Under the pieces are notes generated by a model. That model made no database searches. It was not told the DNA's origin and worked only from the letters and a program-made list of their open reading frames with translations. A program made the position numbers and the translations under genes. Shown here piece by piece: positions 1-56,486 of a stretch of DNA of 56,486 nucleotides. Position 1 is the stretch's first letter; each line of letters opens with the position of its first letter. Source of the stretch: Candidatus Microgenomates bacterium (lineage in GTDB: Bacteria; Patescibacteriota; Microgenomatia; Daviesbacterales; UBA10151); the NCBI GenBank assembly GCA_016182045.1, contig JACOYE010000012.1, forward strand, positions 1 through 56,486. The letters run 5' to 3'.

Positions 1-626
1 CAGAATTTTACCTTGTAAATCCTCATGATCTGCATAAACTCCGGAATCAATTACTGCCACAAAGGTAGAAGAATTACCTTGGGAAATATCCCAGGCAGCT
101 GGGACTCCAATCTGTGGTGCAGATTCACCGCTATAAAATTTAATGCTGGGGTTGAGATTCCACTGGGCAGTAGTAAAAGCCGGATCATTTGGTTCAATCA
201 GCTCTTTCCCGATAAAGTTTGGTTCTGCATATTCTATCCTGGGATTTCTATTTAAAGCCTTAATTACTTTATCCTTGGCTTTTTCCGGAACTTTGGCTAC
301 TATTACCTCAATATTGGGGATGGTATCAATCTTAGTTAATCCATAAGCTTTTAAGGTATTATCCTTTATTTTGTCAGCTACTCCGCTTTTAAATTTCAAA
401 AGTATTTCATCAGGAACCTGGGGAGCTGGTTCTTGTTGGGGAAAAGAGCGGAAAATAACCTGTCTCTAAAAGTAGCTGATGAGGAAATAAGAATAAACAG
501 GATTATTCCTAAAGCTGCCAGTAATATTAAAAGTAAGGGAGGAATAATACCTGCCTCGCTCGCCTCGCTGCGAAACGGGCCGGCAGGCGGGCCTTTTTGG
601 GAAGTGGGTAGTTTAATAAATGGCAT
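1..626 (-). CDS. S8 subtilisin-like serine protease, 3' end cut by the window, reading frame broken
   Basis: An N-terminal membrane segment (PPLLLILLAALGIILFILI) is followed, in a different frame, by a fervidolysin-like propeptide and the start of a subtilisin domain. The motif VAVIDSGVYADHEDL carries the catalytic Asp of the S8 family. The His and Ser parts lie beyond base 1. The membrane part runs from the ATG at 626 to about base 440. The protease part is one base back (-1) in frame, starting near CAACAAGAACCAGCT; a TAG in its own frame lies just upstream and no ATG follows, so it cannot start alone. A missing C in the run TTTTCCCC, or -1 slippage, would join them. It was probably an anchored extracellular protease. 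It follows the 631-1083 gene by 4 bases. Confidence 0.75.
549..596. repeat. GC-rich inserted micro-element in the S8 protease N-terminus
   Basis: A 48-base GC-rich block in an otherwise AT-rich gene encodes a low-conservation stretch (PPAGPFRSEASEAG) just before the membrane helix. It contains short self-complementary runs of GCC/GGC type and resembles the GC-rich inserts in gyrA and the RluA-like gene of this window. That it was inserted is inferred. Confidence 0.5.
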
Positions 627-630
627 ATTA

Positions 631-1083
631 TTATGGTGATAGCTGAACCACATCCAGGGGAGTTTCAGACATCTGGACAAGCTTACCGCCTTTTGGTTTT
701 TTCTGATAAACCTTGACTGTATAAGTGCCAGCTTCAGCAGTACCAAATGTAAAGCTCAAAGAACCAGAAGTACTGGTAAATCTGGTGTAAACATAGGTTG
801 ACTTGGGAGTTAAGATATTAATATAAGCATCGGCTGAAGGATAATACCCAGAACCAGAAGCAGAAACTAAGCTTCCACAACATTCTGCAGGATTGGGATC
901 TAAAGTAAGAGTGGCAGAAAAACTTTTTTGTGGAGGAGTTGCTTCAGAGGTAGGTTTTGGGTAGAGGGTTCCAAAAAGGTTTCCAAGAGGAGCAGTTTGG
1001 GCAAATATGATAAATGCTAAAAGTCCTAAGGCTGCAATAAGCAAAAAAATTATTGATGAAAATCCTTGTTGTTTTTTGAACAT
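631..1083 (-). CDS. membrane-anchored Ig-like protein, unknown function
   Basis: 150 residues from the ATG at 1083; the ORF track extends upstream but MFKKQQGFSSIIFLLIAALG is the natural N-terminus. One N-terminal membrane helix, a Thr/Pro-rich linker, then a beta-rich domain with two adjacent cysteines (AECCG) and a pattern (YTVKVYQKKPKG) like fibronectin or Ig-type adhesion domains. Probably exported and anchored with the domain outside. It sits 4 bases upstream of the S8 protease on the same strand, so the two are likely co-expressed. No specific family is recognised. Confidence 0.65.
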   Translation of the reverse strand: MFKKQQGFSSIIFLLIAALGLLAFIIFAQTAPLGNLFGTLYPKPTSEATPPQKSFSATLTLDPNPAECCGSLVSASGSGYYPSADAYINILTPKSTYVYTRFTSTSGSLSFTFGTAEAGTYTVKVYQKKPKGGKLVQMSETPLDVVQLSP

Positions 1084-1139
1084 GCTATATTTTAGTATGC
1101 ACATACTTTGTCTGCGTCTGTCAAGTGCCCCCAAAATTT

Positions 1140-2078
1140 CTAAAAGCGGTGAGCTTTGCGAGTTTTATGGTGTGGTTCTTTGGCCAGTGTCCCCAGATAT
1201 ACACCCATAGCTATCAATGATGCTCCTATCATAAATGATAAGGAAATTCTTTCTGCCAAAATGAAAACAGCTAAGGCTGCCGCTACAAATGGCTCAATGT
1301 ATTGAAAAAGATCTGCTCTAATTACATTAGTTCTAGCAAGTCCCCACTCAAAAAGAAAATAGGCAGAGATTGAAGATAGCATGGTCATATATAAAAGACC
1401 TAAAATTCCCAAAATGGTGATATTTGCACTCCAACTGGGATTTTGGATATACTCTGAGGCAGCCGGAATGAAAAAGGTTACAGCACCTGTTAAAAATGCT
1501 ATGGCAGTAATGGTCAGTGTGGAGTATTTTTTTAGCATCTGCTCGGAAAATACGGCCCCCCCCACAAATGATAATGCAGCCAGGATGATTAAAATATTAC
1601 CCAAAACCGTTTCCGAGGAATAAGTTCCGCTGATAATTTGAGGTAAGCCAATAATAACCAAAGCTCCCGCAAGTCCCATTAAAACTCCCAATAAGTTAAT
1701 CAAATATATTTTCTCTTTTAAATAAAGCCATCCCAAAAGCACACTGGATATGGGGATAATCAGGGTTAGGACAGAAGCATTAATGGCAGTAGTTCTGACT
1801 ATTCCTTCAAAGAAAAAGGCGATATTTAAGGTAATAATAAATATACCAATTGCCAAAAGCTTAGGAAGATCTTCCTTTTTAACACTAATTTTTTTTCTTT
1901 GCGCCCAAACAAAAGGGGCCAGCAGTAAACAGGCCAGAGAAAATCTTAGAAAAGCCAAAGATGATGGTGGAAATTCCTGTAAAGTAATTTTGGCCACCAC
2001 AAAAGTGGCTCCCCAGATCAGGTGAGCCACCACTAAGGCTATGTATGGAAAAGGTTTGGACAGAATTTGAGAAGACAT
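1140..2078 (-). CDS. DMT/EamA family transporter
   Basis: 312 residues with about ten hydrophobic helices in two EamA repeats (roughly residues 10-145 and 160-295). The first repeat opens with the typical AHLIWGATFVVAKITL and SLAFLRFSLACLLLAP. The family exports or imports amino acids, nucleotides or other metabolites across the inner membrane; the substrate cannot be told from sequence. The ATG at 2078 lies 21 bases after the hisS stop on the same strand, which suggests co-transcription. The C-terminus is short, basic and cytosolic. Confidence 0.9.
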   Translation of the reverse strand: MSSQILSKPFPYIALVVAHLIWGATFVVAKITLQEFPPSSLAFLRFSLACLLLAPFVWAQRKKISVKKEDLPKLLAIGIFIITLNIAFFFEGIVRTTAINASVLTLIIPISSVLLGWLYLKEKIYLINLLGVLMGLAGALVIIGLPQIISGTYSSETVLGNILIILAALSFVGGAVFSEQMLKKYSTLTITAIAFLTGAVTFFIPAASEYIQNPSWSANITILGILGLLYMTMLSSISAYFLFEWGLARTNVIRADLFQYIEPFVAAALAVFILAERISLSFMIGASLIAMGVYLGTLAKEPHHKTRKAHRF

Positions 2079-2099
2079 TATTTAAGTATAAAGGGTAGG

Positions 2100-3026
2100 T
2101 CAGATTAATTCCAGGAGTCTGTCCAAACCAAAGGAAAAACCAACAGCAGGGATGTCTTTCTTGGCCCTTCGACTTCGCTCAGGGTAAATAAACATGCCTA
2201 TTAAGTTATCATATCTGCCACCGGCACCAACAGATAAGGAGGTTGGATTTTGATCTAGTTTGAGCTCAAAAATAGCGCCGGTGTAATAATCCAAACCGCG
2301 AGCTAGTGTTGGGTCGAATTTGAAATCAATACCCATCTCTAAAGAATATTTTTCTTTTAAGATATTAAATAATTGCTCAAGATTTTCAGTGGGTTTTTGG
2401 GATCTGATTTCATTAACTGTCTCCTTAGCCTTATCCGGTGATAGTCCACCACTAACTAACTCACTTATCACATCTTCCTCGCCGATTTTATTGATTTTAT
2501 CTATAGCTCTGACTGCTTCAGAAGGAAGTGAGGCAAAATTGGCTCTGTCATTAATGAGCATAACTGCATCTTCAAAGCCTAAATCTTTCATGCATTTAAT
2601 GGTTACTGCCACAATCAAGGCATCTTCTTTGGGATCAGATGAACCCACGCTATCAAAATCAAATTGGGTGAATTCACGCCACCTGCCTTTTTGGGGATTT
2701 TCACCGCGGAAGACCTGGCCAATTTGGTATCTTCTGAATGGTAGGGGAGGGTTGTAGGCTGCCACATACCGTGCAAGCGGAACAGTTAAGTCATAGCGTA
2801 ATGCCAGTTTTCTGCCGCCTCTATCTGTGAACTCATAAATTAACCTTTCTTCCTCCCCGTATTTACCCTTTAGCGTATCTGCAAACTCTATGGTAGGGGT
2901 TTCAATGGGGACAAAGCCATAGCCTTCCAGGACGCTGACAATAATATTTATTGCCTCACGTCTTTTCTTGGCCATATCGGGTTTTATATCCCTAAACCCC
3001 TTTGGTGTTGGCGGTGCTTTAAGCAT
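2100..3026 (-). CDS. hisS: histidyl-tRNA synthetase-like protein lacking the anticodon-binding domain
   Basis: A class II synthetase core: motif 1 region (TPKGFRDIKPDM), motif 2 (FRRYQIGQVFRGENPQKGRWREFTQFDFD), the histidine-specific LARGLDYYTGAIFE and motif 3 (AVGFSFGLDRLLELI). The protein stops right after motif 3, at about 308 residues, where family members usually run past 400 with an anticodon-binding domain; the next gene begins 21 bases later, so no domain fits. It could be a minimal HisRS or a HisZ-like paralogue; no his operon is near. The ATG at 3026 is preferred over 3044 because TATGAT just upstream looks like a -10 box. A 20-bp repeat is inserted in frame near the C-terminus. Confidence 0.85.
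   Translation of the reverse strand: MLKAPPTPKGFRDIKPDMAKKRREAINIIVSVLEGYGFVPIETPTIEFADTLKGKYGEEERLIYEFTDRGGRKLALRYDLTVPLARYVAAYNPPLPFRRYQIGQVFRGENPQKGRWREFTQFDFDSVGSSDPKEDALIVAVTIKCMKDLGFEDAVMLINDRANFASLPSEAVRAIDKINKIGEEDVISELVSGGLSPDKAKETVNEIRSQKPTENLEQLFNILKEKYSLEMGIDFKFDPTLARGLDYYTGAIFELKLDQNPTSLSVGAGGRYDNLIGMFIYPERSRRAKKDIPAVGFSFGLDRLLELI
2165..2184. repeat. 20-bp repeat CCCTTCGACTTCGCTCAGGG inside hisS
   Basis: A copy of the 20-base element with complementary tips CCCT and AGGG. On the hisS strand it reads PERSRR, placed between GGRYDNLIG and PAVGFSFGLDRLL, where HisRS proteins normally have a short loop. Identical over 20 bases to the copy in yebC, and related to copies in pilD and two intergenic sites. 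Confidence 0.85.
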
Positions 3027-3088
3027 ACTGTTTAATAATATCATAGCAGTGTACAGACTGCATTTTCCTATGGGTTACCGCAGGCCTG

Positions 3089-3132
3089 CCCTGAGCGAAC
3101 CTGTGGTGATCGTAGCCGAACCAGTCGAAGGG
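3089..3132. repeat. diverged intergenic copy of the CCCTGAGCGAA...TCGAAGGG element
   Basis: Intergenic DNA between hisS and the next gene. The outer halves CCCTGAGCGAA and GTCGAAGGG match the 20-bp element found in hisS and yebC, separated here by about 24 extra bases. The ends are still complementary. This looks like an element that has itself received an insertion or an internal duplication. Confidence 0.6.
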
Positions 3133-3145
3133 TGTGGTTAGAGGA

Positions 3146-3730
3146 TTAGCTTATTATCCAGTCTAACCCACGGTCCACCCAGGTTCTTTTCTCCTCACCA
3201 GTTGTTGTCAAATTATACAGACGCATTAATACTCTATGTATATAAACCGGGGTGATAAGCTTTTGTGGGGGAGTTAGTCTTTTAATCCAAGACCTGCGAC
3301 GTTCAAGTCTGAGTTCTACTTGACTGGGAGTAATCTCGTCTCTGATTAATGAACCTTGGTTTTTTCTGATTGCTTTCTCATAAGCTAAAGCACGCAAAAA
3401 ATCGTAAAAATTCCATTTGCTATCTGGACTGTCCGAAATAATATAATCATGAGCCAATTCTTTAAAAAAAGTAGTGTCCCCATTAAAAGCATGTTGTAAT
3501 GACTCAAAATCTTTTGTGCCAGTTATACTATGCCAAATCTCAGCTATAGGATTCATATCTTCCTCCGATTGCCCAGTTAAGGTTATATTTGTACCTATTA
3601 GAACCTGTCCAATGTGTTGGATATTTTGTCGAATGGTTCCAGGGAACTTTCTTTCAAAAATTCTACCCAAAATACTGAGAGGATCTTCGGGATCAATATT
3701 GAACATTGTTCCAAGCAATATTTCTGGCAT
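3146..3730 (-). CDS. hypothetical protein
   Basis: 194 residues, soluble and mixed charge, with no membrane segment and no motif I recognise. It has an acidic, helical N-terminal half and a basic C-terminal half (RLERRRSWIKRLTPPQKL). It has no close partner: the repeat-bearing gap precedes hisS on the 3' side and a divergent nucleotidyltransferase lies upstream. Real by length and codon character. Confidence 0.6.
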   Translation of the reverse strand: MPEILLGTMFNIDPEDPLSILGRIFERKFPGTIRQNIQHIGQVLIGTNITLTGQSEEDMNPIAEIWHSITGTKDFESLQHAFNGDTTFFKELAHDYIISDSPDSKWNFYDFLRALAYEKAIRKNQGSLIRDEITPSQVELRLERRRSWIKRLTPPQKLITPVYIHRVLMRLYNLTTTGEEKRTWVDRGLDWIIS

Positions 3731-3876
3731 AACTTTATCTCATAGTGTAGCAAACTATTTTAAAAAAGTCCAACAAATGAAGTCTCTTCACCCATCAAAG
3801 CCTGCTGCTCAGTATTCAGTATTATGTGACAACAAACTTGTTTTTCTTTTTTTAAAGTTGTAGAGTAGTTTTACTT

Positions 3877-4578
3877 ATGGTCAAAAGTGCAATCATTTTG
3901 GCTGGGGGGAAAGGGGAAAGGTTAAGACCTTATACCAATGACCGGCCCAAACCCATGGTGGAAGTTGCCGGCAGACCAATTTTGGCCTATCAGCTGGAGC
4001 AGCTTAAAAAAGCAGGGATTGAGGAGGTAGTTTTTGCTTGTAGTTATCAAAGAGAAGCTTTGCAGAAACATCTGAATTCTGGAGAAAAGTATGGAATTAA
4101 AGCCCTTTTTTCTGTGGAAGAAACTCCCTTGGGAAGGGGTGGTGGTATCAAAAAGGCCATGAGGGAGTTGCCAGATGGTTGGGAAAATGTGCTGATAACA
4201 AATGGAGACAATCTTTGGAAATTGGATGTTTTGGGTTTGATCAAAAAGCATCAGGAAAAAAATGCCATAGCCACGATAGTGGTAGTCCCCCTAAAAAGCC
4301 CTTATGGAGTGGTAGAATTTAATCAGCATGATGAAATTTTAGGATTTAAAGAAAAGCCCATTCTGCCACACTGGATTAATGCCGGAGTTTATATTTTTTC
4401 CAAAGAAATAGAACTACTACTTCCTGATGAAGGGGATCATGAGATAGAAACCTTCCCCAAACTGCCATCAGAAAGATTTATAGTTTTCAAAAGTACGGAT
4501 TATTGGAGAGGTGTGGATACAGTTAAAGATCTAACTGAGGCTGAAAAAGAAGTAGCGGAGATTTTTCAAATATCCTGA
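3877..4578 (+). CDS. sugar-phosphate nucleotidyltransferase
   Basis: 233 residues, single NTP_transferase domain. The N-terminal signature SAIILAGGKGERLRPYTNDRPKPMVEV is the nucleotide-binding loop of glucose-1-phosphate or mannose-1-phosphate nucleotidyltransferases, and ITNGDNLWKLDV carries the metal-binding Asp. It transfers NMP from an NTP to a sugar phosphate, giving an activated sugar for glycan synthesis. The substrate is not determined, and there is no left-handed beta-helix or other C-terminal extension. It ends base-to-base with the convergent gene at 4579. Confidence 0.88.
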   Translation: MVKSAIILAGGKGERLRPYTNDRPKPMVEVAGRPILAYQLEQLKKAGIEEVVFACSYQREALQKHLNSGEKYGIKALFSVEETPLGRGGGIKKAMRELPDGWENVLITNGDNLWKLDVLGLIKKHQEKNAIATIVVVPLKSPYGVVEFNQHDEILGFKEKPILPHWINAGVYIFSKEIELLLPDEGDHEIETFPKLPSERFIVFKSTDYWRGVDTVKDLTEAEKEVAEIFQIS

Positions 4579-5322
4579 TTACTTTTTCTTCCCAGAAGGT
4601 GTGGCTGATTTGGTGGTAACTTGAGCAGAGGGGGTGGCCACCTTTTTGAGTTTTATGATTCCGCCTTGGGAAATAACATAAACAAATCTTGCCACATATA
4701 TTTCATTTTTATTTTTGCTACCTACCACGATCACAAAATCGTTAAGCTTAATCTTTATATCAGGTTTGAAATTGACTGACACCGCCACATTTTTTAGTTC
4801 CCTGGTTTTTAAGGTAACAAGACTATCGGAGATAGAGATAACTTGGCCCCAAAGGTAAGTTGGTAGTTGGTCCGCCAGCTGGTGGATGGTAGTTGGTAGT
4901 AAGATAACCTTTTTGGCTGTTAAGACTCCTGTTTCATCAATGTCACCCAAAGCGGCCACAAAATCTTCTTCTGCCAAAGTTTTCAAAGACAATTTCTTGT
5001 TTTTGACATTACCTTCATAAATTGTATCTTGATTTAGAGTGACAATCTTTGGCCCGCCTCTGGTGGCTAAAGTTAAAGAAGTTTCAGATTTGGCTTTTAA
5101 GTTCCCTATGTAGGCCTTATTTTGCAATTTCCTGTTAACCTCAAGTTTTAATTTGGCAGCCTTAGAAGCAATCTCTTTTTTCAGCTCCTCTAATTTAGCC
5201 TTGATGTTAGCTGAGGGAGTGGAATCAGCAGCATGAGCAGTGGACAGGGTACAGGTTACAGTGAACAGGAAAGATAATATTAAACTGTAACCTAAAACCT
5301 GAAACCTGTAACATTTTCTCAT
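4579..5322 (-). CDS. secreted protein with DUF5666-like beta domain
   Basis: 247 residues: a signal peptide (ILSFLFTVTCTLSTAHA), a Lys-rich helical stretch, then beta-rich segments of the kind found in DUF5666/OB-like secreted proteins (TLATRGGPKIVTLNQDT, LVTLKTRELKNVAV). The C-terminus is basic. Its ATG overlaps the stop of the upstream gene (ATGA), so the two are translationally coupled. Two micro-repeats lie within it: one forms the signal-peptide core and is shared with yebC, the other (4871-4886) matches the EF-P palindrome. Function unknown. Confidence 0.7.
   Translation of the reverse strand: MRKCYRFQVLGYSLILSFLFTVTCTLSTAHAADSTPSANIKAKLEELKKEIASKAAKLKLEVNRKLQNKAYIGNLKAKSETSLTLATRGGPKIVTLNQDTIYEGNVKNKKLSLKTLAEEDFVAALGDIDETGVLTAKKVILLPTTIHQLADQLPTYLWGQVISISDSLVTLKTRELKNVAVSVNFKPDIKIKLNDFVIVVGSKNKNEIYVARFVYVISQGGIIKLKKVATPSAQVTTKSATPSGKKK
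4871..4886. repeat. near-palindrome TCCGCCAGCTGGTGGA
   Basis: Differs by one base from TCCGCCAGCTGGCGGA, the core of the palindrome in efp at 11744-11761. It is flanked by TAGTTGG-type direct repeats and encodes part of IHQLADQLP in the secreted protein. Confidence 0.65.
5242..5270. repeat. 29-bp repeat shared with yebC
   Basis: GGACAGGGTACAGGTTACAG plus nine further bases match yebC 25075-25103 at 27 of 29 positions. Here it is read on the minus strand and makes the hydrophobic core of the signal peptide (FLFTVTCTLS). Confidence 0.85.
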
Positions 5323-5747
5323 AGTTTCTCCTTTGAGTAAAAGACTGTCCTCTCATCTGATCTTGAATCTCCTGTTATATCAAAAACTACTGCCGTAATG
5401 ATATTTAGCCCTTGATCCAATTTAATTACAGTGGAAAAATTACCATCTGGTGAGGATTTTATGACCAAATCCTGGGAGAGGGTGGAGATTAAAACTTCTG
5501 TTGAGGGAGCGGTTTTACCGGAAACTATGATTGATGAATCAAAGCTTAACATATCCCTATCCGGCTGTTCCAGGTCTAATCTTAAGCTTTTTGGTGGGCT
5601 GGTAACAGGACCCTTACTTAGAGAGTAAGATTTTTCTAAACCGTTGACATTTAAGTAGTAATTAAGACCAAAGATAAAAATTAGACCCAAGAGGAGAATT
5701 AATAATTGAGACAAGATGAAGGTTTTGATGGAAAGGCGCCTGGACAT
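5319..5747 (-). CDS. membrane-anchored protein with one Ig-like (glucodextranase B type) domain
   Basis: 142 residues from the ATG at 5747 (MSRRLSIKTF). An N-terminal basic stretch and one membrane helix (ILSQLLILLLGLIFIFGL) are followed by a domain with the pattern DSSIIVSGKTAPSTEVLIS and DGNFSTVIKLDQGLNIITAVVFD, characteristic of bacterial Ig-like repeats that often carry glycan-binding or adhesive roles. It is the first gene of a two-gene unit, overlapping the next start by four bases. Likely outward facing. Confidence 0.7.
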   Translation of the reverse strand: MSRRLSIKTFILSQLLILLLGLIFIFGLNYYLNVNGLEKSYSLSKGPVTSPPKSLRLDLEQPDRDMLSFDSSIIVSGKTAPSTEVLISTLSQDLVIKSSPDGNFSTVIKLDQGLNIITAVVFDITGDSRSDERTVFYSKEKL

Positions 5748-5808
5748 ATTGGATATATTAATTATATCTTGTCCCCAGGTCAAATGTTATGTTAATATCC
5801 CACTTGTC

Positions 5809-6462
5809 ATGGACATTTATTGGGGTGGACAAGCCCTGTTTAGACTGAAAGGCAAAAATGCTACTGTCATAATTGATCCTTTAGATTCTGAATTCACTGG
5901 ATTAAAACTGCCAAAAGATTTGTCAGCAGATGTGGTGTTATCTTCTCATGATCATGGAGATCATAACAATACTGGCGCTGTGAGTGGTTTGAATGGAGGG
6001 ACACCGATGGTATTTAAAGATCCCGGAGAGTATGAAGTAAAAGGGGTGGTGATTACCGGCATTTCCTCATTTCATGATAATAGTGAGGGATCTCAGCGGG
6101 GATCAAATACCATTTTCCACCTCATGTTTGATGGATTGGATATTGTGCATTTAGGCGATTTAGGTCAATTTAAATTGTCGGAAGAACAAGTGGTTCAAAT
6201 TGGCCAGACAGATATTTTGTTTATTCCGGTGGGTTCTGTTTATACCATTGATGGCAATGTGGCCTCAGATATAGTTTCTCAACTGGAGCCAAAAATTATT
6301 ATCCCCATGCATTACAAGATAGAGGGATTAAAATTTGAACTGGAGGGGGTGGAGAAATTCTTAAAAGAGATGGGGGCCGAGGGTGTGATGGTACAGCCTA
6401 AGTTGTCCATAACCAAAGAAAGGTTACCTGAAGAACCGATGGTGGTGGTGTTAAGTAATTGA
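5809..6462 (+). CDS. MBL-fold metal-dependent hydrolase (UlaG-like)
   Basis: 217 residues from the ATG at 5809; upstream codons in the ORF track precede MDIYWGGQALFRLKG and look untranslated. The motif SSHDHGDHNN is the HxHxDH metal site, followed by HLGDLG and IPMHYKIEG, giving the rest of the two-metal ligand set. Small proteins of this type are predicted beta-lactamase-fold hydrolases; the substrate is unknown. dnaB starts 6 bases after its stop, so the two are probably co-transcribed, as often seen in CPR genomes. Confidence 0.85.
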   Translation: MDIYWGGQALFRLKGKNATVIIDPLDSEFTGLKLPKDLSADVVLSSHDHGDHNNTGAVSGLNGGTPMVFKDPGEYEVKGVVITGISSFHDNSEGSQRGSNTIFHLMFDGLDIVHLGDLGQFKLSEEQVVQIGQTDILFIPVGSVYTIDGNVASDIVSQLEPKIIIPMHYKIEGLKFELEGVEKFLKEMGAEGVMVQPKLSITKERLPEEPMVVVLSN

Positions 6463-6468
6463 AAATTT

Positions 6469-7833
6469 ATGGCACAGCCAGTAACCAAACTTCCTCCACA
6501 AAATATAGATGCTGAACAATCCCTACTGGGATCACTTCTGATAGATAAAGATGCCATAGTCAGAGTTTCAGAAATTTTGTATCCGCAAAACTTTTATAGA
6601 AGCGAACAGCATGGGGCGATCTACTCGGCCATTCAAGATTTATTTGAAAGACGTGAGCCAATAGATTTGGTCACTTTGACAGAGGAGCTGAAGAAAAAAG
6701 GGGTTTATGATCGGGTGGGGGGTTCCGCTTACCTGACCACTCTGGTGAATATAGTTCCCACCTCTGCACATATTGAACATTACGCCAAGATCATTAAAGA
6801 GCATGCCATCAGAAGAGCGTTGATATCTCAGGCCACCCAACTTATTGAAAAAGCTTATGATGAATCAGAGACTGTTGAGCAAGTTTTGGAAGATGCGGAA
6901 GCCGGAATTTTTTCTTTGTCTCAACAGCATGTTTCCAGAGACTTTTTACCTGTCAAAGATGCCTTAACCCAGTCTTTTGATAGATTGGATGAACTGCAAA
7001 AGTCTTCCGGTAAACTACGGGGTGTGCCCACAGGCTTTAGAGACTTGGATAATAAGTTGGCCGGCATGCAGGATTCAAATTTGTTGATTTTGGCTTCACG
7101 CCCTGGACAAGGTAAAACTTCCATGGCCTTAAATATAGCCCAGTATGTGGCTACTGTGGCAGGACTACCGGTGGGGATTTTCTCTTTGGAGATGTCTCAG
7201 GAAGAACTGGTGGATAGGTTGCTGGTGGGTCAGGCTGACATAGATGCCTGGAAACTGAAAACCGGCAGGTTAGATGAGAAGGACTTTGACAAGTTATCTT
7301 TGGCCATGGGGGAATTGGCTGAGGCCCCCCTTTTTATAGACGATACTCCGGGAATTACCATTTCCGAGATGAGAACTAAAGCCAGGAGACTTCAGATTGA
7401 ACATGGATTAAAATTTTTGATTGTAGATTATCTACAGCTTATCAAGGGCAGGAATTTGGAAAATAGGGTGCAGGAGGTGTCTGAAATTTCTCAAAACTTA
7501 AAAAATTTGGCAAGAGAGCTAAAAATTCCGGTTTTAGCTATTTCACAACTCTCCCGTGCCGTTGAACAAAGAGGTACCAGAAAACCGCAGTTGGCGGATT
7601 TAAGGGAATCCGGCGCTATTGAACAAGATGCGGATGTGGTGATGTTTCTTTATCGAGAAGATCCGGAAAAGCAGGATTTGGTGACTTTGGATATTCAAAA
7701 ACACAGAAACGGTCCAACAGGAGAGATTACTTTATTCTTCAGAGCTGACCGAACCAAGTTTTATGGCATGGAGAAGGGAAGAGGTAGGCCTCCTAAGGAA
7801 GCTGAAGGGAAAGAGATGGCTCAGGCTGCTTGA
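6469..7833 (+). CDS. dnaB: replicative DNA helicase DnaB
   Basis: 454 residues. N-terminal DnaB domain (PPQNIDAEQSLLGSLL, residues about 8-110) that binds primase and the loader, then the RecA-like hexameric motor. Walker A is ASRPGQGKTS and Walker B is LIVDYLQLI; the later RDADVV-type region reads ESGAIEQDADVVMFLYRE. It unwinds DNA 5' to 3' at the fork using ATP. Length matches the family and no intein is present. Its last 13 bases overlap the convergent kinase gene. Confidence 0.97.
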   Translation: MAQPVTKLPPQNIDAEQSLLGSLLIDKDAIVRVSEILYPQNFYRSEQHGAIYSAIQDLFERREPIDLVTLTEELKKKGVYDRVGGSAYLTTLVNIVPTSAHIEHYAKIIKEHAIRRALISQATQLIEKAYDESETVEQVLEDAEAGIFSLSQQHVSRDFLPVKDALTQSFDRLDELQKSSGKLRGVPTGFRDLDNKLAGMQDSNLLILASRPGQGKTSMALNIAQYVATVAGLPVGIFSLEMSQEELVDRLLVGQADIDAWKLKTGRLDEKDFDKLSLAMGELAEAPLFIDDTPGITISEMRTKARRLQIEHGLKFLIVDYLQLIKGRNLENRVQEVSEISQNLKNLARELKIPVLAISQLSRAVEQRGTRKPQLADLRESGAIEQDADVVMFLYREDPEKQDLVTLDIQKHRNGPTGEITLFFRADRTKFYGMEKGRGRPPKEAEGKEMAQAA

Positions 7834-8414
7834 GAAAGATAAGAATAATAAAATTTATTGACCTTTTTTTCAAAATCAGATAGTGTGCCGTTATTGACTA
7901 TTTTAAGATTGGCAAACTTACCCAAAATTAGGATTTTTTCCTCAGCTTTGGATTTTTCCTCTGCCATAAATTGGTCAAAAGTAAGCCCCACCTCTCCCAC
8001 CTTTTCTGATCTTTTCTTTAGCCTTTGGTATCTTAGTTTCTGATCAGCCGTGATATAGATTAGGATATGATGATCCATCCTTTTAACTAACTCCAGCTCC
8101 GTCTCACGTCTAATCCCGTCCAAGATAATTACCTCAGCAGTATCACCTTCTGCCGAGAATTTGGCAGCATTAGCCAAAGCGGTTTCTCCGAAAGTGGCGT
8201 TCATTGCAATAGACAGTTTTTGTAAGTTGGTTCTGGTTATAGGAAGATCCCAGATTATTAAAGTTTGAGCCAAAATATCAGAAAAGCGGATTTGGCGGAT
8301 AGTTAGCCTCTCGCCGTCATTGCGAGGCGAAGCCGAAGCAATCTCCTTCAAAAAATTTACAAACGTCTGTTTCCCACTCCCTTTTTCACCAATCAAGCCT
8401 AAAACTTTTTTCAT
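7821..8414 (-). CDS. P-loop nucleotide kinase, dephospho-CoA-kinase-like
   Basis: 197 residues from the ATG at 8414. The upstream codons of the ORF track run into the tRNA gene and are not coding. Walker A is GLIGEKGSGKQTF, with ILDGIRRETELELVK as the strand and lid region and YQRLKKRSEK as a basic lid. It resembles archaeal-type AAA kinases or dephospho-CoA kinases; the substrate is uncertain. A micro-element at 8315-8346 encodes ASASPRNDGE within the first third. Start lies 4 bases past the tRNA-Leu, so both may share a transcript. Confidence 0.7.
   Translation of the reverse strand: MKKVLGLIGEKGSGKQTFVNFLKEIASASPRNDGERLTIRQIRFSDILAQTLIIWDLPITRTNLQKLSIAMNATFGETALANAAKFSAEGDTAEVIILDGIRRETELELVKRMDHHILIYITADQKLRYQRLKKRSEKVGEVGLTFDQFMAEEKSKAEEKILILGKFANLKIVNNGTLSDFEKKVNKFYYSYLSQAA
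8315..8346. repeat. micro-element CGTCATTGCGAGGCGAAGCC... in the kinase gene
   Basis: A 32-base element of the GTCATTGCGAGG...GCAATCTCC type, which I know as a widespread small repeat in unrelated bacteria. ATTGC and GCAAT form its stem. It is in frame and encodes EIASASPRND in a loop of the P-loop kinase. Confidence 0.75.
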
Positions 8415-8417
8415 AAG

Positions 8418-8500
8418 TACCGAGGGAGGGATTTGAACCCTCATGATCTTGCGATCACGCGCTTTTGAGGCGCGCATGTCTACCGTTCCATCACCTCGGC
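8418..8500 (-). tRNA. tRNA-Leu (anticodon CAA)
   Basis: Acceptor GCCGAGG pairs with CCTCGGT (first pair G-U), with discriminator A. The anticodon arm is CGCGC-CTCAAAA-GCGCG, giving anticodon CAA. A long variable arm (TGATCGCAAGATCA) marks a class II tRNA, and the T arm is GAGGG-TTCAAAT-CCCTC. No CCA is encoded; CTT follows the discriminator. The P-loop kinase starts four bases downstream. Confidence 0.95.
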
Positions 8501-8508
8501 TTATTAGC

Positions 8509-8538
8509 TTGAATTATATCAGAGATTTAGAGTAAACT
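8509..8538 (+). promoter_or_regulatory. promoter of the M1 aminopeptidase, very short leader
   Basis: TTGAAT, 18 bases, TAAACT, then only 7 bases to the ATG at 8546. A start about 7 bases after the -10 box would give an almost leaderless mRNA. No Shine-Dalgarno sequence is visible. Confidence 0.55.
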
Positions 8539-8545
8539 CGATATT

Positions 8546-11110
8546 ATGCAAAATAAGCAAAGCTTGCGATCTAAAGATCTAAGACACAGACTTCCAGCTC
8601 ATGTTAAGCCTGAGAGATATAAAATTATCTTGATGCCTGATTTGGAACAATTTAGCTTTGAGGGGGAAGAAACAATTTATTTGACTTTGGAAAAAAGTAC
8701 CGAACAGATTACGCTTCATTCTGTTGAGCTAAAAATTGAGTCTGTGGAATGGGTCCACAAGGGAAGAGAAAATTGGGCAGGTAAAATCTCTTACAACCCC
8801 AAAAGAGAAACGGTCACTTTTACATTTCCTAAAAGTTTGGAAAAAGGAAGGGGAGAACTGAAGCTCAAATTTAAGGGAATATTAAATGATAAAATGCGCG
8901 GCTTTTACAGAAGTAAGTATGTTTTAGATGGAGTAGATAAGCACTTGGCCACCACCCAGTTTGAAGCAACTGATGCCCGCCGAGCTTTTCCCTGTTTTGA
9001 CGAGCCCTCACAAAAAGCCATCTTTGATGTGACTTTGATGATTTCCTCCCACACTGTGGCAATTTCAAATACCGTGGAGTCAGTGGTGAGGGAACATGAG
9101 AGCGGCTTGAAAATTGTGGAATTTGAACCAACCCCGAAAATGTCGACTTATCTCTTAGCCTTTATTGTGGGGGAATTTGAGAATATCGAAGGTCGTACCA
9201 AAGATGGGGCACTAATTAGAGTATTCACCACTCCAGGTAAAAAAGATCAAGCCAGATTTGCTTTGGATGTGGCCATAAAATCTTTGGAATTTTATGAGGA
9301 TTACTTTAAAATCCCATACCCTCTGCCGGTTTTGGATTTAATTGCCATTCCTGATTTTGCGGCCGGGGCCATGGAAAATTGGGGGGCCATCACTTACCGT
9401 GAATCAACCATTTTGGTGGAACCTGAAAAATCATCAGTTGCAAATAAACAATGGGTGGCCTTGGTGATTGCTCATGAGCTGGCTCACCAGTGGTTTGGTA
9501 ATTTGGTGACCATGGAGTGGTGGACACATCTTTGGTTAAATGAAGGCTTTGCCTCATTTATTGAGTATTTGGTCATTGATGCAATTTTTCCCCAGTGGGA
9601 TATCTGGACCCAGTTTGTGGCAACTGAGATGGGCACAGCATATTCTTTGGATGCATTGAAAAATACCCACCCGATTGAGGTTAAGGTGGGGCATCCGGCC
9701 GAGATTTCAGAAATATTTGATAAGGTCAGTTATTCCAAAGGAGCTTCAATTTTAAGAATGCTCCATGAGTATTTGGGAGGGGAGGTTTTCCAAAAGGGCT
9801 TGCAACACTATCTAAAAAAACACTCATATGCCAATGCAAAAACTGAGGATTTGTGGGTAGCTTTAGAAGAGGTTTCAGGGAAACCTGTGACAGAGGTAAT
9901 GACAAACTGGACCTCAAAAGCAGGGCATCCATTAATAAATATAAAGGAAAAAGGAAAAAGTAAAAAACTTCAGTTAACACAAGACAGATTTTTTTCTTCT
10001 CCACTCTCTAAAAAGCAAATAAAGGATAGTACAATTTGGTCAATTCCTTTAAATGGGACGTTAATGGATAAGAAGACTATGATTATCACTGATAGGGGAG
10101 AAAAATTAAATAAAGGGGAAACTAGTTTTGTTAGAGTTGATTATCCACACAAGTACTTTAAAGAATTGGAAAAAGATGTCAGGAGTGGCAAACTGCCTGC
10201 TCCGGACAGATTAGGGTTAATTAGGGACACTTTTAGTTTGGTCCAATCCGGACAAAGCCCGACCACTTTAGCTTTGGAGCTGGCTAAAAGTTATGCTAAT
10301 GAGGAAGACTACACGGTCTGGGCAGAGTTGACAAACCATCTTAGTAAGTTAGACTCACTTTTGGCATATGAAAGTTTTCATAACAATTATAAAACTTATA
10401 ACAGATATATTTATAAAAAGATTGTGGCAAAAATGGGCTGGCAGAAAAAGGCTGGTGAGAAACATACAGATGCACTTTTGAGAGGAATGGTTTTATATAA
10501 ACTGGGCAGTTTTGGGGATGAGGAAACTGTTAATATGGCAAAGAAGCTGTGGACAGGTGGGGAATATGTGGATCCAGATTTAAGAGGACTAGTTTATAAT
10601 CTGGTGGCAGAAAATGGGGGCAAGGATGAATGGAATCAACTAGTCAAGATGTATAAAGATGAGGATAATCAACAGGAAAAGGAGAGAATTGGAAGGGCTT
10701 TGGGACAATTTAAAGTTAAAACTTTACTAAAAAAGACCTTGGATTTTGCCATTTCCAAGCATGTCAGATATCAAAATTCACTTCAGATAATAGCTGTTGT
10801 TTGGAGTAATCCTTATGGCAGATATTTAGCCTGGGAATTTGTAAAGGCCCACTGGAAATTATTAAAAGAAAGATATGCGGGAGGGCATTATTTTACCAGA
10901 GTTTTTACCCCGGCTGGAGATTTTACCAAAATATCTGATGCAAAAGACATAGAGACCTTCATTAAGAAAAACCCAGTCCCAGAAGCCAAAAGAACAATTG
11001 CCCAGGTTTTAGAACAAATTTATTCCAATGTGGAATGGTTAAAAAGGGACAGGGAAAAAATTAGCAAGTTTCTAGTTGGGAAATCTGAATCTAGTAGGGA
11101 ATTGTCTTGA
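8546..11110 (+). CDS. M1 family aminopeptidase (PepN/ERAP-like)
   Basis: 854 residues. The substrate-anchoring GAMEN motif appears in AAGAMENWGAITYRE, the zinc site HEXXH in VIAHELAHQWFGN, and the third ligand in WLNEGFASF. The order is N-terminal beta saddle, thermolysin-like catalytic domain and a C-terminal helical ERAP1-C-like domain. It removes N-terminal residues from peptides. No signal peptide is seen, so it is cytosolic, probably salvaging amino acids in a cell with few biosynthetic genes. Transcribed alone, with decayed genes downstream on the other strand. Confidence 0.95.
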   Translation: MQNKQSLRSKDLRHRLPAHVKPERYKIILMPDLEQFSFEGEETIYLTLEKSTEQITLHSVELKIESVEWVHKGRENWAGKISYNPKRETVTFTFPKSLEKGRGELKLKFKGILNDKMRGFYRSKYVLDGVDKHLATTQFEATDARRAFPCFDEPSQKAIFDVTLMISSHTVAISNTVESVVREHESGLKIVEFEPTPKMSTYLLAFIVGEFENIEGRTKDGALIRVFTTPGKKDQARFALDVAIKSLEFYEDYFKIPYPLPVLDLIAIPDFAAGAMENWGAITYRESTILVEPEKSSVANKQWVALVIAHELAHQWFGNLVTMEWWTHLWLNEGFASFIEYLVIDAIFPQWDIWTQFVATEMGTAYSLDALKNTHPIEVKVGHPAEISEIFDKVSYSKGASILRMLHEYLGGEVFQKGLQHYLKKHSYANAKTEDLWVALEEVSGKPVTEVMTNWTSKAGHPLINIKEKGKSKKLQLTQDRFFSSPLSKKQIKDSTIWSIPLNGTLMDKKTMIITDRGEKLNKGETSFVRVDYPHKYFKELEKDVRSGKLPAPDRLGLIRDTFSLVQSGQSPTTLALELAKSYANEEDYTVWAELTNHLSKLDSLLAYESFHNNYKTYNRYIYKKIVAKMGWQKKAGEKHTDALLRGMVLYKLGSFGDEETVNMAKKLWTGGEYVDPDLRGLVYNLVAENGGKDEWNQLVKMYKDEDNQQEKERIGRALGQFKVKTLLKKTLDFAISKHVRYQNSLQIIAVVWSNPYGRYLAWEFVKAHWKLLKERYAGGHYFTRVFTPAGDFTKISDAKDIETFIKKNPVPEAKRTIAQVLEQIYSNVEWLKRDREKISKFLVGKSESSRELS

Positions 11111-11135
11111 ATACGGACATTTTAATAAATATCAT

Positions 11136-11210
11136 TTAGTAATCTTTTAAAGCTACAACTTTTACTTCTGAAGATTTTCCCTGATGTTTCACATTCTCTG
11201 TAACCAAAAA
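11136..11210 (-). pseudogene. remnant of a PIN-domain toxin C-terminus
   Basis: On the minus strand 25 codons read FLVTENVKHQGKSSEVKVV followed by ALKDY and a stop. This matches the usual C-terminal end of PIN ribonucleases (LVTENxKHF ... VKVxSLKDF). A stop precedes it and no upstream body is left. It lies in a 398-base gap with other decayed pieces. Confidence 0.5.
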
Positions 11211-11224
11211 TCAGATGTATGTAA

Positions 11225-11252
11225 CATTAACTTCTCGATCGAGAAGTTAATG
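11225..11252. repeat. 28-bp perfect palindrome
   Basis: Left arm CATTAACTTCTCGA is followed directly by its exact reverse complement. It sits between two gene remnants. Its core CTTCTCGATCGAGAAG resembles other micro-palindromes of the window in style, though no second copy of this sequence is seen here. Confidence 0.85.
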
Positions 11253-11256
11253 AAAA

Positions 11257-11463
11257 TTAAGTTAATTCCAGAAGACCCTTTTTAAAATCAATTGTCAGCT
11301 TAAAGTATTTAAGAAAAGATAAACCTAAAAGTCCATCAGAAGATATTTCAGAAAAGAAACGCACCCTTTATCTCACCAGTATATATAGTGGCTATTCTTG
11401 TCTTAAAACTTCAGCCAAAACCCAGGTATTCTTAAATTTTTTCTTCACTTCAGAAATTTTCAT
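11257..11463 (-). pseudogene. decayed two-gene remnant: DUF5678-like protein and retropepsin-like aspartyl protease
   Basis: From an ATG at 11463 the minus strand reads MKISEVKKKFKNTWVLAEVL then stops. A second frame reads IATIYTGEIKGAFLF and stop, like the end of the same small DUF5678-type protein with its middle deleted. Next comes DGLLGLSFLKYFKLTIDFKK followed by GLLELT and stop, the typical C-terminus of clan AA (retropepsin-like) proteases. About 200 bases hold pieces of what should be roughly 600. The family assignments are from memory of similar CPR gene pairs. Confidence 0.55.
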
Positions 11464-11508
11464 ACAAATTCACTTTACCATATTTTTATGATAGAATTCT
11501 AGATCAAT

Positions 11509-12084
11509 ATGGCATTAAATGTCACTGATTTAAGAAATGGAACTGTTTTTAAGGAAGGGAATAATATTTTTCAGGTCCTTTCCTATGATCATGTTAAGAT
11601 GGGCAGGGGATCTGGGAATGTTAAGGTCAAGGTTAAAAATTTAAAGACGGGGTCCATTACTGAAAAGTCTTTTATGACCGGGGCCAGAGTGGATGAGGCT
11701 GAGGTAGAAAAGAAAAAAGCTCAATTTTTATACAGGGAGGGGGATCCGCCAGCTGGCGGATTTAATTTCATGGATCCTTCCTCTTTTGAACAATTTTCCA
11801 TCCCTTCTCAAGCTTTAGGCGATCAGGTTAAATATTTAAAAGAGGGACTGGAAGTAACATTGATAGTTTCTGAGGATGAAGCATTAGGGTTGGAGCTTCC
11901 CATGAGCCTGGTTTATGAAATAGCTGAAACTGGACCCGGGGAAAAAGGCAATACTGTTTCTAATGTTTTTAAAGAAGCGACCCTAGATAATGGTCTGGTA
12001 GTTAAAGTACCTATGTTTATTGGTGTTGGGGAAAAGGTTAAAGTTGATACCAGGAGTGGGGAATATGTGGAGAGGGTTAAATAA
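11509..12084 (+). CDS. efp: elongation factor P
   Basis: 191 residues, KOW-like domain I plus two OB domains (MALNVTDLRNGTVF; LELPMSLVYEIAETGPG; VKVPMFIGVGEKVKVDTRSG). EF-P relieves ribosomes stalled at polyproline. The loop that reaches the P-site tRNA reads HVKMGRGSGN, with Arg33 at the tip where many EF-Ps carry a modified Lys; an Arg tip is known in EarP-modified EF-Ps, but no modifying enzyme is seen here. In domain II an 18-bp palindrome inserts PPAGG between REGD and FNFMDPSSFEQ, creating an Asp-Pro-Pro. A TAGAAT box 11 bases before the ATG is the likely -10. Confidence 0.95.
   Translation: MALNVTDLRNGTVFKEGNNIFQVLSYDHVKMGRGSGNVKVKVKNLKTGSITEKSFMTGARVDEAEVEKKKAQFLYREGDPPAGGFNFMDPSSFEQFSIPSQALGDQVKYLKEGLEVTLIVSEDEALGLELPMSLVYEIAETGPGEKGNTVSNVFKEATLDNGLVVKVPMFIGVGEKVKVDTRSGEYVERVK
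11744..11761. repeat. 18-bp perfect palindrome ATCCGCCAGCTGGCGGAT inside efp
   Basis: A perfect palindrome encoding DPPAGGF, located where EF-P proteins normally run directly from xxGD to xxFMD. A 15/16 match to its core occurs at 4871-4886. In frame and not conserved in the family. Confidence 0.85.
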
Positions 12085-12213
12085 GATTTGACAATAGATG
12101 ATGGAAGATGGAAGATAGTATTTTGAGGATAGAAGATTGAAGATGGATTTCTAACTTCCATTTTCTACCTTCTACCACCATCTTCTATTCTCTACCATCT
12201 ATCGTCTAAGAAT
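12085..12213. repeat. intergenic purine/pyrimidine repeat tract forming an inverted repeat
   Basis: The left half is rich in GATGGAAGATAGAAGAT-type words and the right half in their complement (CCATCTTCTATTCTCTACCATC). It fills the gap between efp and galU and could fold into a long imperfect hairpin. No coding potential is seen. Confidence 0.65.
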
Positions 12214-13101
12214 ATGGCCAAAAGGATAACCAAAGTTTTAATACCTGCTGCTGGGTTTGGGACAAGATTCCTTCCTCAAACCAAGGCTATGCCCAAGGAA
12301 ATGCTGCCGATTGTAGATAAACCTGTGATCCAATATGTGGTGGAGGAGGTGGTAGCATCCGGGGTAGATAACATAATTATTGTGACCGGAGCCACCAAAA
12401 GAGCCATTGAGGATCATTTTGATGAGCCTAATGAAGATTTGGTGCAGAATTTAACAAATGGCAAAAAAGAAGAGCTTCTGGAGCAAATAAATAGAATCTC
12501 CAACATGGCCAATTTTATTTATGTCAGACAAAAAGGCCCTTATGGTAACGGCACCCCTGTTTTAGCAGGAGAACCGGTTATTGAAGATGAGCCATTTGCT
12601 GTTGTTTGGGGGGATGAATTTATTTTGGCTGATCCTCCAAGGCTTAAGCAGATGATTGAAGTACACGAAAAATATGGAGGCATGGTCATCTCAGGTATGA
12701 GGATTGAGCAAAAAGAGGATTTAAAAAGATATGGAGTGATGGATATAGAACCGGTTGAAGGTAATGTTTTTAAGGTAAAAAGAATCGTGGAAAAACCGGA
12801 TCCGCCGGAAGCGCCATCTAACTTGGCTGCAATTGGGGCCTATATTTTGCCTCCGGAAATTTTTACTGCTTTAAAGAGTATAAAACCTGGTAAAGGGGGG
12901 GAGCTTTGGTTAGTTGATGCCATAAACTTACTGAAGGAGCAAGGTTTACCTTTATATACTGTGGAAATTAAGAATGGCAAATATTATGACACAGGTAATA
13001 AGCTGGAATATATGAAAACAGTGGTTGAGCTGGCTTTGAGACACCCGGAAGTAGGAGAGGAATTTAACCAATATCTTAAGTCCTTAACGGACAAATCTTA
13101 A
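12214..13101 (+). CDS. galU: UTP-glucose-1-phosphate uridylyltransferase
   Basis: 295 residues with the GalU signature AAGFGTRFLPQTKAMPKEMLPIVDKPVIQYVVEE and the later GYDTGN-type segment YYDTGNKLEYMK. It makes UDP-glucose from UTP and glucose-1-phosphate for cell-surface glycans. Length is normal for bacterial GalU. Its last 18 bases overlap the convergent membrane-protein gene. No promoter was recognised in the repeat-filled upstream gap. Confidence 0.95.
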   Translation: MAKRITKVLIPAAGFGTRFLPQTKAMPKEMLPIVDKPVIQYVVEEVVASGVDNIIIVTGATKRAIEDHFDEPNEDLVQNLTNGKKEELLEQINRISNMANFIYVRQKGPYGNGTPVLAGEPVIEDEPFAVVWGDEFILADPPRLKQMIEVHEKYGGMVISGMRIEQKEDLKRYGVMDIEPVEGNVFKVKRIVEKPDPPEAPSNLAAIGAYILPPEIFTALKSIKPGKGGELWLVDAINLLKEQGLPLYTVEIKNGKYYDTGNKLEYMKTVVELALRHPEVGEEFNQYLKSLTDKS

Positions 13102-13527
13102 GGCCCAAATTACCCCGTAAACCGTGACCGCCTGAGTTAAAATACCCCAGGGAAGTTTGATGTTGCTTTGGATCTTATGTTGCCATTTATAAGCAGTAGA
13201 GTAGGGAGGGAAGTTCCAGCCCCAAAGAAGATAAGGCATCATTAAAATATCCCAAATTTCAGAGAAAAAGACGCAAGCGAGAAAGTAGATGGGATCAATG
13301 TATCTGCCAAAAATAAAAAAGGCCAGTACAATTCCTAAAATTAAATCCAGAGCCGCTTCGGCAAAAAGTGTGATTTTATTTTTCTTTCTCCATCCCATGC
13401 CTAAATCCCAGTGAGGAATCATATCCAAAACAGGGTGGGAGATTGCAGCCAAGGGTAAGCCAATGGCAGGGTTGGGAATGGAGGCAGCGATGGCCCCTCC
13501 CACAAGTGCATGTGCGGTGGCGGTCAT
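13084..13527 (-). CDS. small integral membrane protein, DUF4184/YdjM-like
   Basis: 147 residues with about three or four hydrophobic segments. The N-terminus MTATAHALVGGAIAAS and the pattern LAAISHPVLDMIPHWD recall the HxxxG...HxxxDxxPH arrangement of predicted membrane metal-dependent hydrolases (YdjM/DUF457 group). Activity is not established from sequence. It overlaps galU convergently at its 3' end. Confidence 0.65.
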   Translation of the reverse strand: MTATAHALVGGAIAASIPNPAIGLPLAAISHPVLDMIPHWDLGMGWRKKNKITLFAEAALDLILGIVLAFFIFGRYIDPIYFLACVFFSEIWDILMMPYLLWGWNFPPYSTAYKWQHKIQSNIKLPWGILTQAVTVYGVIWALRFVR

Positions 13528-13607
13528 AAAAAGGGTTAACTATTAGTATAACAGACTGTGTCAATGATTGGAAATTTAAAACAATTCATGTTACCCTTAT
13601 TTCTATC

Positions 13608-14525
13608 ATGTTTCCGGTACTTTTTTCAGTAGGTAAATTTGGGGTTTCATCTTTTGGTCTTTTTTTAGGATTGGCCTTTCTTTTTGGGGTATTTTTGATT
13701 TGGAGGTTGTCTCGGGCTTGGGATTTGGATGAGGAAAAGATCCTGGATCTCACCCTGTTGACCTTTGGTGGGGGACTAATAGGGGCAAGAATCTATTTTG
13801 GCATAGAACATTTTGATATTTTTTCATCAAACCCCTTAAGACTAATACTGGTTAATAAATTCCCCGGCTTTTCTTTCTGGGGCGCCTTTTTGGGTGGCTG
13901 GTTAAGTTTGTATTTTTTTGCCAAACGTAAGAGGATAGATTTTTGGCAGGTGGCGGATGTGGCCTCGGTAGGTTTTTTAGGCTCGCTGATCCTGGCTGAT
14001 ATTGGCTGTCTTTTAGGAGGATGCTCCATCGGCATAGTCAGTAATTTTCTGGCAGTACCAATGGTGGGAGTGATTGGCAAAAGATTTCCCGTTCAGGCTT
14101 TGGAGGCAATACTTTTTTTGATCTCACTTAAAATTATCTGGTGGCAAGCTACCCACTTTCATTTTAGAGGTAAGATTGTCATATTAACCCTGATTTTGGT
14201 AGGACTTATTAAATTTTTTACGGAACCCTTAAGAGCAATTCATTCAGGCGGTTATATATTTTCTCTAACTTTGGTGATTTTAGGGGTGAGTATTTTTTAC
14301 AAGCTACACTCTGGCAAAAGGACTCCTCTGTCCGATTTTCACTCGTTTATCTCTCTTCTGAGAAGTTTTCTGACTGATGGCGGAGCGAGGAAGATAATGG
14401 TAGATCACCTAAAGAGAAATTGGTATAATCAGAAGACTTCCCTTTACTGGAAGCTTAAGAGTGTAACTAAAATTTTAAGGAGGTTTCGTGTTAGGTTTTC
14501 CCACAAACAGTCTAAAGTCTATTAA
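13608..14525 (+). CDS. lgt: prolipoprotein diacylglyceryl transferase
   Basis: 305 residues, about seven membrane helices. Family landmarks are GGGLIGARIYFGIEHF near residue 55, ADIGCLLGGCSIG in the middle and KFFTEPLRAIHSGGY near the C-terminal helices. Lgt moves diacylglycerol from phosphatidylglycerol to the lipobox Cys of prolipoproteins. It has a cytosolic basic tail of about 70 residues beyond the last helix. The next gene starts 38 bases inside its 3' end, so the pair is an operon. Confidence 0.9.
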   Translation: MFPVLFSVGKFGVSSFGLFLGLAFLFGVFLIWRLSRAWDLDEEKILDLTLLTFGGGLIGARIYFGIEHFDIFSSNPLRLILVNKFPGFSFWGAFLGGWLSLYFFAKRKRIDFWQVADVASVGFLGSLILADIGCLLGGCSIGIVSNFLAVPMVGVIGKRFPVQALEAILFLISLKIIWWQATHFHFRGKIVILTLILVGLIKFFTEPLRAIHSGGYIFSLTLVILGVSIFYKLHSGKRTPLSDFHSFISLLRSFLTDGGARKIMVDHLKRNWYNQKTSLYWKLKSVTKILRRFRVRFSHKQSKVY

Positions 14526-14847
14526 AAATAAGCTGCTCAGACAGCAGAAAGAGGTTGAGGAAAATATCAAAGAGGTGGAAGAAGATGATCCGGCCACCAC
14601 CCCATCTTTGGCAGAACCTTCCGAACCTGGAACAGATTCTTATATTGCTGAGACTCATACCAGAACTGTTGCCATCAAAGAGCAGCTAAAAAAAATTAGT
14701 GGTAATATCAAAACTGCCCTAGGAAAGATCCGAAAAGGCACTTATGGTAGGTGTGAGAAATGCGGCAGGCAAATAGAACTTGGCAGACTCCTGGCCATGC
14801 CCACAGCCCAATATTGTTTGGCTGATTCTAAAAAGATCAGCAAATAA
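14488..14847 (+). CDS. DksA/TraR-type zinc-finger protein
   Basis: 119 residues with a helical coiled coil (residues about 10-85) and a C-terminal C4-type finger YGRCEKCGRQIELGRLLAMP followed by TAQYCLADSK. The fourth zinc Cys is missing: CxxC is followed by YCLAD instead of CxxC. DksA-like proteins enter the RNA polymerase secondary channel, so a transcription role is plausible. The start is GTG, fixed by AAGGAGG six bases upstream at 14476-14482 inside lgt. Confidence 0.8.
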   Translation: MLGFPTNSLKSIKNKLLRQQKEVEENIKEVEEDDPATTPSLAEPSEPGTDSYIAETHTRTVAIKEQLKKISGNIKTALGKIRKGTYGRCEKCGRQIELGRLLAMPTAQYCLADSKKISK

Positions 14848-14854
14848 TCTGTAG

Positions 14855-14884
14855 TTGACAAGTGATTTGCTTAAAGTTTACTAT
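14855..14884 (+). promoter_or_regulatory. promoter and strong RBS of the GlcG/HbpS-family gene
   Basis: TTGACA at 14855-14860, 18 bases, TACTAT at 14879-14884, and then AGGAGGTGA at about 14891 before the ATG at 14906. This is one of the few genes here with both a consensus -35 and a full Shine-Dalgarno sequence, suggesting strong expression. Confidence 0.7.
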
Positions 14885-14905
14885 CAAATTAGGAGGTGAA
14901 TTTTA

Positions 14906-15304
14906 ATGGATCATGCAAAGGTCAGAAAGGCCATAGAAGCATCGGAGGCCAAAGCCAAAGAGTTGGGAATCGCTGTTTCCACAGCCATAGTGGATGAGTA
15001 CGGGGATCTTTTGGCTTTCTCCAGAATGCAGGGAGCTATTAAAATCAGTCCTAAGTTCGCACTTGCTAAAGCCTACACAGCGGGAACAATAGGGATGGCT
15101 ACGGCCGATATGGCGCCATACGCTACTCCTGGTAAACCTTACTACGGGATGGATGCGTTGTTTGGAGGTGAGTTGACCACAATTGCCGGTGGTTTGCCCA
15201 TTAAAGTAGGCGACAAACTAGTCGGAGGAATCGGAGTAGGTGGCTCAGCGGATGTATCTCAGGATGTGGAGTGTGCAAAAGCTGCTTTGGCTGAACTTAC
15301 TTGA
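14906..15304 (+). CDS. GlcG/HbpS-family protein (DUF336)
   Basis: 132 residues. The pattern AIVDEYGDLLAFSRMQGA, YYGMDALFGGELTTIAGGLPI and KVGDKLVGGIGVGGS is the heme-degrading or heme-binding HbpS/GlcG fold, a small oligomeric protein with unsettled roles (heme binding in HbpS, unknown in GlcG). No signal peptide is seen. The last 46 bases overlap the convergent methyltransferase gene. Confidence 0.88.
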   Translation: MDHAKVRKAIEASEAKAKELGIAVSTAIVDEYGDLLAFSRMQGAIKISPKFALAKAYTAGTIGMATADMAPYATPGKPYYGMDALFGGELTTIAGGLPIKVGDKLVGGIGVGGSADVSQDVECAKAALAELT

Positions 15305-16371
15305 TGCTTTTTAAAAATTCTAGCAAAATCTTCACCTGGTCGCACGATTTGACAACGGCCATTATTCCAGTGGAAGACTTCCCAAAAAATCCAACCAGTT
15401 CTTTTTCCCAAGATGAAGGTCCTAAAGCTAAAATTTTTGCCAAACCAGGATTCATTGAAGTCTAAATGCCTGGGATCAGCCAAATTTTTGGCAGCATAAT
15501 CTTGAACAATAATAATTCCCCCCTGCTTTAACAATCTTTTTGCTCTTTCTATGAGGATCTGCTGTTGCAATAAGTTGAGCTGATATAAAATCATGCTCAA
15601 GATGACTGCATTAAATGAGGCTCGTGGCAATCTTGCAGAAGATAAAAGGTCAATTTTTCGAAACTTAACTTTTGTGCTTTTTCGTATTCTACTTTCAAAC
15701 TCAAAAGCAGCATCCATCAGGTTTAGTTCTTGAGGATAAAAACTGCATGCCATTCGCCATTCTCGTACTTTTGGATGGTCTGGATTTTCTTTGTCAACTG
15801 CCAAACATTGTTGCAGATTGATTCTTTTGGAAAGTAGACTTGAAACAGACTTTCCAGGAGTTTGGTCCTCAACAGAGTGGAAAGGTATCCCAACCTCGAT
15901 CCCTCTTAATCCGTAGTTACCACCACAGCCAAGATCAGCAATAAAGACAGGTGTACTATCCCAAAAATGAGCGACAATCGCATAAGGCCCGGTATATCTT
16001 TGGTAGATGGTAGTGGTGGTTGATTTTGTCCTAAGTAATTTTTCAAAATATTTTTTCGTTTCAATATTTGAGCATAAGCTTTTGAGCTCCTTATGCCACC
16101 CCCCTATGTCCAGAAGAGACCTATAAGATAAATCCTGATCCCTAAATTTAATGGCTTGGAATGCTCGATATATTAAATTAACTAAATGTTTGTAGGTAAT
16201 ATCCGAACGCCTTTTCTTGACCCTCATTAAAATATCCGCAATTGGTTCGCCACTCACTACCATTTCTACTAAACTTGCATAAAAAGCTCCCAAAACAGGA
16301 TCACCCCCCGGAGGATTATGAGATTGATCAACCAGTTCACTCAAAAGATTTGGATCAAAGACATCTTTCAT
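15259..16371 (-). CDS. class I SAM-dependent methyltransferase-like protein
   Basis: 370 residues. The central motif VFIADLGCGGNYGLRGIEVG is the SAM-binding glycine loop, later followed by ASFNAVILSMILYQL and RLLKQGGIIIVQDY, the usual strands 4 and 5. An N-terminal helical region of about 140 residues precedes it and matches nothing I know. The substrate is unknown. It is divergent from the YrdC-like gene at 16419 with a gap of 47 bases, so the promoters are back to back. Confidence 0.75.
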   Translation of the reverse strand: MKDVFDPNLLSELVDQSHNPPGGDPVLGAFYASLVEMVVSGEPIADILMRVKKRRSDITYKHLVNLIYRAFQAIKFRDQDLSYRSLLDIGGWHKELKSLCSNIETKKYFEKLLRTKSTTTTIYQRYTGPYAIVAHFWDSTPVFIADLGCGGNYGLRGIEVGIPFHSVEDQTPGKSVSSLLSKRINLQQCLAVDKENPDHPKVREWRMACSFYPQELNLMDAAFEFESRIRKSTKVKFRKIDLLSSARLPRASFNAVILSMILYQLNLLQQQILIERAKRLLKQGGIIIVQDYAAKNLADPRHLDFNESWFGKNFSFRTFILGKRTGWIFWEVFHWNNGRCQIVRPGEDFARIFKKHQVSSAKAAFAHSTS

Positions 16372-16418
16372 CTTTTAAGATTTTGCTCTATCATGATATC
16401 AATATAACATTTCTTAAA

Positions 16419-17261
16419 ATGGTAGCGCAAAAAAAACCATTCAAAGTTGGCTCTTTATTAAAAAGAGAAGATCGAAATTTAGCAGCTATACTATTGGCCA
16501 AGGGAGAGATTGGGGGAATATTCAACAGAGGTGTATGCGCCTTATGGTTTGACGGAGGAAACTTAAAGGCTGTGAGAAAGATCTGGAAAATAAAAGGGGA
16601 AGGAAGGAAAGGTAGGCCTGTGGCTTTAACAATTGGCTCTGAGGAATTTGTTCCCATGATTGATGAGAATGCACTTTCGGAGAAGGTGAGGAATTTATTG
16701 TATGCGCCTGATTTTAAACAAAGAGTTGGATCACTCTGTTTTATCAGAGCCCCTCTCAAGGCTTCTTACCAAAATCTTTTACCTGACCATGCCAAAAGTT
16801 TCGAAGCAGAAGGAATATGTATGATCCAAAACTGGGACCCGCATGGACATGATCCGACTGAGCAATTTTTAGATGAAGCAAGGAGGTTAGGGGTAAAACA
16901 TCCAGCCGTTACCTCAATGAATATCACGGGAGAAAGAGAAATTGTTGATCAGAATGAAGGTAAAAATTTCTGTCAAGATCACCATATCCCAATATTTTTA
17001 AACGATCCCCAAGCTCATCCAAAGCATCTTGGCTCGTACACCATTTTTACCTTTGGCGCCCACGGAATAAGGCTTGAAAGAGATGGTAATATTCCAGGCA
17101 AGTTTTTTGAAAATATTTTTGGTATGCCTGTTGATATGGAAGTTACCAAAAAACCAAACTACCCTCAGCTTGAATTTCCACCCCCTCTTTTTGAAAATCT
17201 CACCGGTTCAAAGCTCAGAGAAGCCATATTACTATATTTAAAAGGTCAAGCTGATGTTTAA
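16419..17261 (+). CDS. YrdC/Sua5-domain protein
   Basis: 280 residues from the ATG at 16419; the 59 upstream codons in the ORF track lie inside the antisense methyltransferase gene. The pattern GIFNRGVCALWFDGGNLKAV...KIWKIKGEGRKGRPVALTI resembles the YrdC/Sua5/TsaC nucleotide-binding fold, which makes threonylcarbamoyl-AMP for the tRNA t6A modification. The rest (HGHDPTEQFLDEARRLG) is unusual, so it may be a divergent homologue with another substrate. It overlaps the kinase gene start by 8 bases. Confidence 0.6.
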   Translation: MVAQKKPFKVGSLLKREDRNLAAILLAKGEIGGIFNRGVCALWFDGGNLKAVRKIWKIKGEGRKGRPVALTIGSEEFVPMIDENALSEKVRNLLYAPDFKQRVGSLCFIRAPLKASYQNLLPDHAKSFEAEGICMIQNWDPHGHDPTEQFLDEARRLGVKHPAVTSMNITGEREIVDQNEGKNFCQDHHIPIFLNDPQAHPKHLGSYTIFTFGAHGIRLERDGNIPGKFFENIFGMPVDMEVTKKPNYPQLEFPPPLFENLTGSKLREAILLYLKGQADV

Positions 17262-18693
17262 TCTCTTTAATAAACAGTCTAAAAGTTTGGGAATCCCACA
17301 AAAAAAGGAATCTTTAGAGTCTCTTTGGAGGCTAACAAAGATTCTGATGGAGAATTTAGAGTTTGAGGATGTGATTTATAAAGTCGTTAACAGTCTTCTT
17401 ACAGAGTTAGGTTATTTAAAATCAGGTTACAGAATCGTTGTTTTATCTTTAATCGATGAGAAAGCTGGTGGCTTAAGAAGAATTGCCCTTTCAGAAACAG
17501 CAGAAGCAAGACGCGCAACCTCTGTCTCAACAATTCCTTTTGAAAAAATTGTGATTCCTTTTTCGGCAACTAATAATTTGGGTATTAAAGTTTTGCTGAC
17601 TGGTAGGCCTGAAGTGACAAGTTATTGGCCGGATATATTATCTCCTCCTTTAAGCAAAGAGGCGGCCTTAACCAATCAGAAGTCGGCAGGAATCCAAACC
17701 AGCATGGTTTATCCAGTTTTTTCCAGAGGCAAACCAATAGGCAGTTTAATATTTAGTATGGTCAAAGAATATAAGGAGGTCACTGAGGAAGAAAAAGATC
17801 TACTCTCAGGTTTTACAGATCTGATTGGTTTGGCTGTTGAAAATTCAATGCTTTTTACAACTCTACGAAGAACTACTGCCCAGTTGGAAGTAGCTAATCA
17901 AAAATTAAAGGAGCTAGATAGGCTGAAAGATGACTTTGTTTCCATAGCTTCTCATGAACTTAGAACTCCCATGACTGCCATTCGCTCCTATGTCTGGATG
18001 GCCCTAAATCGTTCAGACGTTCCACTTTCTCAGAAAGTTGAAAAATATTTGGCAAGGATTTTAATTTCCACAGAAAGGTTGATAAATTTGGTGAATGATA
18101 TGCTGAATGTCTCAAGAATTGAATCCGGGAGGATTGAGATTAATCCAGAACCGGTTGATCTTATTAAGCTAGTAAAAGATATTGTAGATGAGGTTTATTA
18201 TTCAAAATCAGCAGAACAGACTATACAGTTTGTTATCTTGGAAAAACCCACTCCTCAAGTATTTGCAGATCCCGAAAAACTTAGACAGGTACTTCTTAAT
18301 TTGGTAGGCAATTCCTTAAAATTTACTCCACCTGGCGGGAAAATTATCTTTGACTTTTTTAGTGACGGTCAAACTGTTGAAACTTCAGTCAAAGATAGTG
18401 GAGTGGGAATATCTAAAGAAGATTTGAGTAGATTATTTCAAAAATTTGGCAGATTGGATAATTCTTATGTGGCTATATCTTCTTCAGGTGGTACTGGCTT
18501 AGGTCTTTATATTTCAAAAGCCTTGATAGATTTAATGCATGGAAAAATCTGGGCTTCCTCGGAAGGATTGGATAAAGGGGCCACATTTACATTTTCCTTG
18601 CCGGTAGCCAACAGAGATATTTTAGAACACCAGGAGGAGTTTAAAATTACAGCTAAGGGACAGGCTAAAGGACTAGAGCCGGTTGCAATATAA
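17254..18693 (+). CDS. GAF-domain sensor histidine kinase
   Basis: 479 residues: a GAF sensor domain (about 25-205), a short coiled coil, the HisKA dimer domain with the phospho-acceptor in SIASHELRTPMTAIRSY (about 225-290), and the HATPase domain with N, G1 (DSGVGIS), F and G2 (GTGLGLYIS) boxes. No membrane helix, so it senses a cytosolic signal. The cognate single-domain regulator lies 34 bases downstream. The family's usual C-terminus is followed by a short extension. Confidence 0.92.
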   Translation: MFNLFNKQSKSLGIPQKKESLESLWRLTKILMENLEFEDVIYKVVNSLLTELGYLKSGYRIVVLSLIDEKAGGLRRIALSETAEARRATSVSTIPFEKIVIPFSATNNLGIKVLLTGRPEVTSYWPDILSPPLSKEAALTNQKSAGIQTSMVYPVFSRGKPIGSLIFSMVKEYKEVTEEEKDLLSGFTDLIGLAVENSMLFTTLRRTTAQLEVANQKLKELDRLKDDFVSIASHELRTPMTAIRSYVWMALNRSDVPLSQKVEKYLARILISTERLINLVNDMLNVSRIESGRIEINPEPVDLIKLVKDIVDEVYYSKSAEQTIQFVILEKPTPQVFADPEKLRQVLLNLVGNSLKFTPPGGKIIFDFFSDGQTVETSVKDSGVGISKEDLSRLFQKFGRLDNSYVAISSSGGTGLGLYISKALIDLMHGKIWASSEGLDKGATFTFSLPVANRDILEHQEEFKITAKGQAKGLEPVAI

Positions 18694-18707
18694 TATTTGT
18701 AACCATT

Positions 18708-18728
18708 ATAATTATTATAACGTTTATA
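18708..18728. repeat. AT-rich repeat ATAATTATTATAACGTTTATA
   Basis: A 21-base unit that matches 31504-31524 at 20 of 21 positions. It lies immediately before the response-regulator ATG, where it replaces any Shine-Dalgarno sequence. A related tract occurs in pilD at 55719-55750. Confidence 0.6.
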
Positions 18729-19108
18729 TGGATCATAAGAAAATACTTATTATTGAGGATGATCAGTTTTTAAGGGAGTTTTATCAGGAGTTACTTCAAT
18801 CCGAGGGATATATTGTTGATGTGGCAGAAGACGGAGAAGGTGGTTTAAAAAAAATTTTGGAGCAAGATTACCATCTGATCCTTTTAGATATCATGCTTCC
18901 CAAAAAAGACGGGCTGCAGATTTTACGTGAGCTTAAAATACACCCACCAAAATCACAAGATGTACCAATTGTAATTTTGACCAATTTGGGTCAAGATGTT
19001 GTAATCAAGCAGTGTTTTGAGCTGGGAGCCTCCGGGTATCTGATCAAATCGGCCCTCAACCCCGATCAAGTCTTAACAGAGATTAAAAACTTTCTTCAAA
19101 AAGCTTAA
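18728..19108 (+). CDS. single-domain response regulator
   Basis: 126 residues, receiver domain only: acidic pocket ILIIEDDQFL, phospho-acceptor Asp in LILLDIMLPKKDG, switch Thr in VILTN and Lys in GYLIKS. No output domain, so it would act by protein contact or as a phosphate relay for the adjacent kinase. The ATG at 18728 is preferred; the ORF track's upstream codons encode an AT-repeat-derived run of Asn and Tyr. Confidence 0.9.
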   Translation: MDHKKILIIEDDQFLREFYQELLQSEGYIVDVAEDGEGGLKKILEQDYHLILLDIMLPKKDGLQILRELKIHPPKSQDVPIVILTNLGQDVVIKQCFELGASGYLIKSALNPDQVLTEIKNFLQKA

Positions 19109-19114
19109 CTGAAA

Positions 19115-19930
19115 ATGGATTTCCCCAAGGTAATCTTTGAGGATGAGGACATTTTGGTTTTGGATAAGCCTCCTAATTTGGTGGTAGATCTTACTTTAGT
19201 GGATTGGTTGAGAGAAAACTATCATTCACTAGTGTATCATAGTAAGGTTGCTCGGCAGAGAAGGGGGGTGGTTCATAGGTTGGATAAAGATACTTCGGGA
19301 TTGTTGCTGGTCGCCAAGACTGATCAGGCTTTTGAAAATTTACAAGCCCAATTTAAGGAAAGAAAAATTAAAAAAGAATATCTGGCGCTGGTGCATGGGT
19401 TGGTAGAAAAGGCAGGTAGGGTGGAGGGGGCAATTGGTAGGAATCCAGTTAAACACGATAAGTTTAGTGTAATTTATGACGGAAGAGCAGCAGTCACGGA
19501 GTATGAACCTTTTGAAAGGTTACAGTTTACCCGTCAAAGACGAGGCTCGCCGAAGGCGGCAGGAGACAGGCCTTCGGCTCTGAGGCTCAGGCTCGAAGAG
19601 TTACAGGAAATTTTTCATGATTTTAATAAGATTCAGTTCAGAAAACTGTCCACTATCCACTACAACCTGTTCACTCTTTTAAAGTGTCAGCCACTGACTG
19701 GACGAACACACCAAATTAGGGTACATTTAAAATATATCGGGCACCCAATAGTGTCAGATGAAAAGTATGTTGGTCGTAAGATGTACAGGTTGGATAAAAG
19801 ATGGTGCCCAAGACAATTTTTGCATGCTGCAAAGATTGGTTTTTTCCATCCGGTTAGTGGAAAGTGGATGGAGGTGGGAAGTGAGCTACCGGAGGACCTA
19901 ATAGGAGTTTTAAAAATTTTTAATTTTTAA
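19115..19930 (+). CDS. RluA-family pseudouridine synthase with inserted micro-elements
   Basis: 271 residues. The catalytic motif HRLDKDTSGLLLVAK carries the active Asp, and KEYLALVHG and PLTGRTHQIRVHL are standard later motifs. No N-terminal S4 domain is present. It isomerises uridine in rRNA or tRNA. Three non-conserved stretches interrupt it: a near-palindrome encoding YHSLVYHSKV, a GC-rich block encoding RRGSPKAAGDRPSALRLR, and a tract encoding KLSTIHYNLFT. All keep frame. Confidence 0.9.
   Translation: MDFPKVIFEDEDILVLDKPPNLVVDLTLVDWLRENYHSLVYHSKVARQRRGVVHRLDKDTSGLLLVAKTDQAFENLQAQFKERKIKKEYLALVHGLVEKAGRVEGAIGRNPVKHDKFSVIYDGRAAVTEYEPFERLQFTRQRRGSPKAAGDRPSALRLRLEELQEIFHDFNKIQFRKLSTIHYNLFTLLKCQPLTGRTHQIRVHLKYIGHPIVSDEKYVGRKMYRLDKRWCPRQFLHAAKIGFFHPVSGKWMEVGSELPEDLIGVLKIFNF
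19217..19244. repeat. 28-bp near-palindrome, copy of the TrpR-gene promoter palindrome
   Basis: Matches 33748-33775 at 25 of 28 positions; the right 19 bases CACTAGTGTATCATAGTAA are identical. It encodes HSLVYHSK in the RluA-like protein, upstream of the catalytic motif. All three differences lie in the left arm. Confidence 0.85.
19549..19578. repeat. GC-rich hairpin insert in the RluA-like gene
   Basis: Arms GCCGAAGG and CCTTCGGC (8 bp) enclose 14 bases, within a GC-rich block of about 60 bases (19540-19598) in an AT-rich gene. In frame and absent from RluA proteins generally. Confidence 0.7.
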
Positions 19931-19937
19931 TTTTTAA

Positions 19938-21647
19938 ATGGATAATATCTTTATACAGCTTGCCATAATTTTAGGTCTTGCTTCAGTTTTAGGGTTTATC
20001 ACCTACAAAATGAAGCTGCCACTTTTGATTGCCTATCTTCTGGGTGGACTGTCCATTGCTTTTTGGGGAATATTTGATGTTAAAACTTCCCAAGCCCTCT
20101 CTTTCCTGCCTGAGATTGGTCTGGCTTTTTTACTATTTTTGGTGGGGATGGAACTTGATTTTAGAGAAATCAGAAGCTTTGGCAGGCCAATTATACTGGC
20201 TGGAGTTTTACAGATTATCATCACCACAGTCATGGGAGCATTTTTAGCCCAAAGTTTTGGCTTTAATTTCCTGGAAGCCATCTTTTTAGGAGTGGGATTG
20301 TCATTTTCCTCAACTATCGTGGTTGTTAAACTGCTTTTGGACAGAAAAGACTTGTCATCATTATACGGGAAATTAGCTTTAGGAATTTTACTTTTAGAAG
20401 ACCTGTTGGCGGTGGTTATTCTACTGGGTTTAACTTCCACTGCTTCTGCCTTGGGTTTGGGTTTAACACAAGCCTTCCCGATTGCTACCTTTATGGTAAA
20501 AGCTTTAATCCTTTTTGCTTTGGCATTACTTTTGAACCGCTACATCCTGGGAGCCATCTTTAAAGCTGTTTCTGCCTCATCCGAGCTACTTTTTTTGACA
20601 GCTTTAGCCTGGTGTTTTATCTATGTGACATTTGCTCTCAGTTTAGGATTTTCGGTGGTGATTGGAGCATTTTTGGCAGGAGTAGCTTTGGCAAATTCAC
20701 ATTATCATTTTCAAATTAGCGGTAAGGTAAAGCCGATGAGAGACTTTTTTGTGGCACTGTTTTTTGTTTATTTGGGCACAAAGGTAAATTTTTCTCAAAT
20801 AGGGCATACCTTTCCTTTAATTTTAACTTTCACAACTTATGCAGTTTTGGTCAAACCTTTGATGTTCCTTTTGCTTTTGGGGATTTTTGGTTTTCGCAAA
20901 CATACCCTTTTTAGTACAGCCATCAATCTATCTCAGATCTCAGAATTTTCTTTGATTGTCCTTTTGGTGGGTGTGGAACAAGGACTAGTCAGGGATAGCA
21001 TCTTAACCGTTATTGCTTCATCAGCCCTGTTATCTATCATTGTTTCATCTGTATTGATTATTAAATCCAAGGTAATTTATAAACACTTGGCCAAGTTCCT
21101 CTCTCTTTTTGAAACTGCCGGTTCCAGACATTTTATAGAAGATATCAAACAAAATGAGCAATTGGTTGGTCATGTGGTGGTAATAGGTGGTCATAGAGTT
21201 GGAGGAGAGGTAGTCAAGCTTCTAAAAAAAGAAAAAATACCTCAGATAGTTTTGGATTTTAACCCTCATTTAGTGGAGGTTTTGCTTAATCTGCATATTC
21301 CCGTTGTTTATGGTGATATGGGTGATCCGGAGGTATTGGATGCGCTGAATTTAAATGAAGCAAGAATGGTTATTTCCACAGCCCCAGTATTAGATGATAA
21401 CAAGTTGCTTTTGGAGGAGTTACGAGCCAAGCATAAGAATATTCCGGTAATTTTGAGAGCAGATACATCAGAGGATGCCAAAAAGTTATACAGTCTAGGG
21501 GCAGACTATGTGATTATTCCGGAACTTCTGGCAGGAGATGTTTTGGTGGAAAGACTAAAAGAGCACTTATCTGATAAAGAATTTTTCAAGGATAGAGCCA
21601 GAATTGAGCTGGAAAAACTGGAAAGAAAAACCCTGGCCTGGGAATAG
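19938..21647 (+). CDS. CPA2-type cation/proton antiporter with TrkA-N domain (KefB-like)
   Basis: 569 residues: about 12-13 membrane helices of the Na/H exchanger fold (residues 1-380), then a Rossmann RCK/TrkA-N domain opening with GHVVVIGGHRVGGEVVKLL that binds a nucleotide and gates the pore. This layout fits potassium-efflux or Na/H antiporters of the KefB/CPA2 family; ion selectivity cannot be read. It starts 8 bases after the pseudouridine synthase stop through an AT-rich tract of TTTTTAA units. Confidence 0.92.
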   Translation: MDNIFIQLAIILGLASVLGFITYKMKLPLLIAYLLGGLSIAFWGIFDVKTSQALSFLPEIGLAFLLFLVGMELDFREIRSFGRPIILAGVLQIIITTVMGAFLAQSFGFNFLEAIFLGVGLSFSSTIVVVKLLLDRKDLSSLYGKLALGILLLEDLLAVVILLGLTSTASALGLGLTQAFPIATFMVKALILFALALLLNRYILGAIFKAVSASSELLFLTALAWCFIYVTFALSLGFSVVIGAFLAGVALANSHYHFQISGKVKPMRDFFVALFFVYLGTKVNFSQIGHTFPLILTFTTYAVLVKPLMFLLLLGIFGFRKHTLFSTAINLSQISEFSLIVLLVGVEQGLVRDSILTVIASSALLSIIVSSVLIIKSKVIYKHLAKFLSLFETAGSRHFIEDIKQNEQLVGHVVVIGGHRVGGEVVKLLKKEKIPQIVLDFNPHLVEVLLNLHIPVVYGDMGDPEVLDALNLNEARMVISTAPVLDDNKLLLEELRAKHKNIPVILRADTSEDAKKLYSLGADYVIIPELLAGDVLVERLKEHLSDKEFFKDRARIELEKLERKTLAWE

Positions 21648-21730
21648 AGAATGGATACTTTGAAGTGGGAAATGAGAAGCGAGATTTGGAAGTTCCGAAA
21701 AAACATCCCACTTCCCACATCAAAACTCCT

Positions 21731-21976
21731 CTACATACTAGGTACACCACCTGTTGGTTGACCACCTGGTGGTTCTTCACCCTGACCACCACCCATTACA
21801 GGTTCCTCAGTAGTTGGGACAGTCGGTTCTGAAGCTGTAGGTGGTTCGGGCCTGGGCTCTGGTGCAGGAGGTGGAGTGACAGGACCTGGTGCAGGTTGAT
21901 CAACTGGAGGTGTTGGTCCTCCTGTTGGTGCATTTGGATCAGACACTCCCCCCTGATTTGGATCATTTGGATTCAT
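21731..21976 (-). CDS. small proline-rich protein
   Basis: 81 residues, mostly Pro, Gly, Glu and Thr, with no membrane segment or fold predicted by eye (MNPNDPNQGG... EPPGGQPTGGVPSM). Its start is backed by GGGGGTGAT about eight bases upstream and a divergent promoter at 22002-22031, so it looks genuinely expressed. Probably disordered. Function unknown. Confidence 0.6.
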   Translation of the reverse strand: MNPNDPNQGGVSDPNAPTGGPTPPVDQPAPGPVTPPPAPEPRPEPPTASEPTVPTTEEPVMGGGQGEEPPGGQPTGGVPSM

Positions 21977-22001
21977 ATTGTAAAATCACCCCCTTTTTTG
22001 C

Positions 22002-22031
22002 AGTGTACACGAAAATCCCTTGCATGGTCAA
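22002..22031 (-). promoter_or_regulatory. promoter of the proline-rich protein gene
   Basis: Reading the minus strand: TTGACC (22026-22031), 18 bases, TACACT (22002-22007). It is followed by AAAGGGGGTGAT before the ATG. It overlaps the plus-strand promoter at 22020-22049. Confidence 0.6.
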
Positions 22032-22049
22032 GGTCCTAATGAGTACAAT
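22020..22049 (+). promoter_or_regulatory. promoter of the LytR_C gene, leaderless type
   Basis: TTGCAT at 22020-22025, 18 bases, TACAAT at 22044-22049, then 6 bases to the ATG at 22056. The predicted transcription start would coincide with the start codon. Confidence 0.6.
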
Positions 22050-22055
22050 AAAGTT

Positions 22056-23117
22056 ATGCCTTTAAAATCTGCCCCGATTAAATCGGGGTCTGCCCGGGCC
22101 AAAGCATCTGGTGGTTGGAAAGCCATGCAGTATCGCAGTAAGGTTAAAAAAAGGACCAAACTGGCTCTGATTGCTTTAGGATTGATTGTCATTCTTCTGG
22201 TCTTGGGCCAGCTGGTCAATTTAACTCGAATGCTCTTTAGTCCCTGGCAGGCGGAACTTTCCCCAAGAGACTACCTTTGGGATGACCACTTTAATATCAA
22301 TATACTGGTTTATACAAATCCCGTCTCGGTGTTTTCTTTTAACCCATCAGAGCAAAAAATTACCGTTATAAAAATTCCCGATCAAATTTATATGGAGGTT
22401 CCCGGCGGATTCGGCAATTGGCAAGTCAGGTCAATTTATCAGTTGGGTCAAACCACAAAAAGGGGAGGAAATACTCTTTTGAAACAATCATTGTCCTCTT
22501 TTTTGGGCATACCGATAGAGGGTGTTTTGGAGCCAACCGATGATTTAAGACAAAAGGGGGTGGAGGAGTTAATTGAGCTGATGCGTCAGAATCCCCTCAA
22601 TATATTTCTGCTGATCCCCAATTTAAAAACAGATCTTAAGTTATGGGAGTTGATACGGCTTAAATTTGCTCTTTGGGGTGTCAGGTTTGACAAAGTCAAA
22701 ATATTGGATCTTTTAGAACTTAATGTATTGGAAAGGCAAAGATTGGCAGACGGTTCCGAAGTTTTAACTGCGGATTTAATAAGAATAGATGGAATACTAT
22801 CTGATTTTGAGGATCCCCAAATAAAGAAAGAACACTTATCCGTGGCTGTTTTTAATGCCACAGACTACCCCCAGCTGGCCCAAAAGGCAGCTCGACTCAT
22901 TACTAATATGGGAGGAAATGTGATTATGGTGACAAATGCTCCTCAAAGATTAGATAAAACTAAAGTGGTTGGCGAGAATTCGGTCACCTTAAAAAGACTA
23001 GTTCAGATTTTTGGCTGTGACAATTGTGATAAAATTGAGCTTAAGGATTTGGGTTTGGATTCTTCTCGCGGCCAGATCAATTTATTTTTAGGAGAAGATT
23101 TCTACCAAAAAATTTAA
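22056..23117 (+). CDS. membrane protein with C-terminal LytR_C domain
   Basis: 353 residues from the ATG at 22056. A basic N-terminus, a membrane helix (LALIALGLIVILLVLGQLV), a diverged LCP-like extracytoplasmic region, and a C-terminal LytR_C domain (LSVAVFNATDYPQLAQKAARLITNMGGNV). LytR/CpsA/Psr relatives attach glycopolymers to peptidoglycan; here the catalytic LCP residues are not recognisable, so attachment activity is uncertain. A 17-bp palindrome (22072-22088) is inserted near the N-terminus (SAPIKSGSA). The next gene follows after 4 bases. Confidence 0.75.
   Translation: MPLKSAPIKSGSARAKASGGWKAMQYRSKVKKRTKLALIALGLIVILLVLGQLVNLTRMLFSPWQAELSPRDYLWDDHFNINILVYTNPVSVFSFNPSEQKITVIKIPDQIYMEVPGGFGNWQVRSIYQLGQTTKRGGNTLLKQSLSSFLGIPIEGVLEPTDDLRQKGVEELIELMRQNPLNIFLLIPNLKTDLKLWELIRLKFALWGVRFDKVKILDLLELNVLERQRLADGSEVLTADLIRIDGILSDFEDPQIKKEHLSVAVFNATDYPQLAQKAARLITNMGGNVIMVTNAPQRLDKTKVVGENSVTLKRLVQIFGCDNCDKIELKDLGLDSSRGQINLFLGEDFYQKI
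22072..22088. repeat. 17-bp palindrome CCCCGATTAAATCGGGG
   Basis: Arms CCCCGATT and AATCGGGG around one A. In frame, encoding PIKSG. The CCCCGATTTAATCGGGG word is a micro-repeat I know from several unrelated genomes. Confidence 0.75.
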
Positions 23118-23121
23118 ACAA

Positions 23122-23838
23122 ATGATTTTGTGGATTGTACTTTTTTTGCTAGTTTTGCTGATCTCATTTTTTTTGGCTTATCAATCCATGCGAGACTTCC
23201 GGATAGTTCCTATCAAAACCGGCGCAGAGTACGGCTTATTCCTGGTCAAGAATCCCGTTCAACTGAGTGTGGATATTTTAAATTTTTTTGGGGATCAGAT
23301 TGCCAAGCAGAGTTTGACACTCAGTTTTGAAAGACTATTTAAAGGTAAACAGTCTGCTTTGGTAATTTTTGGCCCCAGACAGATCTTGATGAGTCTGAAA
23401 GGTCTATCTGTTTTAGAGCTGGAAGATTATACTGAAAAAGTTTTGGATGATCAAATTATTGCTTGGGAAGTAGGTTTTAAAAAACCCCACCCTGATGGGT
23501 TTAATTTTACCAATCTTTTTGAAAAATTATCAGAACTTGATCCGACAGATCAATTTTGGTGGCAGGTAAATCTTAAAGCGGAACAATTAAAGACTAATGA
23601 AAATCTTTTCTATACTCAAATAAGATGTGTCTTAATATCGAACGATCCGCAAAGAAGAAAAAAATTGGCCTTGGAATTGGATAAGTTGGGGGCGCCTGCT
23701 CTTAGTAAAATACCCAAACCATTTAGCAGCCAAAAAATCTTGGAATTCTATCAAAAACGCAGCCTAACTTTGGAAAAAATCAATCCTCGTTTAACAGCAG
23801 GAGAGGTATTAAATTTGATAGCGCTTGCCTTTAAGTAA
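23122..23838 (+). CDS. membrane-anchored hypothetical protein
   Basis: 238 residues. One N-terminal helix (IVLFLLVLLISFFLAYQSM) and a soluble domain with no motif I recognise (LVIFGPRQILMSLKGLSVLELEDYTE is the most regular part). It starts 4 bases after the LytR_C gene and overlaps the convergent TPR gene by 8 bases. Co-transcription suggests a shared envelope role. Confidence 0.6.
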   Translation: MILWIVLFLLVLLISFFLAYQSMRDFRIVPIKTGAEYGLFLVKNPVQLSVDILNFFGDQIAKQSLTLSFERLFKGKQSALVIFGPRQILMSLKGLSVLELEDYTEKVLDDQIIAWEVGFKKPHPDGFNFTNLFEKLSELDPTDQFWWQVNLKAEQLKTNENLFYTQIRCVLISNDPQRRKKLALELDKLGAPALSKIPKPFSSQKILEFYQKRSLTLEKINPRLTAGEVLNLIALAFK

Positions 23839-24535
23839 CTTGCTCCTCTTCTTCCTCTTCTTCAGGTTCAGATTCTTCATTACTTTCTAAAGGCGTCAGC
23901 ATATCTGTTGTGGAGGTGGAGATTGAGGAGTCCAAGAATGAAGGCTGGTTTTTAAATCTTTTGCTGCGAAGTGTTTCTCTGATTAAAACGGATAAAGCAT
24001 TGATTCTGATTGATTTGATAAAAAGCTCATATTTGTTGCCTCCTCTAAGAAGTCTGGTCAGATGATGTGAGATATCATCCGGTAAAACTCCCAAATGCTC
24101 TCCATTTTCATCCACCACAGTGATTTTTCTATTTTTTAAAATCATGTCCACTTTCATCCCGCAATAAGCTTGAGATATTTTTTGAGGCTCGCACACATTT
24201 AAAAGATTGACAACTTTGGTTTTGCCCGGCTCCTGTAAAAAAAGTGAAGGGGAAAGTTTAACCTGACCATTTGGATGAGGAATGATTTTGCTGGTTTTGA
24301 AGGCTTTAATTATTTTTAAATTTTTTTGAGCAATTGGGTTATAGGGATCAGCTTTTAAGACTTGGCAGTAATATTTTTTGGCAAGATTATACCTCCCCAA
24401 TTCCATATAGGCTCTGGCCTGACGGTTCAAGGCATCGACATTTTGAGGGTCGAGTTTAATAATGTGTTTGTTTAGCTTTAAGGCGTCCTGCCAACGGTAC
24501 TCTAAAGCTGCCTCAATTGCCCTCTTTTCGTCCAT
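23831..24535 (-). CDS. TPR-repeat protein
   Basis: 234 residues. Two to three tetratricopeptide repeats occupy the N-terminal third (ALNRQARAYMELGRYNLAKKYYCQVLKADPYNPIAQ), a scaffold for protein contacts. The middle holds a beta-rich region (NRKITVVDENGEHLGVLPDD) resembling a HIRAN-like or barrel fold. The C-terminus is very acidic (EEEEEEEQ). No signal peptide, so cytosolic. Partner unknown. Confidence 0.7.
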   Translation of the reverse strand: MDEKRAIEAALEYRWQDALKLNKHIIKLDPQNVDALNRQARAYMELGRYNLAKKYYCQVLKADPYNPIAQKNLKIIKAFKTSKIIPHPNGQVKLSPSLFLQEPGKTKVVNLLNVCEPQKISQAYCGMKVDMILKNRKITVVDENGEHLGVLPDDISHHLTRLLRGGNKYELFIKSIRINALSVLIRETLRSKRFKNQPSFLDSSISTSTTDMLTPLESNEESEPEEEEEEEQVT

Positions 24536-24642
24536 CTAAATAAAAAAGTATAGAGATAACTCAAATGCTTGTCAACGTTTCGTATTTGCTTTGGTGTATT
24601 ACTTTTTAGCAACCATCTAAAAGTTATGTTAGAATGTTGTTC

Positions 24643-25425
24643 ATGTCAGGGCATTCTAAATGGTCAACTATTAAAAGACAAAAAGGGGCGGCGGATATAA
24701 GACGCGGCCAGACTTTTACTAAGGTAGCCAATGCCATAACTATAGCTGTAAAACAGGGGGGTTCTGGGGATGCTGACTCTAACCCCAGGCTTAGAGCTGC
24801 CTTAGAGGATGCAAAAGCTGTTAATATGCCTAAAGACAATATCCAAAGAGCTATTAACCGTGGTTTGGGTAAAGTGGCTGGACAAGCCTTGGAGGAGGTA
24901 GTTTTTGAGGGGTTTGGGCCCGCTAAAGTGGCCTTTTTAGCAGAGGGTGTGACTGACAATAGATTAAGAACGCTTCAGGAAGTGAAGAATTTGTTTGAAA
25001 GATCGGGTGGATCTTTGGCCGGATCGGGGAGTGTGGTATATATGTTTGATAGAAAAGGGGAAATAAGAATTAGGGGACAGGGTACAGGTAACAGTGAGCA
25101 GGAGATGTTAGAGCTAATAGATCTTGGTGCTGAGGATGTGGAGGATTATATGGAAGAACCCTTCGACTTCGCTCAGGGTAAAAATATACAAAAGTATTTG
25201 GTATCTGTAGAGAGCTCAGAGTTAAATACTATGAGTAATAAAATTACTCAAGCAGGATACGAGGTAGAGCAGGCTGAAATAGTCTTTAAACCAAACACTT
25301 TAGTGGAAATAAAGGATCCTGAAGTAGCCAAAAAAGTGTTAGAATTTGCAGAGAAATTAGAGGACTTAGATGACATCCAAAAAGTATATGCCAATTTTGA
25401 CATTCCCGACAATTTATTGGGATGA
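24643..25425 (+). CDS. yebC: YebC/PmpR family protein
   Basis: 260 residues from the ATG at 24643 (SGHSKWSTIKRQKGAADIRRG is the family N-terminus). Family domains 1-3 are intact. YebC proteins act as DNA-binding regulators and, in recent work, as helpers of translation at proline stretches. Two non-family stretches occur in domain 3: RGQGTGNSEQ (29-bp repeat) and PFDFAQGK (20-bp element), the latter a loop between LGAEDVEDY and KYLVSVES. A TAGAAT box ends 7 bases before the start. ruvC follows after 6 bases. Confidence 0.93.
   Translation: MSGHSKWSTIKRQKGAADIRRGQTFTKVANAITIAVKQGGSGDADSNPRLRAALEDAKAVNMPKDNIQRAINRGLGKVAGQALEEVVFEGFGPAKVAFLAEGVTDNRLRTLQEVKNLFERSGGSLAGSGSVVYMFDRKGEIRIRGQGTGNSEQEMLELIDLGAEDVEDYMEEPFDFAQGKNIQKYLVSVESSELNTMSNKITQAGYEVEQAEIVFKPNTLVEIKDPEVAKKVLEFAEKLEDLDDIQKVYANFDIPDNLLG
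25075..25103. repeat. 29-bp repeat shared with the secreted protein at 5242-5270
   Basis: 27 of 29 bases match the copy at 5242-5270. Here it is read on the opposite strand relative to the gene and encodes GQGTGNSEQE, a stretch absent from YebC proteins. Confidence 0.85.
25159..25178. repeat. 20-bp repeat CCCTTCGACTTCGCTCAGGG inside yebC
   Basis: Identical to the hisS copy but on the opposite strand relative to the gene, encoding PFDFAQG. It is a clean in-frame addition in a variable loop. Confidence 0.85.
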
Positions 25426-25431
25426 ATTATT

Positions 25432-25965
25432 ATGATAATCCTTGGTATTGATCCTGGGACTGCCACAACCGGATATGGGTTAATTAAAATCCCTGATGAT
25501 ATTTTGGGCAGGGAATTCAAATACGATATCGAGCTAATTACCTATGGCAATATCCATACTCCTAAAGAGAGGTTAATGCAGGATCGTTTGAGGATGATTT
25601 ATAGCGAGCTTACCAAAATAATAAAAACATACAAACCTGATCAGATGGTTTCAGAGATGCTTTTTTTTGGGGTTAACTCAAGAACGGCCATTATGGTGGG
25701 ACAGGCTAGGGGAGTAATCATGCTGGCAGCAGCCCAAAATAGGATCCCTTTTACTGACTACACAGGATTACAGGTGAAGTTAATGGTGGCCGGAGCCGGA
25801 AGGGCTGATAAAGCACAAGTTCATGAGGGAGTGAGAAGGTTTTTGGGAACAGATGGAAGGAAAAGAAGAAAGCTTAAGGTAAACTGGAAAGGTGGACATT
25901 TGGATGATGCAACTGATGCTTTGGCTATAGCCATTTGTCATGTGCTGAAGATGGCAGCGAAATAA
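25432..25965 (+). CDS. ruvC: Holliday junction resolvase RuvC
   Basis: 177 residues. RNase H fold with catalytic Asp7 in ILGIDPGTATTGYG, Glu75 in MVSEMLFFG and the C-terminal acidic pair in HLDDATDALAIA. It cuts four-way junctions symmetrically during recombination. ruvA and ruvB are not in the window. It lies directly after yebC, the classic yebC-ruvC pairing. Confidence 0.95.
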   Translation: MIILGIDPGTATTGYGLIKIPDDILGREFKYDIELITYGNIHTPKERLMQDRLRMIYSELTKIIKTYKPDQMVSEMLFFGVNSRTAIMVGQARGVIMLAAAQNRIPFTDYTGLQVKLMVAGAGRADKAQVHEGVRRFLGTDGRKRRKLKVNWKGGHLDDATDALAIAICHVLKMAAK

Positions 25966-25973
25966 TTTGAAGC

Positions 25974-26756
25974 ATGAATCTAAATATAACCAAGCGTCAA
26001 AAAATTATCATCACGGCCACCCTACTAACTATAGGACTATTGTCAACACAGTTAGCTGATTTTAATCTCAGGTTTAGATTTATAGCTGGATTGGGAGTGG
26101 TAGCTTATTTTCTGTCCCTCTGGGCTCTTTGGGAAGGAATAAATCGCACCAAAGCCGTGGTATTGATGATTCTACCGGTATTTTTTACCGTGGCTGTTGC
26201 CAGCTTTTACTTTTTACTACCTGTCCGCTGGTTAACCAGACTGCCAGTGGCTATCCTTTTCGGAGCGCTTTTTTACCTTTTGCTTCTGGCTCAGAACGTC
26301 TTTAATGTGGCGGCCATAAGAACCATCCCTTTGTATAGAGCTGCCTCCACTGCGGCTTTTCTATTCACACTGCTGTCAGCATTCTTTCTTTATAATGTAA
26401 TTTATGCTTTTAATCTGTTATTTATTTGGAATGGTTTGGCAGCGGCTGTTATCAGCTTGCCTTTAATTTTACAAGTTTTATGGTCAATTCAAATGGAGGA
26501 GGGAGTATCGGTTCAGATTCTGATTTATAGCTTTATTTTGTCTTTAGTACTGGGGGAGTTGGCCTTAAGTTTCTCTTTTTGGCCTATGGTCACCACCATT
26601 TGGTCTTTATCGCTTTCATCAGCCATGTATGTTTTATTAGGTTTAACAACACATGTTTTAAGAGGTAGGGTGAATAGGAGAGTAGTGTGGGAATATGCTG
26701 GAATAGGAGCCCTGGTTTTAATAGTAGGCTTTCTGGCAACTTCCTGGGTTGGTTAA
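25974..26756 (+). CDS. polytopic membrane protein, unknown function
   Basis: 260 residues with seven or eight hydrophobic segments and short loops; no charged motif stands out. It follows ruvC by 8 bases on the same strand and closes that operon before a long non-coding stretch. It resembles hypothetical integral membrane proteins common beside ruvC in CPR genomes; no function can be assigned. Confidence 0.65.
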   Translation: MNLNITKRQKIIITATLLTIGLLSTQLADFNLRFRFIAGLGVVAYFLSLWALWEGINRTKAVVLMILPVFFTVAVASFYFLLPVRWLTRLPVAILFGALFYLLLLAQNVFNVAAIRTIPLYRAASTAAFLFTLLSAFFLYNVIYAFNLLFIWNGLAAAVISLPLILQVLWSIQMEEGVSVQILIYSFILSLVLGELALSFSFWPMVTTIWSLSLSSAMYVLLGLTTHVLRGRVNRRVVWEYAGIGALVLIVGFLATSWVG

Positions 26757-27600
26757 TTTGGGAATTATACACAAATTGTCAATTTGGCTTGATGTAACAA
26801 GCTAAAGTGGAGGAGTGAGCTAAAAAAAAGCGACAAGCGCCTGCGGTGAGCGAAGTCGAACCGTGAAAAAACTATGAGTTATTTTGTGAAAAAAATAAAT
26901 GATGCAGTATGATATATTTACCAGGCACAAATGTGGAAAACTATGGGGTCTTTCGTGCTCTGGCAATTTATGTGGCAGTAGTCTGATATGTTTGCCAAAA
27001 TAACCCGAAGCATCCTTAGAGTGGAGGTATCTATCCCTCATGGAAATTATCAGCAATTGTCATCCTAAACAGGAGATCAACTCCAGTTTTTACTGGCGAT
27101 TTCTCAAGTAACCGCAATTCCTCCCTCTTATCAGGCTTCCCTTTATTCTCTATGTCGGACAATGTATCTTATGCGATGTTAAGGAAGTGGGTTGCCTGGA
27201 GGAGACCCCGGATCTAGACCATGCGGATTATTAGCAAAAAATGATCGTATTTTAGTTTCTATTTTTGTGTATCTATTTATGTTTATTTCCCACCAAAATT
27301 TTTATTGTTCCCATACTACCAACTACTAACTACATACTACTAACTATTTAGGGCTTCCTGACAGGCTAATCTGGATGATGGTAGATAGCGCCTCTCCCCT
27401 AACAAGCCGTTTTTGGGGCCTTGCAGAGCCTCGTATTTGCAGGCTCATGTCATTATGGAATTAACTCTGTTTAATTACAATAAGCTTTAAAATCTAACTG
27501 CTTACAATTTACAATTTTTTTATTTAATTTTATATAGCATATGTTAGAGAAAACCATTTTATCTATTTTATCTATTGTCGCACAATATTTATTCCCAAGC
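26757..27600. other. long non-coding stretch with hairpins and micro-repeats
   Basis: About 840 bases with no credible ORF. It contains a 20-bp repeat variant (26844-26863), a hairpin CCAGGCAC / GTGC-T-CTGG (26921-26963), an adjacent TGGCAA / TTGCCA pair (26961-26997), CCAGTTTTTACTGG near 27090, GAGCCT / AGGCTC near 27430, and TACTAACTAC-type short repeats near 27320. No tRNA, tmRNA, RNase P or SRP RNA signature was found. It may hold an unrecognised structured RNA or decayed DNA. Confidence 0.5.
26844..26863. repeat. 20-bp element variant CGGTGAGCGAAGTCGAACCG
   Basis: Same core GAGCGAAGTCGAA as the hisS and yebC copies, but with tips CGGT and ACCG, still complementary. Intergenic. Confidence 0.75.
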
Positions 27601-27635
27601 TTGACAAATCTACAAGCTTTGTTCTACTGTAGATT
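27601..27635 (+). promoter_or_regulatory. promoter with overlapping inverted repeat, surface-protein cluster
   Basis: TTGACA at 27601-27606, 18 bases, TACTGT at 27625-27630, then 9 bases to the ATG at 27640. AATCTACA (27607-27614) and TGTAGATT (27628-27635) form an inverted repeat across the spacer and -10 box, a plausible repressor site or a hairpin element. Confidence 0.6.
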
Positions 27636-27639
27636 TATA

Positions 27640-27930
27640 ATGGACTTTTCTTCTTTTGATTCTGACAAATTATTTTCCAAGAAAAACCTTATCACCTATC
27701 TAATTTTGGCCATCATTATTTTAGCCATTCCCATTGGTGTCAGATTAGTACAGCAGCAAACCCAACTTAAATCATTAGCAGCTGAGTCTAAGATCGAGTT
27801 TTCCGGAGACGGTGTCACTTGTGATCCTTCTGTCCCTTCCAGTGCGATAGCTTGTACTACCACTGAATCTACCATCACCATTGAGCTGACATCACCGTTT
27901 GGATTAACAGGTGAATCTCAGACAGATTAA
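27640..27930 (+). CDS. short anchored protein sharing the surface-protein N-terminus
   Basis: 96 residues from the ATG at 27640. A membrane helix (ITYLILAIIILAIPIGVRL) is followed by QQQTQLKSLAAES and a short outer part with two Cys. The next gene repeats this anchor (IPVTLRLAQQQTQLKSKAAEL), so this is a truncated relative or a small secreted partner. It stops 2 bases before the next start. Confidence 0.6.
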   Translation: MDFSSFDSDKLFSKKNLITYLILAIIILAIPIGVRLVQQQTQLKSLAAESKIEFSGDGVTCDPSVPSSAIACTTTESTITIELTSPFGLTGESQTD

Positions 27931-27932
27931 TT

Positions 27933-30848
27933 ATGGGAAGCTTTTTAACTTTTAAGAATATCGTAATTTTAGCAGTGGTGGGAATTCTGGCCGTGTCCAT
28001 CCCGGTTACTTTACGATTGGCCCAACAACAAACCCAGCTAAAATCCAAGGCAGCTGAACTGGAGGCCTCAGTTTGTGTTTCTTACTCTGTTGATACCGCT
28101 GGAAAACCAATTTATGCCGGACAAAGTTATCCAGCCCAAATAGTAATGGAAAATAAGGGTGCCACAACCTGGTCAAAAAGTACCGGATATAGGTTAGGCT
28201 CGCAGGATCCACCAGATAATTATACCTGGGGATTAAACAGAGTAGATTTACCCCCTACTACTACAGTTCCTCCTGGAACTGGAAGCAAACATACCTTCTC
28301 ATTTATTATAAAGGCTCCAAGTACTCCCGGACAGTATCCTTTTAGTTGGCAGATGTTGAAGGAGGGTGCATACTGGTTTGGCTCAAAATGTTCCCCTACC
28401 TTTACAGTGAGCAGTGCTTCTACCACCCCTAGTCCAAGTCCTAGTACCAGTCCTGGTACAGGTACTATTTCAGTTTCCCCCACCTCGATTACTCAAAAAA
28501 GTGATGGTTCATGGCCCGAGCTTTCAATCTCCGTATCTACCATCTCCACCGATACCTGGAAGGTATTTTACTATTATCCCGGAGTTTGCGGAAGTGGTTG
28601 TACAGTTTCAGAAGGATGGATAGATATAAGGGAAGGTAGAGGAAATTCAACCTTTAATTGGACCCCTTCAGACCCCAGTTACAAGGGACAGCACAGCATT
28701 GCACTAATGAAATGGGTAGCTGGTCAAAATCCTGTGATTTGGAATAAAGATACTGTGACTTTCACTCCTTATTCAGGAGGTGGAACAGGAGGGAAAGGCT
28801 CCAATGCTGCCGGGAGTATTGTTTCCCTTTCTCCCGAGTTTGTTAGCCGACAAGACAGTGGTGGTTGGAAACCTGTTACCATAACTTATAGTATTTCCAA
28901 TGCCGAGGGTACTGCCAAATTACTTTATCTTAATAGTGGCACTTGTGTGTTTGGTTCTACCTGTAATCCAGAGTCAGGGTGGACTTCAATTGCCAGTGGT
29001 ATAGCTGAAGGTTCAAACCAGACTTACAATTGGACGCCAAGATTAACTGAAAATGAAGTGGCCACCAATGCAAAACGGACCATTGGTCTTTTCAGCGCCG
29101 GAGCAGATAGTCCTATTAAATTAGTTGCTACCAAAGACATCTCCTTCTCTCTTTTTGATGGAGCTGAATGCCAAGCGACTCGTCAAGATACAGGGGGGCC
29201 AGTTTTTTATCAGGAAGGTACAAACACCAAAGCTTCATCTATCAGGGTAGGTACAAGATATGATGTGGAAATAAAAATGTATAACAAAGATCTGGACAAT
29301 CCTTTAGCTGCTTTAAATACCTGGTTAAGTGGACCGGTTCCTTCTACGGGGACATCGGATAAATATTTCCTTGGATTTCCCACCGCCGGTCCCCCTACTG
29401 ATTTTGGCGCCGGCCAGTTTGTGGTAAATGACGTTCCTCCGGCAGGTGAAGGTGGTGTGGAAGCGATATGGAAGATTGATTGGCCGGTTCCCACCAAATT
29501 AAGATTACCTCTATCAAAAGATGTAAAACCGGGTGATTCCAATACGTTTAGATTTAAAGTTACTCCTCAAAAAGTGGGCTTACAGACATTTTATTGGAGT
29601 ATGGTTCATGAAGGGGTGGCCTGGTTTGGTGGAGAATGTACAACTGAGAGGATTAATGTTGAACCTGCATCCGCTGGTGGAACTCCCACACCTGGGCAAA
29701 CTCCAACCTTACCTCCCGGAGAAGTTACTCCTACACCTGATGAGGTTACTCCCCCACCCGCTCCAGAAGGAACTGCCTGTTACTTGATGACCTGGGATTT
29801 GTTGGAGAAAAACAGGTGGGATGAAGATGGTTTTGAAGGTTGTGATGACTCAGAAGCCATTTCTTATGATGAAGATCCGGTAAAACTGGGCTACACCTTT
29901 GAAACCCCCGGAGTTAAAACCATCTATGTCCGCTTTTACTCCAATAGCGGAGACAACATATATATTGATGATCGAGAAAGCATCAATTTTCAGCCAAATC
30001 CTGCCCTAACCAATATTGTTTGTACCTATTCCCCCACCGGAGTGGGAACTAACATTTCCATCACCGGTACCAATTTGGGAACTCATTCTCAGCAAGGCCC
30101 GGGGGGTCTGTTTGTCAAAGGTGAAAAGACCCAAACTGTTTGGAGTGCAGACCAGGAAACCATCAGTGTCCAGGTTCCACAAAGGATTGAAGGTCAAGTA
30201 CCAATTGTCTTAAGGAATGACAACAGCGATGAGGCCAGTGGATTTTGCACAGTGGGATTATCAACCGTCTCTTTTACCACCAATATTCAGTGCAGGCCTC
30301 CGGGCAATTTCTCTGCCGCCAATGTTGATGTGAAGATCTATGAGAATCTTGAGGTTCCCCCAGGAACCGTTCCCTTGCCCGTTATTTCTCAAAAAATTAG
30401 TCTGGACAATGAGGGAGTTCCTGTTGGATTTAATCCCAAATTGGAAGCCAATAAAATTTACATCATGATCATTAAGCCTCCCCAGGGAGTGGCCAGAAGG
30501 GTGGCTTTCGCTGCTTTGCCGGGGACTACCATCCTACCATTCCCGATATTGATTCCTGTGGGAGATATTTACCCGCCCAGTTTGCCGGATGGGAAAGTTA
30601 CTTCTCAAGATTACGGATTGATGGTTAGAGAATGGGCTCTGATACGGGATGTGGACAGACCAAGTGATCTTAATATAGATAAAAGAGTCAATTCTGTTGA
30701 TTATGCATGCTTAAGGTTAAATTTCAATCCTCCCAATAACGAGGATGAACGCTACAAGCCTGTGACAATAGAAGAGTCACCCACGCCCGAACCTGATCAG
30801 TCACCAACTCCTGAACCGACTGCCACGCCATCACCTGGTGGAGGATAA
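27933..30848 (+). CDS. large surface protein: NBR1-like Ig domains, IPT/TIG domain, dockerin-like C-terminus
   Basis: 971 residues. An N-terminal anchor helix, then a domain with the NBR1-like Ig pattern (QIVMENKGATTWSKSTGYRL ... QYPFSWQMLKEGAYWFG), repeated later (TFYWSMVHEGVAWFGGEC). Between them lie two homologous domains (LSISVSTISTDTWKVFYYYPG and related). An IPT/TIG domain follows (VCTYSPTGVGTNISITGTNLG). The C-terminus has two EF-hand-like dockerin segments (PDGKVTSQDYG and SDLNIDKRVNSVDYACLRLN) and a Pro/Thr tail. Likely an exported adhesin or scaffold partner. Confidence 0.85.
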   Translation: MGSFLTFKNIVILAVVGILAVSIPVTLRLAQQQTQLKSKAAELEASVCVSYSVDTAGKPIYAGQSYPAQIVMENKGATTWSKSTGYRLGSQDPPDNYTWGLNRVDLPPTTTVPPGTGSKHTFSFIIKAPSTPGQYPFSWQMLKEGAYWFGSKCSPTFTVSSASTTPSPSPSTSPGTGTISVSPTSITQKSDGSWPELSISVSTISTDTWKVFYYYPGVCGSGCTVSEGWIDIREGRGNSTFNWTPSDPSYKGQHSIALMKWVAGQNPVIWNKDTVTFTPYSGGGTGGKGSNAAGSIVSLSPEFVSRQDSGGWKPVTITYSISNAEGTAKLLYLNSGTCVFGSTCNPESGWTSIASGIAEGSNQTYNWTPRLTENEVATNAKRTIGLFSAGADSPIKLVATKDISFSLFDGAECQATRQDTGGPVFYQEGTNTKASSIRVGTRYDVEIKMYNKDLDNPLAALNTWLSGPVPSTGTSDKYFLGFPTAGPPTDFGAGQFVVNDVPPAGEGGVEAIWKIDWPVPTKLRLPLSKDVKPGDSNTFRFKVTPQKVGLQTFYWSMVHEGVAWFGGECTTERINVEPASAGGTPTPGQTPTLPPGEVTPTPDEVTPPPAPEGTACYLMTWDLLEKNRWDEDGFEGCDDSEAISYDEDPVKLGYTFETPGVKTIYVRFYSNSGDNIYIDDRESINFQPNPALTNIVCTYSPTGVGTNISITGTNLGTHSQQGPGGLFVKGEKTQTVWSADQETISVQVPQRIEGQVPIVLRNDNSDEASGFCTVGLSTVSFTTNIQCRPPGNFSAANVDVKIYENLEVPPGTVPLPVISQKISLDNEGVPVGFNPKLEANKIYIMIIKPPQGVARRVAFAALPGTTILPFPILIPVGDIYPPSLPDGKVTSQDYGLMVREWALIRDVDRPSDLNIDKRVNSVDYACLRLNFNPPNNEDERYKPVTIEESPTPEPDQSPTPEPTATPSPGGG

Positions 30849-30892
30849 CGGAGGATTGCATAAACAGTAAAAATGTCTTAGGCTAAAAGTAT

Positions 30893-31498
30893 ATGGACAA
30901 ACAAAATATAAAGAATTTGTTAACCAGAAGGAATCTGTTTATTTTGTTGGGAGCGGTGATTTTGATAGAGGTAATTTGGGCCGGATGGACCTTAAGCAAG
31001 TCTTCTTCTACTCAGCCTGCTGCTACCACTGCTCCTCAGACTGCCAAAAAAAGTTTAACCGCCATTTCCCTCAAAGCTGACAAAACTTCCCTTAAAGTGG
31101 GTGATCAGGTCAGTGTATCGGTTAATCTCTCATCCGATAAGTTGACGGTTGGCACTGATGTTTATATCAGTTTCGATCCCAAGCTATTATCGGTTGAGAC
31201 AACGGCAGCGGACAAAGCTCCCCTTATTGTTGGCAATATCTACCCTTCATACCCGTTAAATACTCTGGATCTTGCCGGTGGCAAAATTGCCGCCTCAGGG
31301 ATTACTCAAGATCCCGGTGGAGTTTTGGCAAATGGCTTGTTTGGAAGTGTAGTTTTTAAAGCCAAAGCTGCCGGTCAGACAAAGATCACCATAGATTTCA
31401 CTCCTTCTTCCACCACTGATTCTAATGTAACTGAGCTGAGTACTGCTCAGGATGTGTTGGATAAGGTGGAAAATTTAGAGCTTAACATACTGCCATGA
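30893..31498 (+). CDS. membrane-anchored cohesin-like protein
   Basis: 201 residues. A basic N-terminus and one membrane helix (LFILLGAVILIEVIWAG), a Thr/Ala linker, then a cohesin-type beta sandwich (SLKADKTSLKVGDQVSVSVNLSS ... DVYISFDPKLLSVETTAAD ... GLFGSVVFKAKAAGQTKITI). Cohesins bind dockerin modules; a dockerin-like module ends the preceding gene. The next gene overlaps it by four bases. Confidence 0.8.
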   Translation: MDKQNIKNLLTRRNLFILLGAVILIEVIWAGWTLSKSSSTQPAATTAPQTAKKSLTAISLKADKTSLKVGDQVSVSVNLSSDKLTVGTDVYISFDPKLLSVETTAADKAPLIVGNIYPSYPLNTLDLAGGKIAASGITQDPGGVLANGLFGSVVFKAKAAGQTKITIDFTPSSTTDSNVTELSTAQDVLDKVENLELNILP

Positions 31499-32214
31499 AG
31501 ACCATAATTATTATAACTTTTATAACAGTTATAACTGTTATATTAACTCCTGCTGCCTATGCCCAGCAGGCCACTTTATCCCTCTCGCCTTCCTCCGGAA
31601 CTTTTAACAGGGGTTGTGATTTTTCTCTTAATATAGATTTAAATACAGGAGGGGCTGATACGGATGGAACAGATGCCATCTTAATTTATGACCCCTCAAG
31701 ATTTACTGCCACCTCTATTCAATCCGGCACCATTTATCCTGATTATCCCGGTAATAATATAGATGAGGCATCTGGTAAAATTACAGTGTCGGGGCTGGCT
31801 TCTGTTTCTCAAGCCTTTAGCGGCCAGGGAACTTTGGCCACCATCAATTTTACGGTTAGAGATCAGGCTTCCACAGGCACCACTCAGGTAAAGTTTGATT
31901 TTGATCCTTCCGACAAAGCCAAAACCACTGATTCCAATGTGGTACAAAGAGGCACTGTGGCCGATATCTTAAACTCGGTGGTGGATGGAAATTATACTGT
32001 GGGAAGCGGTACCTGTGCCGTTGGTACTGGTACAGGGACCGGTACAACAGGAGTGGGACAAGGAGCTACAGGAGTGGGTGTTGCCACCCCCTCCGGTGCG
32101 CCGATATATTATAAAACCTTACCTGAGGGGGGTACTCCTGAGCTAACTGCCACCTTTATTATTGTAGGTTCTGTGTTGACCATTTTGGGAATTTTGGGAC
32201 TGGTACTACTTTAA
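31495..32214 (+). CDS. secreted cohesin-like protein with C-terminal membrane helix
   Basis: 239 residues. A signal peptide (IIIITFITVITVILTPAAYA) built largely from an AT-rich repeat, a cohesin domain (ATLSLSPSSGTFNRGCDFSLNIDLN ... AILIYDPSRFTATSIQSG ... GQGTLATINFTV), a Gly/Thr-rich low-complexity linker, and a C-terminal helix (FIIVGSVLTILGILGLVLL). It therefore spans the membrane at its C-terminus with the cohesin outside. The stop TAA shares its last base with the ATG of the recombinase gene. Confidence 0.8.
   Translation: MKTIIIITFITVITVILTPAAYAQQATLSLSPSSGTFNRGCDFSLNIDLNTGGADTDGTDAILIYDPSRFTATSIQSGTIYPDYPGNNIDEASGKITVSGLASVSQAFSGQGTLATINFTVRDQASTGTTQVKFDFDPSDKAKTTDSNVVQRGTVADILNSVVDGNYTVGSGTCAVGTGTGTGTTGVGQGATGVGVATPSGAPIYYKTLPEGGTPELTATFIIVGSVLTILGILGLVLL
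31504..31540. repeat. AT-rich repeat in the signal-peptide region
   Basis: ATAATTATTATAACTTTTATA matches 18708-18728 at 20 of 21 bases; continuing to 31540 it aligns with the tract in pilD at 55719-55750. It encodes much of the signal peptide of the cohesin-like protein. Confidence 0.6.
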
Positions 32215-33131
32215 TGACTCTCTCTGCCTTAATTACCGATTTTTTGGAATATCTTGAGCTTGAACGTAATGCTTCCCAGCTGACCATTAAAAACTATGAC
32301 CATTATTTGAGACGCTTTCAAGATTTCACAGGTGAAATTGATCCCAAAAATATAGATTTGAATCTAATCAGAAAATATAGGCTTTATCTTTCCAGATGGT
32401 CTGATCCCAAAACTAAAAAGGGGTTAAAAAGGGTCACCCAGAATTATTTTATGATTGCCTTGCGGGCCTTTTTAAGATATTTGGCCAGGATTGATATTGC
32501 CACTCTCTCCCCTGAAAAAGTGGAACTGGGAGAAACAGAGGCAAGACCTCTTAAAGTGTTAGATGAGGCACATCTTAAACAACTTCTGGATGCCCCGGAC
32601 ACCTCCAAAAAATATGGTATCCGTGATCGGGCCATCTTGGAAACTTTATTTTCTACAGGTTTGAGAGTGTCGGAGCTGGCGTCTTTAAATCAAGATACCA
32701 TTAATTTAGGCAGGCGGGAATTTGGTATTGTGGGTAAAGGAGGAAAAGAAAGGGTGGTGTTTATATCTGATTCAGCAGCTGATTGGCTGGAAAAATATCT
32801 GACTGCAAGGAAAGATACTTTCAAACCGCTTTTCATCAGATTTCAAGGTAAAGTTGATCAGACTAACAATGGTGAGTCAATGAGACTGACTCCCCGTTCC
32901 ATTGAAAGGATTGTGGAAAAATATGTCAAGATGTTAGGATTGTCTGTTAAAGCCACACCCCACACCTTACGTCATTCATTTGCCACGGATTTACTGATAA
33001 ATGGAGCCGACATCCGTAGTGTGCAGGAAATGCTGGGCCATAGTAATATTTCTACCACCCAAATCTATACCCACGTCACCAATCAACATCTTAAAGACGT
33101 CCACAAAGCCTTTCATTCAGGCAACAAATAA
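32214..33131 (+). CDS. tyrosine recombinase (XerC/D-like)
   Basis: 305 residues: N-terminal SAM-like core-binding domain (about 1-90) and the catalytic domain with the full set of residues: Arg in STGLRVSELASLN, Lys in VGKGGKERVVFIS, HxxR in TPHTLRHSFATDLL, His in LGHSNISTTQ and Tyr in IYTHV. Length fits Xer proteins that resolve chromosome dimers, and no attachment site or phage context is seen, so a Xer role is likelier than an integrase role. dif was not located. Confidence 0.9.
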   Translation: MTLSALITDFLEYLELERNASQLTIKNYDHYLRRFQDFTGEIDPKNIDLNLIRKYRLYLSRWSDPKTKKGLKRVTQNYFMIALRAFLRYLARIDIATLSPEKVELGETEARPLKVLDEAHLKQLLDAPDTSKKYGIRDRAILETLFSTGLRVSELASLNQDTINLGRREFGIVGKGGKERVVFISDSAADWLEKYLTARKDTFKPLFIRFQGKVDQTNNGESMRLTPRSIERIVEKYVKMLGLSVKATPHTLRHSFATDLLINGADIRSVQEMLGHSNISTTQIYTHVTNQHLKDVHKAFHSGNK

Positions 33132-33271
33132 ATCCCAAACGTACTAGATCGGCTTAAACTCCCTAGACGATGAGTCAAGTTTACTTACAACTTACTTAAG
33201 CAAAGTATGAATTATATCTTCGGTACGATAGTCTAGTCTACATTTTACTGCTCAAAAGAAAACTCTGCTTA
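33132..33271. other. intergenic DNA, no gene seen
   Basis: AT-rich, with short direct repeats of ACTTAC and a TAGACGATGA word that recurs on the other strand near 33820. No ORF, tRNA or clear terminator. It separates convergent transcription units. Confidence 0.4.
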
Positions 33272-33376
33272 TTAGACCGAAGCCTTTTTGATACTCTCTA
33301 TCTTTTTCTTTTTAATCATCTTTTTAGCAACTTGGGCTAAACCAAGATCCACTAAATCAGAAGCCATTCTACCCAT
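33272..33376 (-). CDS. small basic ORF downstream of the TrpR-like gene
   Basis: 34 codons from the ATG at 33376: MGRMASDLVDLGLAQVAKKM then a Lys-rich tail. The coding frame continues upstream of the ATG to the stop of the TrpR-like gene, through GGGAGGAGGGGAG, a possible Shine-Dalgarno sequence. Too short for the ORF track. It could be a genuine small protein or a random frame. Confidence 0.35.
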   Translation of the reverse strand: MGRMASDLVDLGLAQVAKKMIKKKKIESIKKASV

Positions 33377-33409
33377 GCCTGGAGGTTGGTCAAATACTCC
33401 CCTCCTCCC

Positions 33410-33745
33410 TTACAGCTTTTTCTGAATATTCTGATCAATTTTTTCTAATTTCTGCAAGATTTTTATCAATCCATCTTCACCAAATTGCAGCTTATTATTA
33501 ACTGCAGAAATGGTCTGGTCTGTGACTCTGACATAATTTCGGATATCTTGATATTTATAACCTTTTGCCAGCATGTCAGCAATCTGCAATCTTTTGGCAA
33601 ACATTCTAACTTCAGTAGGCGTTAATAAATCTTTCAAGAAGGAGATTGCCTCATCCCTTTCCTCTATTAGGGTAATGGAATTCCAGAATCTGTGGATAAA
33701 TTGACTTAATCTTTTTGGATCTGAATAAATAGAGACTTTAGTCAT
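33410..33745 (-). CDS. TrpR/YerC-type transcriptional regulator
   Basis: 111 residues from the ATG at 33745. The helix-turn-helix pattern LTPTEVRMFAKRLQIADMLAKGYKYQDI and VRVTDQTISAVNNKLQFG fits the TrpR-superfamily YerC/YecD group. It probably represses or senses through DNA binding; the ligand is unknown as no trp genes are seen. The ORF track's GTG start lies inside a palindrome that covers the promoter. Confidence 0.8.
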   Translation of the reverse strand: MTKVSIYSDPKRLSQFIHRFWNSITLIEERDEAISFLKDLLTPTEVRMFAKRLQIADMLAKGYKYQDIRNYVRVTDQTISAVNNKLQFGEDGLIKILQKLEKIDQNIQKKL

Positions 33746-33747
33746 AA

Positions 33748-33775
33748 TACTATGATACACTAGTGTATCATAGTA
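33748..33775. promoter_or_regulatory. 28-bp perfect palindrome over the promoter of the TrpR-like gene (candidate operator)
   Basis: Arm TACTATGATACACT followed by its exact complement, centred on ACTAGT. On the minus strand TTGTTT (33775-33780) and TATCAT (33752-33757) are spaced by 17 bases, so the palindrome spans the spacer and -10 box, and the ATG lies 6 bases beyond. E. coli TrpR operators also contain ACTAGT; autoregulation is inferred. A 25/28 copy lies in the RluA-like gene. Confidence 0.75.
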
Positions 33776-33871
33776 AACAAGATGCTGTCCAATTCTATAT
33801 ATTCTAAATACTTTTAGCTCATCATCGTCTAATGCTTAGTTAAGTCTGGACTTGGACTGTCAAATGGATGG

Positions 33872-34231
33872 TTATTTTAGCTTGAGTTTGGTAAGATCAC
33901 CAAGTAACATGGATAAGGCGGTTGCCACTACAGATAATACCACTGCTGCCAAAATTGCCGGTACAAACCCTGCAATCTGAACACCTGGTACAAAATAAGA
34001 CACAATATAAAGCATTGAGGCATTGATGACAAAAGCAAAAAGCCCCAAAGTAACAATAGTCAAGGGAGCTGTGATAAAGGTCAATACCGGCCTGATAAAG
34101 GTGTTGACAACCCCTAAAACTATGGCAGCCAAAAGTGCTGTTGTAAAATCAGACACATCAAACCCCGGAACTATATAATCAGTTACCAAAAGTGCCGCAG
34201 CATTTAAAACCAAAGCTACAATAATTTGCAC
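33872..34231 (-). CDS. four-helix membrane protein, phage holin IV-like family (DUF360)
   Basis: 119 residues with four hydrophobic helices and the family motif LGVVNTFIRPVLTFITAPLTIVTLGLF. GTG start at 34231, with GGAGGTGA about 9 bases upstream. The family is named after mycobacterial phage holins but is widespread on bacterial chromosomes, and lysis function is not implied. TTGACA and CACTAT form its promoter at 34275-34303. Confidence 0.85.
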   Translation of the reverse strand: MQIIVALVLNAAALLVTDYIVPGFDVSDFTTALLAAIVLGVVNTFIRPVLTFITAPLTIVTLGLFAFVINASMLYIVSYFVPGVQIAGFVPAILAAVVLSVVATALSMLLGDLTKLKLK

Positions 34232-34274
34232 TAGTATATTTCACCTCCCTATTTCAGTTTATAGCTATAACTTT

Positions 34275-34303
34275 ATAGTGAATTAAAAATCAAAAGTTGT
34301 CAA
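34275..34303 (-). promoter_or_regulatory. promoter of the holin-IV-like gene
   Basis: Minus strand: TTGACA (34298-34303), 17 bases, CACTAT (34275-34280). Back to back with the amidase promoter. Confidence 0.6.
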
Positions 34304-34309
34304 GTCAGG

Positions 34310-34338
34310 TTGACAGCTGCATGGTGTTGTAGTAAATA
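34310..34338 (+). promoter_or_regulatory. promoter of the amidase gene
   Basis: TTGACA at 34310-34315, 17 bases, TAAATA at 34333-34338, then 10 bases to the ATG at 34349. No Shine-Dalgarno sequence is present; the leader is very short. Confidence 0.6.
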
Positions 34339-34348
34339 GAAAAGCACC

Positions 34349-35155
34349 ATGGCCAAAATTGATTTGCAAATTCCTTCTTTGGGGGATAAATTTATAGATT
34401 TAAGAGATAGTTTGTCGGGTGATGCTTATAAATGGAGCTTTGAGAGAGACCTTTCCTCAGTTAACTTGCTGGTTATACATCATTCAGGATCAGACGGACA
34501 AAATCCAAAAGATATAGCAGATTATCATATCAATACCAATAACTGGGGTGGAATTGGTTATCATTTTTTAGTCTCCAGCGATGGTTTGGTTTATTATGTG
34601 GGAGATATTTCAACTGCAAGGGCAAGCGTTTCAGGGTTAGATGAGCAGATTATAGGAATTGCTTTAATGGGCAATTTTGTCTCAGACAAGCAACCTAACG
34701 CAGAACAAATTGAGGCTACCAAAAAGCTTTGTGACTTTTTGATAAGCTATCCTGATCTTTCTAATATCAAATCATGGGAGTTTGTGGTAGGACACAAAGA
34801 TTTGCCTAATCAAAATACCAATTGTCCGGGCGATAATTGGGATGTTTGGAAAGGTAAATTGTATGGCGAAGGTGGAAATACTCAAGACACCATAAACTAT
34901 CAAAAAGATCAGATAGAAAATTTACAAGCAAGTTTGGCTTCAGTGACTGGTCAACTTTTAAATATGCAAGAAACTTTGGGGGAAAAAGAGATGCGGATCA
35001 ATCAATTAACAAACAAGCTGAACAACAAATCCGTGCAGAATGAGACAGTGAAAAGACAGGATTATACCTTGACTTTACTTCAAGCTTTATATAACCTATA
35101 TAAATTCATCTTTCTGCCCAGAAGGGGTAGCACCGATTCAATCGGTGTAGAATGA
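34349..35155 (+). CDS. N-acetylmuramoyl-L-alanine amidase (amidase_2/PGRP type) with coiled-coil tail
   Basis: 268 residues. Zinc ligands in LLVIHHSGSDG, GHKDLPNQNTNCPGDNW, and the core GGIGYHFLVSSDGLVYYVGD. It cuts the MurNAc-L-Ala bond of peptidoglycan. A coiled coil (residues about 190-230) and a short hydrophobic end (LQALYNLYKFIFLP) follow. No signal peptide is seen, so export would need a partner. The C-terminus carries a 17-bp palindrome encoding STDSIG. The next gene overlaps by four bases. Confidence 0.85.
   Translation: MAKIDLQIPSLGDKFIDLRDSLSGDAYKWSFERDLSSVNLLVIHHSGSDGQNPKDIADYHINTNNWGGIGYHFLVSSDGLVYYVGDISTARASVSGLDEQIIGIALMGNFVSDKQPNAEQIEATKKLCDFLISYPDLSNIKSWEFVVGHKDLPNQNTNCPGDNWDVWKGKLYGEGGNTQDTINYQKDQIENLQASLASVTGQLLNMQETLGEKEMRINQLTNKLNNKSVQNETVKRQDYTLTLLQALYNLYKFIFLPRRGSTDSIGVE
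35131..35147. repeat. 17-bp palindrome CACCGATTCAATCGGTG
   Basis: Arms CACCGATT and AATCGGTG around one C, encoding the last residues of the amidase, two codons before the stop. Confidence 0.7.
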
Positions 35156-35427
35156 AATTTTTGGTGGTGTTTATTTTTACCACTCTAAATGAGGCCATAA
35201 TCGAGTATTTGGTGGGAAATATTTTAAGCTTAAGACCCTACATTCCCTTATTGTCTTTGGCCACGGCCATAATATTAACTTTTGCCTATCAGTTCAGTTT
35301 ATTTAACATACTTTTGGGAAGAGATATCACCAGTCCCTTTTTTGAGTTTCTTTTATCGGCTTTTATTATTGCCCGTTTATCTAATTATCTTAATGACTTT
35401 GTGCAGAAATTTTTGGGAAGTAAGTGA
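35152..35427 (+). CDS. small membrane protein coupled to the amidase
   Basis: 91 residues with about three hydrophobic segments (FLVVFIFTTLNEAIIEYLVG; LSLATAIILTFAYQFSLFN; FEFLLSAFIIARLS). It starts within the amidase stop (ATGA), indicating translational coupling. Its size and position after a peptidoglycan amidase are like a holin, but no phage gene is near. Function not established. Confidence 0.65.
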   Translation: MKFLVVFIFTTLNEAIIEYLVGNILSLRPYIPLLSLATAIILTFAYQFSLFNILLGRDITSPFFEFLLSAFIIARLSNYLNDFVQKFLGSK

Positions 35428-35435
35428 TGCCGGAT

Positions 35436-35645
35436 CTATATTGGTTTTCCGGCCAGACCGTAGGCTAGAAGGTCTCTGATGAAACCTATTGCCTGATATG
35501 GCCAGGTCAAAAGGACACTATAAAAATTGGGTGACAGGAAGGATAAGGGTGGCCATCTGTAGTAGATGGCAAAAAGGATGGCAAAGATAAAACCTGTCAT
35601 AAAATAGATAATGGTTATGGTAGATAAAAGTCTCTCCTTAGACAT
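35436..35645 (-). CDS. small membrane protein downstream of gyrA
   Basis: 69 residues: two hydrophobic stretches (STITIIYFMTGFIFAILFAI; SVLLTWPYQAIGFIRDLLAY). It starts 4 bases after the gyrA stop on the same strand, so it is read as part of that operon. No family recognised. Confidence 0.55.
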   Translation of the reverse strand: MSKERLLSTITIIYFMTGFIFAILFAIYYRWPPLSFLSPNFYSVLLTWPYQAIGFIRDLLAYGLAGKPI

Positions 35646-35648
35646 CGC

Positions 35649-38123
35649 TTAAGTCCTGTCTGTTGACGAAACCACAGTGGCTGCGGCCACTTTTTCACCG
35701 GCGCGAACTCTCATCAAAATTACCCCTTGTGTTTGTCTTTGCAAAGTTGGGACTTCTCTTAGATTCATCTTAATCAGCTGTCCTTTATTGGACGTTAAAA
35801 CTAATGTATCGGTACTTTTATACACTGCTTGAGCAGTGACAATCGGCCCAGTTTTGAGGTTCACTTGGGCAGCTTTAACTCCTTGTCCTCCCCTGCCCTG
35901 TTTGCTCCAAGAAGAGAACTTGGTCTTTTTACCTAAACCATTTTCCATAATCACCAAAAGTTCATCATCATTGCTTTGGACAACATTTAAAGAAACGACC
36001 TCATCGCCTTTCGTAAGTTTAATTCCTCTTACCCCCGAGGTATCTCTATGGGTTGGTTTGACCCCAGTTTCTGAAAAACGGATTGACTTGCCCATCTTGG
36101 AAACGATAATAAGGTCATGTTTACCTGAGGTCAAACTTACCCAGCCCAACTGATCGTTAGCATCCAGTTTGATGGCCACCAAACCATTTTTTCTGATATT
36201 GACATATTCTTCCAAAGCGGTTTTTTTGACATTGCCCATCTTGGTACACATAAAGAAATATTTGGCACTGCCATTATGTTTATTGGTAGTCAGAACCGCC
36301 GTGATTTTTTCTCCCTGTTCAACATTGATTAGATTGACAATGGCCTGACCTTTGGCAGATCTTTGTGTCTCGGGAATTTCCCAGACCTTGATTTGAAAAA
36401 CCCTTCCCCTGTCTGTGAAGAAAAGAATGTTATCATGAGTCTGGGTATAAAAAATGTGGGAAACAGCATCTGTTTCTTTGGTGGAAATACCCATTACTCC
36501 TTTACCGCCTCGCTGTTGAGTTCTGAAAGAGTGGGGAGATTGTCTTTTGATATAACCGCCTTCGGTGATAGTGACAATTGTCACCTCATTGGGCACCAAG
36601 TCTTCTTCGGAAAACTCTCCCACCTTTTGTTTATAGACTCGGGTGCGTCTGTCATCGCCATACCTTCCCTTAATTTTTAAGAGCTCTTCTTTAATAACTT
36701 TGAGAATTTTCTCAGGGTGTGCCAATAAATCCTCAAGATAGGCAATAGTTTCACGAACCATCTTTAACTCATCTTCTATTTTTTGACGCTCCAAAGCTGC
36801 CAGTCTTCGAAGCTGCATATCCAAAATGGCCACTGCCTGAATTTCTGTTAGTTTAAACTTGGTCATTAAGTTTACTTTGGCCTGATCTGCATCCCTGCTT
36901 TTTTTAATGGTTTCAATGACACGATCGATATTATCAACTGCAATTTTTAACCCTTCCAAGATATGCTCTCTTGCCTTGGCTTCGCTTAGCTCAAATTCTG
37001 AGCGTCTTGTTACTATTTGCTGTCGGTGGCGAATAAACTCAGTTAAGATTTGTTTTAAGGTTAAAAGGTGAGGTACCCCATCAGACAGTGCCACAAGATT
37101 GACATTGAAAACAGACTGCATGGCAGTGTATTTGTAAAGATTATTTAAAATGGCTTTGGGTTTGGCATCCCTTTTTAGATCAAAAACGATCCTCACCATC
37201 TGTTTTCTGTCTGATTCGTCGCGCAGATCTGAGATACCTTCTAATTTTTTGTCTTTGACAAGATCGGCAATTCTGGCAATTAAGGTGGCTTTGTTAACTT
37301 GATATGGCAACTCTGAGACAATTATTTGCATTTTTCCCGCTCCGCCCGCGGAGCGGGGCGAGCCGGCAGAGCCTGATTCATCTATTTCAGTCTTAGCTCT
37401 CATCACAATCCTGCCTTTGCCGGTAGCATAGGCTGCCAGGATTTCGCTTTGATCGTAAATTGAACCCCCTGTTGGAAAATCGGGACCTTTTATAAACTGG
37501 ATTAGATCCTCAACAGTGACGTCTGGGTGGTCGATCATGTACACCAGCGCATCACAAACCTCTCCTAAATTATGGGGTGGAATTTGGGTGGCCATGCCAA
37601 CAGCAATCCCGGAGGCTCCATTCAGAAGTAGATTGGGTATGACCGAAGGTAGCAATACTGGCTCTTGAGTAGTGCCAGAATAATTGTCAATAAAATTTAC
37701 GGTGTTTTTACTAATGTCCCGAAGTAATTCATCAGCAATGCTAGAGAGCCTGGCTTCAGTGTAGCGCATGGCAGCTGGCGAGTCTCCATCAATTGAGCCA
37801 AAATTTCCCTGGCCGTCAATCAGCATATATCTTAGGGAAAAGTTTTGAGCCATCCTGACCATAGCTTCATAAACAGGAGCATCACCGTGTGGATGAAAAT
37901 TTTTCAATACCTCTCCCACTACAGCTGCGCTCTTTTGATATCTTGAGGTATGGTGTAGACTCTGCTGGTGCATGGCATAAATAATGCGTCTTTGGACTGG
38001 TTTTAGGCCGTCTCGGACATCTGGAAGAGCGCGGGAAACAATCACGGACATGGCATAGTCCAAATAGGACCTCTGCATCTCTTCTATGATTGGAGCTGGC
38101 TGAATTTTACCGATATTACTCAT
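35649..38123 (-). CDS. gyrA: DNA gyrase subunit A
   Basis: 824 residues. The breakage-reunion domain has catalytic Tyr121 in AAMRYTEARLS, and the C-terminal beta-pinwheel has the GyrA box-like QRGGKGVMG. With GyrB it introduces negative supercoils. The quinolone region reads HPHGDAPVYEAMVRMAQ, with Ala and Glu where E. coli has Ser83 and Asp87. A GC-rich hairpin insert encodes SGSAGSPRSAGGAG between TEIDE and KMQIIVSELPYQVNK. ATG start at 38123. Confidence 0.96.
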   Translation of the reverse strand: MSNIGKIQPAPIIEEMQRSYLDYAMSVIVSRALPDVRDGLKPVQRRIIYAMHQQSLHHTSRYQKSAAVVGEVLKNFHPHGDAPVYEAMVRMAQNFSLRYMLIDGQGNFGSIDGDSPAAMRYTEARLSSIADELLRDISKNTVNFIDNYSGTTQEPVLLPSVIPNLLLNGASGIAVGMATQIPPHNLGEVCDALVYMIDHPDVTVEDLIQFIKGPDFPTGGSIYDQSEILAAYATGKGRIVMRAKTEIDESGSAGSPRSAGGAGKMQIIVSELPYQVNKATLIARIADLVKDKKLEGISDLRDESDRKQMVRIVFDLKRDAKPKAILNNLYKYTAMQSVFNVNLVALSDGVPHLLTLKQILTEFIRHRQQIVTRRSEFELSEAKAREHILEGLKIAVDNIDRVIETIKKSRDADQAKVNLMTKFKLTEIQAVAILDMQLRRLAALERQKIEDELKMVRETIAYLEDLLAHPEKILKVIKEELLKIKGRYGDDRRTRVYKQKVGEFSEEDLVPNEVTIVTITEGGYIKRQSPHSFRTQQRGGKGVMGISTKETDAVSHIFYTQTHDNILFFTDRGRVFQIKVWEIPETQRSAKGQAIVNLINVEQGEKITAVLTTNKHNGSAKYFFMCTKMGNVKKTALEEYVNIRKNGLVAIKLDANDQLGWVSLTSGKHDLIIVSKMGKSIRFSETGVKPTHRDTSGVRGIKLTKGDEVVSLNVVQSNDDELLVIMENGLGKKTKFSSWSKQGRGGQGVKAAQVNLKTGPIVTAQAVYKSTDTLVLTSNKGQLIKMNLREVPTLQRQTQGVILMRVRAGEKVAAATVVSSTDRT
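37336..37357. repeat. 10-bp-stem GC hairpin inside gyrA
   Basis: CCCGCTCCGC, two bases, GCGGAGCGGG. It lies in a GC-rich block of about 40 bases in an AT-rich gene and encodes a Gly/Ser/Ala-rich loop not seen in GyrA proteins generally. Confidence 0.8.
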
Positions 38124-38210
38124 ATAGATGAAGCATTAAAAATGAGCTTGGAGCTCTTACTAATTATACCTTTTTTAAGCTTTCTTAAGCAAGGGGTTTT
38201 TGATGGTTTG

Positions 38211-38837
38211 CTACCTCTCAAATGGACACTTCTTGGGCCAAGTTCTCCAAGCCTGTTTGTTTCTATATAAAGGAAATTCTTTTTTTAAAACCCAGTGAAG
38301 TTTGTTTGGATCCTTTATCAAATCCACAAAAACCTTCCCATTTAAATGATCAATCTCATGTTGAAAAATCCTGGCCACATATCCAGTGTGTCTTTCCTCA
38401 ATAACTTTGAACCTCCACTCCTGGTGTGTATTTGAATTTACACTCCTGGTCTGTAGCTTCGAAGCCTTAACTTTTACAGAAATGGGTCTTTTAACTATGC
38501 CACAAACTCTTCCGGTTGAGAAACATCCTTCATACCACTCCCCCTCTCTTTTAGAAACCCATGTAATTTCCGGATTGATATACACCCTCAAATCCCCTAC
38601 TCGGCCTTTTCCATCAGCTTTCAAATCCACCAAAATAATTCTTTTTGAAATCCCAATTTGCGGCGCAGCCAATCCCATCATGACAGGTTTCTTCTTATCT
38701 TTCTGCTGTCTGTATGCTACCTCAAGCATTTGTTTAATATTTTCTCTAGTTTCAGGGGAATCAATTTGACTGGCTGGCACCTTTTTCGCTACCTTAGTTA
38801 AAAGTGGATCATTAGGTTGTAAAAATAACTTATTCAC
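38211..38837 (-). CDS. def: peptide deformylase
   Basis: 208 residues. Motif 1 GLAAPQIGI, motif 2 EGCFSTG (EGCLS in most) and motif 3 HEIDHLNG give the metal ligands Cys, His and His. It removes the formyl group from nascent N-termini. It is about 20-40 residues longer than usual, partly because of the repeat at 38416-38455, which encodes QTRSVNSNTHQEW in a strand-to-strand loop. Its ATG overlaps the stop of the upstream coiled-coil gene. Confidence 0.93.
   Translation of the reverse strand: MNKLFLQPNDPLLTKVAKKVPASQIDSPETRENIKQMLEVAYRQQKDKKKPVMMGLAAPQIGISKRIILVDLKADGKGRVGDLRVYINPEITWVSKREGEWYEGCFSTGRVCGIVKRPISVKVKASKLQTRSVNSNTHQEWRFKVIEERHTGYVARIFQHEIDHLNGKVFVDLIKDPNKLHWVLKKEFPLYRNKQAWRTWPKKCPFER
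38416..38455. repeat. paired CACTCCTGGTxTGTA repeats in def
   Basis: Two 15-base copies (38416-38430 and 38441-38455) differ at one position. The second copy extends into CTGTAGCTTCGAA, which aligns with the murC palindrome at 46017-46047. It encodes a non-family loop with the peptide QTRSV, also seen in MurC. Confidence 0.75.
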
Positions 38838-40036
38838 TCTTGTCTGGCTTCTTTAATGACTTTTATGATAGCAACGGAAATTTTACCATTGTCGTTTTCG
38901 ATATATAACCTCCAAGTCGTACCCAAACCTACATCATACGAACCCTGGTATGGTCCTTCGCTTACCCTTTTTAACTGTCTCAATTGATCCGGTGGCCTCT
39001 GGGAAAATTTAGTAACCTTATCAAATACATCTTTTGCCACTAACATTCTATACTCTCGTGATTTATCTAAAAAATTTTGTAGTTCGCGGGGACTGCTGAC
39101 TTCATGCGATTTTCCATTAAGCACCACTATCATAAGTGTTTGTTTTTCAGCTTCTAATTTATTTTCTGCTAAAGGAGACCTAGGTTGTTCAGATGGTACA
39201 AATCTTTTTGGTTCATCTCGTTTTCTGGGAACTACTGCGACACTTTTTGATCTTTCCTCAGGTGGCAGATTTTGAAAAGCTATAATAGCATTAAATTTTG
39301 TCTGCATCTCGGGAACAACTTCTTGCTCATCTTTTTTTAGTTTTTTTGCGTAATGTCTAAAAAGTATCTCTCTTGCCTGCTCATCGTCTTTAAAAAGATC
39401 CCAAGCACAAAATACGACTCTATTCGAGTCTTCAAAAAGCCATACCAGATCCATACTATCTCTATCTTCCCGGAGCTTCTTAAGGGCCTTCCTTGTTTGT
39501 TTAAGCGAACTTTCCATCGGAGTTAAAGCTATATTTACGCCTTTAAGCTCAGCTTCGGTTCTGGCAAGACGATCTGACGATACAGCTACTGGATCAAATC
39601 GCTCTGCCAGACTTTCAGATACTCTCCTCATCAGTTGATAACCAATCCATCCTAAAGGTCCAGGTTCATTCGGATGACTCTTTTTAACAGCATTCTTTCT
39701 TTTCTTTTCCAAGAGCAGACGTTCATTTAAAACTTGCTGCTTTTTTCTTAGGTCTGGTAGTACCTCTTCCAATTTTTGTAACCCAGTAGAAGAATTATTT
39801 ATATTCAACTCTAATGGTCCTCGTTCAGACGAACTTAGAAATCCACCAAGACTTTCCAAATATAGCCGTCTTCCTGGATATCCTGACTTTACAAGCAAAT
39901 CTTCTTCTATTTTTTGTTGTTTTTTATTGAATGAAAACCTATATCTCCAATCAGCTCTAAGTCCTTCATTTTTAATTTCTAATAGAGAGTAAAGATTTAG
40001 CTCAGGCATTGGCGGTAATTCTCTATTCGTACTCAT
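38834..40036 (-). CDS. hypothetical coiled-coil protein
   Basis: 400 residues. Long helical, charged stretches (residues about 75-200) suggest coiled coils. A middle region (VVFCAWDLFKDDEQAREILFRHYAKKL) resembles nothing I know. The last 60 residues (RQLKRVSEGPYQGSYDVGLG TTWRLYIENDNGKISVAI) have the strand order of RelE/HigB-like folds, but no active-site set can be confirmed. No membrane segment. It is the first gene of a unit with def. Confidence 0.55.
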   Translation of the reverse strand: MSTNRELPPMPELNLYSLLEIKNEGLRADWRYRFSFNKKQQKIEEDLLVKSGYPGRRLYLESLGGFLSSSERGPLELNINNSSTGLQKLEEVLPDLRKKQQVLNERLLLEKKRKNAVKKSHPNEPGPLGWIGYQLMRRVSESLAERFDPVAVSSDRLARTEAELKGVNIALTPMESSLKQTRKALKKLREDRDSMDLVWLFEDSNRVVFCAWDLFKDDEQAREILFRHYAKKLKKDEQEVVPEMQTKFNAIIAFQNLPPEERSKSVAVVPRKRDEPKRFVPSEQPRSPLAENKLEAEKQTLMIVVLNGKSHEVSSPRELQNFLDKSREYRMLVAKDVFDKVTKFSQRPPDQLRQLKRVSEGPYQGSYDVGLGTTWRLYIENDNGKISVAIIKVIKEARQE

Positions 40037-40102
40037 TGTTGGCTAAAATAACACATAGCTTAATGCAATTGCAATTATTCATTATATAAAATTTACACAC
40101 TT

Positions 40103-40117
40103 ACACCTCGGAGGTGT
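40103..40117. repeat. 15-bp palindrome ACACCTCGGAGGTGT
   Basis: Seven-base arms around one G in the gap between the coiled-coil gene and ddl. ACACCT recurs shortly after without its complement. No T-tract follows in either direction, so it is unlikely to be a terminator. Confidence 0.65.
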
Positions 40118-40138
40118 TATATACTTAACACCTAGGGT

Positions 40139-41227
40139 TTAGATTGAGGTTTTAAGTTTGGATTCTCTTTTAAATCTTTCCAAAGCAAGCTGGATTAATC
40201 TATCTACCAACTGCTGATAAGAGATTCCGCTTGCTTCCCAAAGTTTTGGATACATGCTGATTTTGGTAAATCCTGGAATGGTATTTAGCTCATTTACAAC
40301 TACGTCTCCATTTTCTTTCAAGAAAAAATCCACTCTGGCCATTCCCTCACAGCAAAGAGTTTTAAAAGTTTTGATAGCCAGCTCTTGAACCGTTTTAACA
40401 ATTTTTTTGGGAAGGTTTGCAGGAACTTTAAGAATAGCCCCATTTTCATCAACATATTTTGCCTCATAAGAATAAAACTCATGAGTTGGAACTACTTCCC
40501 CGGGAATTGATGCAATAGGATTTTCATTTCCTAAAACAGAGCATTCAATCTCTCTCCCCTTTACATATTCCTCTACTAGGATTTTGCTATCAAATTCAAA
40601 TGCACTTCTTACAGCTTTTTTAAATTCCTTCTCATTTTTAACTTTACTTATTCCAACAGAAGATCCTAAATTTGCTGGCTTTACAAAAAACGGCAAGCCA
40701 AGTTTGGTTTTAGCTGTGGCAAAATTAATTTTATTCCCCTTTTGAAAACATAAAAATTTTGCAGTTGGAATTCCTGCATGGTTTAAAAGTCTTTTCATGG
40801 CATCCTTATCCATCCCTAAAGCTGATCCCAAAACAGAAGAACCAACAAAAGGGATATTAAGTAGTTTTAGCATTCCCTGAATGGTTCCATCTTCACCAAA
40901 TGGTCCATGAAGTACAGGGAAAACAACATCTACTGATCCTACATCTTGATTATCTGTTACACTAACTAGTTTTGTAGATCTATTTTTTTGCACTAAAGAG
41001 ACTTCTTTGCTTGTTTTATTTAATTTAGTAAGTTTGGGATTTGATGCACTCAAAAGAAGTTGTGCAGGTTGGTTTAATACCCATTTGCCAGTTTTATCAA
41101 TACCTATTAAGATAGGTTCATATTTATCTTTATCCAGTGAGTTAAAAATATTTTTTGCAGACTGAATTGAGACCTCATGCTCCGCAGATCTTCCTCCAAA
41201 AATAATAGCTACCATGATTTTTTTCAT
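40139..41227 (-). CDS. ddl: D-alanine-D-alanine ligase
   Basis: 362 residues. IIFGGRSAEHEVSIQSAKNIF is the N-terminal Ddl signature. The ATP-grasp part includes GSSVGISKV, ILVEEYVKGREIECSVLG and the metal-binding EVNTIPG-type segment VVNELNTIPGFTKISMYP. It joins two D-Ala for peptidoglycan side chains. Its start overlaps the alr stop (ATGA), so D-Ala is made and joined by one operon. Confidence 0.95.
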   Translation of the reverse strand: MKKIMVAIIFGGRSAEHEVSIQSAKNIFNSLDKDKYEPILIGIDKTGKWVLNQPAQLLLSASNPKLTKLNKTSKEVSLVQKNRSTKLVSVTDNQDVGSVDVVFPVLHGPFGEDGTIQGMLKLLNIPFVGSSVLGSALGMDKDAMKRLLNHAGIPTAKFLCFQKGNKINFATAKTKLGLPFFVKPANLGSSVGISKVKNEKEFKKAVRSAFEFDSKILVEEYVKGREIECSVLGNENPIASIPGEVVPTHEFYSYEAKYVDENGAILKVPANLPKKIVKTVQELAIKTFKTLCCEGMARVDFFLKENGDVVVNELNTIPGFTKISMYPKLWEASGISYQQLVDRLIQLALERFKRESKLKTSI

Positions 41228-42339
41228 ACAACAACTCTTCTGATTGGGGCAGCAAGGTGTACCAGTATATCATAAGGAATGGTTTGACAAATTTTGGCCG
41301 CATTTTCTATTGAGTTTGGATCTTTGGGATTGTTGGAATAAACTAAAACTTTCTGTCCAATATATGGATTGGCCACTTTAGATAAATCTACGGTAGCAAT
41401 ATTCATACTGACTCGGCCGATGATGGGACAAACTACTCCCTCAACTAAAACATATCCTTTATTAGAAAGTCTTCTGTCCACCCCATCATAATAGCCAATT
41501 GGTAAAATACCCATTAGCATGTCTTTTTTGGCAGTAAATGTTCCGCCATAGCCTACCCTGTCTCCTCTTCTTAATTTTTTAATCTGAATAATTTTACTTT
41601 TAAGAGTAAGGACTGGTTTTAAATTTGGATCCGATGAGATGCCATATAGTGCAAGTCCGATCCTGGCCATATTTAGCCTGCAACCTGGAAGGTTGAAAGC
41701 TAAACCATCAGAGTTTTGGATATGTATCCATTGTGGGTAGACTTTATACTTTTTGCAGATAGTGAGAGCCTTCTTAAAATTTTTAATTTGAATTCTATTT
41801 AGTGGATCATTTTTATCATCAGTCGATGCCAGATGAGACATCAATCCTTCTATTTTTAAATTTTTAAATTGTTTCATTGCTGTCAGAAAATTTGGTAAAT
41901 CTTCTAAGCTGATGCCTTCCCTGTGCATGCCGGTATCAACAAAAATATGGACTCCACATCCAGGCTGGTACTTGCTTAAAATTTTTACTGTTTCTATATC
42001 ATAAACAGCATAGGAAAATGGCAGTTTTTTCACCATATAATTTTGTGGATCGGTGTAGCCTATGATTAAAATAGGAGTCTTTATATGAACTTTAAGTAAC
42101 TCATAAGCCTCATAAAGTGAGTCCACACAAAAGAATGGTGCACCCAGTGGATCCAAAATCTTTGCCAACTCAATTATTCCATGCCCATAAGCATTACTTT
42201 TAATAACAGGAGCAATTTTAATTCTTCTGTTTAAGGAAGAAAGGTATTTGAAATTATTGATTAGGTTTGTCTTAGAAATCTCAATCAGATTTAAGGTCCG
42301 ATAATCTTTTTTAAAAATCTTAAGTAGAGTATCTAGCAT
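41224..42339 (-). CDS. alr: alanine racemase
   Basis: 371 residues. The PLP lysine lies in PVIKSNAYGHG, the catalytic Tyr in DRVGYGGTFTAKK, and the barrel ends with ARIGLALYG and GRVSMNIATVDL. It converts L-Ala to D-Ala. First gene of the alr-ddl pair. It is transcribed away from the DUF6580-like gene at 42453. Confidence 0.95.
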   Translation of the reverse strand: MLDTLLKIFKKDYRTLNLIEISKTNLINNFKYLSSLNRRIKIAPVIKSNAYGHGIIELAKILDPLGAPFFCVDSLYEAYELLKVHIKTPILIIGYTDPQNYMVKKLPFSYAVYDIETVKILSKYQPGCGVHIFVDTGMHREGISLEDLPNFLTAMKQFKNLKIEGLMSHLASTDDKNDPLNRIQIKNFKKALTICKKYKVYPQWIHIQNSDGLAFNLPGCRLNMARIGLALYGISSDPNLKPVLTLKSKIIQIKKLRRGDRVGYGGTFTAKKDMLMGILPIGYYDGVDRRLSNKGYVLVEGVVCPIIGRVSMNIATVDLSKVANPYIGQKVLVYSNNPKDPNSIENAAKICQTIPYDILVHLAAPIRRVVV

Positions 42340-42416
42340 ATTTTAGAAAAGAAGCTCAATTATATCTTTTTTCATTCTTTCTCGCCAATAAATTTTATTA
42401 TCCAATATATTGTGGA

Positions 42417-42445
42417 TTGACATATAGCAGTATCTTGCTTATTGT
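42417..42445 (+). promoter_or_regulatory. promoter of the DUF6580-like gene and murL-murD, leaderless type
   Basis: TTGACA at 42417-42422, 17 bases, TATTGT at 42440-42445, then 7 bases to the ATG at 42453. The ORF track's TTG start at 42417 is the -35 box itself. Confidence 0.6.
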
Positions 42446-42452
42446 AGTATTC

Positions 42453-42980
42453 ATGCATTTGTGTTTAATTTCAATCGCTATTGTTACTTTTGGGGTTTTG
42501 GTCAGACTGCTTCCTCATGCTCCAAACATTGCTCCTATTGGAGCTTTAATGCTTTTTGCGGGTACTTATCTTCCTAAAAAACTTTTATGGTTGCCCCTTT
42601 TGGCACTTTTAATAAGTGATTATTTTATCGGATTTTATGGTACGGACATGTTTTATGTTTATGGCAGTTTTGTATTAATAGGAACTATTGGTTTGTGGTT
42701 GTGTTCTCACAAAAAGCCGTTATATATAATAGGTGGCTCACTCTCATCCTCTATTCTCTTCTTTTTAATAACCAACTTTGGGGTCTGGGCTCCACCTAAT
42801 AACTGGTATCCCCACACCTTAGATGGATTAATCCAAAGCTATACTTTAGCTATCCCTTTTTTCAGAAACTCTCTTATTGGTGATGTAACTTATACAATTT
42901 TATTATTTGGAGGATATGAGATGATACAAAAGTTTGCCAAAAAATATCTTCCAGAAAAGGTCTTCAAATTAGCTTTTTAG
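42453..42980 (+). CDS. membrane protein, DUF6580-like
   Basis: 175 residues from the ATG at 42453, with five or six helices. VRLLPHAPNIAPIGALMLFAGTYL and PLLALLISDYFIGFYGTD follow the pattern of DUF6580, a family sometimes predicted to move vitamins or other small molecules. The substrate is unknown. It precedes murL by 24 bases on the same strand, so it may be co-transcribed with the wall-precursor genes. Confidence 0.7.
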   Translation: MHLCLISIAIVTFGVLVRLLPHAPNIAPIGALMLFAGTYLPKKLLWLPLLALLISDYFIGFYGTDMFYVYGSFVLIGTIGLWLCSHKKPLYIIGGSLSSSILFFLITNFGVWAPPNNWYPHTLDGLIQSYTLAIPFFRNSLIGDVTYTILLFGGYEMIQKFAKKYLPEKVFKLAF

Positions 42981-43004
42981 GCTTACCCTCAGTATAATTT
43001 ACAG

Positions 43005-44255
43005 ATGATGATTCTTGAAGAAGTTAGGGAAAAATATCCCGAGTTTATATATGAGGGTTTTGAGATAAAGTATGAAGGGGAAAGTTTAATAATCAATTTT
43101 GATTTTAAAGTTTCTGGGGATTTTACCTTCAGACCAAAAATCGTTTTCCCAAACGTATCCCCGCATTCTAAGTGGGAAGGTAGACTGGATAACTTAATTT
43201 TTAATTTGGGAATGGTTGAGCTTTTAAGCTACTGGAAAGCTGTTTGCTCTCCGCAAATTGTAATCAAAGCAGGATATTTAAGTAAGGAGCAAATTAAGTT
43301 TTGGAAAAAACTTTTATTAAAGGGATTGGGAGAATTTTTTTATAATAATAAAATAGATTTTACAAAAAAAGATTTGGTGGAGTTTACGATACAACCTTCG
43401 AGGTTACAGGCTAAAGTTGATGCGTCTGAACAACTCTTAAAAGAAAGAGATCTAATATTGATTGGAGGAGGTAAAGATTCTGCTGTTACTTTGGAACAAA
43501 TCAGTAAGTCCGGAAAAGAGTTTAACTGCCTAATGTTAAATCCCACTAAGGCTGTCTTAGCTATCGCAAAGATAAGTGGTTGTAAAAATCCGATTATTAT
43601 TAAAAGAACAATAGATCCAAAACTTCTGGAGCTAAATAAAAAAGGTTATCTTAATGGCCATACCCCATTTTCAGCATACCTTGCTTTTTTGGGAACACTT
43701 GCGGGAGTACTTTACGATTACAAAAACATTGTGGTTTCTAATGAGGTCTCATCTGATGAAGAAAATATCTTATGGATGGGTCAGGAAATAAACCATCAGT
43801 ATTCTAAGACTTCTGAATTTGAAAAAGATTTTAGAAGTTACTCCGAAAAATATTTAACAGCTTCTACAAATTATTTCAGTTTTTTAAGGGATAAAGGAGA
43901 GCTGGAAATATCCAGGCTTTTTGCCAGGATGCCAAAATATCACAAGCTTTTTAGAAGCTGCAACAAAGGTTCAAAGCAAGGAGTATGGTGTGGAGAATGT
44001 CCAAAATGTATTTCTACTTATCTTACACTCTATCCTTTTTTAGGGAGCGAAACACAAAAAATATTTGGTAAAGATTTATTAAGCGATGAAAGTTTAATTC
44101 CCATTGTCAAACAATTACTCAGAGAGAATAATGTGGCAAAACCATTTGAATGTGTGGCAACCGTTGCGGAGATAAAAAATGCCATTTCTTTGGGAAGAGA
44201 AAGAGCAGAAAAAGAGGGTGGAGAAATTCCAAAGGTTTTACGGATTAATGTATGA
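43005..44255 (+). CDS. murL: MurL-like UDP-MurNAc-L-Ala-L-Glu epimerase
   Basis: 416 residues. A PP-loop-like ATP site (LILIGGGKDSAVTLE) sits mid-protein, and CNKGSKQGVWCGECPKCIST carries a Cys cluster near the C-terminus. Both fit MurL, which in Xanthomonas epimerises the terminal L-Glu of UDP-MurNAc-L-Ala-L-Glu to D-Glu after MurD2 adds L-Glu. The next gene is a murD homologue overlapping by four bases, which strongly supports this role. No glutamate racemase is in the window. A small repeat (43391-43408) encodes QPSRLQ. From memory, not a search. Confidence 0.7.
   Translation: MMILEEVREKYPEFIYEGFEIKYEGESLIINFDFKVSGDFTFRPKIVFPNVSPHSKWEGRLDNLIFNLGMVELLSYWKAVCSPQIVIKAGYLSKEQIKFWKKLLLKGLGEFFYNNKIDFTKKDLVEFTIQPSRLQAKVDASEQLLKERDLILIGGGKDSAVTLEQISKSGKEFNCLMLNPTKAVLAIAKISGCKNPIIIKRTIDPKLLELNKKGYLNGHTPFSAYLAFLGTLAGVLYDYKNIVVSNEVSSDEENILWMGQEINHQYSKTSEFEKDFRSYSEKYLTASTNYFSFLRDKGELEISRLFARMPKYHKLFRSCNKGSKQGVWCGECPKCISTYLTLYPFLGSETQKIFGKDLLSDESLIPIVKQLLRENNVAKPFECVATVAEIKNAISLGRERAEKEGGEIPKVLRINV
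43391..43408. repeat. AACCTTCGAGGTT repeat in murL
   Basis: ACAACCTTCGAGGTTACA shares AACCTTCGAGGTT with the murC copy at 46551-46569. Arms AACCT and AGGTT enclose TCG. In frame, between the N-terminal domain and the PP-loop domain. Confidence 0.7.
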
Positions 44256-45460
44256 AATTACAAGATTTAAAAAATAAAACAATTTTAATTTTGGGATTTG
44301 GTAGAGAAGGTCAAGCAACCTTAAAGTTTTTAAGGAAACATTTTCCTAAAAAAGAAATTCGGGTGGCTGATCAAAGTGAGGGAAAAAATTATTTAGATAA
44401 AATAAATAATTATGATGTGATTATAAAATCACCGGGTATTCCCTATTTGCCAGAAATTAAAAAAGCAAAAGATCAAGGGAAAATAATCACATCTGCAACC
44501 CAAATCTTCTTTGATTTATGTATTGGAAAAATAATTGGGGTGACTGGCACCAAAGGCAAGAGTACAACGGCAGCTATGATTTACGAAGTTTTAAAGAGGG
44601 GTGGTTTTGATGTTTATTTGGCGGGAAATATTGGCCAGCCTGCTTTGGAATTATTAGAAAAAATTAACGGGGATTCTATTGTTGTTTATGAGCTGTCTTC
44701 ATTTCAGCTTGCAGACTTGACTAAAAGTCCTCATATTGCAGTTATCACAAATATTTATCCTGAACATTTAGATCACCATGGAAGTTTTGAAGATTATAAA
44801 AATGCAAAAGCAAATATTGTTAAGTTTCAAAAAGAGGATGATTTTGTAGTATTTAATAAAGATAATCAAGATGCAAAAGAAATTGCTGATTTATCAAAAG
44901 CTAAAAATAAATATGGATACTCTGATGAGATACCAATTAATCTTATCCCTGCCCTATATATAGGAAGAATGTTTGACATTACAGATCAAAACATTAAAAA
45001 GGCTGTAGCTTATTTTAAGACACTTCCTCATAGGTTAGAATTTGTGGGAAAGTTTAAAGGAATTAAGTTTTACAATGACTCACTCTCTACCATACCCCAA
45101 GCAACTATTAGGGCTTTAGATATTTTAGGAAATGATGTTGAGACTTTAATAGTCGGCGGTTTTGATAGAGGGATAGATTATGCCATTTTGGGGCCAGTAA
45201 TTGCAAAGTCTAATATTAAGAATTTAATACTTTTTCCCACAACTGGAGAAAAAATTTGGAATGCCGTTTCCTCTGAGGAGAATAATATTACAAGATATGA
45301 AGTGAGTTCCATGAGTGAGGCAGTAACATTGGCTTATAAACACACGAATCCTGGAAAAATAGCTCTGCTCTCCCCTGCCTCATCTAGTTTTAATTTATTT
45401 AAAGATTATGAAGATAGAGGAAATCAATTTAAAGAAGAAGTTAACTTTTTTGCTAAATAA
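44252..45460 (+). CDS. murD: Mur ligase MurD (MurD2 candidate)
   Basis: 402 residues, three Mur-ligase domains. N-terminal Rossmann part (ILILGFGREGQATLKFL), ATP loop GVTGTKGKSTTAAMI, and central IAVITNIYPEHLDHHGS with the metal-site His. It adds glutamate to UDP-MurNAc-L-Ala. The tight coupling with murL suggests it adds L-Glu (MurD2 activity) instead of D-Glu; the sequence alone does not decide this. Slightly shorter than typical MurD. Its last 37 bases overlap the convergent murC. Confidence 0.88.
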   Translation: MKLQDLKNKTILILGFGREGQATLKFLRKHFPKKEIRVADQSEGKNYLDKINNYDVIIKSPGIPYLPEIKKAKDQGKIITSATQIFFDLCIGKIIGVTGTKGKSTTAAMIYEVLKRGGFDVYLAGNIGQPALELLEKINGDSIVVYELSSFQLADLTKSPHIAVITNIYPEHLDHHGSFEDYKNAKANIVKFQKEDDFVVFNKDNQDAKEIADLSKAKNKYGYSDEIPINLIPALYIGRMFDITDQNIKKAVAYFKTLPHRLEFVGKFKGIKFYNDSLSTIPQATIRALDILGNDVETLIVGGFDRGIDYAILGPVIAKSNIKNLILFPTTGEKIWNAVSSEENNITRYEVSSMSEAVTLAYKHTNPGKIALLSPASSSFNLFKDYEDRGNQFKEEVNFFAK

Positions 45461-46740
45461 TCCGTATCTCCAGCACTCATAAAGAAAACTATATCTCCAT
45501 CTTTAATTTCCGGTTTTAGTTTATCTAAAGTTTGGTTTGTGTTTCCTATGTAAATGACGGATTCCTTATTGATTGCCTTCACCAGTTGTTTGCTTGTAAT
45601 TAGTCCAGTATCCATTTCTCTTGATGGATAAATGTCCATCACAAAAGTTTTATCTAATGGAAGATTTTTGAAAACTTGGACAAAATCATTAAATAAAGCT
45701 TTGGTTCTACTAAACATGTGGGGTTGATAAATTAAAATAATTCTTTGGTTGGGAAATTTTTGTCTGGCTGCTTCCATAGTGACTTTAATTTCTGTTGGAT
45801 GATGGCCAAAATCGCTATAAATTTCTGCACCTTTAAATTTACCAATATACTCAAACCTTCTTCCTACTCCAGTGTAATTGGATAAACTTTTTTGGATAAT
45901 CTGTGGGTTAAGTCTCAAGATCAGCCCCACTTGATATGCAGCGGAAGCATTCCATTTGTTAAATTCCCCAGGAATTTGTAAAGAAAAATCTATAAGATAT
46001 TTAGAATAATCTATAATCGAATGCACAGACCTGGTCTGTACATTCGAAGTTTGTTTTACTACAGGATCTGAGAGATTAGCAATGATTGTCCCTTTTGTTT
46101 GTAGTAAAAACTTTTGGAAGCTACTTTTTACTGCCTCAAGATTTTTAAAATACTCAGGATGATCCATTTCTATATTGGTGACAACAGAAATATCTGGGGT
46201 AATTGCTAAAAAGTTATCATTAAACTCATCTGCCTCAATGACAAAGTAGTTCCGATCGGAAGTAGTTTGTTCTGAAAGGCGGTAGTTTGTGCCCCACTTA
46301 GGATTAATTGCCCCCAGCAAAACTGTGGGATCTAAATTAGCATCCTCCAAAAGCTGGCCAATCATGGCAGTGGTGGTGGTTTTGCCGTGAGTACCTGCAA
46401 CAGCAATAACAAACTTATCTTTGGTCAAATACTCCCCCACAAACTGCTGCCAAGTTAAAACTGGAATATTTTTTTTCTTGGCTTCCACTAATTCTGGATT
46501 ATCCGGATCCAAAGAAAAAATAGCCGGGGTAACTGCCAGGATATCCACGCTGTAACCTTCGAGGTTGCAATCTAGATGTTTAGAGTCGTGGCCTTTGGAT
46601 AGTTGGGATTTTTTAAAATGGGTAGTAAATTCATTATGCGGTTCAAGATCACAACCAGTTATTTCAAAACCTTGGGCTTGGGCAATAGCAGCTGCAGCCG
46701 ATGCCCCACTCCCACCTATTCCTAAAAAATGAACTTTCAT
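45424..46740 (-). CDS. murC: UDP-N-acetylmuramate-L-alanine ligase
   Basis: 438 residues. VHFLGIGGSGASAAAAIA is the MurC/Mpl N-terminus, AVAGTHGKTTTTAMIGQLL the ATP loop, VVTNIEMDHPEYF the metal site and YSDFGHHPTEIKVTMEAAR the C-terminal domain. It adds L-Ala to UDP-MurNAc. Mpl is the closest alternative, but no other murC is in the window. Three non-conserved in-frame palindromic stretches are present: CNLEGYS, SEQTTSDRN and SNVQTRSVHS. It overlaps the upstream toxin gene by four bases. Confidence 0.9.
   Translation of the reverse strand: MKVHFLGIGGSGASAAAAIAQAQGFEITGCDLEPHNEFTTHFKKSQLSKGHDSKHLDCNLEGYSVDILAVTPAIFSLDPDNPELVEAKKKNIPVLTWQQFVGEYLTKDKFVIAVAGTHGKTTTTAMIGQLLEDANLDPTVLLGAINPKWGTNYRLSEQTTSDRNYFVIEADEFNDNFLAITPDISVVTNIEMDHPEYFKNLEAVKSSFQKFLLQTKGTIIANLSDPVVKQTSNVQTRSVHSIIDYSKYLIDFSLQIPGEFNKWNASAAYQVGLILRLNPQIIQKSLSNYTGVGRRFEYIGKFKGAEIYSDFGHHPTEIKVTMEAARQKFPNQRIILIYQPHMFSRTKALFNDFVQVFKNLPLDKTFVMDIYPSREMDTGLITSKQLVKAINKESVIYIGNTNQTLDKLKPEIKDGDIVFFMSAGDTDYLAKKLTSSLN
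46017..46047. repeat. 31-bp near-perfect palindrome in murC (QTRSV element)
   Basis: Arms TCGAATGCACAGACC and GGTCTGTACATTCGA around one T, one mismatch. It encodes SNVQTRSVHS in the MurC C-terminal half. Part of it recurs in def. Confidence 0.85.
46250..46261. repeat. 12-bp palindrome TTCCGATCGGAA in murC
   Basis: Perfect 12-base palindrome flanked by AGTAG and GTAGT. It encodes part of QTTSDRN, just before the conserved FVIEADE segment. No second copy in the window; weaker evidence of insertion. Confidence 0.45.
46551..46569. repeat. AACCTTCGAGGTT hairpin in murC
   Basis: Arms TGTAACCT and AGGTTGCA around TCG, with one T-G pair. In frame, encoding DCNLEGYS just before VDILAVTPAIF. It shares its core with murL. 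Confidence 0.75.
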
Positions 46741-46994
46741 TTATAAACTCCCTGTCTGTGTTCAATTTTAACTACATCTACCCTACTTTCTTTAGCATCG
46801 AATGTATAGACTATTCTATAATCACCTACTCTAATTTTATAATATTCTGATAGTTCACCGTGTAGCTTGGTCCCCACAATTGGGTTTGCCTGGATTTCAT
46901 CCAGCTTGCTAATAAGTCTTTGATGGACTTTTGAAGGAAGTTTAAGAAGCTTTTTTCTGACTGGTTTTTCTACAACAAGAGTTTTAGCGGGCAT
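46737..46994 (-). CDS. RelE/ParE-family toxin
   Basis: 85 residues. LLKLPSKVHQRLISKLDEIQ, KLHGELSEYYKIRVGDYRIVYTF and VVKIEHRQGVYK give the RelE-type fold and the C-terminal basic/His/Tyr residues of mRNA-cleaving toxins. It would cut mRNA on the ribosome unless bound by the antitoxin encoded just upstream, with which it overlaps by 11 bases. It overlaps the murC start by four bases, so toxin and murC may share a transcript. Confidence 0.88.
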   Translation of the reverse strand: MPAKTLVVEKPVRKKLLKLPSKVHQRLISKLDEIQANPIVGTKLHGELSEYYKIRVGDYRIVYTFDAKESRVDVVKIEHRQGVYK

Positions 46995-47268
46995 GCTTTG
47001 AGAGACGTTTCTTTAAGTCTTTTCGAAGATCTTCTAAAGTAACGTATTCGCCTCTGGCAATTTCTTTTTCTGCCTCTCTAATATCGTTCATGGAATTTTC
47101 CAGAGTATATATGGTTTCTTCCAAAGAATCTAAGTAATCAGGAGAAACTAAGGTAGCTTTAACCTTACCCTTTTTGGTTATATCAATTCTGGTATATTGT
47201 TCATCAATAAGATTCACCAGTTTAAGCAAATTTTTTCTGGCCTCTGTTACAGGAATAACTTGTGTCAT
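46984..47268 (-). CDS. Phd/YefM-family antitoxin
   Basis: 94 residues from the ATG at 47268. TQVIPVTEARKNLLKLVNLI and IDITKKGKVKATLVSPDYLDSLEET are the Phd/YefM DNA-binding N-terminal fold, followed by an acidic tail that wraps the toxin. It neutralises the RelE-like toxin and probably represses the operon at the palindromes upstream. The ORF track's GTG start falls inside the operator region. Confidence 0.85.
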   Translation of the reverse strand: MTQVIPVTEARKNLLKLVNLIDEQYTRIDITKKGKVKATLVSPDYLDSLEETIYTLENSMNDIREAEKEIARGEYVTLEDLRKDLKKRLSKHAR

Positions 47269-47275
47269 GATAAAG

Positions 47276-47306
47276 TAAGTGTACACTTAAGTGAGCATTT
47301 CGTCAA
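47276..47306 (-). promoter_or_regulatory. toxin-antitoxin promoter with overlapping palindromic operators
   Basis: Minus strand: TTGACG (47301-47306), 17 bases, TACACT (47278-47283). A perfect 14-base palindrome TAAGTGTACACTTA covers the -10 box (47276-47289), and CACTTAAGTG (47284-47293) overlaps it. The ATG is 9 bases past the -10 box. Confidence 0.7.
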
Positions 47307-47375
47307 TACCTCAATTTTATTCAGGGACAAAAATATCACGGTCGTGAAGTTATGGAAAGGACAGAAGTGAACTTT

Positions 47376-47849
47376 TTACTCTGACCCACCCTTATTTACC
47401 TGCCTTTGTATAAATCTCTCTGCTATTTTTCTTCCACCATAATTAAACAGTAGAAATAATCCAGCACCTGCAATACCAGCAGGAATGTCATTTATGTCAG
47501 GTTTTCCCATAAAGTCAAGGTGAAGTGGAATACCAATCTCTGCGACCATCACACTTCCAGCCCCAGCAAAAAAGCCGATGCCCGCTCTAATACGTTCAGA
47601 AAGTCTTGGAGCTATTAATCCGAGGCCAAAGTAAATAAGGTATGAGTTCATGTACCCATTGAAAAGATCTCCAGTATTGCTGAGAAGCTTATATGATAAT
47701 GAATCTGGATGTAGGGGCCCTTGAGCATCAACGAGAGCTTTTCTATAAGAGATTCTCCATGAATCATAACCGAACATTAGCCCTGCGCCAAATCCCCTTG
47801 AAACAAATCTTACAATACTTTCAGAAAAGAAAGAGGATCTCTCACGCAT
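47376..47849 (-). CDS. hypothetical membrane protein
   Basis: 157 residues with two or three moderately hydrophobic helices rich in Gly and Ala (YLIYFGLGLIAPRLSERIRAGIGFFAGAG). No family recognised. It lies between gyrB and the toxin-antitoxin pair on the same strand. It could be a polytopic membrane protein of unknown role. Confidence 0.5.
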   Translation of the reverse strand: MRERSSFFSESIVRFVSRGFGAGLMFGYDSWRISYRKALVDAQGPLHPDSLSYKLLSNTGDLFNGYMNSYLIYFGLGLIAPRLSERIRAGIGFFAGAGSVMVAEIGIPLHLDFMGKPDINDIPAGIAGAGLFLLFNYGGRKIAERFIQRQVNKGGSE

Positions 47850-47899
47850 GTTGTCCTATATTATATTGTTCTAGTAAACATAAAAAAGTCTTTTAGAAA

Positions 47900-49852
<1,953 letters not shown>

Positions 49853-49860
49853 TTATTTTA

Positions 49861-50529
49861 TCATAATTTTGCGGGCATCACCAGCATCAAATATTCCAAA
49901 ATAGCCCTGATATTAACATTCTGTTTAGCCCATTCTTCAGCCTGTAAAACTTCTTTTACAAAGTCCATATAATCTGTATTCCCACTCGTCAAGTGGGAAC
50001 TCAAGTTTTGGTGGAAATATTCAATTAAAGAATGAAAAAACTCCTCTCGTTCCGTGAGCTTTTCAATATATTCAAATCTTTCTTGGATATCTGATTTCAG
50101 TAATTTTTCCAGATCCTGGGAAAAGTTTTTTTCCTGTCTGCTATCCGCTGTTTCCTGTATCCTTACAACCTGGCATCTGGAAAGAATTGTGGGTAAAAAC
50201 TTATTATCTGATGGAGCACCTAAGATCAATAAGGCCTCATGAGGCGGTTCTTCAAGAATTTTTAATAAAGCATTTTGGGCTTCTGGGGTCAATGAGGAGG
50301 CATCTTCCAGCACTACTCCTCTACCTCTGGCAGAATAGGGTTTTAAAGAAAAATGCTCCTTGATCTTTCTGGCCTGCTCAATGCCTAATTTGGAATCTGA
50401 TGGGAAATATAGTATATCTGGATGATTTTTGATATTTGAATTCCCACCTGGAATGTGGGAAGCTAAAATTTTTCCTATTTCTTTAACTCTTTCCTCTAAA
50501 GATGGTGAAATTAAAAGTTTGGCAATCAC
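49861..50529 (-). CDS. holB: DNA polymerase III delta-prime-like subunit, no P-loop
   Basis: 222 residues. IEQARKIKEHFSLKPYSARGRGVVLEDASSLTPEAQNALLKILEEPP followed by TILSRCQVVRI is the DnaX/HolB AAA+ core with sensor 1 and the SRC motif. The Walker A part is missing and the protein starts well inside the fold, so it cannot bind ATP by itself. It is probably part of the clamp loader. The start is GTG at 50529. Two palindromes encode SHIPGGNSN and SHLTSGNTD. Confidence 0.8.
   Translation of the reverse strand: MIAKLLISPSLEERVKEIGKILASHIPGGNSNIKNHPDILYFPSDSKLGIEQARKIKEHFSLKPYSARGRGVVLEDASSLTPEAQNALLKILEEPPHEALLILGAPSDNKFLPTILSRCQVVRIQETADSRQEKNFSQDLEKLLKSDIQERFEYIEKLTEREEFFHSLIEYFHQNLSSHLTSGNTDYMDFVKEVLQAEEWAKQNVNIRAILEYLMLVMPAKL
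49979..49999. repeat. TTCCCACT...AGTGGGAA palindrome in holB
   Basis: Eight-base arms around CGTCA, in frame (SHLTSGNT). Same arms as the copy at 50441-50461, and similar to an intergenic tract near 21667-21720. Confidence 0.75.
50441..50461. repeat. TTCCCAC...GTGGGAA palindrome in holB
   Basis: Seven-base arms around CTGGAAT. In frame (SHIPGGNS). Second copy in the same gene. Confidence 0.75.
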
Positions 50530-50546
50530 CAGGCTTTTTTATCACA

Positions 50547-50576
50547 TTGACACTTATGATTCAATCTGTCCATAAT
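50547..50576 (+). promoter_or_regulatory. promoter of the pilus operon, leaderless type
   Basis: TTGACA at 50547-50552, 18 bases, CATAAT at 50571-50576, then 8 bases to the pilB ATG at 50585. No Shine-Dalgarno sequence. Confidence 0.65.
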
Positions 50577-50584
50577 AATGGTAT

Positions 50585-52309
50585 ATGCTCCAAAATACTG
50601 CCCAAAATGCACAAGAGAATGCTTTGGAAGATATTCTTTTTAGACAAGGTTTACTTTCCTCTGATCAGCTCTCGGCGGTTAAACTTGAGAGTATCAACTC
50701 CGGACAACCGGTGGAGAAGATCATTGTCCAACATAGTTTAGTCCCGCTTGATAAGTTGACACAAGCCAAAGCTCAAATTCTTAACATGCCTTTTGTCAAA
50801 TTGGAAGGTAAGGCCATTCCTGTTGATGTTTTAAACTTAATTCCCGAAGCTGCAGCCCGCCGTTATGTCATTATCCCCTTTGAGAAGCGCTCAGATGAAC
50901 TGTGGGTGGCCATGGCAGATCCTTTGGATATCCAAATTATTCAATTTACGGAAAAAAGGTCAGGAAAAAGAGTTAAACCCTTTTTGGCTTTAGCAGCAGA
51001 TATATTAAAAGCGATCAATGACCAATATTCTCAAAATTTAACCTCAGAGGTAACCTCTGCTTTAAAAGAGGTGGCTTCGGTCAGACCTCAAGAAATCACT
51101 GCGGAGGGTCCTGAAATATTACATGAAGCGCCTGTTTCCAATATTATTAATCAACTTTTAGAATATGCTCTCAAGACCCGGGCTTCGGATATTCATATAG
51201 AACCTCAAGAGGATCGTACCAGGGTCAGATACAGAATTGATGGAATTCTGCAGGAGAAAATCCTTCTTCCTCGGGGGGTCCATGATGCTTTGATTTCCAG
51301 AGTTAAAATTTTGGCAGTTTTGAAAATTGATGAAAAAAGACTTCCTCAAGATGGGCGTTTTACCTTTACTTATGGCACCAATGTGGTGGATTTGAGAATT
51401 TCCACCATGCCGACAGTTTTCGGTGAAAAAGTGGTCATGAGGCTTTTGCCGAAAACTCAAGGTGCTCCCACTCTTTTGGAACTGGGCTTAAGAGGGGTAT
51501 CGCTTAAAAGTTTAGACAGTCAACTTTTAAGGACTCACGGTATAATTTTGATTTGCGGTCCCACCGGATCAGGTAAAACCACCACTCTTTATTCAATTTT
51601 ATCTAAGATTTCCACCACCAAAGTTAATGTGTTGACCATAGAAGATCCGGTGGAATATCAAATCCCCGGAGTTAATCAGGTTCAGGTTAACCCTCAGGTG
51701 GGCTTAACATTTGCCTCGGCTTTAAGAAGTTTCTTAAGACAGGATCCCAATATCATCATGGTGGGTGAGATTAGGGATACCGAGACAGCAGAATTGGCAA
51801 TTCAGGCAGCCCTAACCGGCCACCAGGTATTCTCCACCGTTCATACCAATTCGGCAGCGGGGGCTCCTCCCAGACTTTTAGATATGGGGGTGGAGCCGTT
51901 TCTTTTGACTTCGGCCTTAAATGCCGTGGTCGGGCAAAGGGTGGTCAGAAAGATATGCCCTCACTGCAAAGTGGAATTTAATCCTCCCATTGAGGTGTTG
52001 GAAAATATCAAGGCAGTTTTGGGCAAGCTACTGCCGGCAGCTATTGCCAAAGACGGTAGTTTGAGATTATACAAGGGAGCAGGCTGTAACTTTTGCGCCC
52101 ACACCGGCTATTTGGGAAGAATTGGTATTTTTGAGTCTATGGTGGTAACTGATGCAATTGCCAAACTGGTATTGGAGAGAGCATCCTCCGCCACTTTGGA
52201 GAGGATGGCAATCTCAGAAGGAATGATCACCATGAAACAGGATGGATATTTAAAAGTACTTGAAGGCATAACAACGCTGGAGGAGGTGCTAAGAGTAGCA
52301 CAAGATTAG
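50585..52309 (+). CDS. pilB: type IV pilus assembly ATPase PilB
   Basis: 574 residues. N-terminal MshEN-like domains (1-150), then the secretion ATPase: Walker A ICGPTGSGKTTTLYSIL, Walker B IIMVGEIRDTETAE, His box TVHTNSAAGAPPRL and a four-Cys zinc site (CPHC ... CNFC). It powers pilus extension from the cytoplasmic face. First gene of the pilus operon; pilT starts 1 base later. Confidence 0.95.
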   Translation: MLQNTAQNAQENALEDILFRQGLLSSDQLSAVKLESINSGQPVEKIIVQHSLVPLDKLTQAKAQILNMPFVKLEGKAIPVDVLNLIPEAAARRYVIIPFEKRSDELWVAMADPLDIQIIQFTEKRSGKRVKPFLALAADILKAINDQYSQNLTSEVTSALKEVASVRPQEITAEGPEILHEAPVSNIINQLLEYALKTRASDIHIEPQEDRTRVRYRIDGILQEKILLPRGVHDALISRVKILAVLKIDEKRLPQDGRFTFTYGTNVVDLRISTMPTVFGEKVVMRLLPKTQGAPTLLELGLRGVSLKSLDSQLLRTHGIILICGPTGSGKTTTLYSILSKISTTKVNVLTIEDPVEYQIPGVNQVQVNPQVGLTFASALRSFLRQDPNIIMVGEIRDTETAELAIQAALTGHQVFSTVHTNSAAGAPPRLLDMGVEPFLLTSALNAVVGQRVVRKICPHCKVEFNPPIEVLENIKAVLGKLLPAAIAKDGSLRLYKGAGCNFCAHTGYLGRIGIFESMVVTDAIAKLVLERASSATLERMAISEGMITMKQDGYLKVLEGITTLEEVLRVAQD

Positions 52310-52310
52310 A

Positions 52311-53363
52311 ATGAATATTCAACAGCTTTTAGACTTAACCATTACCAATAATGCTTCTGATTTACATCTTTCGGTTGACTTTCCGCCTTCCTTAAGAATT
52401 AATGGTGAACTGCTGCCCATTCCCGGCACAGAACCTGTCAGCGGGGAACAAATTGAGGTTTTAGTTGACCCACTTTTATCACCTGACCAAAAGAAAATCT
52501 TTTTGGAGACTCTGGAATTGGATTTCTCTTTTGAATTTCAAAAAAAGGGTAGGTTTAGGGTCAACATATATAAACAAAGAGGTAATACGGCAGCTGCCTT
52601 GCGTTTAATTCCATACCTCATTCCCCCGGTGGAAGAATTGGGACTTCCTCAGGCATTGAATAAGATTCCGGATTTAAAACAGGGTTTCATTTTGGTAGCC
52701 GGTCCAACAGGTCACGGTAAATCCACCACTTTGGCCTCATTTATAAACCGGATCAATCAAAGCAGAGCCGCTCATATTATCACCATCGAGGATCCGATCG
52801 AGTATGTCTATCCTGCCGGTAAATCACTGATAGATCAAAGAGAAATGTATCGGGATACCAAATCTTGGAATAATGCCCTGCGTGCTGCCTTAAGGGAGGA
52901 TCCGGATGTGGTTTTAATTGGTGAGATGAGGGATTTGGAGACTATCTCCTCAGCCCTGACTATTGCGGAGACCGGACACCTGGTGTTTGCCACCCTGCAC
53001 ACCAATTCTGCCGCCCAATCTATTGATCGTATTGTTGATGTTTTTCCCCAGAATCAGCAACCGCAGATCAAGCTGCAACTGGCCGCCACTTTGGAAGCAA
53101 TCATATCTCTGCGGTTAATTCCCACCATTGAACCGGGCCGAGTTTTAGGATCGGAAATATTGTTTGCCACACCTGCAGTCAGAAATGTCATCAGAGAAGG
53201 GAAAACTTATCTGATAGATAATCTAATTGAAACATCGGCAGAAATGGGGATGCAGATTTTAGAAAGATCACTTACCAGTTTGGTAAAAGATGGCAAGATT
53301 TCCGAGGAGACAGCCTTAAGGTTTGCCTTAAGGCCGGAGTTATTAAGCAAGCTGTTAAGATAA
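52311..53363 (+). CDS. pilT: type IV pilus retraction ATPase PilT
   Basis: 350 residues. LLDLTITNNASDLHLSVDFPP is the PilT N-terminus; Walker A is VAGPTGHGKSTTLASF with His in place of the usual Ser, Walker B is VVLIGEMRDLETISS, and the HTNSAAQSIDRIVDVF box follows. It depolymerises pili, giving twitching or DNA uptake. pilC begins 12 bases after its stop. Confidence 0.95.
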   Translation: MNIQQLLDLTITNNASDLHLSVDFPPSLRINGELLPIPGTEPVSGEQIEVLVDPLLSPDQKKIFLETLELDFSFEFQKKGRFRVNIYKQRGNTAAALRLIPYLIPPVEELGLPQALNKIPDLKQGFILVAGPTGHGKSTTLASFINRINQSRAAHIITIEDPIEYVYPAGKSLIDQREMYRDTKSWNNALRAALREDPDVVLIGEMRDLETISSALTIAETGHLVFATLHTNSAAQSIDRIVDVFPQNQQPQIKLQLAATLEAIISLRLIPTIEPGRVLGSEILFATPAVRNVIREGKTYLIDNLIETSAEMGMQILERSLTSLVKDGKISEETALRFALRPELLSKLLR

Positions 53364-53375
53364 TACCCTTAAACT

Positions 53376-54578
53376 ATGGCTGAATTTTCATACATTGCAA
53401 AGGATATAAACGGAGTTGATCACGAGGGGCAAATCCAGTCTTCGGACATTCATTCGGCTGCTGCCATCTTACGCAAGAAAGGTTTAATTGTCATTTCCGT
53501 AAAATCCAAAGGTTCTCCTGCCATTGGTTTTTTGGATCGTTTTTTACACAGAGTTAGTTTCTCGGAACTGGTGATGGTTACCAGGCAGCTGGCCACCATG
53601 ATTTCAGCAGGCCTGGTTTTATCAGAAGCGATAGACATTTTGGAAGAGCAACAGACCAATAAAACTTTTAAAAAAGCCTTGGGTGAGATATCTCAAGATA
53701 TTAAAGGCGGATTTAGCTTGGCTCAATCACTTGGTAAGCACCCCCGTATTTTCCCCCACTTGTATGTAAATTTGGTAAAAAGCGGTGAGGCCTCGGGAAA
53801 ACTTGATCAGGTTCTTTCCCAGATGGCGGACACTCTGGAAAAAGAAAGGGAATTTAGGGCTAGGGTCAAGGGGGCCATGATTTATCCGGTGGTGGTCTTA
53901 TCAATGATGGTGGTGGTTATGGTCATCATGATGGTATTTGTCATTCCCAAACTGGTTGCCCTCTTTCAACAGGCCACCATCGAACTGCCACTGCCCACCA
54001 AAATACTGATAGGGACGTCTAATTTGTTTGTCAACTATTGGTGGGCGGTAATTCTGATCACTATAGGATTTGTGCTGGCAATCAGGAGATGGAGCAAGAC
54101 ACCGGAGGGGCATTTATTTTTGGGTAATTTAATACTTAAAACCCCGATTTTGGGAAAGGTTGTCGTCAATGTGACTTTGACAAATTTCAATCGCACCTTT
54201 GGACTTTTGACTTCGGCAGGAATACCTCTTTTAGATTCAATCGGAATTGTTTCTGACCTGACTGATAATCCTGTTTTTAAAAAAGCTTTAAAGGATGCTT
54301 ATTCCGGGGTGGAAAAAGGACTGCCATTTTCAGCTTTGCTGACGGCCCGTATTTTCCCCAGAATTGTCGGACAAATGGTTAAGGTTGGCGAGGAAACAGG
54401 CAAAGTTGATGAGATATTTCTTAAATTGGCGGATTATTTTGAATCCGAGTCCGATCATTTGGTCAAGAATTTAACCGTAGTAATAGAGCCGGTGGTATTG
54501 ATAATTTTGGGTATAGGGGTGGCATTTTTGGTGATATCGATTATTTTGCCGATATACAAATTAACAACGTCTTTTTAA
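53376..54578 (+). CDS. pilC: type IV pilus inner-membrane platform protein PilC
   Basis: 400 residues with two T2SSF domains (about 65-190 and 270-390), each followed by membrane helices (YPVVVLSMMVVVMVIMMVFV; VLIILGIGVAFLVISIILPIY). The family signature VRQLATMISAGL-type segment reads TRQLATMISAGLVLSEA. It anchors the ATPases and pilins in the membrane. Confidence 0.95.
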   Translation: MAEFSYIAKDINGVDHEGQIQSSDIHSAAAILRKKGLIVISVKSKGSPAIGFLDRFLHRVSFSELVMVTRQLATMISAGLVLSEAIDILEEQQTNKTFKKALGEISQDIKGGFSLAQSLGKHPRIFPHLYVNLVKSGEASGKLDQVLSQMADTLEKEREFRARVKGAMIYPVVVLSMMVVVMVIMMVFVIPKLVALFQQATIELPLPTKILIGTSNLFVNYWWAVILITIGFVLAIRRWSKTPEGHLFLGNLILKTPILGKVVVNVTLTNFNRTFGLLTSAGIPLLDSIGIVSDLTDNPVFKKALKDAYSGVEKGLPFSALLTARIFPRIVGQMVKVGEETGKVDEIFLKLADYFESESDHLVKNLTVVIEPVVLIILGIGVAFLVISIILPIYKLTTSF

Positions 54579-54624
54579 TTAATTTTCAAGTAACAATTTT
54601 CAATTTATAATCGCTAGCAGAAAA

Positions 54625-54645
54625 CCCCGCCATCTTATGGCGGGG
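54625..54645. repeat. CCCCGCCAT-CTT-ATGGCGGGG hairpin after pilC
   Basis: Perfect 9-base stem with a 3-base loop, between pilC and the prepilin. On the minus strand it is followed by TTTT, but no minus gene is near, and on the plus strand no T-tract follows. It may slow transcription or be a dispersed repeat. Confidence 0.65.
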
Positions 54646-54653
54646 ATGAATGC

Positions 54654-55256
54654 CTGAAGCGATTACAGTCTTCCGCGGGTTGGTGGTATACTGAGGTTGG
54701 GTTAGGTTTTACCTTGGTAGAACTTTTGGTAGTTATTGCAATTATTGCCATTTTGGCAGCGGTAGTGGTACTTATTATAAATCCACTTGAGTTAACCAGA
54801 AGAACCCGTGATTCAGCCAGACTTTCAGATTTAGCCAGTTTGCAACAGGCCATTAACGTGGCTGTTCAAGAGGCAACCGATACCGGAGAAGCCATTCTTT
54901 GTACCGGTGGTTCTTATCCTTGTGGTGGTTCTACGGGCGCTGGAAGAAGTGGAGGTAGCGGCGCAGGAACCAGAAATTCAAATGGTACCGGTTGGGTGAA
55001 GGTTAATTTGAGTTCCCAACAAAGCGTATCCGTGCCAACTTTACCGGTTGACCCGCTTAATAATGACACCTATCATTACACCTATTGTGCTGATAATGAT
55101 GCCTGGGAAATTAATGCTGTTTTAGAATCAGTTAAAGAAATAGGTAGGATGGCCAACGATGGCGGTGATGAGAATGCTCAAGATACAACTGGACGATATG
55201 AAGTGGGGTCTAATCTGACTCTAATTACTTCAGGTGGTACGCCTTGTGCATACTAA
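54654..55256 (+). CDS. type IV prepilin / pseudopilin with a non-canonical start
   Basis: The class III signal GLG-FTLVELLVVIAIIAIL with Glu5 is clear, followed by an exposed region with Gly/Ser-rich (GGSTGAGRSGGSGAGTRNS) and Cys residues (CTGG..PCGG, TYCADN, TPCAY). The frame is open from a TAG at 54615, yet no ATG, GTG or TTG occurs before the TTG at 54714, which lies inside the signal. CTG at 54654 would give MKRLQSSAGWWYTEVGLG, a normal leader. A TATACT at 54687 could also start a leaderless mRNA. Codes for the pilus fibre subunit. Confidence 0.7.
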   Translation: MKRLQSSAGWWYTEVGLGFTLVELLVVIAIIAILAAVVVLIINPLELTRRTRDSARLSDLASLQQAINVAVQEATDTGEAILCTGGSYPCGGSTGAGRSGGSGAGTRNSNGTGWVKVNLSSQQSVSVPTLPVDPLNNDTYHYTYCADNDAWEINAVLESVKEIGRMANDGGDENAQDTTGRYEVGSNLTLITSGGTPCAY

Positions 55257-55262
55257 TTTGGC

Positions 55263-56177
55263 ATGGTCATTACGGGATTTATATTGGGAACTATCTTAGG
55301 TAGTTTTGTCAAGGCCCTGGCCGATCGGAGTTTAAGAAACGGCACATTTTGGGGAAGGTCGTATTGCCCACACTGTAAAAAGATTTTGCAGTGGTACGAC
55401 CTTCTTCCTATTCTGTCTTATATTTTCCTCAAAGGTAGGTGTAGATATTGTGGAGATAAAATTGGCATGGAGTATTTGGTGGTGGAAGTGGGGATGGGAG
55501 TTTTGATAGGATTTCTATTTTGGCAACAGTTTAATAATTTTCAATCCTTCGACTTCGCTCAGGACAAGTTTTCAATTTTTAATTTTCAATCTTCAATTTT
55601 TATTTTAGATTTACTGTACAAGATCTTCTTTATTAGTACTCTGGCTGTTTTATTTTTAACTGATCTGAAAAAGATGTTTATTCCGGACAGAATTACTCTG
55701 CCGGCAATTGGGATTAGTATAACTTTTATAATCGTTATAACAGTTATAAAAATTATCTATCTTTATAACTACCTTTCCCAAACTGTTTTGGGTCGCTTGC
55801 TTCTTCCTCCACACAGTGATTATTTCTTAAGGCATGCCTATTACGCTGCACAGCCTTTTTTAGGATCTTTGCTGATGGGTCTTTTAATAGGAGGATTTTT
55901 TATGACCCTTATTATCATTACTAAAGGTAAAGGCATGGGAGGGGGGGATGTTAAGCTGGGAGCCTTAATGGGTTTGGGTTTGGGTTTCCCCAATGCATTA
56001 GTTGCCACCATGCTGGCATTTTTATTGGGAGCAGGAGTGGCAATAGTCCTAATGGTGGCGGGTAAAAAAAGATTTGGTCAGTCCATTCCCTTTGGACCGT
56101 TTTTGGTTTTGGGAAGCTTAATTGCCCTATTTTGGGGAGAAAGGATAATTAATTGGTATCTTTATTTATCAATGTAG
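55263..56177 (+). CDS. pilD: prepilin leader peptidase / methyltransferase PilD
   Basis: 304 residues, about seven helices. N-terminal domain with two CxxC zinc pairs (CPHCKK ... CRYCG), then the A24 aspartyl peptidase with Asp in FLTDLKKMFIPD and GMGGGDVKLGALMG. It cleaves prepilins after Gly and methylates the new N-terminus. Two micro-repeats lie in a loop and a helix: SFDFAQDKFSIFNFQSS from the 20-bp element plus AATTTTCAA-type units, and ITFIIVITV from the AT-rich repeat. It starts 6 bases after the prepilin. Confidence 0.92.
   Translation: MVITGFILGTILGSFVKALADRSLRNGTFWGRSYCPHCKKILQWYDLLPILSYIFLKGRCRYCGDKIGMEYLVVEVGMGVLIGFLFWQQFNNFQSFDFAQDKFSIFNFQSSIFILDLLYKIFFISTLAVLFLTDLKKMFIPDRITLPAIGISITFIIVITVIKIIYLYNYLSQTVLGRLLLPPHSDYFLRHAYYAAQPFLGSLLMGLLIGGFFMTLIIITKGKGMGGGDVKLGALMGLGLGFPNALVATMLAFLLGAGVAIVLMVAGKKRFGQSIPFGPFLVLGSLIALFWGERIINWYLYLSM
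55545..55564. repeat. 20-bp element variant TCCTTCGACTTCGCTCAGGA inside pilD
   Basis: Same core as the hisS and yebC copies but with tips TCCT and AGGA, still complementary. In frame, encoding SFDFAQD. Followed by AATTTTCAATCTTCAATTTTT-type units. Confidence 0.85.
55719..55750. repeat. AT-rich repeat in a pilD helix
   Basis: ATAACTTTTATAATCGTTAT continues to 55750 and aligns with 31514-31540 at about 27 of 30 positions. It encodes SITFIIVITVIK of a membrane helix. Confidence 0.5.
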
Positions 56178-56204
56178 CTTTAAACTGACTCTTCAAACTG
56201 ACTC

Positions 56205-56234
56205 TTGACAGGGAGCTTTTATTGTATCAATAAT
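56205..56234 (+). promoter_or_regulatory. promoter of the second prepilin
   Basis: TTGACA at 56205-56210, 18 bases, AATAAT at 56229-56234. The -35 box sits at the end of a tandem AAACTGACTCTTC repeat. The leader to the ATG at 56253 is 18 bases. Confidence 0.5.
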
Positions 56235-56252
56235 AGAATTAGCTAAGAAAAT

Positions 56253-56486
56253 ATGAAAAAATTCCTGCCCATTAAATCTTCCGGTTTCACCCTTATTGAG
56301 CTTCTGGTTGTAGTTGCCATTCTGGCAGTATTGGCTGTTATGGGTTTTGCAGCCTTTGGTGGATTAACCGGCAGAGGTAATGATGATAGAAGATCAGTTG
56401 ACATGAAGGCTTTTGCTGATGCCATGGAGGTAAAAAGAGCTAATAATGCAGTTTATGTTGCTATTTCAGCCACGGATTTTGCCACC
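56253..56486 (+). CDS. type IV prepilin / pseudopilin, cut by the window end
   Basis: 78 residues visible. MKKFLPIKSSG-FTLIELLVVVAILAVL is a standard class III signal, with ATG start and basic leader. The pilin body runs off the window. It has its own promoter separate from the pilB-pilD unit and is likely a minor or major pilin processed by PilD. Confidence 0.9.
   Translation, partial: MKKFLPIKSSGFTLIELLVVVAILAVLAVMGFAAFGGLTGRGNDDRRSVDMKAFADAMEVKRANNAVYVAISATDFAT

What the first reader, a model, noticed from the sequence alone, without database searches (positions are those of the whole stretch)
25159..25178. 20-bp CCCTTCGACTTCGCTCAGGG element with co-varying tips in hisS, yebC and pilD
Five copies share the core TTCGACTTCGCTC. 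The outer four bases differ but stay complementary: CCCT/AGGG (hisS 2165, yebC 25159), TCCT/AGGA (pilD 55545), CGGT/ACCG (intergenic 26844), with a diverged copy at 3089-3132. Compensating changes suggest that a hairpin, not the exact sequence, is preserved. The in-gene copies read PERSRR, PFDFAQG and SFDFAQD depending on strand and frame.
Basis: partly seen in the sequence, partly recalled or inferred. Interest (0 to 1): 0.7.

Follow-up and report, generated by a model that had tools for sequence, protein, structure and literature searches.

The report
A 24-letter mobile DNA hairpin
The repeated 20-letter palindrome is one part of a 24-letter hairpin that has inserted itself, as a precise unit, into genes, spacers and even other copies of itself across many bacterial phyla; no enzyme that moves it could be linked to it, which makes it one of the smallest candidate mobile DNA units known.

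Summary
The core TTCGACTTCGCTC occurs 4 times in the window (0.02 expected) and 11 times in the genome; the related pattern occurs 577 times in 97 of 138 same-class genomes. Read on the GAGCG strand, the element is a 4-nt tag, a 4-bp stem of variable sequence, and a near-invariant core GAGCGNAGYCGA. Exactly four stem pairs co-vary (115-122 of 131 copies paired; shuffles never reach this) and pairing stops sharply beyond them. The 'diverged copy' at 3089-3132 is really a nested pair: removing exactly 24 nt restores the canonical 20-mer. The same nesting occurs in a dozen contexts, always 24 nt, always in the loop, in the same orientation wherever tested, with no target duplication. The hisS and yebC copies are net 24-nt (8-codon) insertions absent from sister genes. 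So a hairpin is preserved, but so is its sequence core, and the thing is a mobile unit of the REP kind, not a transcript signal. It fails defining REP features: no GTAG/CGTC tag here, no RAYT transposase beside it (49 loci), mostly single copies, more than half in genes. Most likely a single-strand-DNA element moved in trans by an unidentified Y1/HUH nuclease. New variant of a known kind.

The parts
2165..2188 (-). 24-nt unit in hisS (tag TTTA + CCCT-GAGCGAAGTCGA-AGGG on the minus strand); encodes most of the extra octapeptide IYPERSRR
   Evidence: net 8-residue insertion absent from 29 aligned HisS homologues
25159..25182 (-). 24-nt unit in yebC (tag TTTA); encodes PFDFAQGK on the plus strand
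   Evidence: exactly 24 nt CCCTTCGACTTCGCTCAGGGTAAA between GAAGAA and AATATACAA; absent in sister genes such as L270 and L268
55545..55568 (-). 24-nt unit in the prepilin peptidase (pilD) gene (tag CTTG, stem TCCT/AGGA); encodes SFDFAQDK
   Evidence: extra residues in a variable loop, boundaries less certain than in hisS and yebC
26840..26863 (+). 24-nt unit between genes (tag CCTG, stem CGGT/ACCG)
3085..3132 (+). outer 24-nt unit (tag CCTG + CCCTGAGCGAA ... GTCGAAGGG), interrupted in its loop
   Evidence: removal of 24 nt restores CCCTGAGCGAAGTCGAAGGG
3100..3123 (+). inner 24-nt unit (tag CCTG, stem TGGT/ACCA, core GATCGTAGCCGA) inserted in the loop of the outer one

Best explanation
The repeat is a 24-nt non-autonomous mobile DNA element: a 4-nt unpaired tag (mostly TTTA, CTTG, CCTG) followed by a 20-nt imperfect hairpin with a free 4-bp stem and a fixed head GAGCGNAGYCGA. 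It inserts as one exact unit, without target duplication, in genes (in frame, since 24 is a multiple of 3 and five of its six reading frames are open), in spacers and in the loop of earlier copies. Shown: unit length, polarity of nesting, stem co-variation, head conservation, breadth. Inferred: the GAGCG strand folds while single-stranded (head as two G.A pairs, a G-C pair and a GNA loop with a bulged pyrimidine), and a Y1/HUH single-strand nuclease acting in trans cuts at the tag and joins it to a new single-stranded site, a hairpin loop being a ready one. The enzyme is not identified.
For: Nesting: in all fetched DNA, removing 24 nt restores an exact outer element (intact core, 4/4 stem) in 12 contexts, and no other length from 18 to 34 does so; longer cases (35-38) are tandem or doubly nested. 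With looser scoring all 15 junctions fall at positions 8-11 of the outer 20-mer, that is in the loop. A scan of IMG/VR with both gaps free (0-30 each) gave the 24-nt length in about 10 of 29 distinct matches, the commonest length. The same scan for the opposite orientation gave 4 stretches, none of that length, and loci fetched earlier show 4 same-orientation 24-nt nestings and no opposite one. Inner and outer stems differ in most cases, so this is insertion, not slippage. Genes: hisS and yebC hold net 8-codon insertions missing from sisters; a sister genus has a 24-nt relative with a different loop at the same yebC site. Stem co-variation: (18 of 44 distinct stem types fully paired, 1.6 expected). 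Loop: N and Y are the free core positions; among 6-nt loops found with free letters, 204 of 215 keep the X0-X4 pair, and the yebC sister swaps C-G for T-A there. Known parallels: TnpAREP needs hairpin irregularities and a 5' tetranucleotide, acts on one strand only, and selects cut sites through the tag (PMC8266576).
Against: No Y1/RAYT gene is tied to it: of 49 Y1 loci in the class, 30 carry their own different flanking palindromes and none has this element within 300 bp; only 1 of about 119 repeat-bearing contigs has a Y1 gene nearby, 1.5 kb away. Genomes with 3-8 copies and no detected Y1 gene exist, and genomes with 4-10 Y1 genes and no copy; the count correlation (rho 0.38) is not corrected for kinship. 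Standard DNA folding gives only the 4-bp stem (-0.3 to -2.1 kcal/mol, no better than shuffles), because it does not credit G.A pairs or GNA loops. The tsaD insertion is net 21, not 24 nt, so 24 nt in genes may partly reflect selection for frame. No live movement was observed.
Confidence: 0.6

Rival explanations
1. Ordinary REP/REPIN remnants: once moved in pairs by a dedicated RAYT that has since been lost; today's single copies are dead relics.
For: Same general build (tag plus imperfect hairpin) as REPs; Y1 genes are common in the class (108 of 138 genomes); Di Nocera 2013 proposed extinction of the CGTC transposase (PMC3733652); REP singlets are held to be defunct REPINs (PMC3116915).
Against: No RAYT flanked by it was found among 49 loci here or near about 119 contigs from other phyla. 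Own-genome copies are almost all single, and nested insertions show the single hairpin moving as the unit.
Confidence: 0.2
2. Structural signal kept by selection in RNA or DNA (terminator, mRNA stabiliser, protein-binding site).
For: Strong compensating stem changes; mild shortage inside ORFs (42 of 76 against 85% of random positions).
Against: More than half of copies lie inside coding sequence, 32 antisense and 10 sense, in all five open frames; the site in yebC, hisS or tsaD is empty or filled by unrelated repeats in relatives; weak predicted fold.
Confidence: 0.07
3. Stem pairing is kept not by selection or by the mover but by template switching during replication, which copies one arm onto the other.
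For: Would also give compensating changes; quasi-palindrome correction is established knowledge.
Against: Pairing stops sharply after four pairs while the mismatched G.A positions of the head stay uncorrected; it does not explain exact 24-nt nested insertions with a different stem. It can coexist with the best explanation.
Confidence: 0.1
4. Assembly or binning artefact in a metagenome-assembled genome.
For: The genome is a draft in 24 contigs; many related records are MAGs.
Against: The element is also in isolates (Dyadobacter, Pedobacter, Sphingomonas, Flavobacterium), and in-frame copies sit inside intact conserved genes flanked by lineage-specific sequence.
Confidence: 0.02

Closest known systems
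CGTC-tagged REPs (Di Nocera et al. 2013, PMC3733652), including Neisseria dRS3 and Rickettsia RPE-4/RPE-6
   Same: Short hairpin with an unpaired 5' tag, in many phyla, sometimes inside genes, no dedicated transposase found beside them.
   Different: Their stems are 8-9 bp with 4-5 nt loops and a CGTC/TGTC tag; here a 4-bp free stem, a fixed 12-nt head and TTTA/CTTG/CCTG tags in this class (GTCA is the commonest tag in the wider set). They are mainly head-to-head dimers.
GTAG REPs and REPINs with RAYT/TnpAREP
   Same: Tag plus irregular hairpin, strand asymmetry, presumed single-strand DNA movement.
   Different: No GTAG, no flanking RAYT, mostly single copies, over half inside genes; the single 24-nt unit appears to be what moves.
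Rickettsia palindromic elements (RPE)
   Same: In-frame insertion in unrelated conserved genes.
   Different: RPE-1 type elements are over 100 bp (own knowledge); this one is 24 nt and spread over many phyla.
IS200/IS605 ends and their non-autonomous derivatives
   Same: Hairpin plus 5' tetranucleotide, no target duplication, oriented insertion.
   Different: No second end, no internal cargo; a single 24-nt hairpin, and no partner transposase identified.

Membership tests
REP elements (GTAG type) | GTAG (GT[AG]G) tetranucleotide 5' of the hairpin | tested here: not met
   131 copies: TTTA 16, CTTG 12, CCTG 10, TATT 10; GTAG not among the 25 commonest tags
REP elements (GTAG type) | Cognate RAYT gene flanked by the same repeat | tested here: not met
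   0 of 49 Y1 loci with the repeat within 300 bp; 30 of 49 share other words of 13 nt or more on both sides
REP elements (GTAG type) | Extragenic location | tested here: not met
   42 of 76 copies inside ORFs
REP elements (GTAG type) | Hairpin with an irregular stem, recognised on one strand | tested here: inconclusive
   Sequence pattern fits and nesting is oriented; binding and cleavage not testable here
REPIN | Inverted doublet as the unit | tested here: not met
   Own-genome copies are single; the nearest separate pair lies about 440 bp apart. Doublets do occur in other phyla, for example Pseudanabaena L092 and Sphingomonas L141
CGTC REPs | CGTC/TGTC/CCTC tag | tested here: not met
   Not in this class; GTCA is the commonest tag (16 of 92) in the all-bacteria set, so kinship is possible
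CGTC REPs | 8-9 bp stem with a 4-5 nt loop | tested here: not met
   Pairing ends after 4 bp plus the irregular 12-nt head
CGTC REPs | No transposase beside it | tested here: met
IS200/IS605-type single-strand transposition | Exact insertion without target duplication, oriented | tested here: met
   12 strict nested cases and the yebC/hisS sites
IS200/IS605-type single-strand transposition | Cleavage by a Y1 HUH enzyme | not testable with these tools
   Needs biochemistry

The most novel reading that the evidence does not exclude
A free-standing 24-nt DNA hairpin is a complete, still mobile transposable unit across most bacterial phyla, uses hairpin loops (including its own) as insertion targets, and is moved by an enzyme not encoded beside any copy.
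Probability: 0.4. Interest if true: 0.78.

Novelty: new variant of a known kind. Interest (0 to 1): 0.6.

Why it matters
It gives a sequence-only demonstration of unit length for a REP-like element: the nested copies show that a single hairpin with its 4-nt tag, not an inverted pair, is what inserts. That bears directly on two open questions: whether REP singlets can move, and what mobilises REP-like repeats that lack a RAYT. In-frame octapeptides such as PFDFAQG, PERSRR, LSEVEG, PSTSLR and LRLRSG in conserved proteins of many draft genomes get a simple explanation.

Tried and rejected
Idea that one of the genome's three RAYTs is the cognate: rejected, each has other flanking palindromes. Diverged-copy reading of 3089-3132: rejected. 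Thermodynamic folding as support: no help, z near 0. Paper searches for the DNA core and the peptides found nothing. Comparison with solved structures for TsaD, TatD and an ATP-citrate-lyase-like protein did not fix insertion boundaries. TatD and pilD loops are too variable for boundaries. A looser nested scan gave extra counts at 25-27 nt, which vanish under strict scoring.

Full report
OBSERVATION. The core TTCGACTTCGCTC is present four times in the window against 0.02 expected, eleven times in the 905-kb genome and never in the reversed control. With two free letters (TTCGRCTNCGCTC) it occurs 577 times in 97 of 138 genomes of the same class, and the reversed pattern only a handful of times. 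In a collection that large many 14-mer matches are expected by chance, but 92 of 139 have three paired flanking positions, where chance gives about 2. The small genome and the Woesebacteria/Curtissbacteria hits suggest that the window is from Patescibacteria; this is inference.

ANATOMY. Read on the other strand the element is tag(4)-NNNN-GAGCGNAGYCGA-N'N'N'N'. In 131 copies of 18 genomes the four stem positions pair in 122, 116, 119 and 115 copies (shuffled means 93, 72, 60, 55; 0 of 5000 shuffles reach the observed value), including C-G in place of the usual closing T-A; the fifth position is at chance. Among 44 distinct stem types 18 are fully paired, against 1.6 on average and 7 at most when the arms are shuffled. 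In the head only the sixth base is free and the ninth is a pyrimidine. The search patterns fixed the other head letters, but when the loop is left free (GAG-X-CGA between paired stems) the same loops come back: 215 six-letter loops against 1 for the reversed control, and 10 against 0 in DNA not selected for the repeat. A head of two G.A mismatches, G-C, C-G, a GNA loop and one bulged Y explains which letters are free; a related loop with T-A in place of C-G (GAGTACCATCGA) sits at the same yebC site in a sister genus. Standard DNA folding does not credit these features and gives only the 4-bp stem, no better than shuffles; the fine structure is therefore an inference.

UNIT LENGTH. The 'diverged copy' at 3089-3132 is a canonical copy with a complete second unit in its loop: remove CCTGTGGTGATCGTAGCCGAACCA and CCCTGAGCGAAGTCGAAGGG remains. 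The same occurs elsewhere in the genome (locus L230), in a Margulisbacteria contig (L132) and in several viral-collection contigs, one doubly nested. Under strict scoring, removal lengths from 18 to 34 nt restore an outer copy only at 24 (12 contexts); junctions lie at positions 8-11 of the outer 20-mer, the loop, with an ambiguity of 1-2 nt. Only same-orientation nesting is seen at 24 nt. In most cases the inner and outer stems differ, so slippage cannot be the cause. In genes, hisS gains IYPERSRR and yebC gains PFDFAQGK, each exactly eight codons missing in close relatives; tsaD shows net seven. The insertion sites in yebC and tsaD are hot spots hit by other repeats in other genomes, which fits selection for tolerant surface loops.

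PLACEMENT. Of 76 copies with enough context 42 lie inside ORFs (random positions 85%), 32 with the GAGCG strand antisense to the gene, using all five stop-free frames. So genes are avoided only mildly, unlike classical extragenic REPs.

WHO MOVES IT. The genome has three Y1 (PF01797) genes, and Y1 genes occur in 108 of 138 relatives. Of 49 Y1 loci, 30 share a word of at least 13 nt between their two flanks (1% of mismatched controls), that is, they have their own palindromes, but none has this element within 300 bp; the same holds for other phyla. Copy number and Y1 number correlate weakly (rho 0.38, not corrected for kinship), with clear exceptions both ways. Either one of these enzymes acts in trans, or the mover is something else. 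Insertion without duplication, fixed polarity, a 5' tetranucleotide and a folded single strand are the marks of IS200/IS605-like single-strand chemistry (PMC8266576), hence my preference.

AGAINST KNOWN KINDS. It works like a REP. As a member it fails the GTAG tag, the RAYT neighbour, the extragenic location and the REPIN doublet, and relative to CGTC REPs it fails the tag and stem (PMC3733652), though it shares with these the missing transposase; the GTCA tags seen in other phyla hint at kinship. Bertels and Rainey regard REP singlets as defunct REPINs (PMC3116915); the nested copies here argue that a single hairpin can be the moving unit.

LIMITS. Copies within a genome are related, so counts are not independent; some loci (L167) hold arrays. 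Viral-collection contigs may include host flanks. Movement was inferred from sequence, not seen.

Noticed in passing
L028:2725-3408 (-); L029:2766-3434 (-); L029:9285-9935 (-): Three RAYT-like Y1 transposase genes in the window's genome, each flanked by its own palindrome; the first carries its own repeat (GGAGTCTCC) in frame inside the gene, as described for TnpAREP subclass 2.4 (PMC6006769).
   Followed up: partly
window 25121-25220 (yebC) and loci L265, L273, L275, L276, L283, L285: One loop of YebC holds different repeat-coded peptides in at least six relatives (PFDGTQGK, FDFAQDFADAQEK, FDLAQDFTEAQD, DGILPTGRQ, NDSPSYNK): an insertion hot spot shared by unrelated repeat families. TsaD shows the same.
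   Followed up: partly
window 2100-3044 (-): HisS is only 314 aa and ends after the catalytic domain, as in about a dozen relatives (loci L294-L305); most other relatives have 400 aa or more.
   Followed up: no
window 5239-5270 and 25072-25103: Second repeat, AGGGGACAGGGTACAGGTAACAGTGAGCAGGA, 91% alike, one copy inside yebC just upstream of the element.
   Followed up: no
L295 (hisS of a sister genus): Another palindrome (CCTGCCTGCCGGCAGGCAGG, peptide LPAGRQ) is inserted a few codons downstream of the site used in the window's hisS.
   Followed up: no
L019:431-3019 (-): A purL-like gene in the same genome carries several repeat-coded peptides in a row (RHSERSEESL, NPSASLRAG, DSSLIARNDK).
   Followed up: no
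L167: A Flavobacteriaceae contig with an array of more than ten copies in alternating orientation.
   Followed up: no
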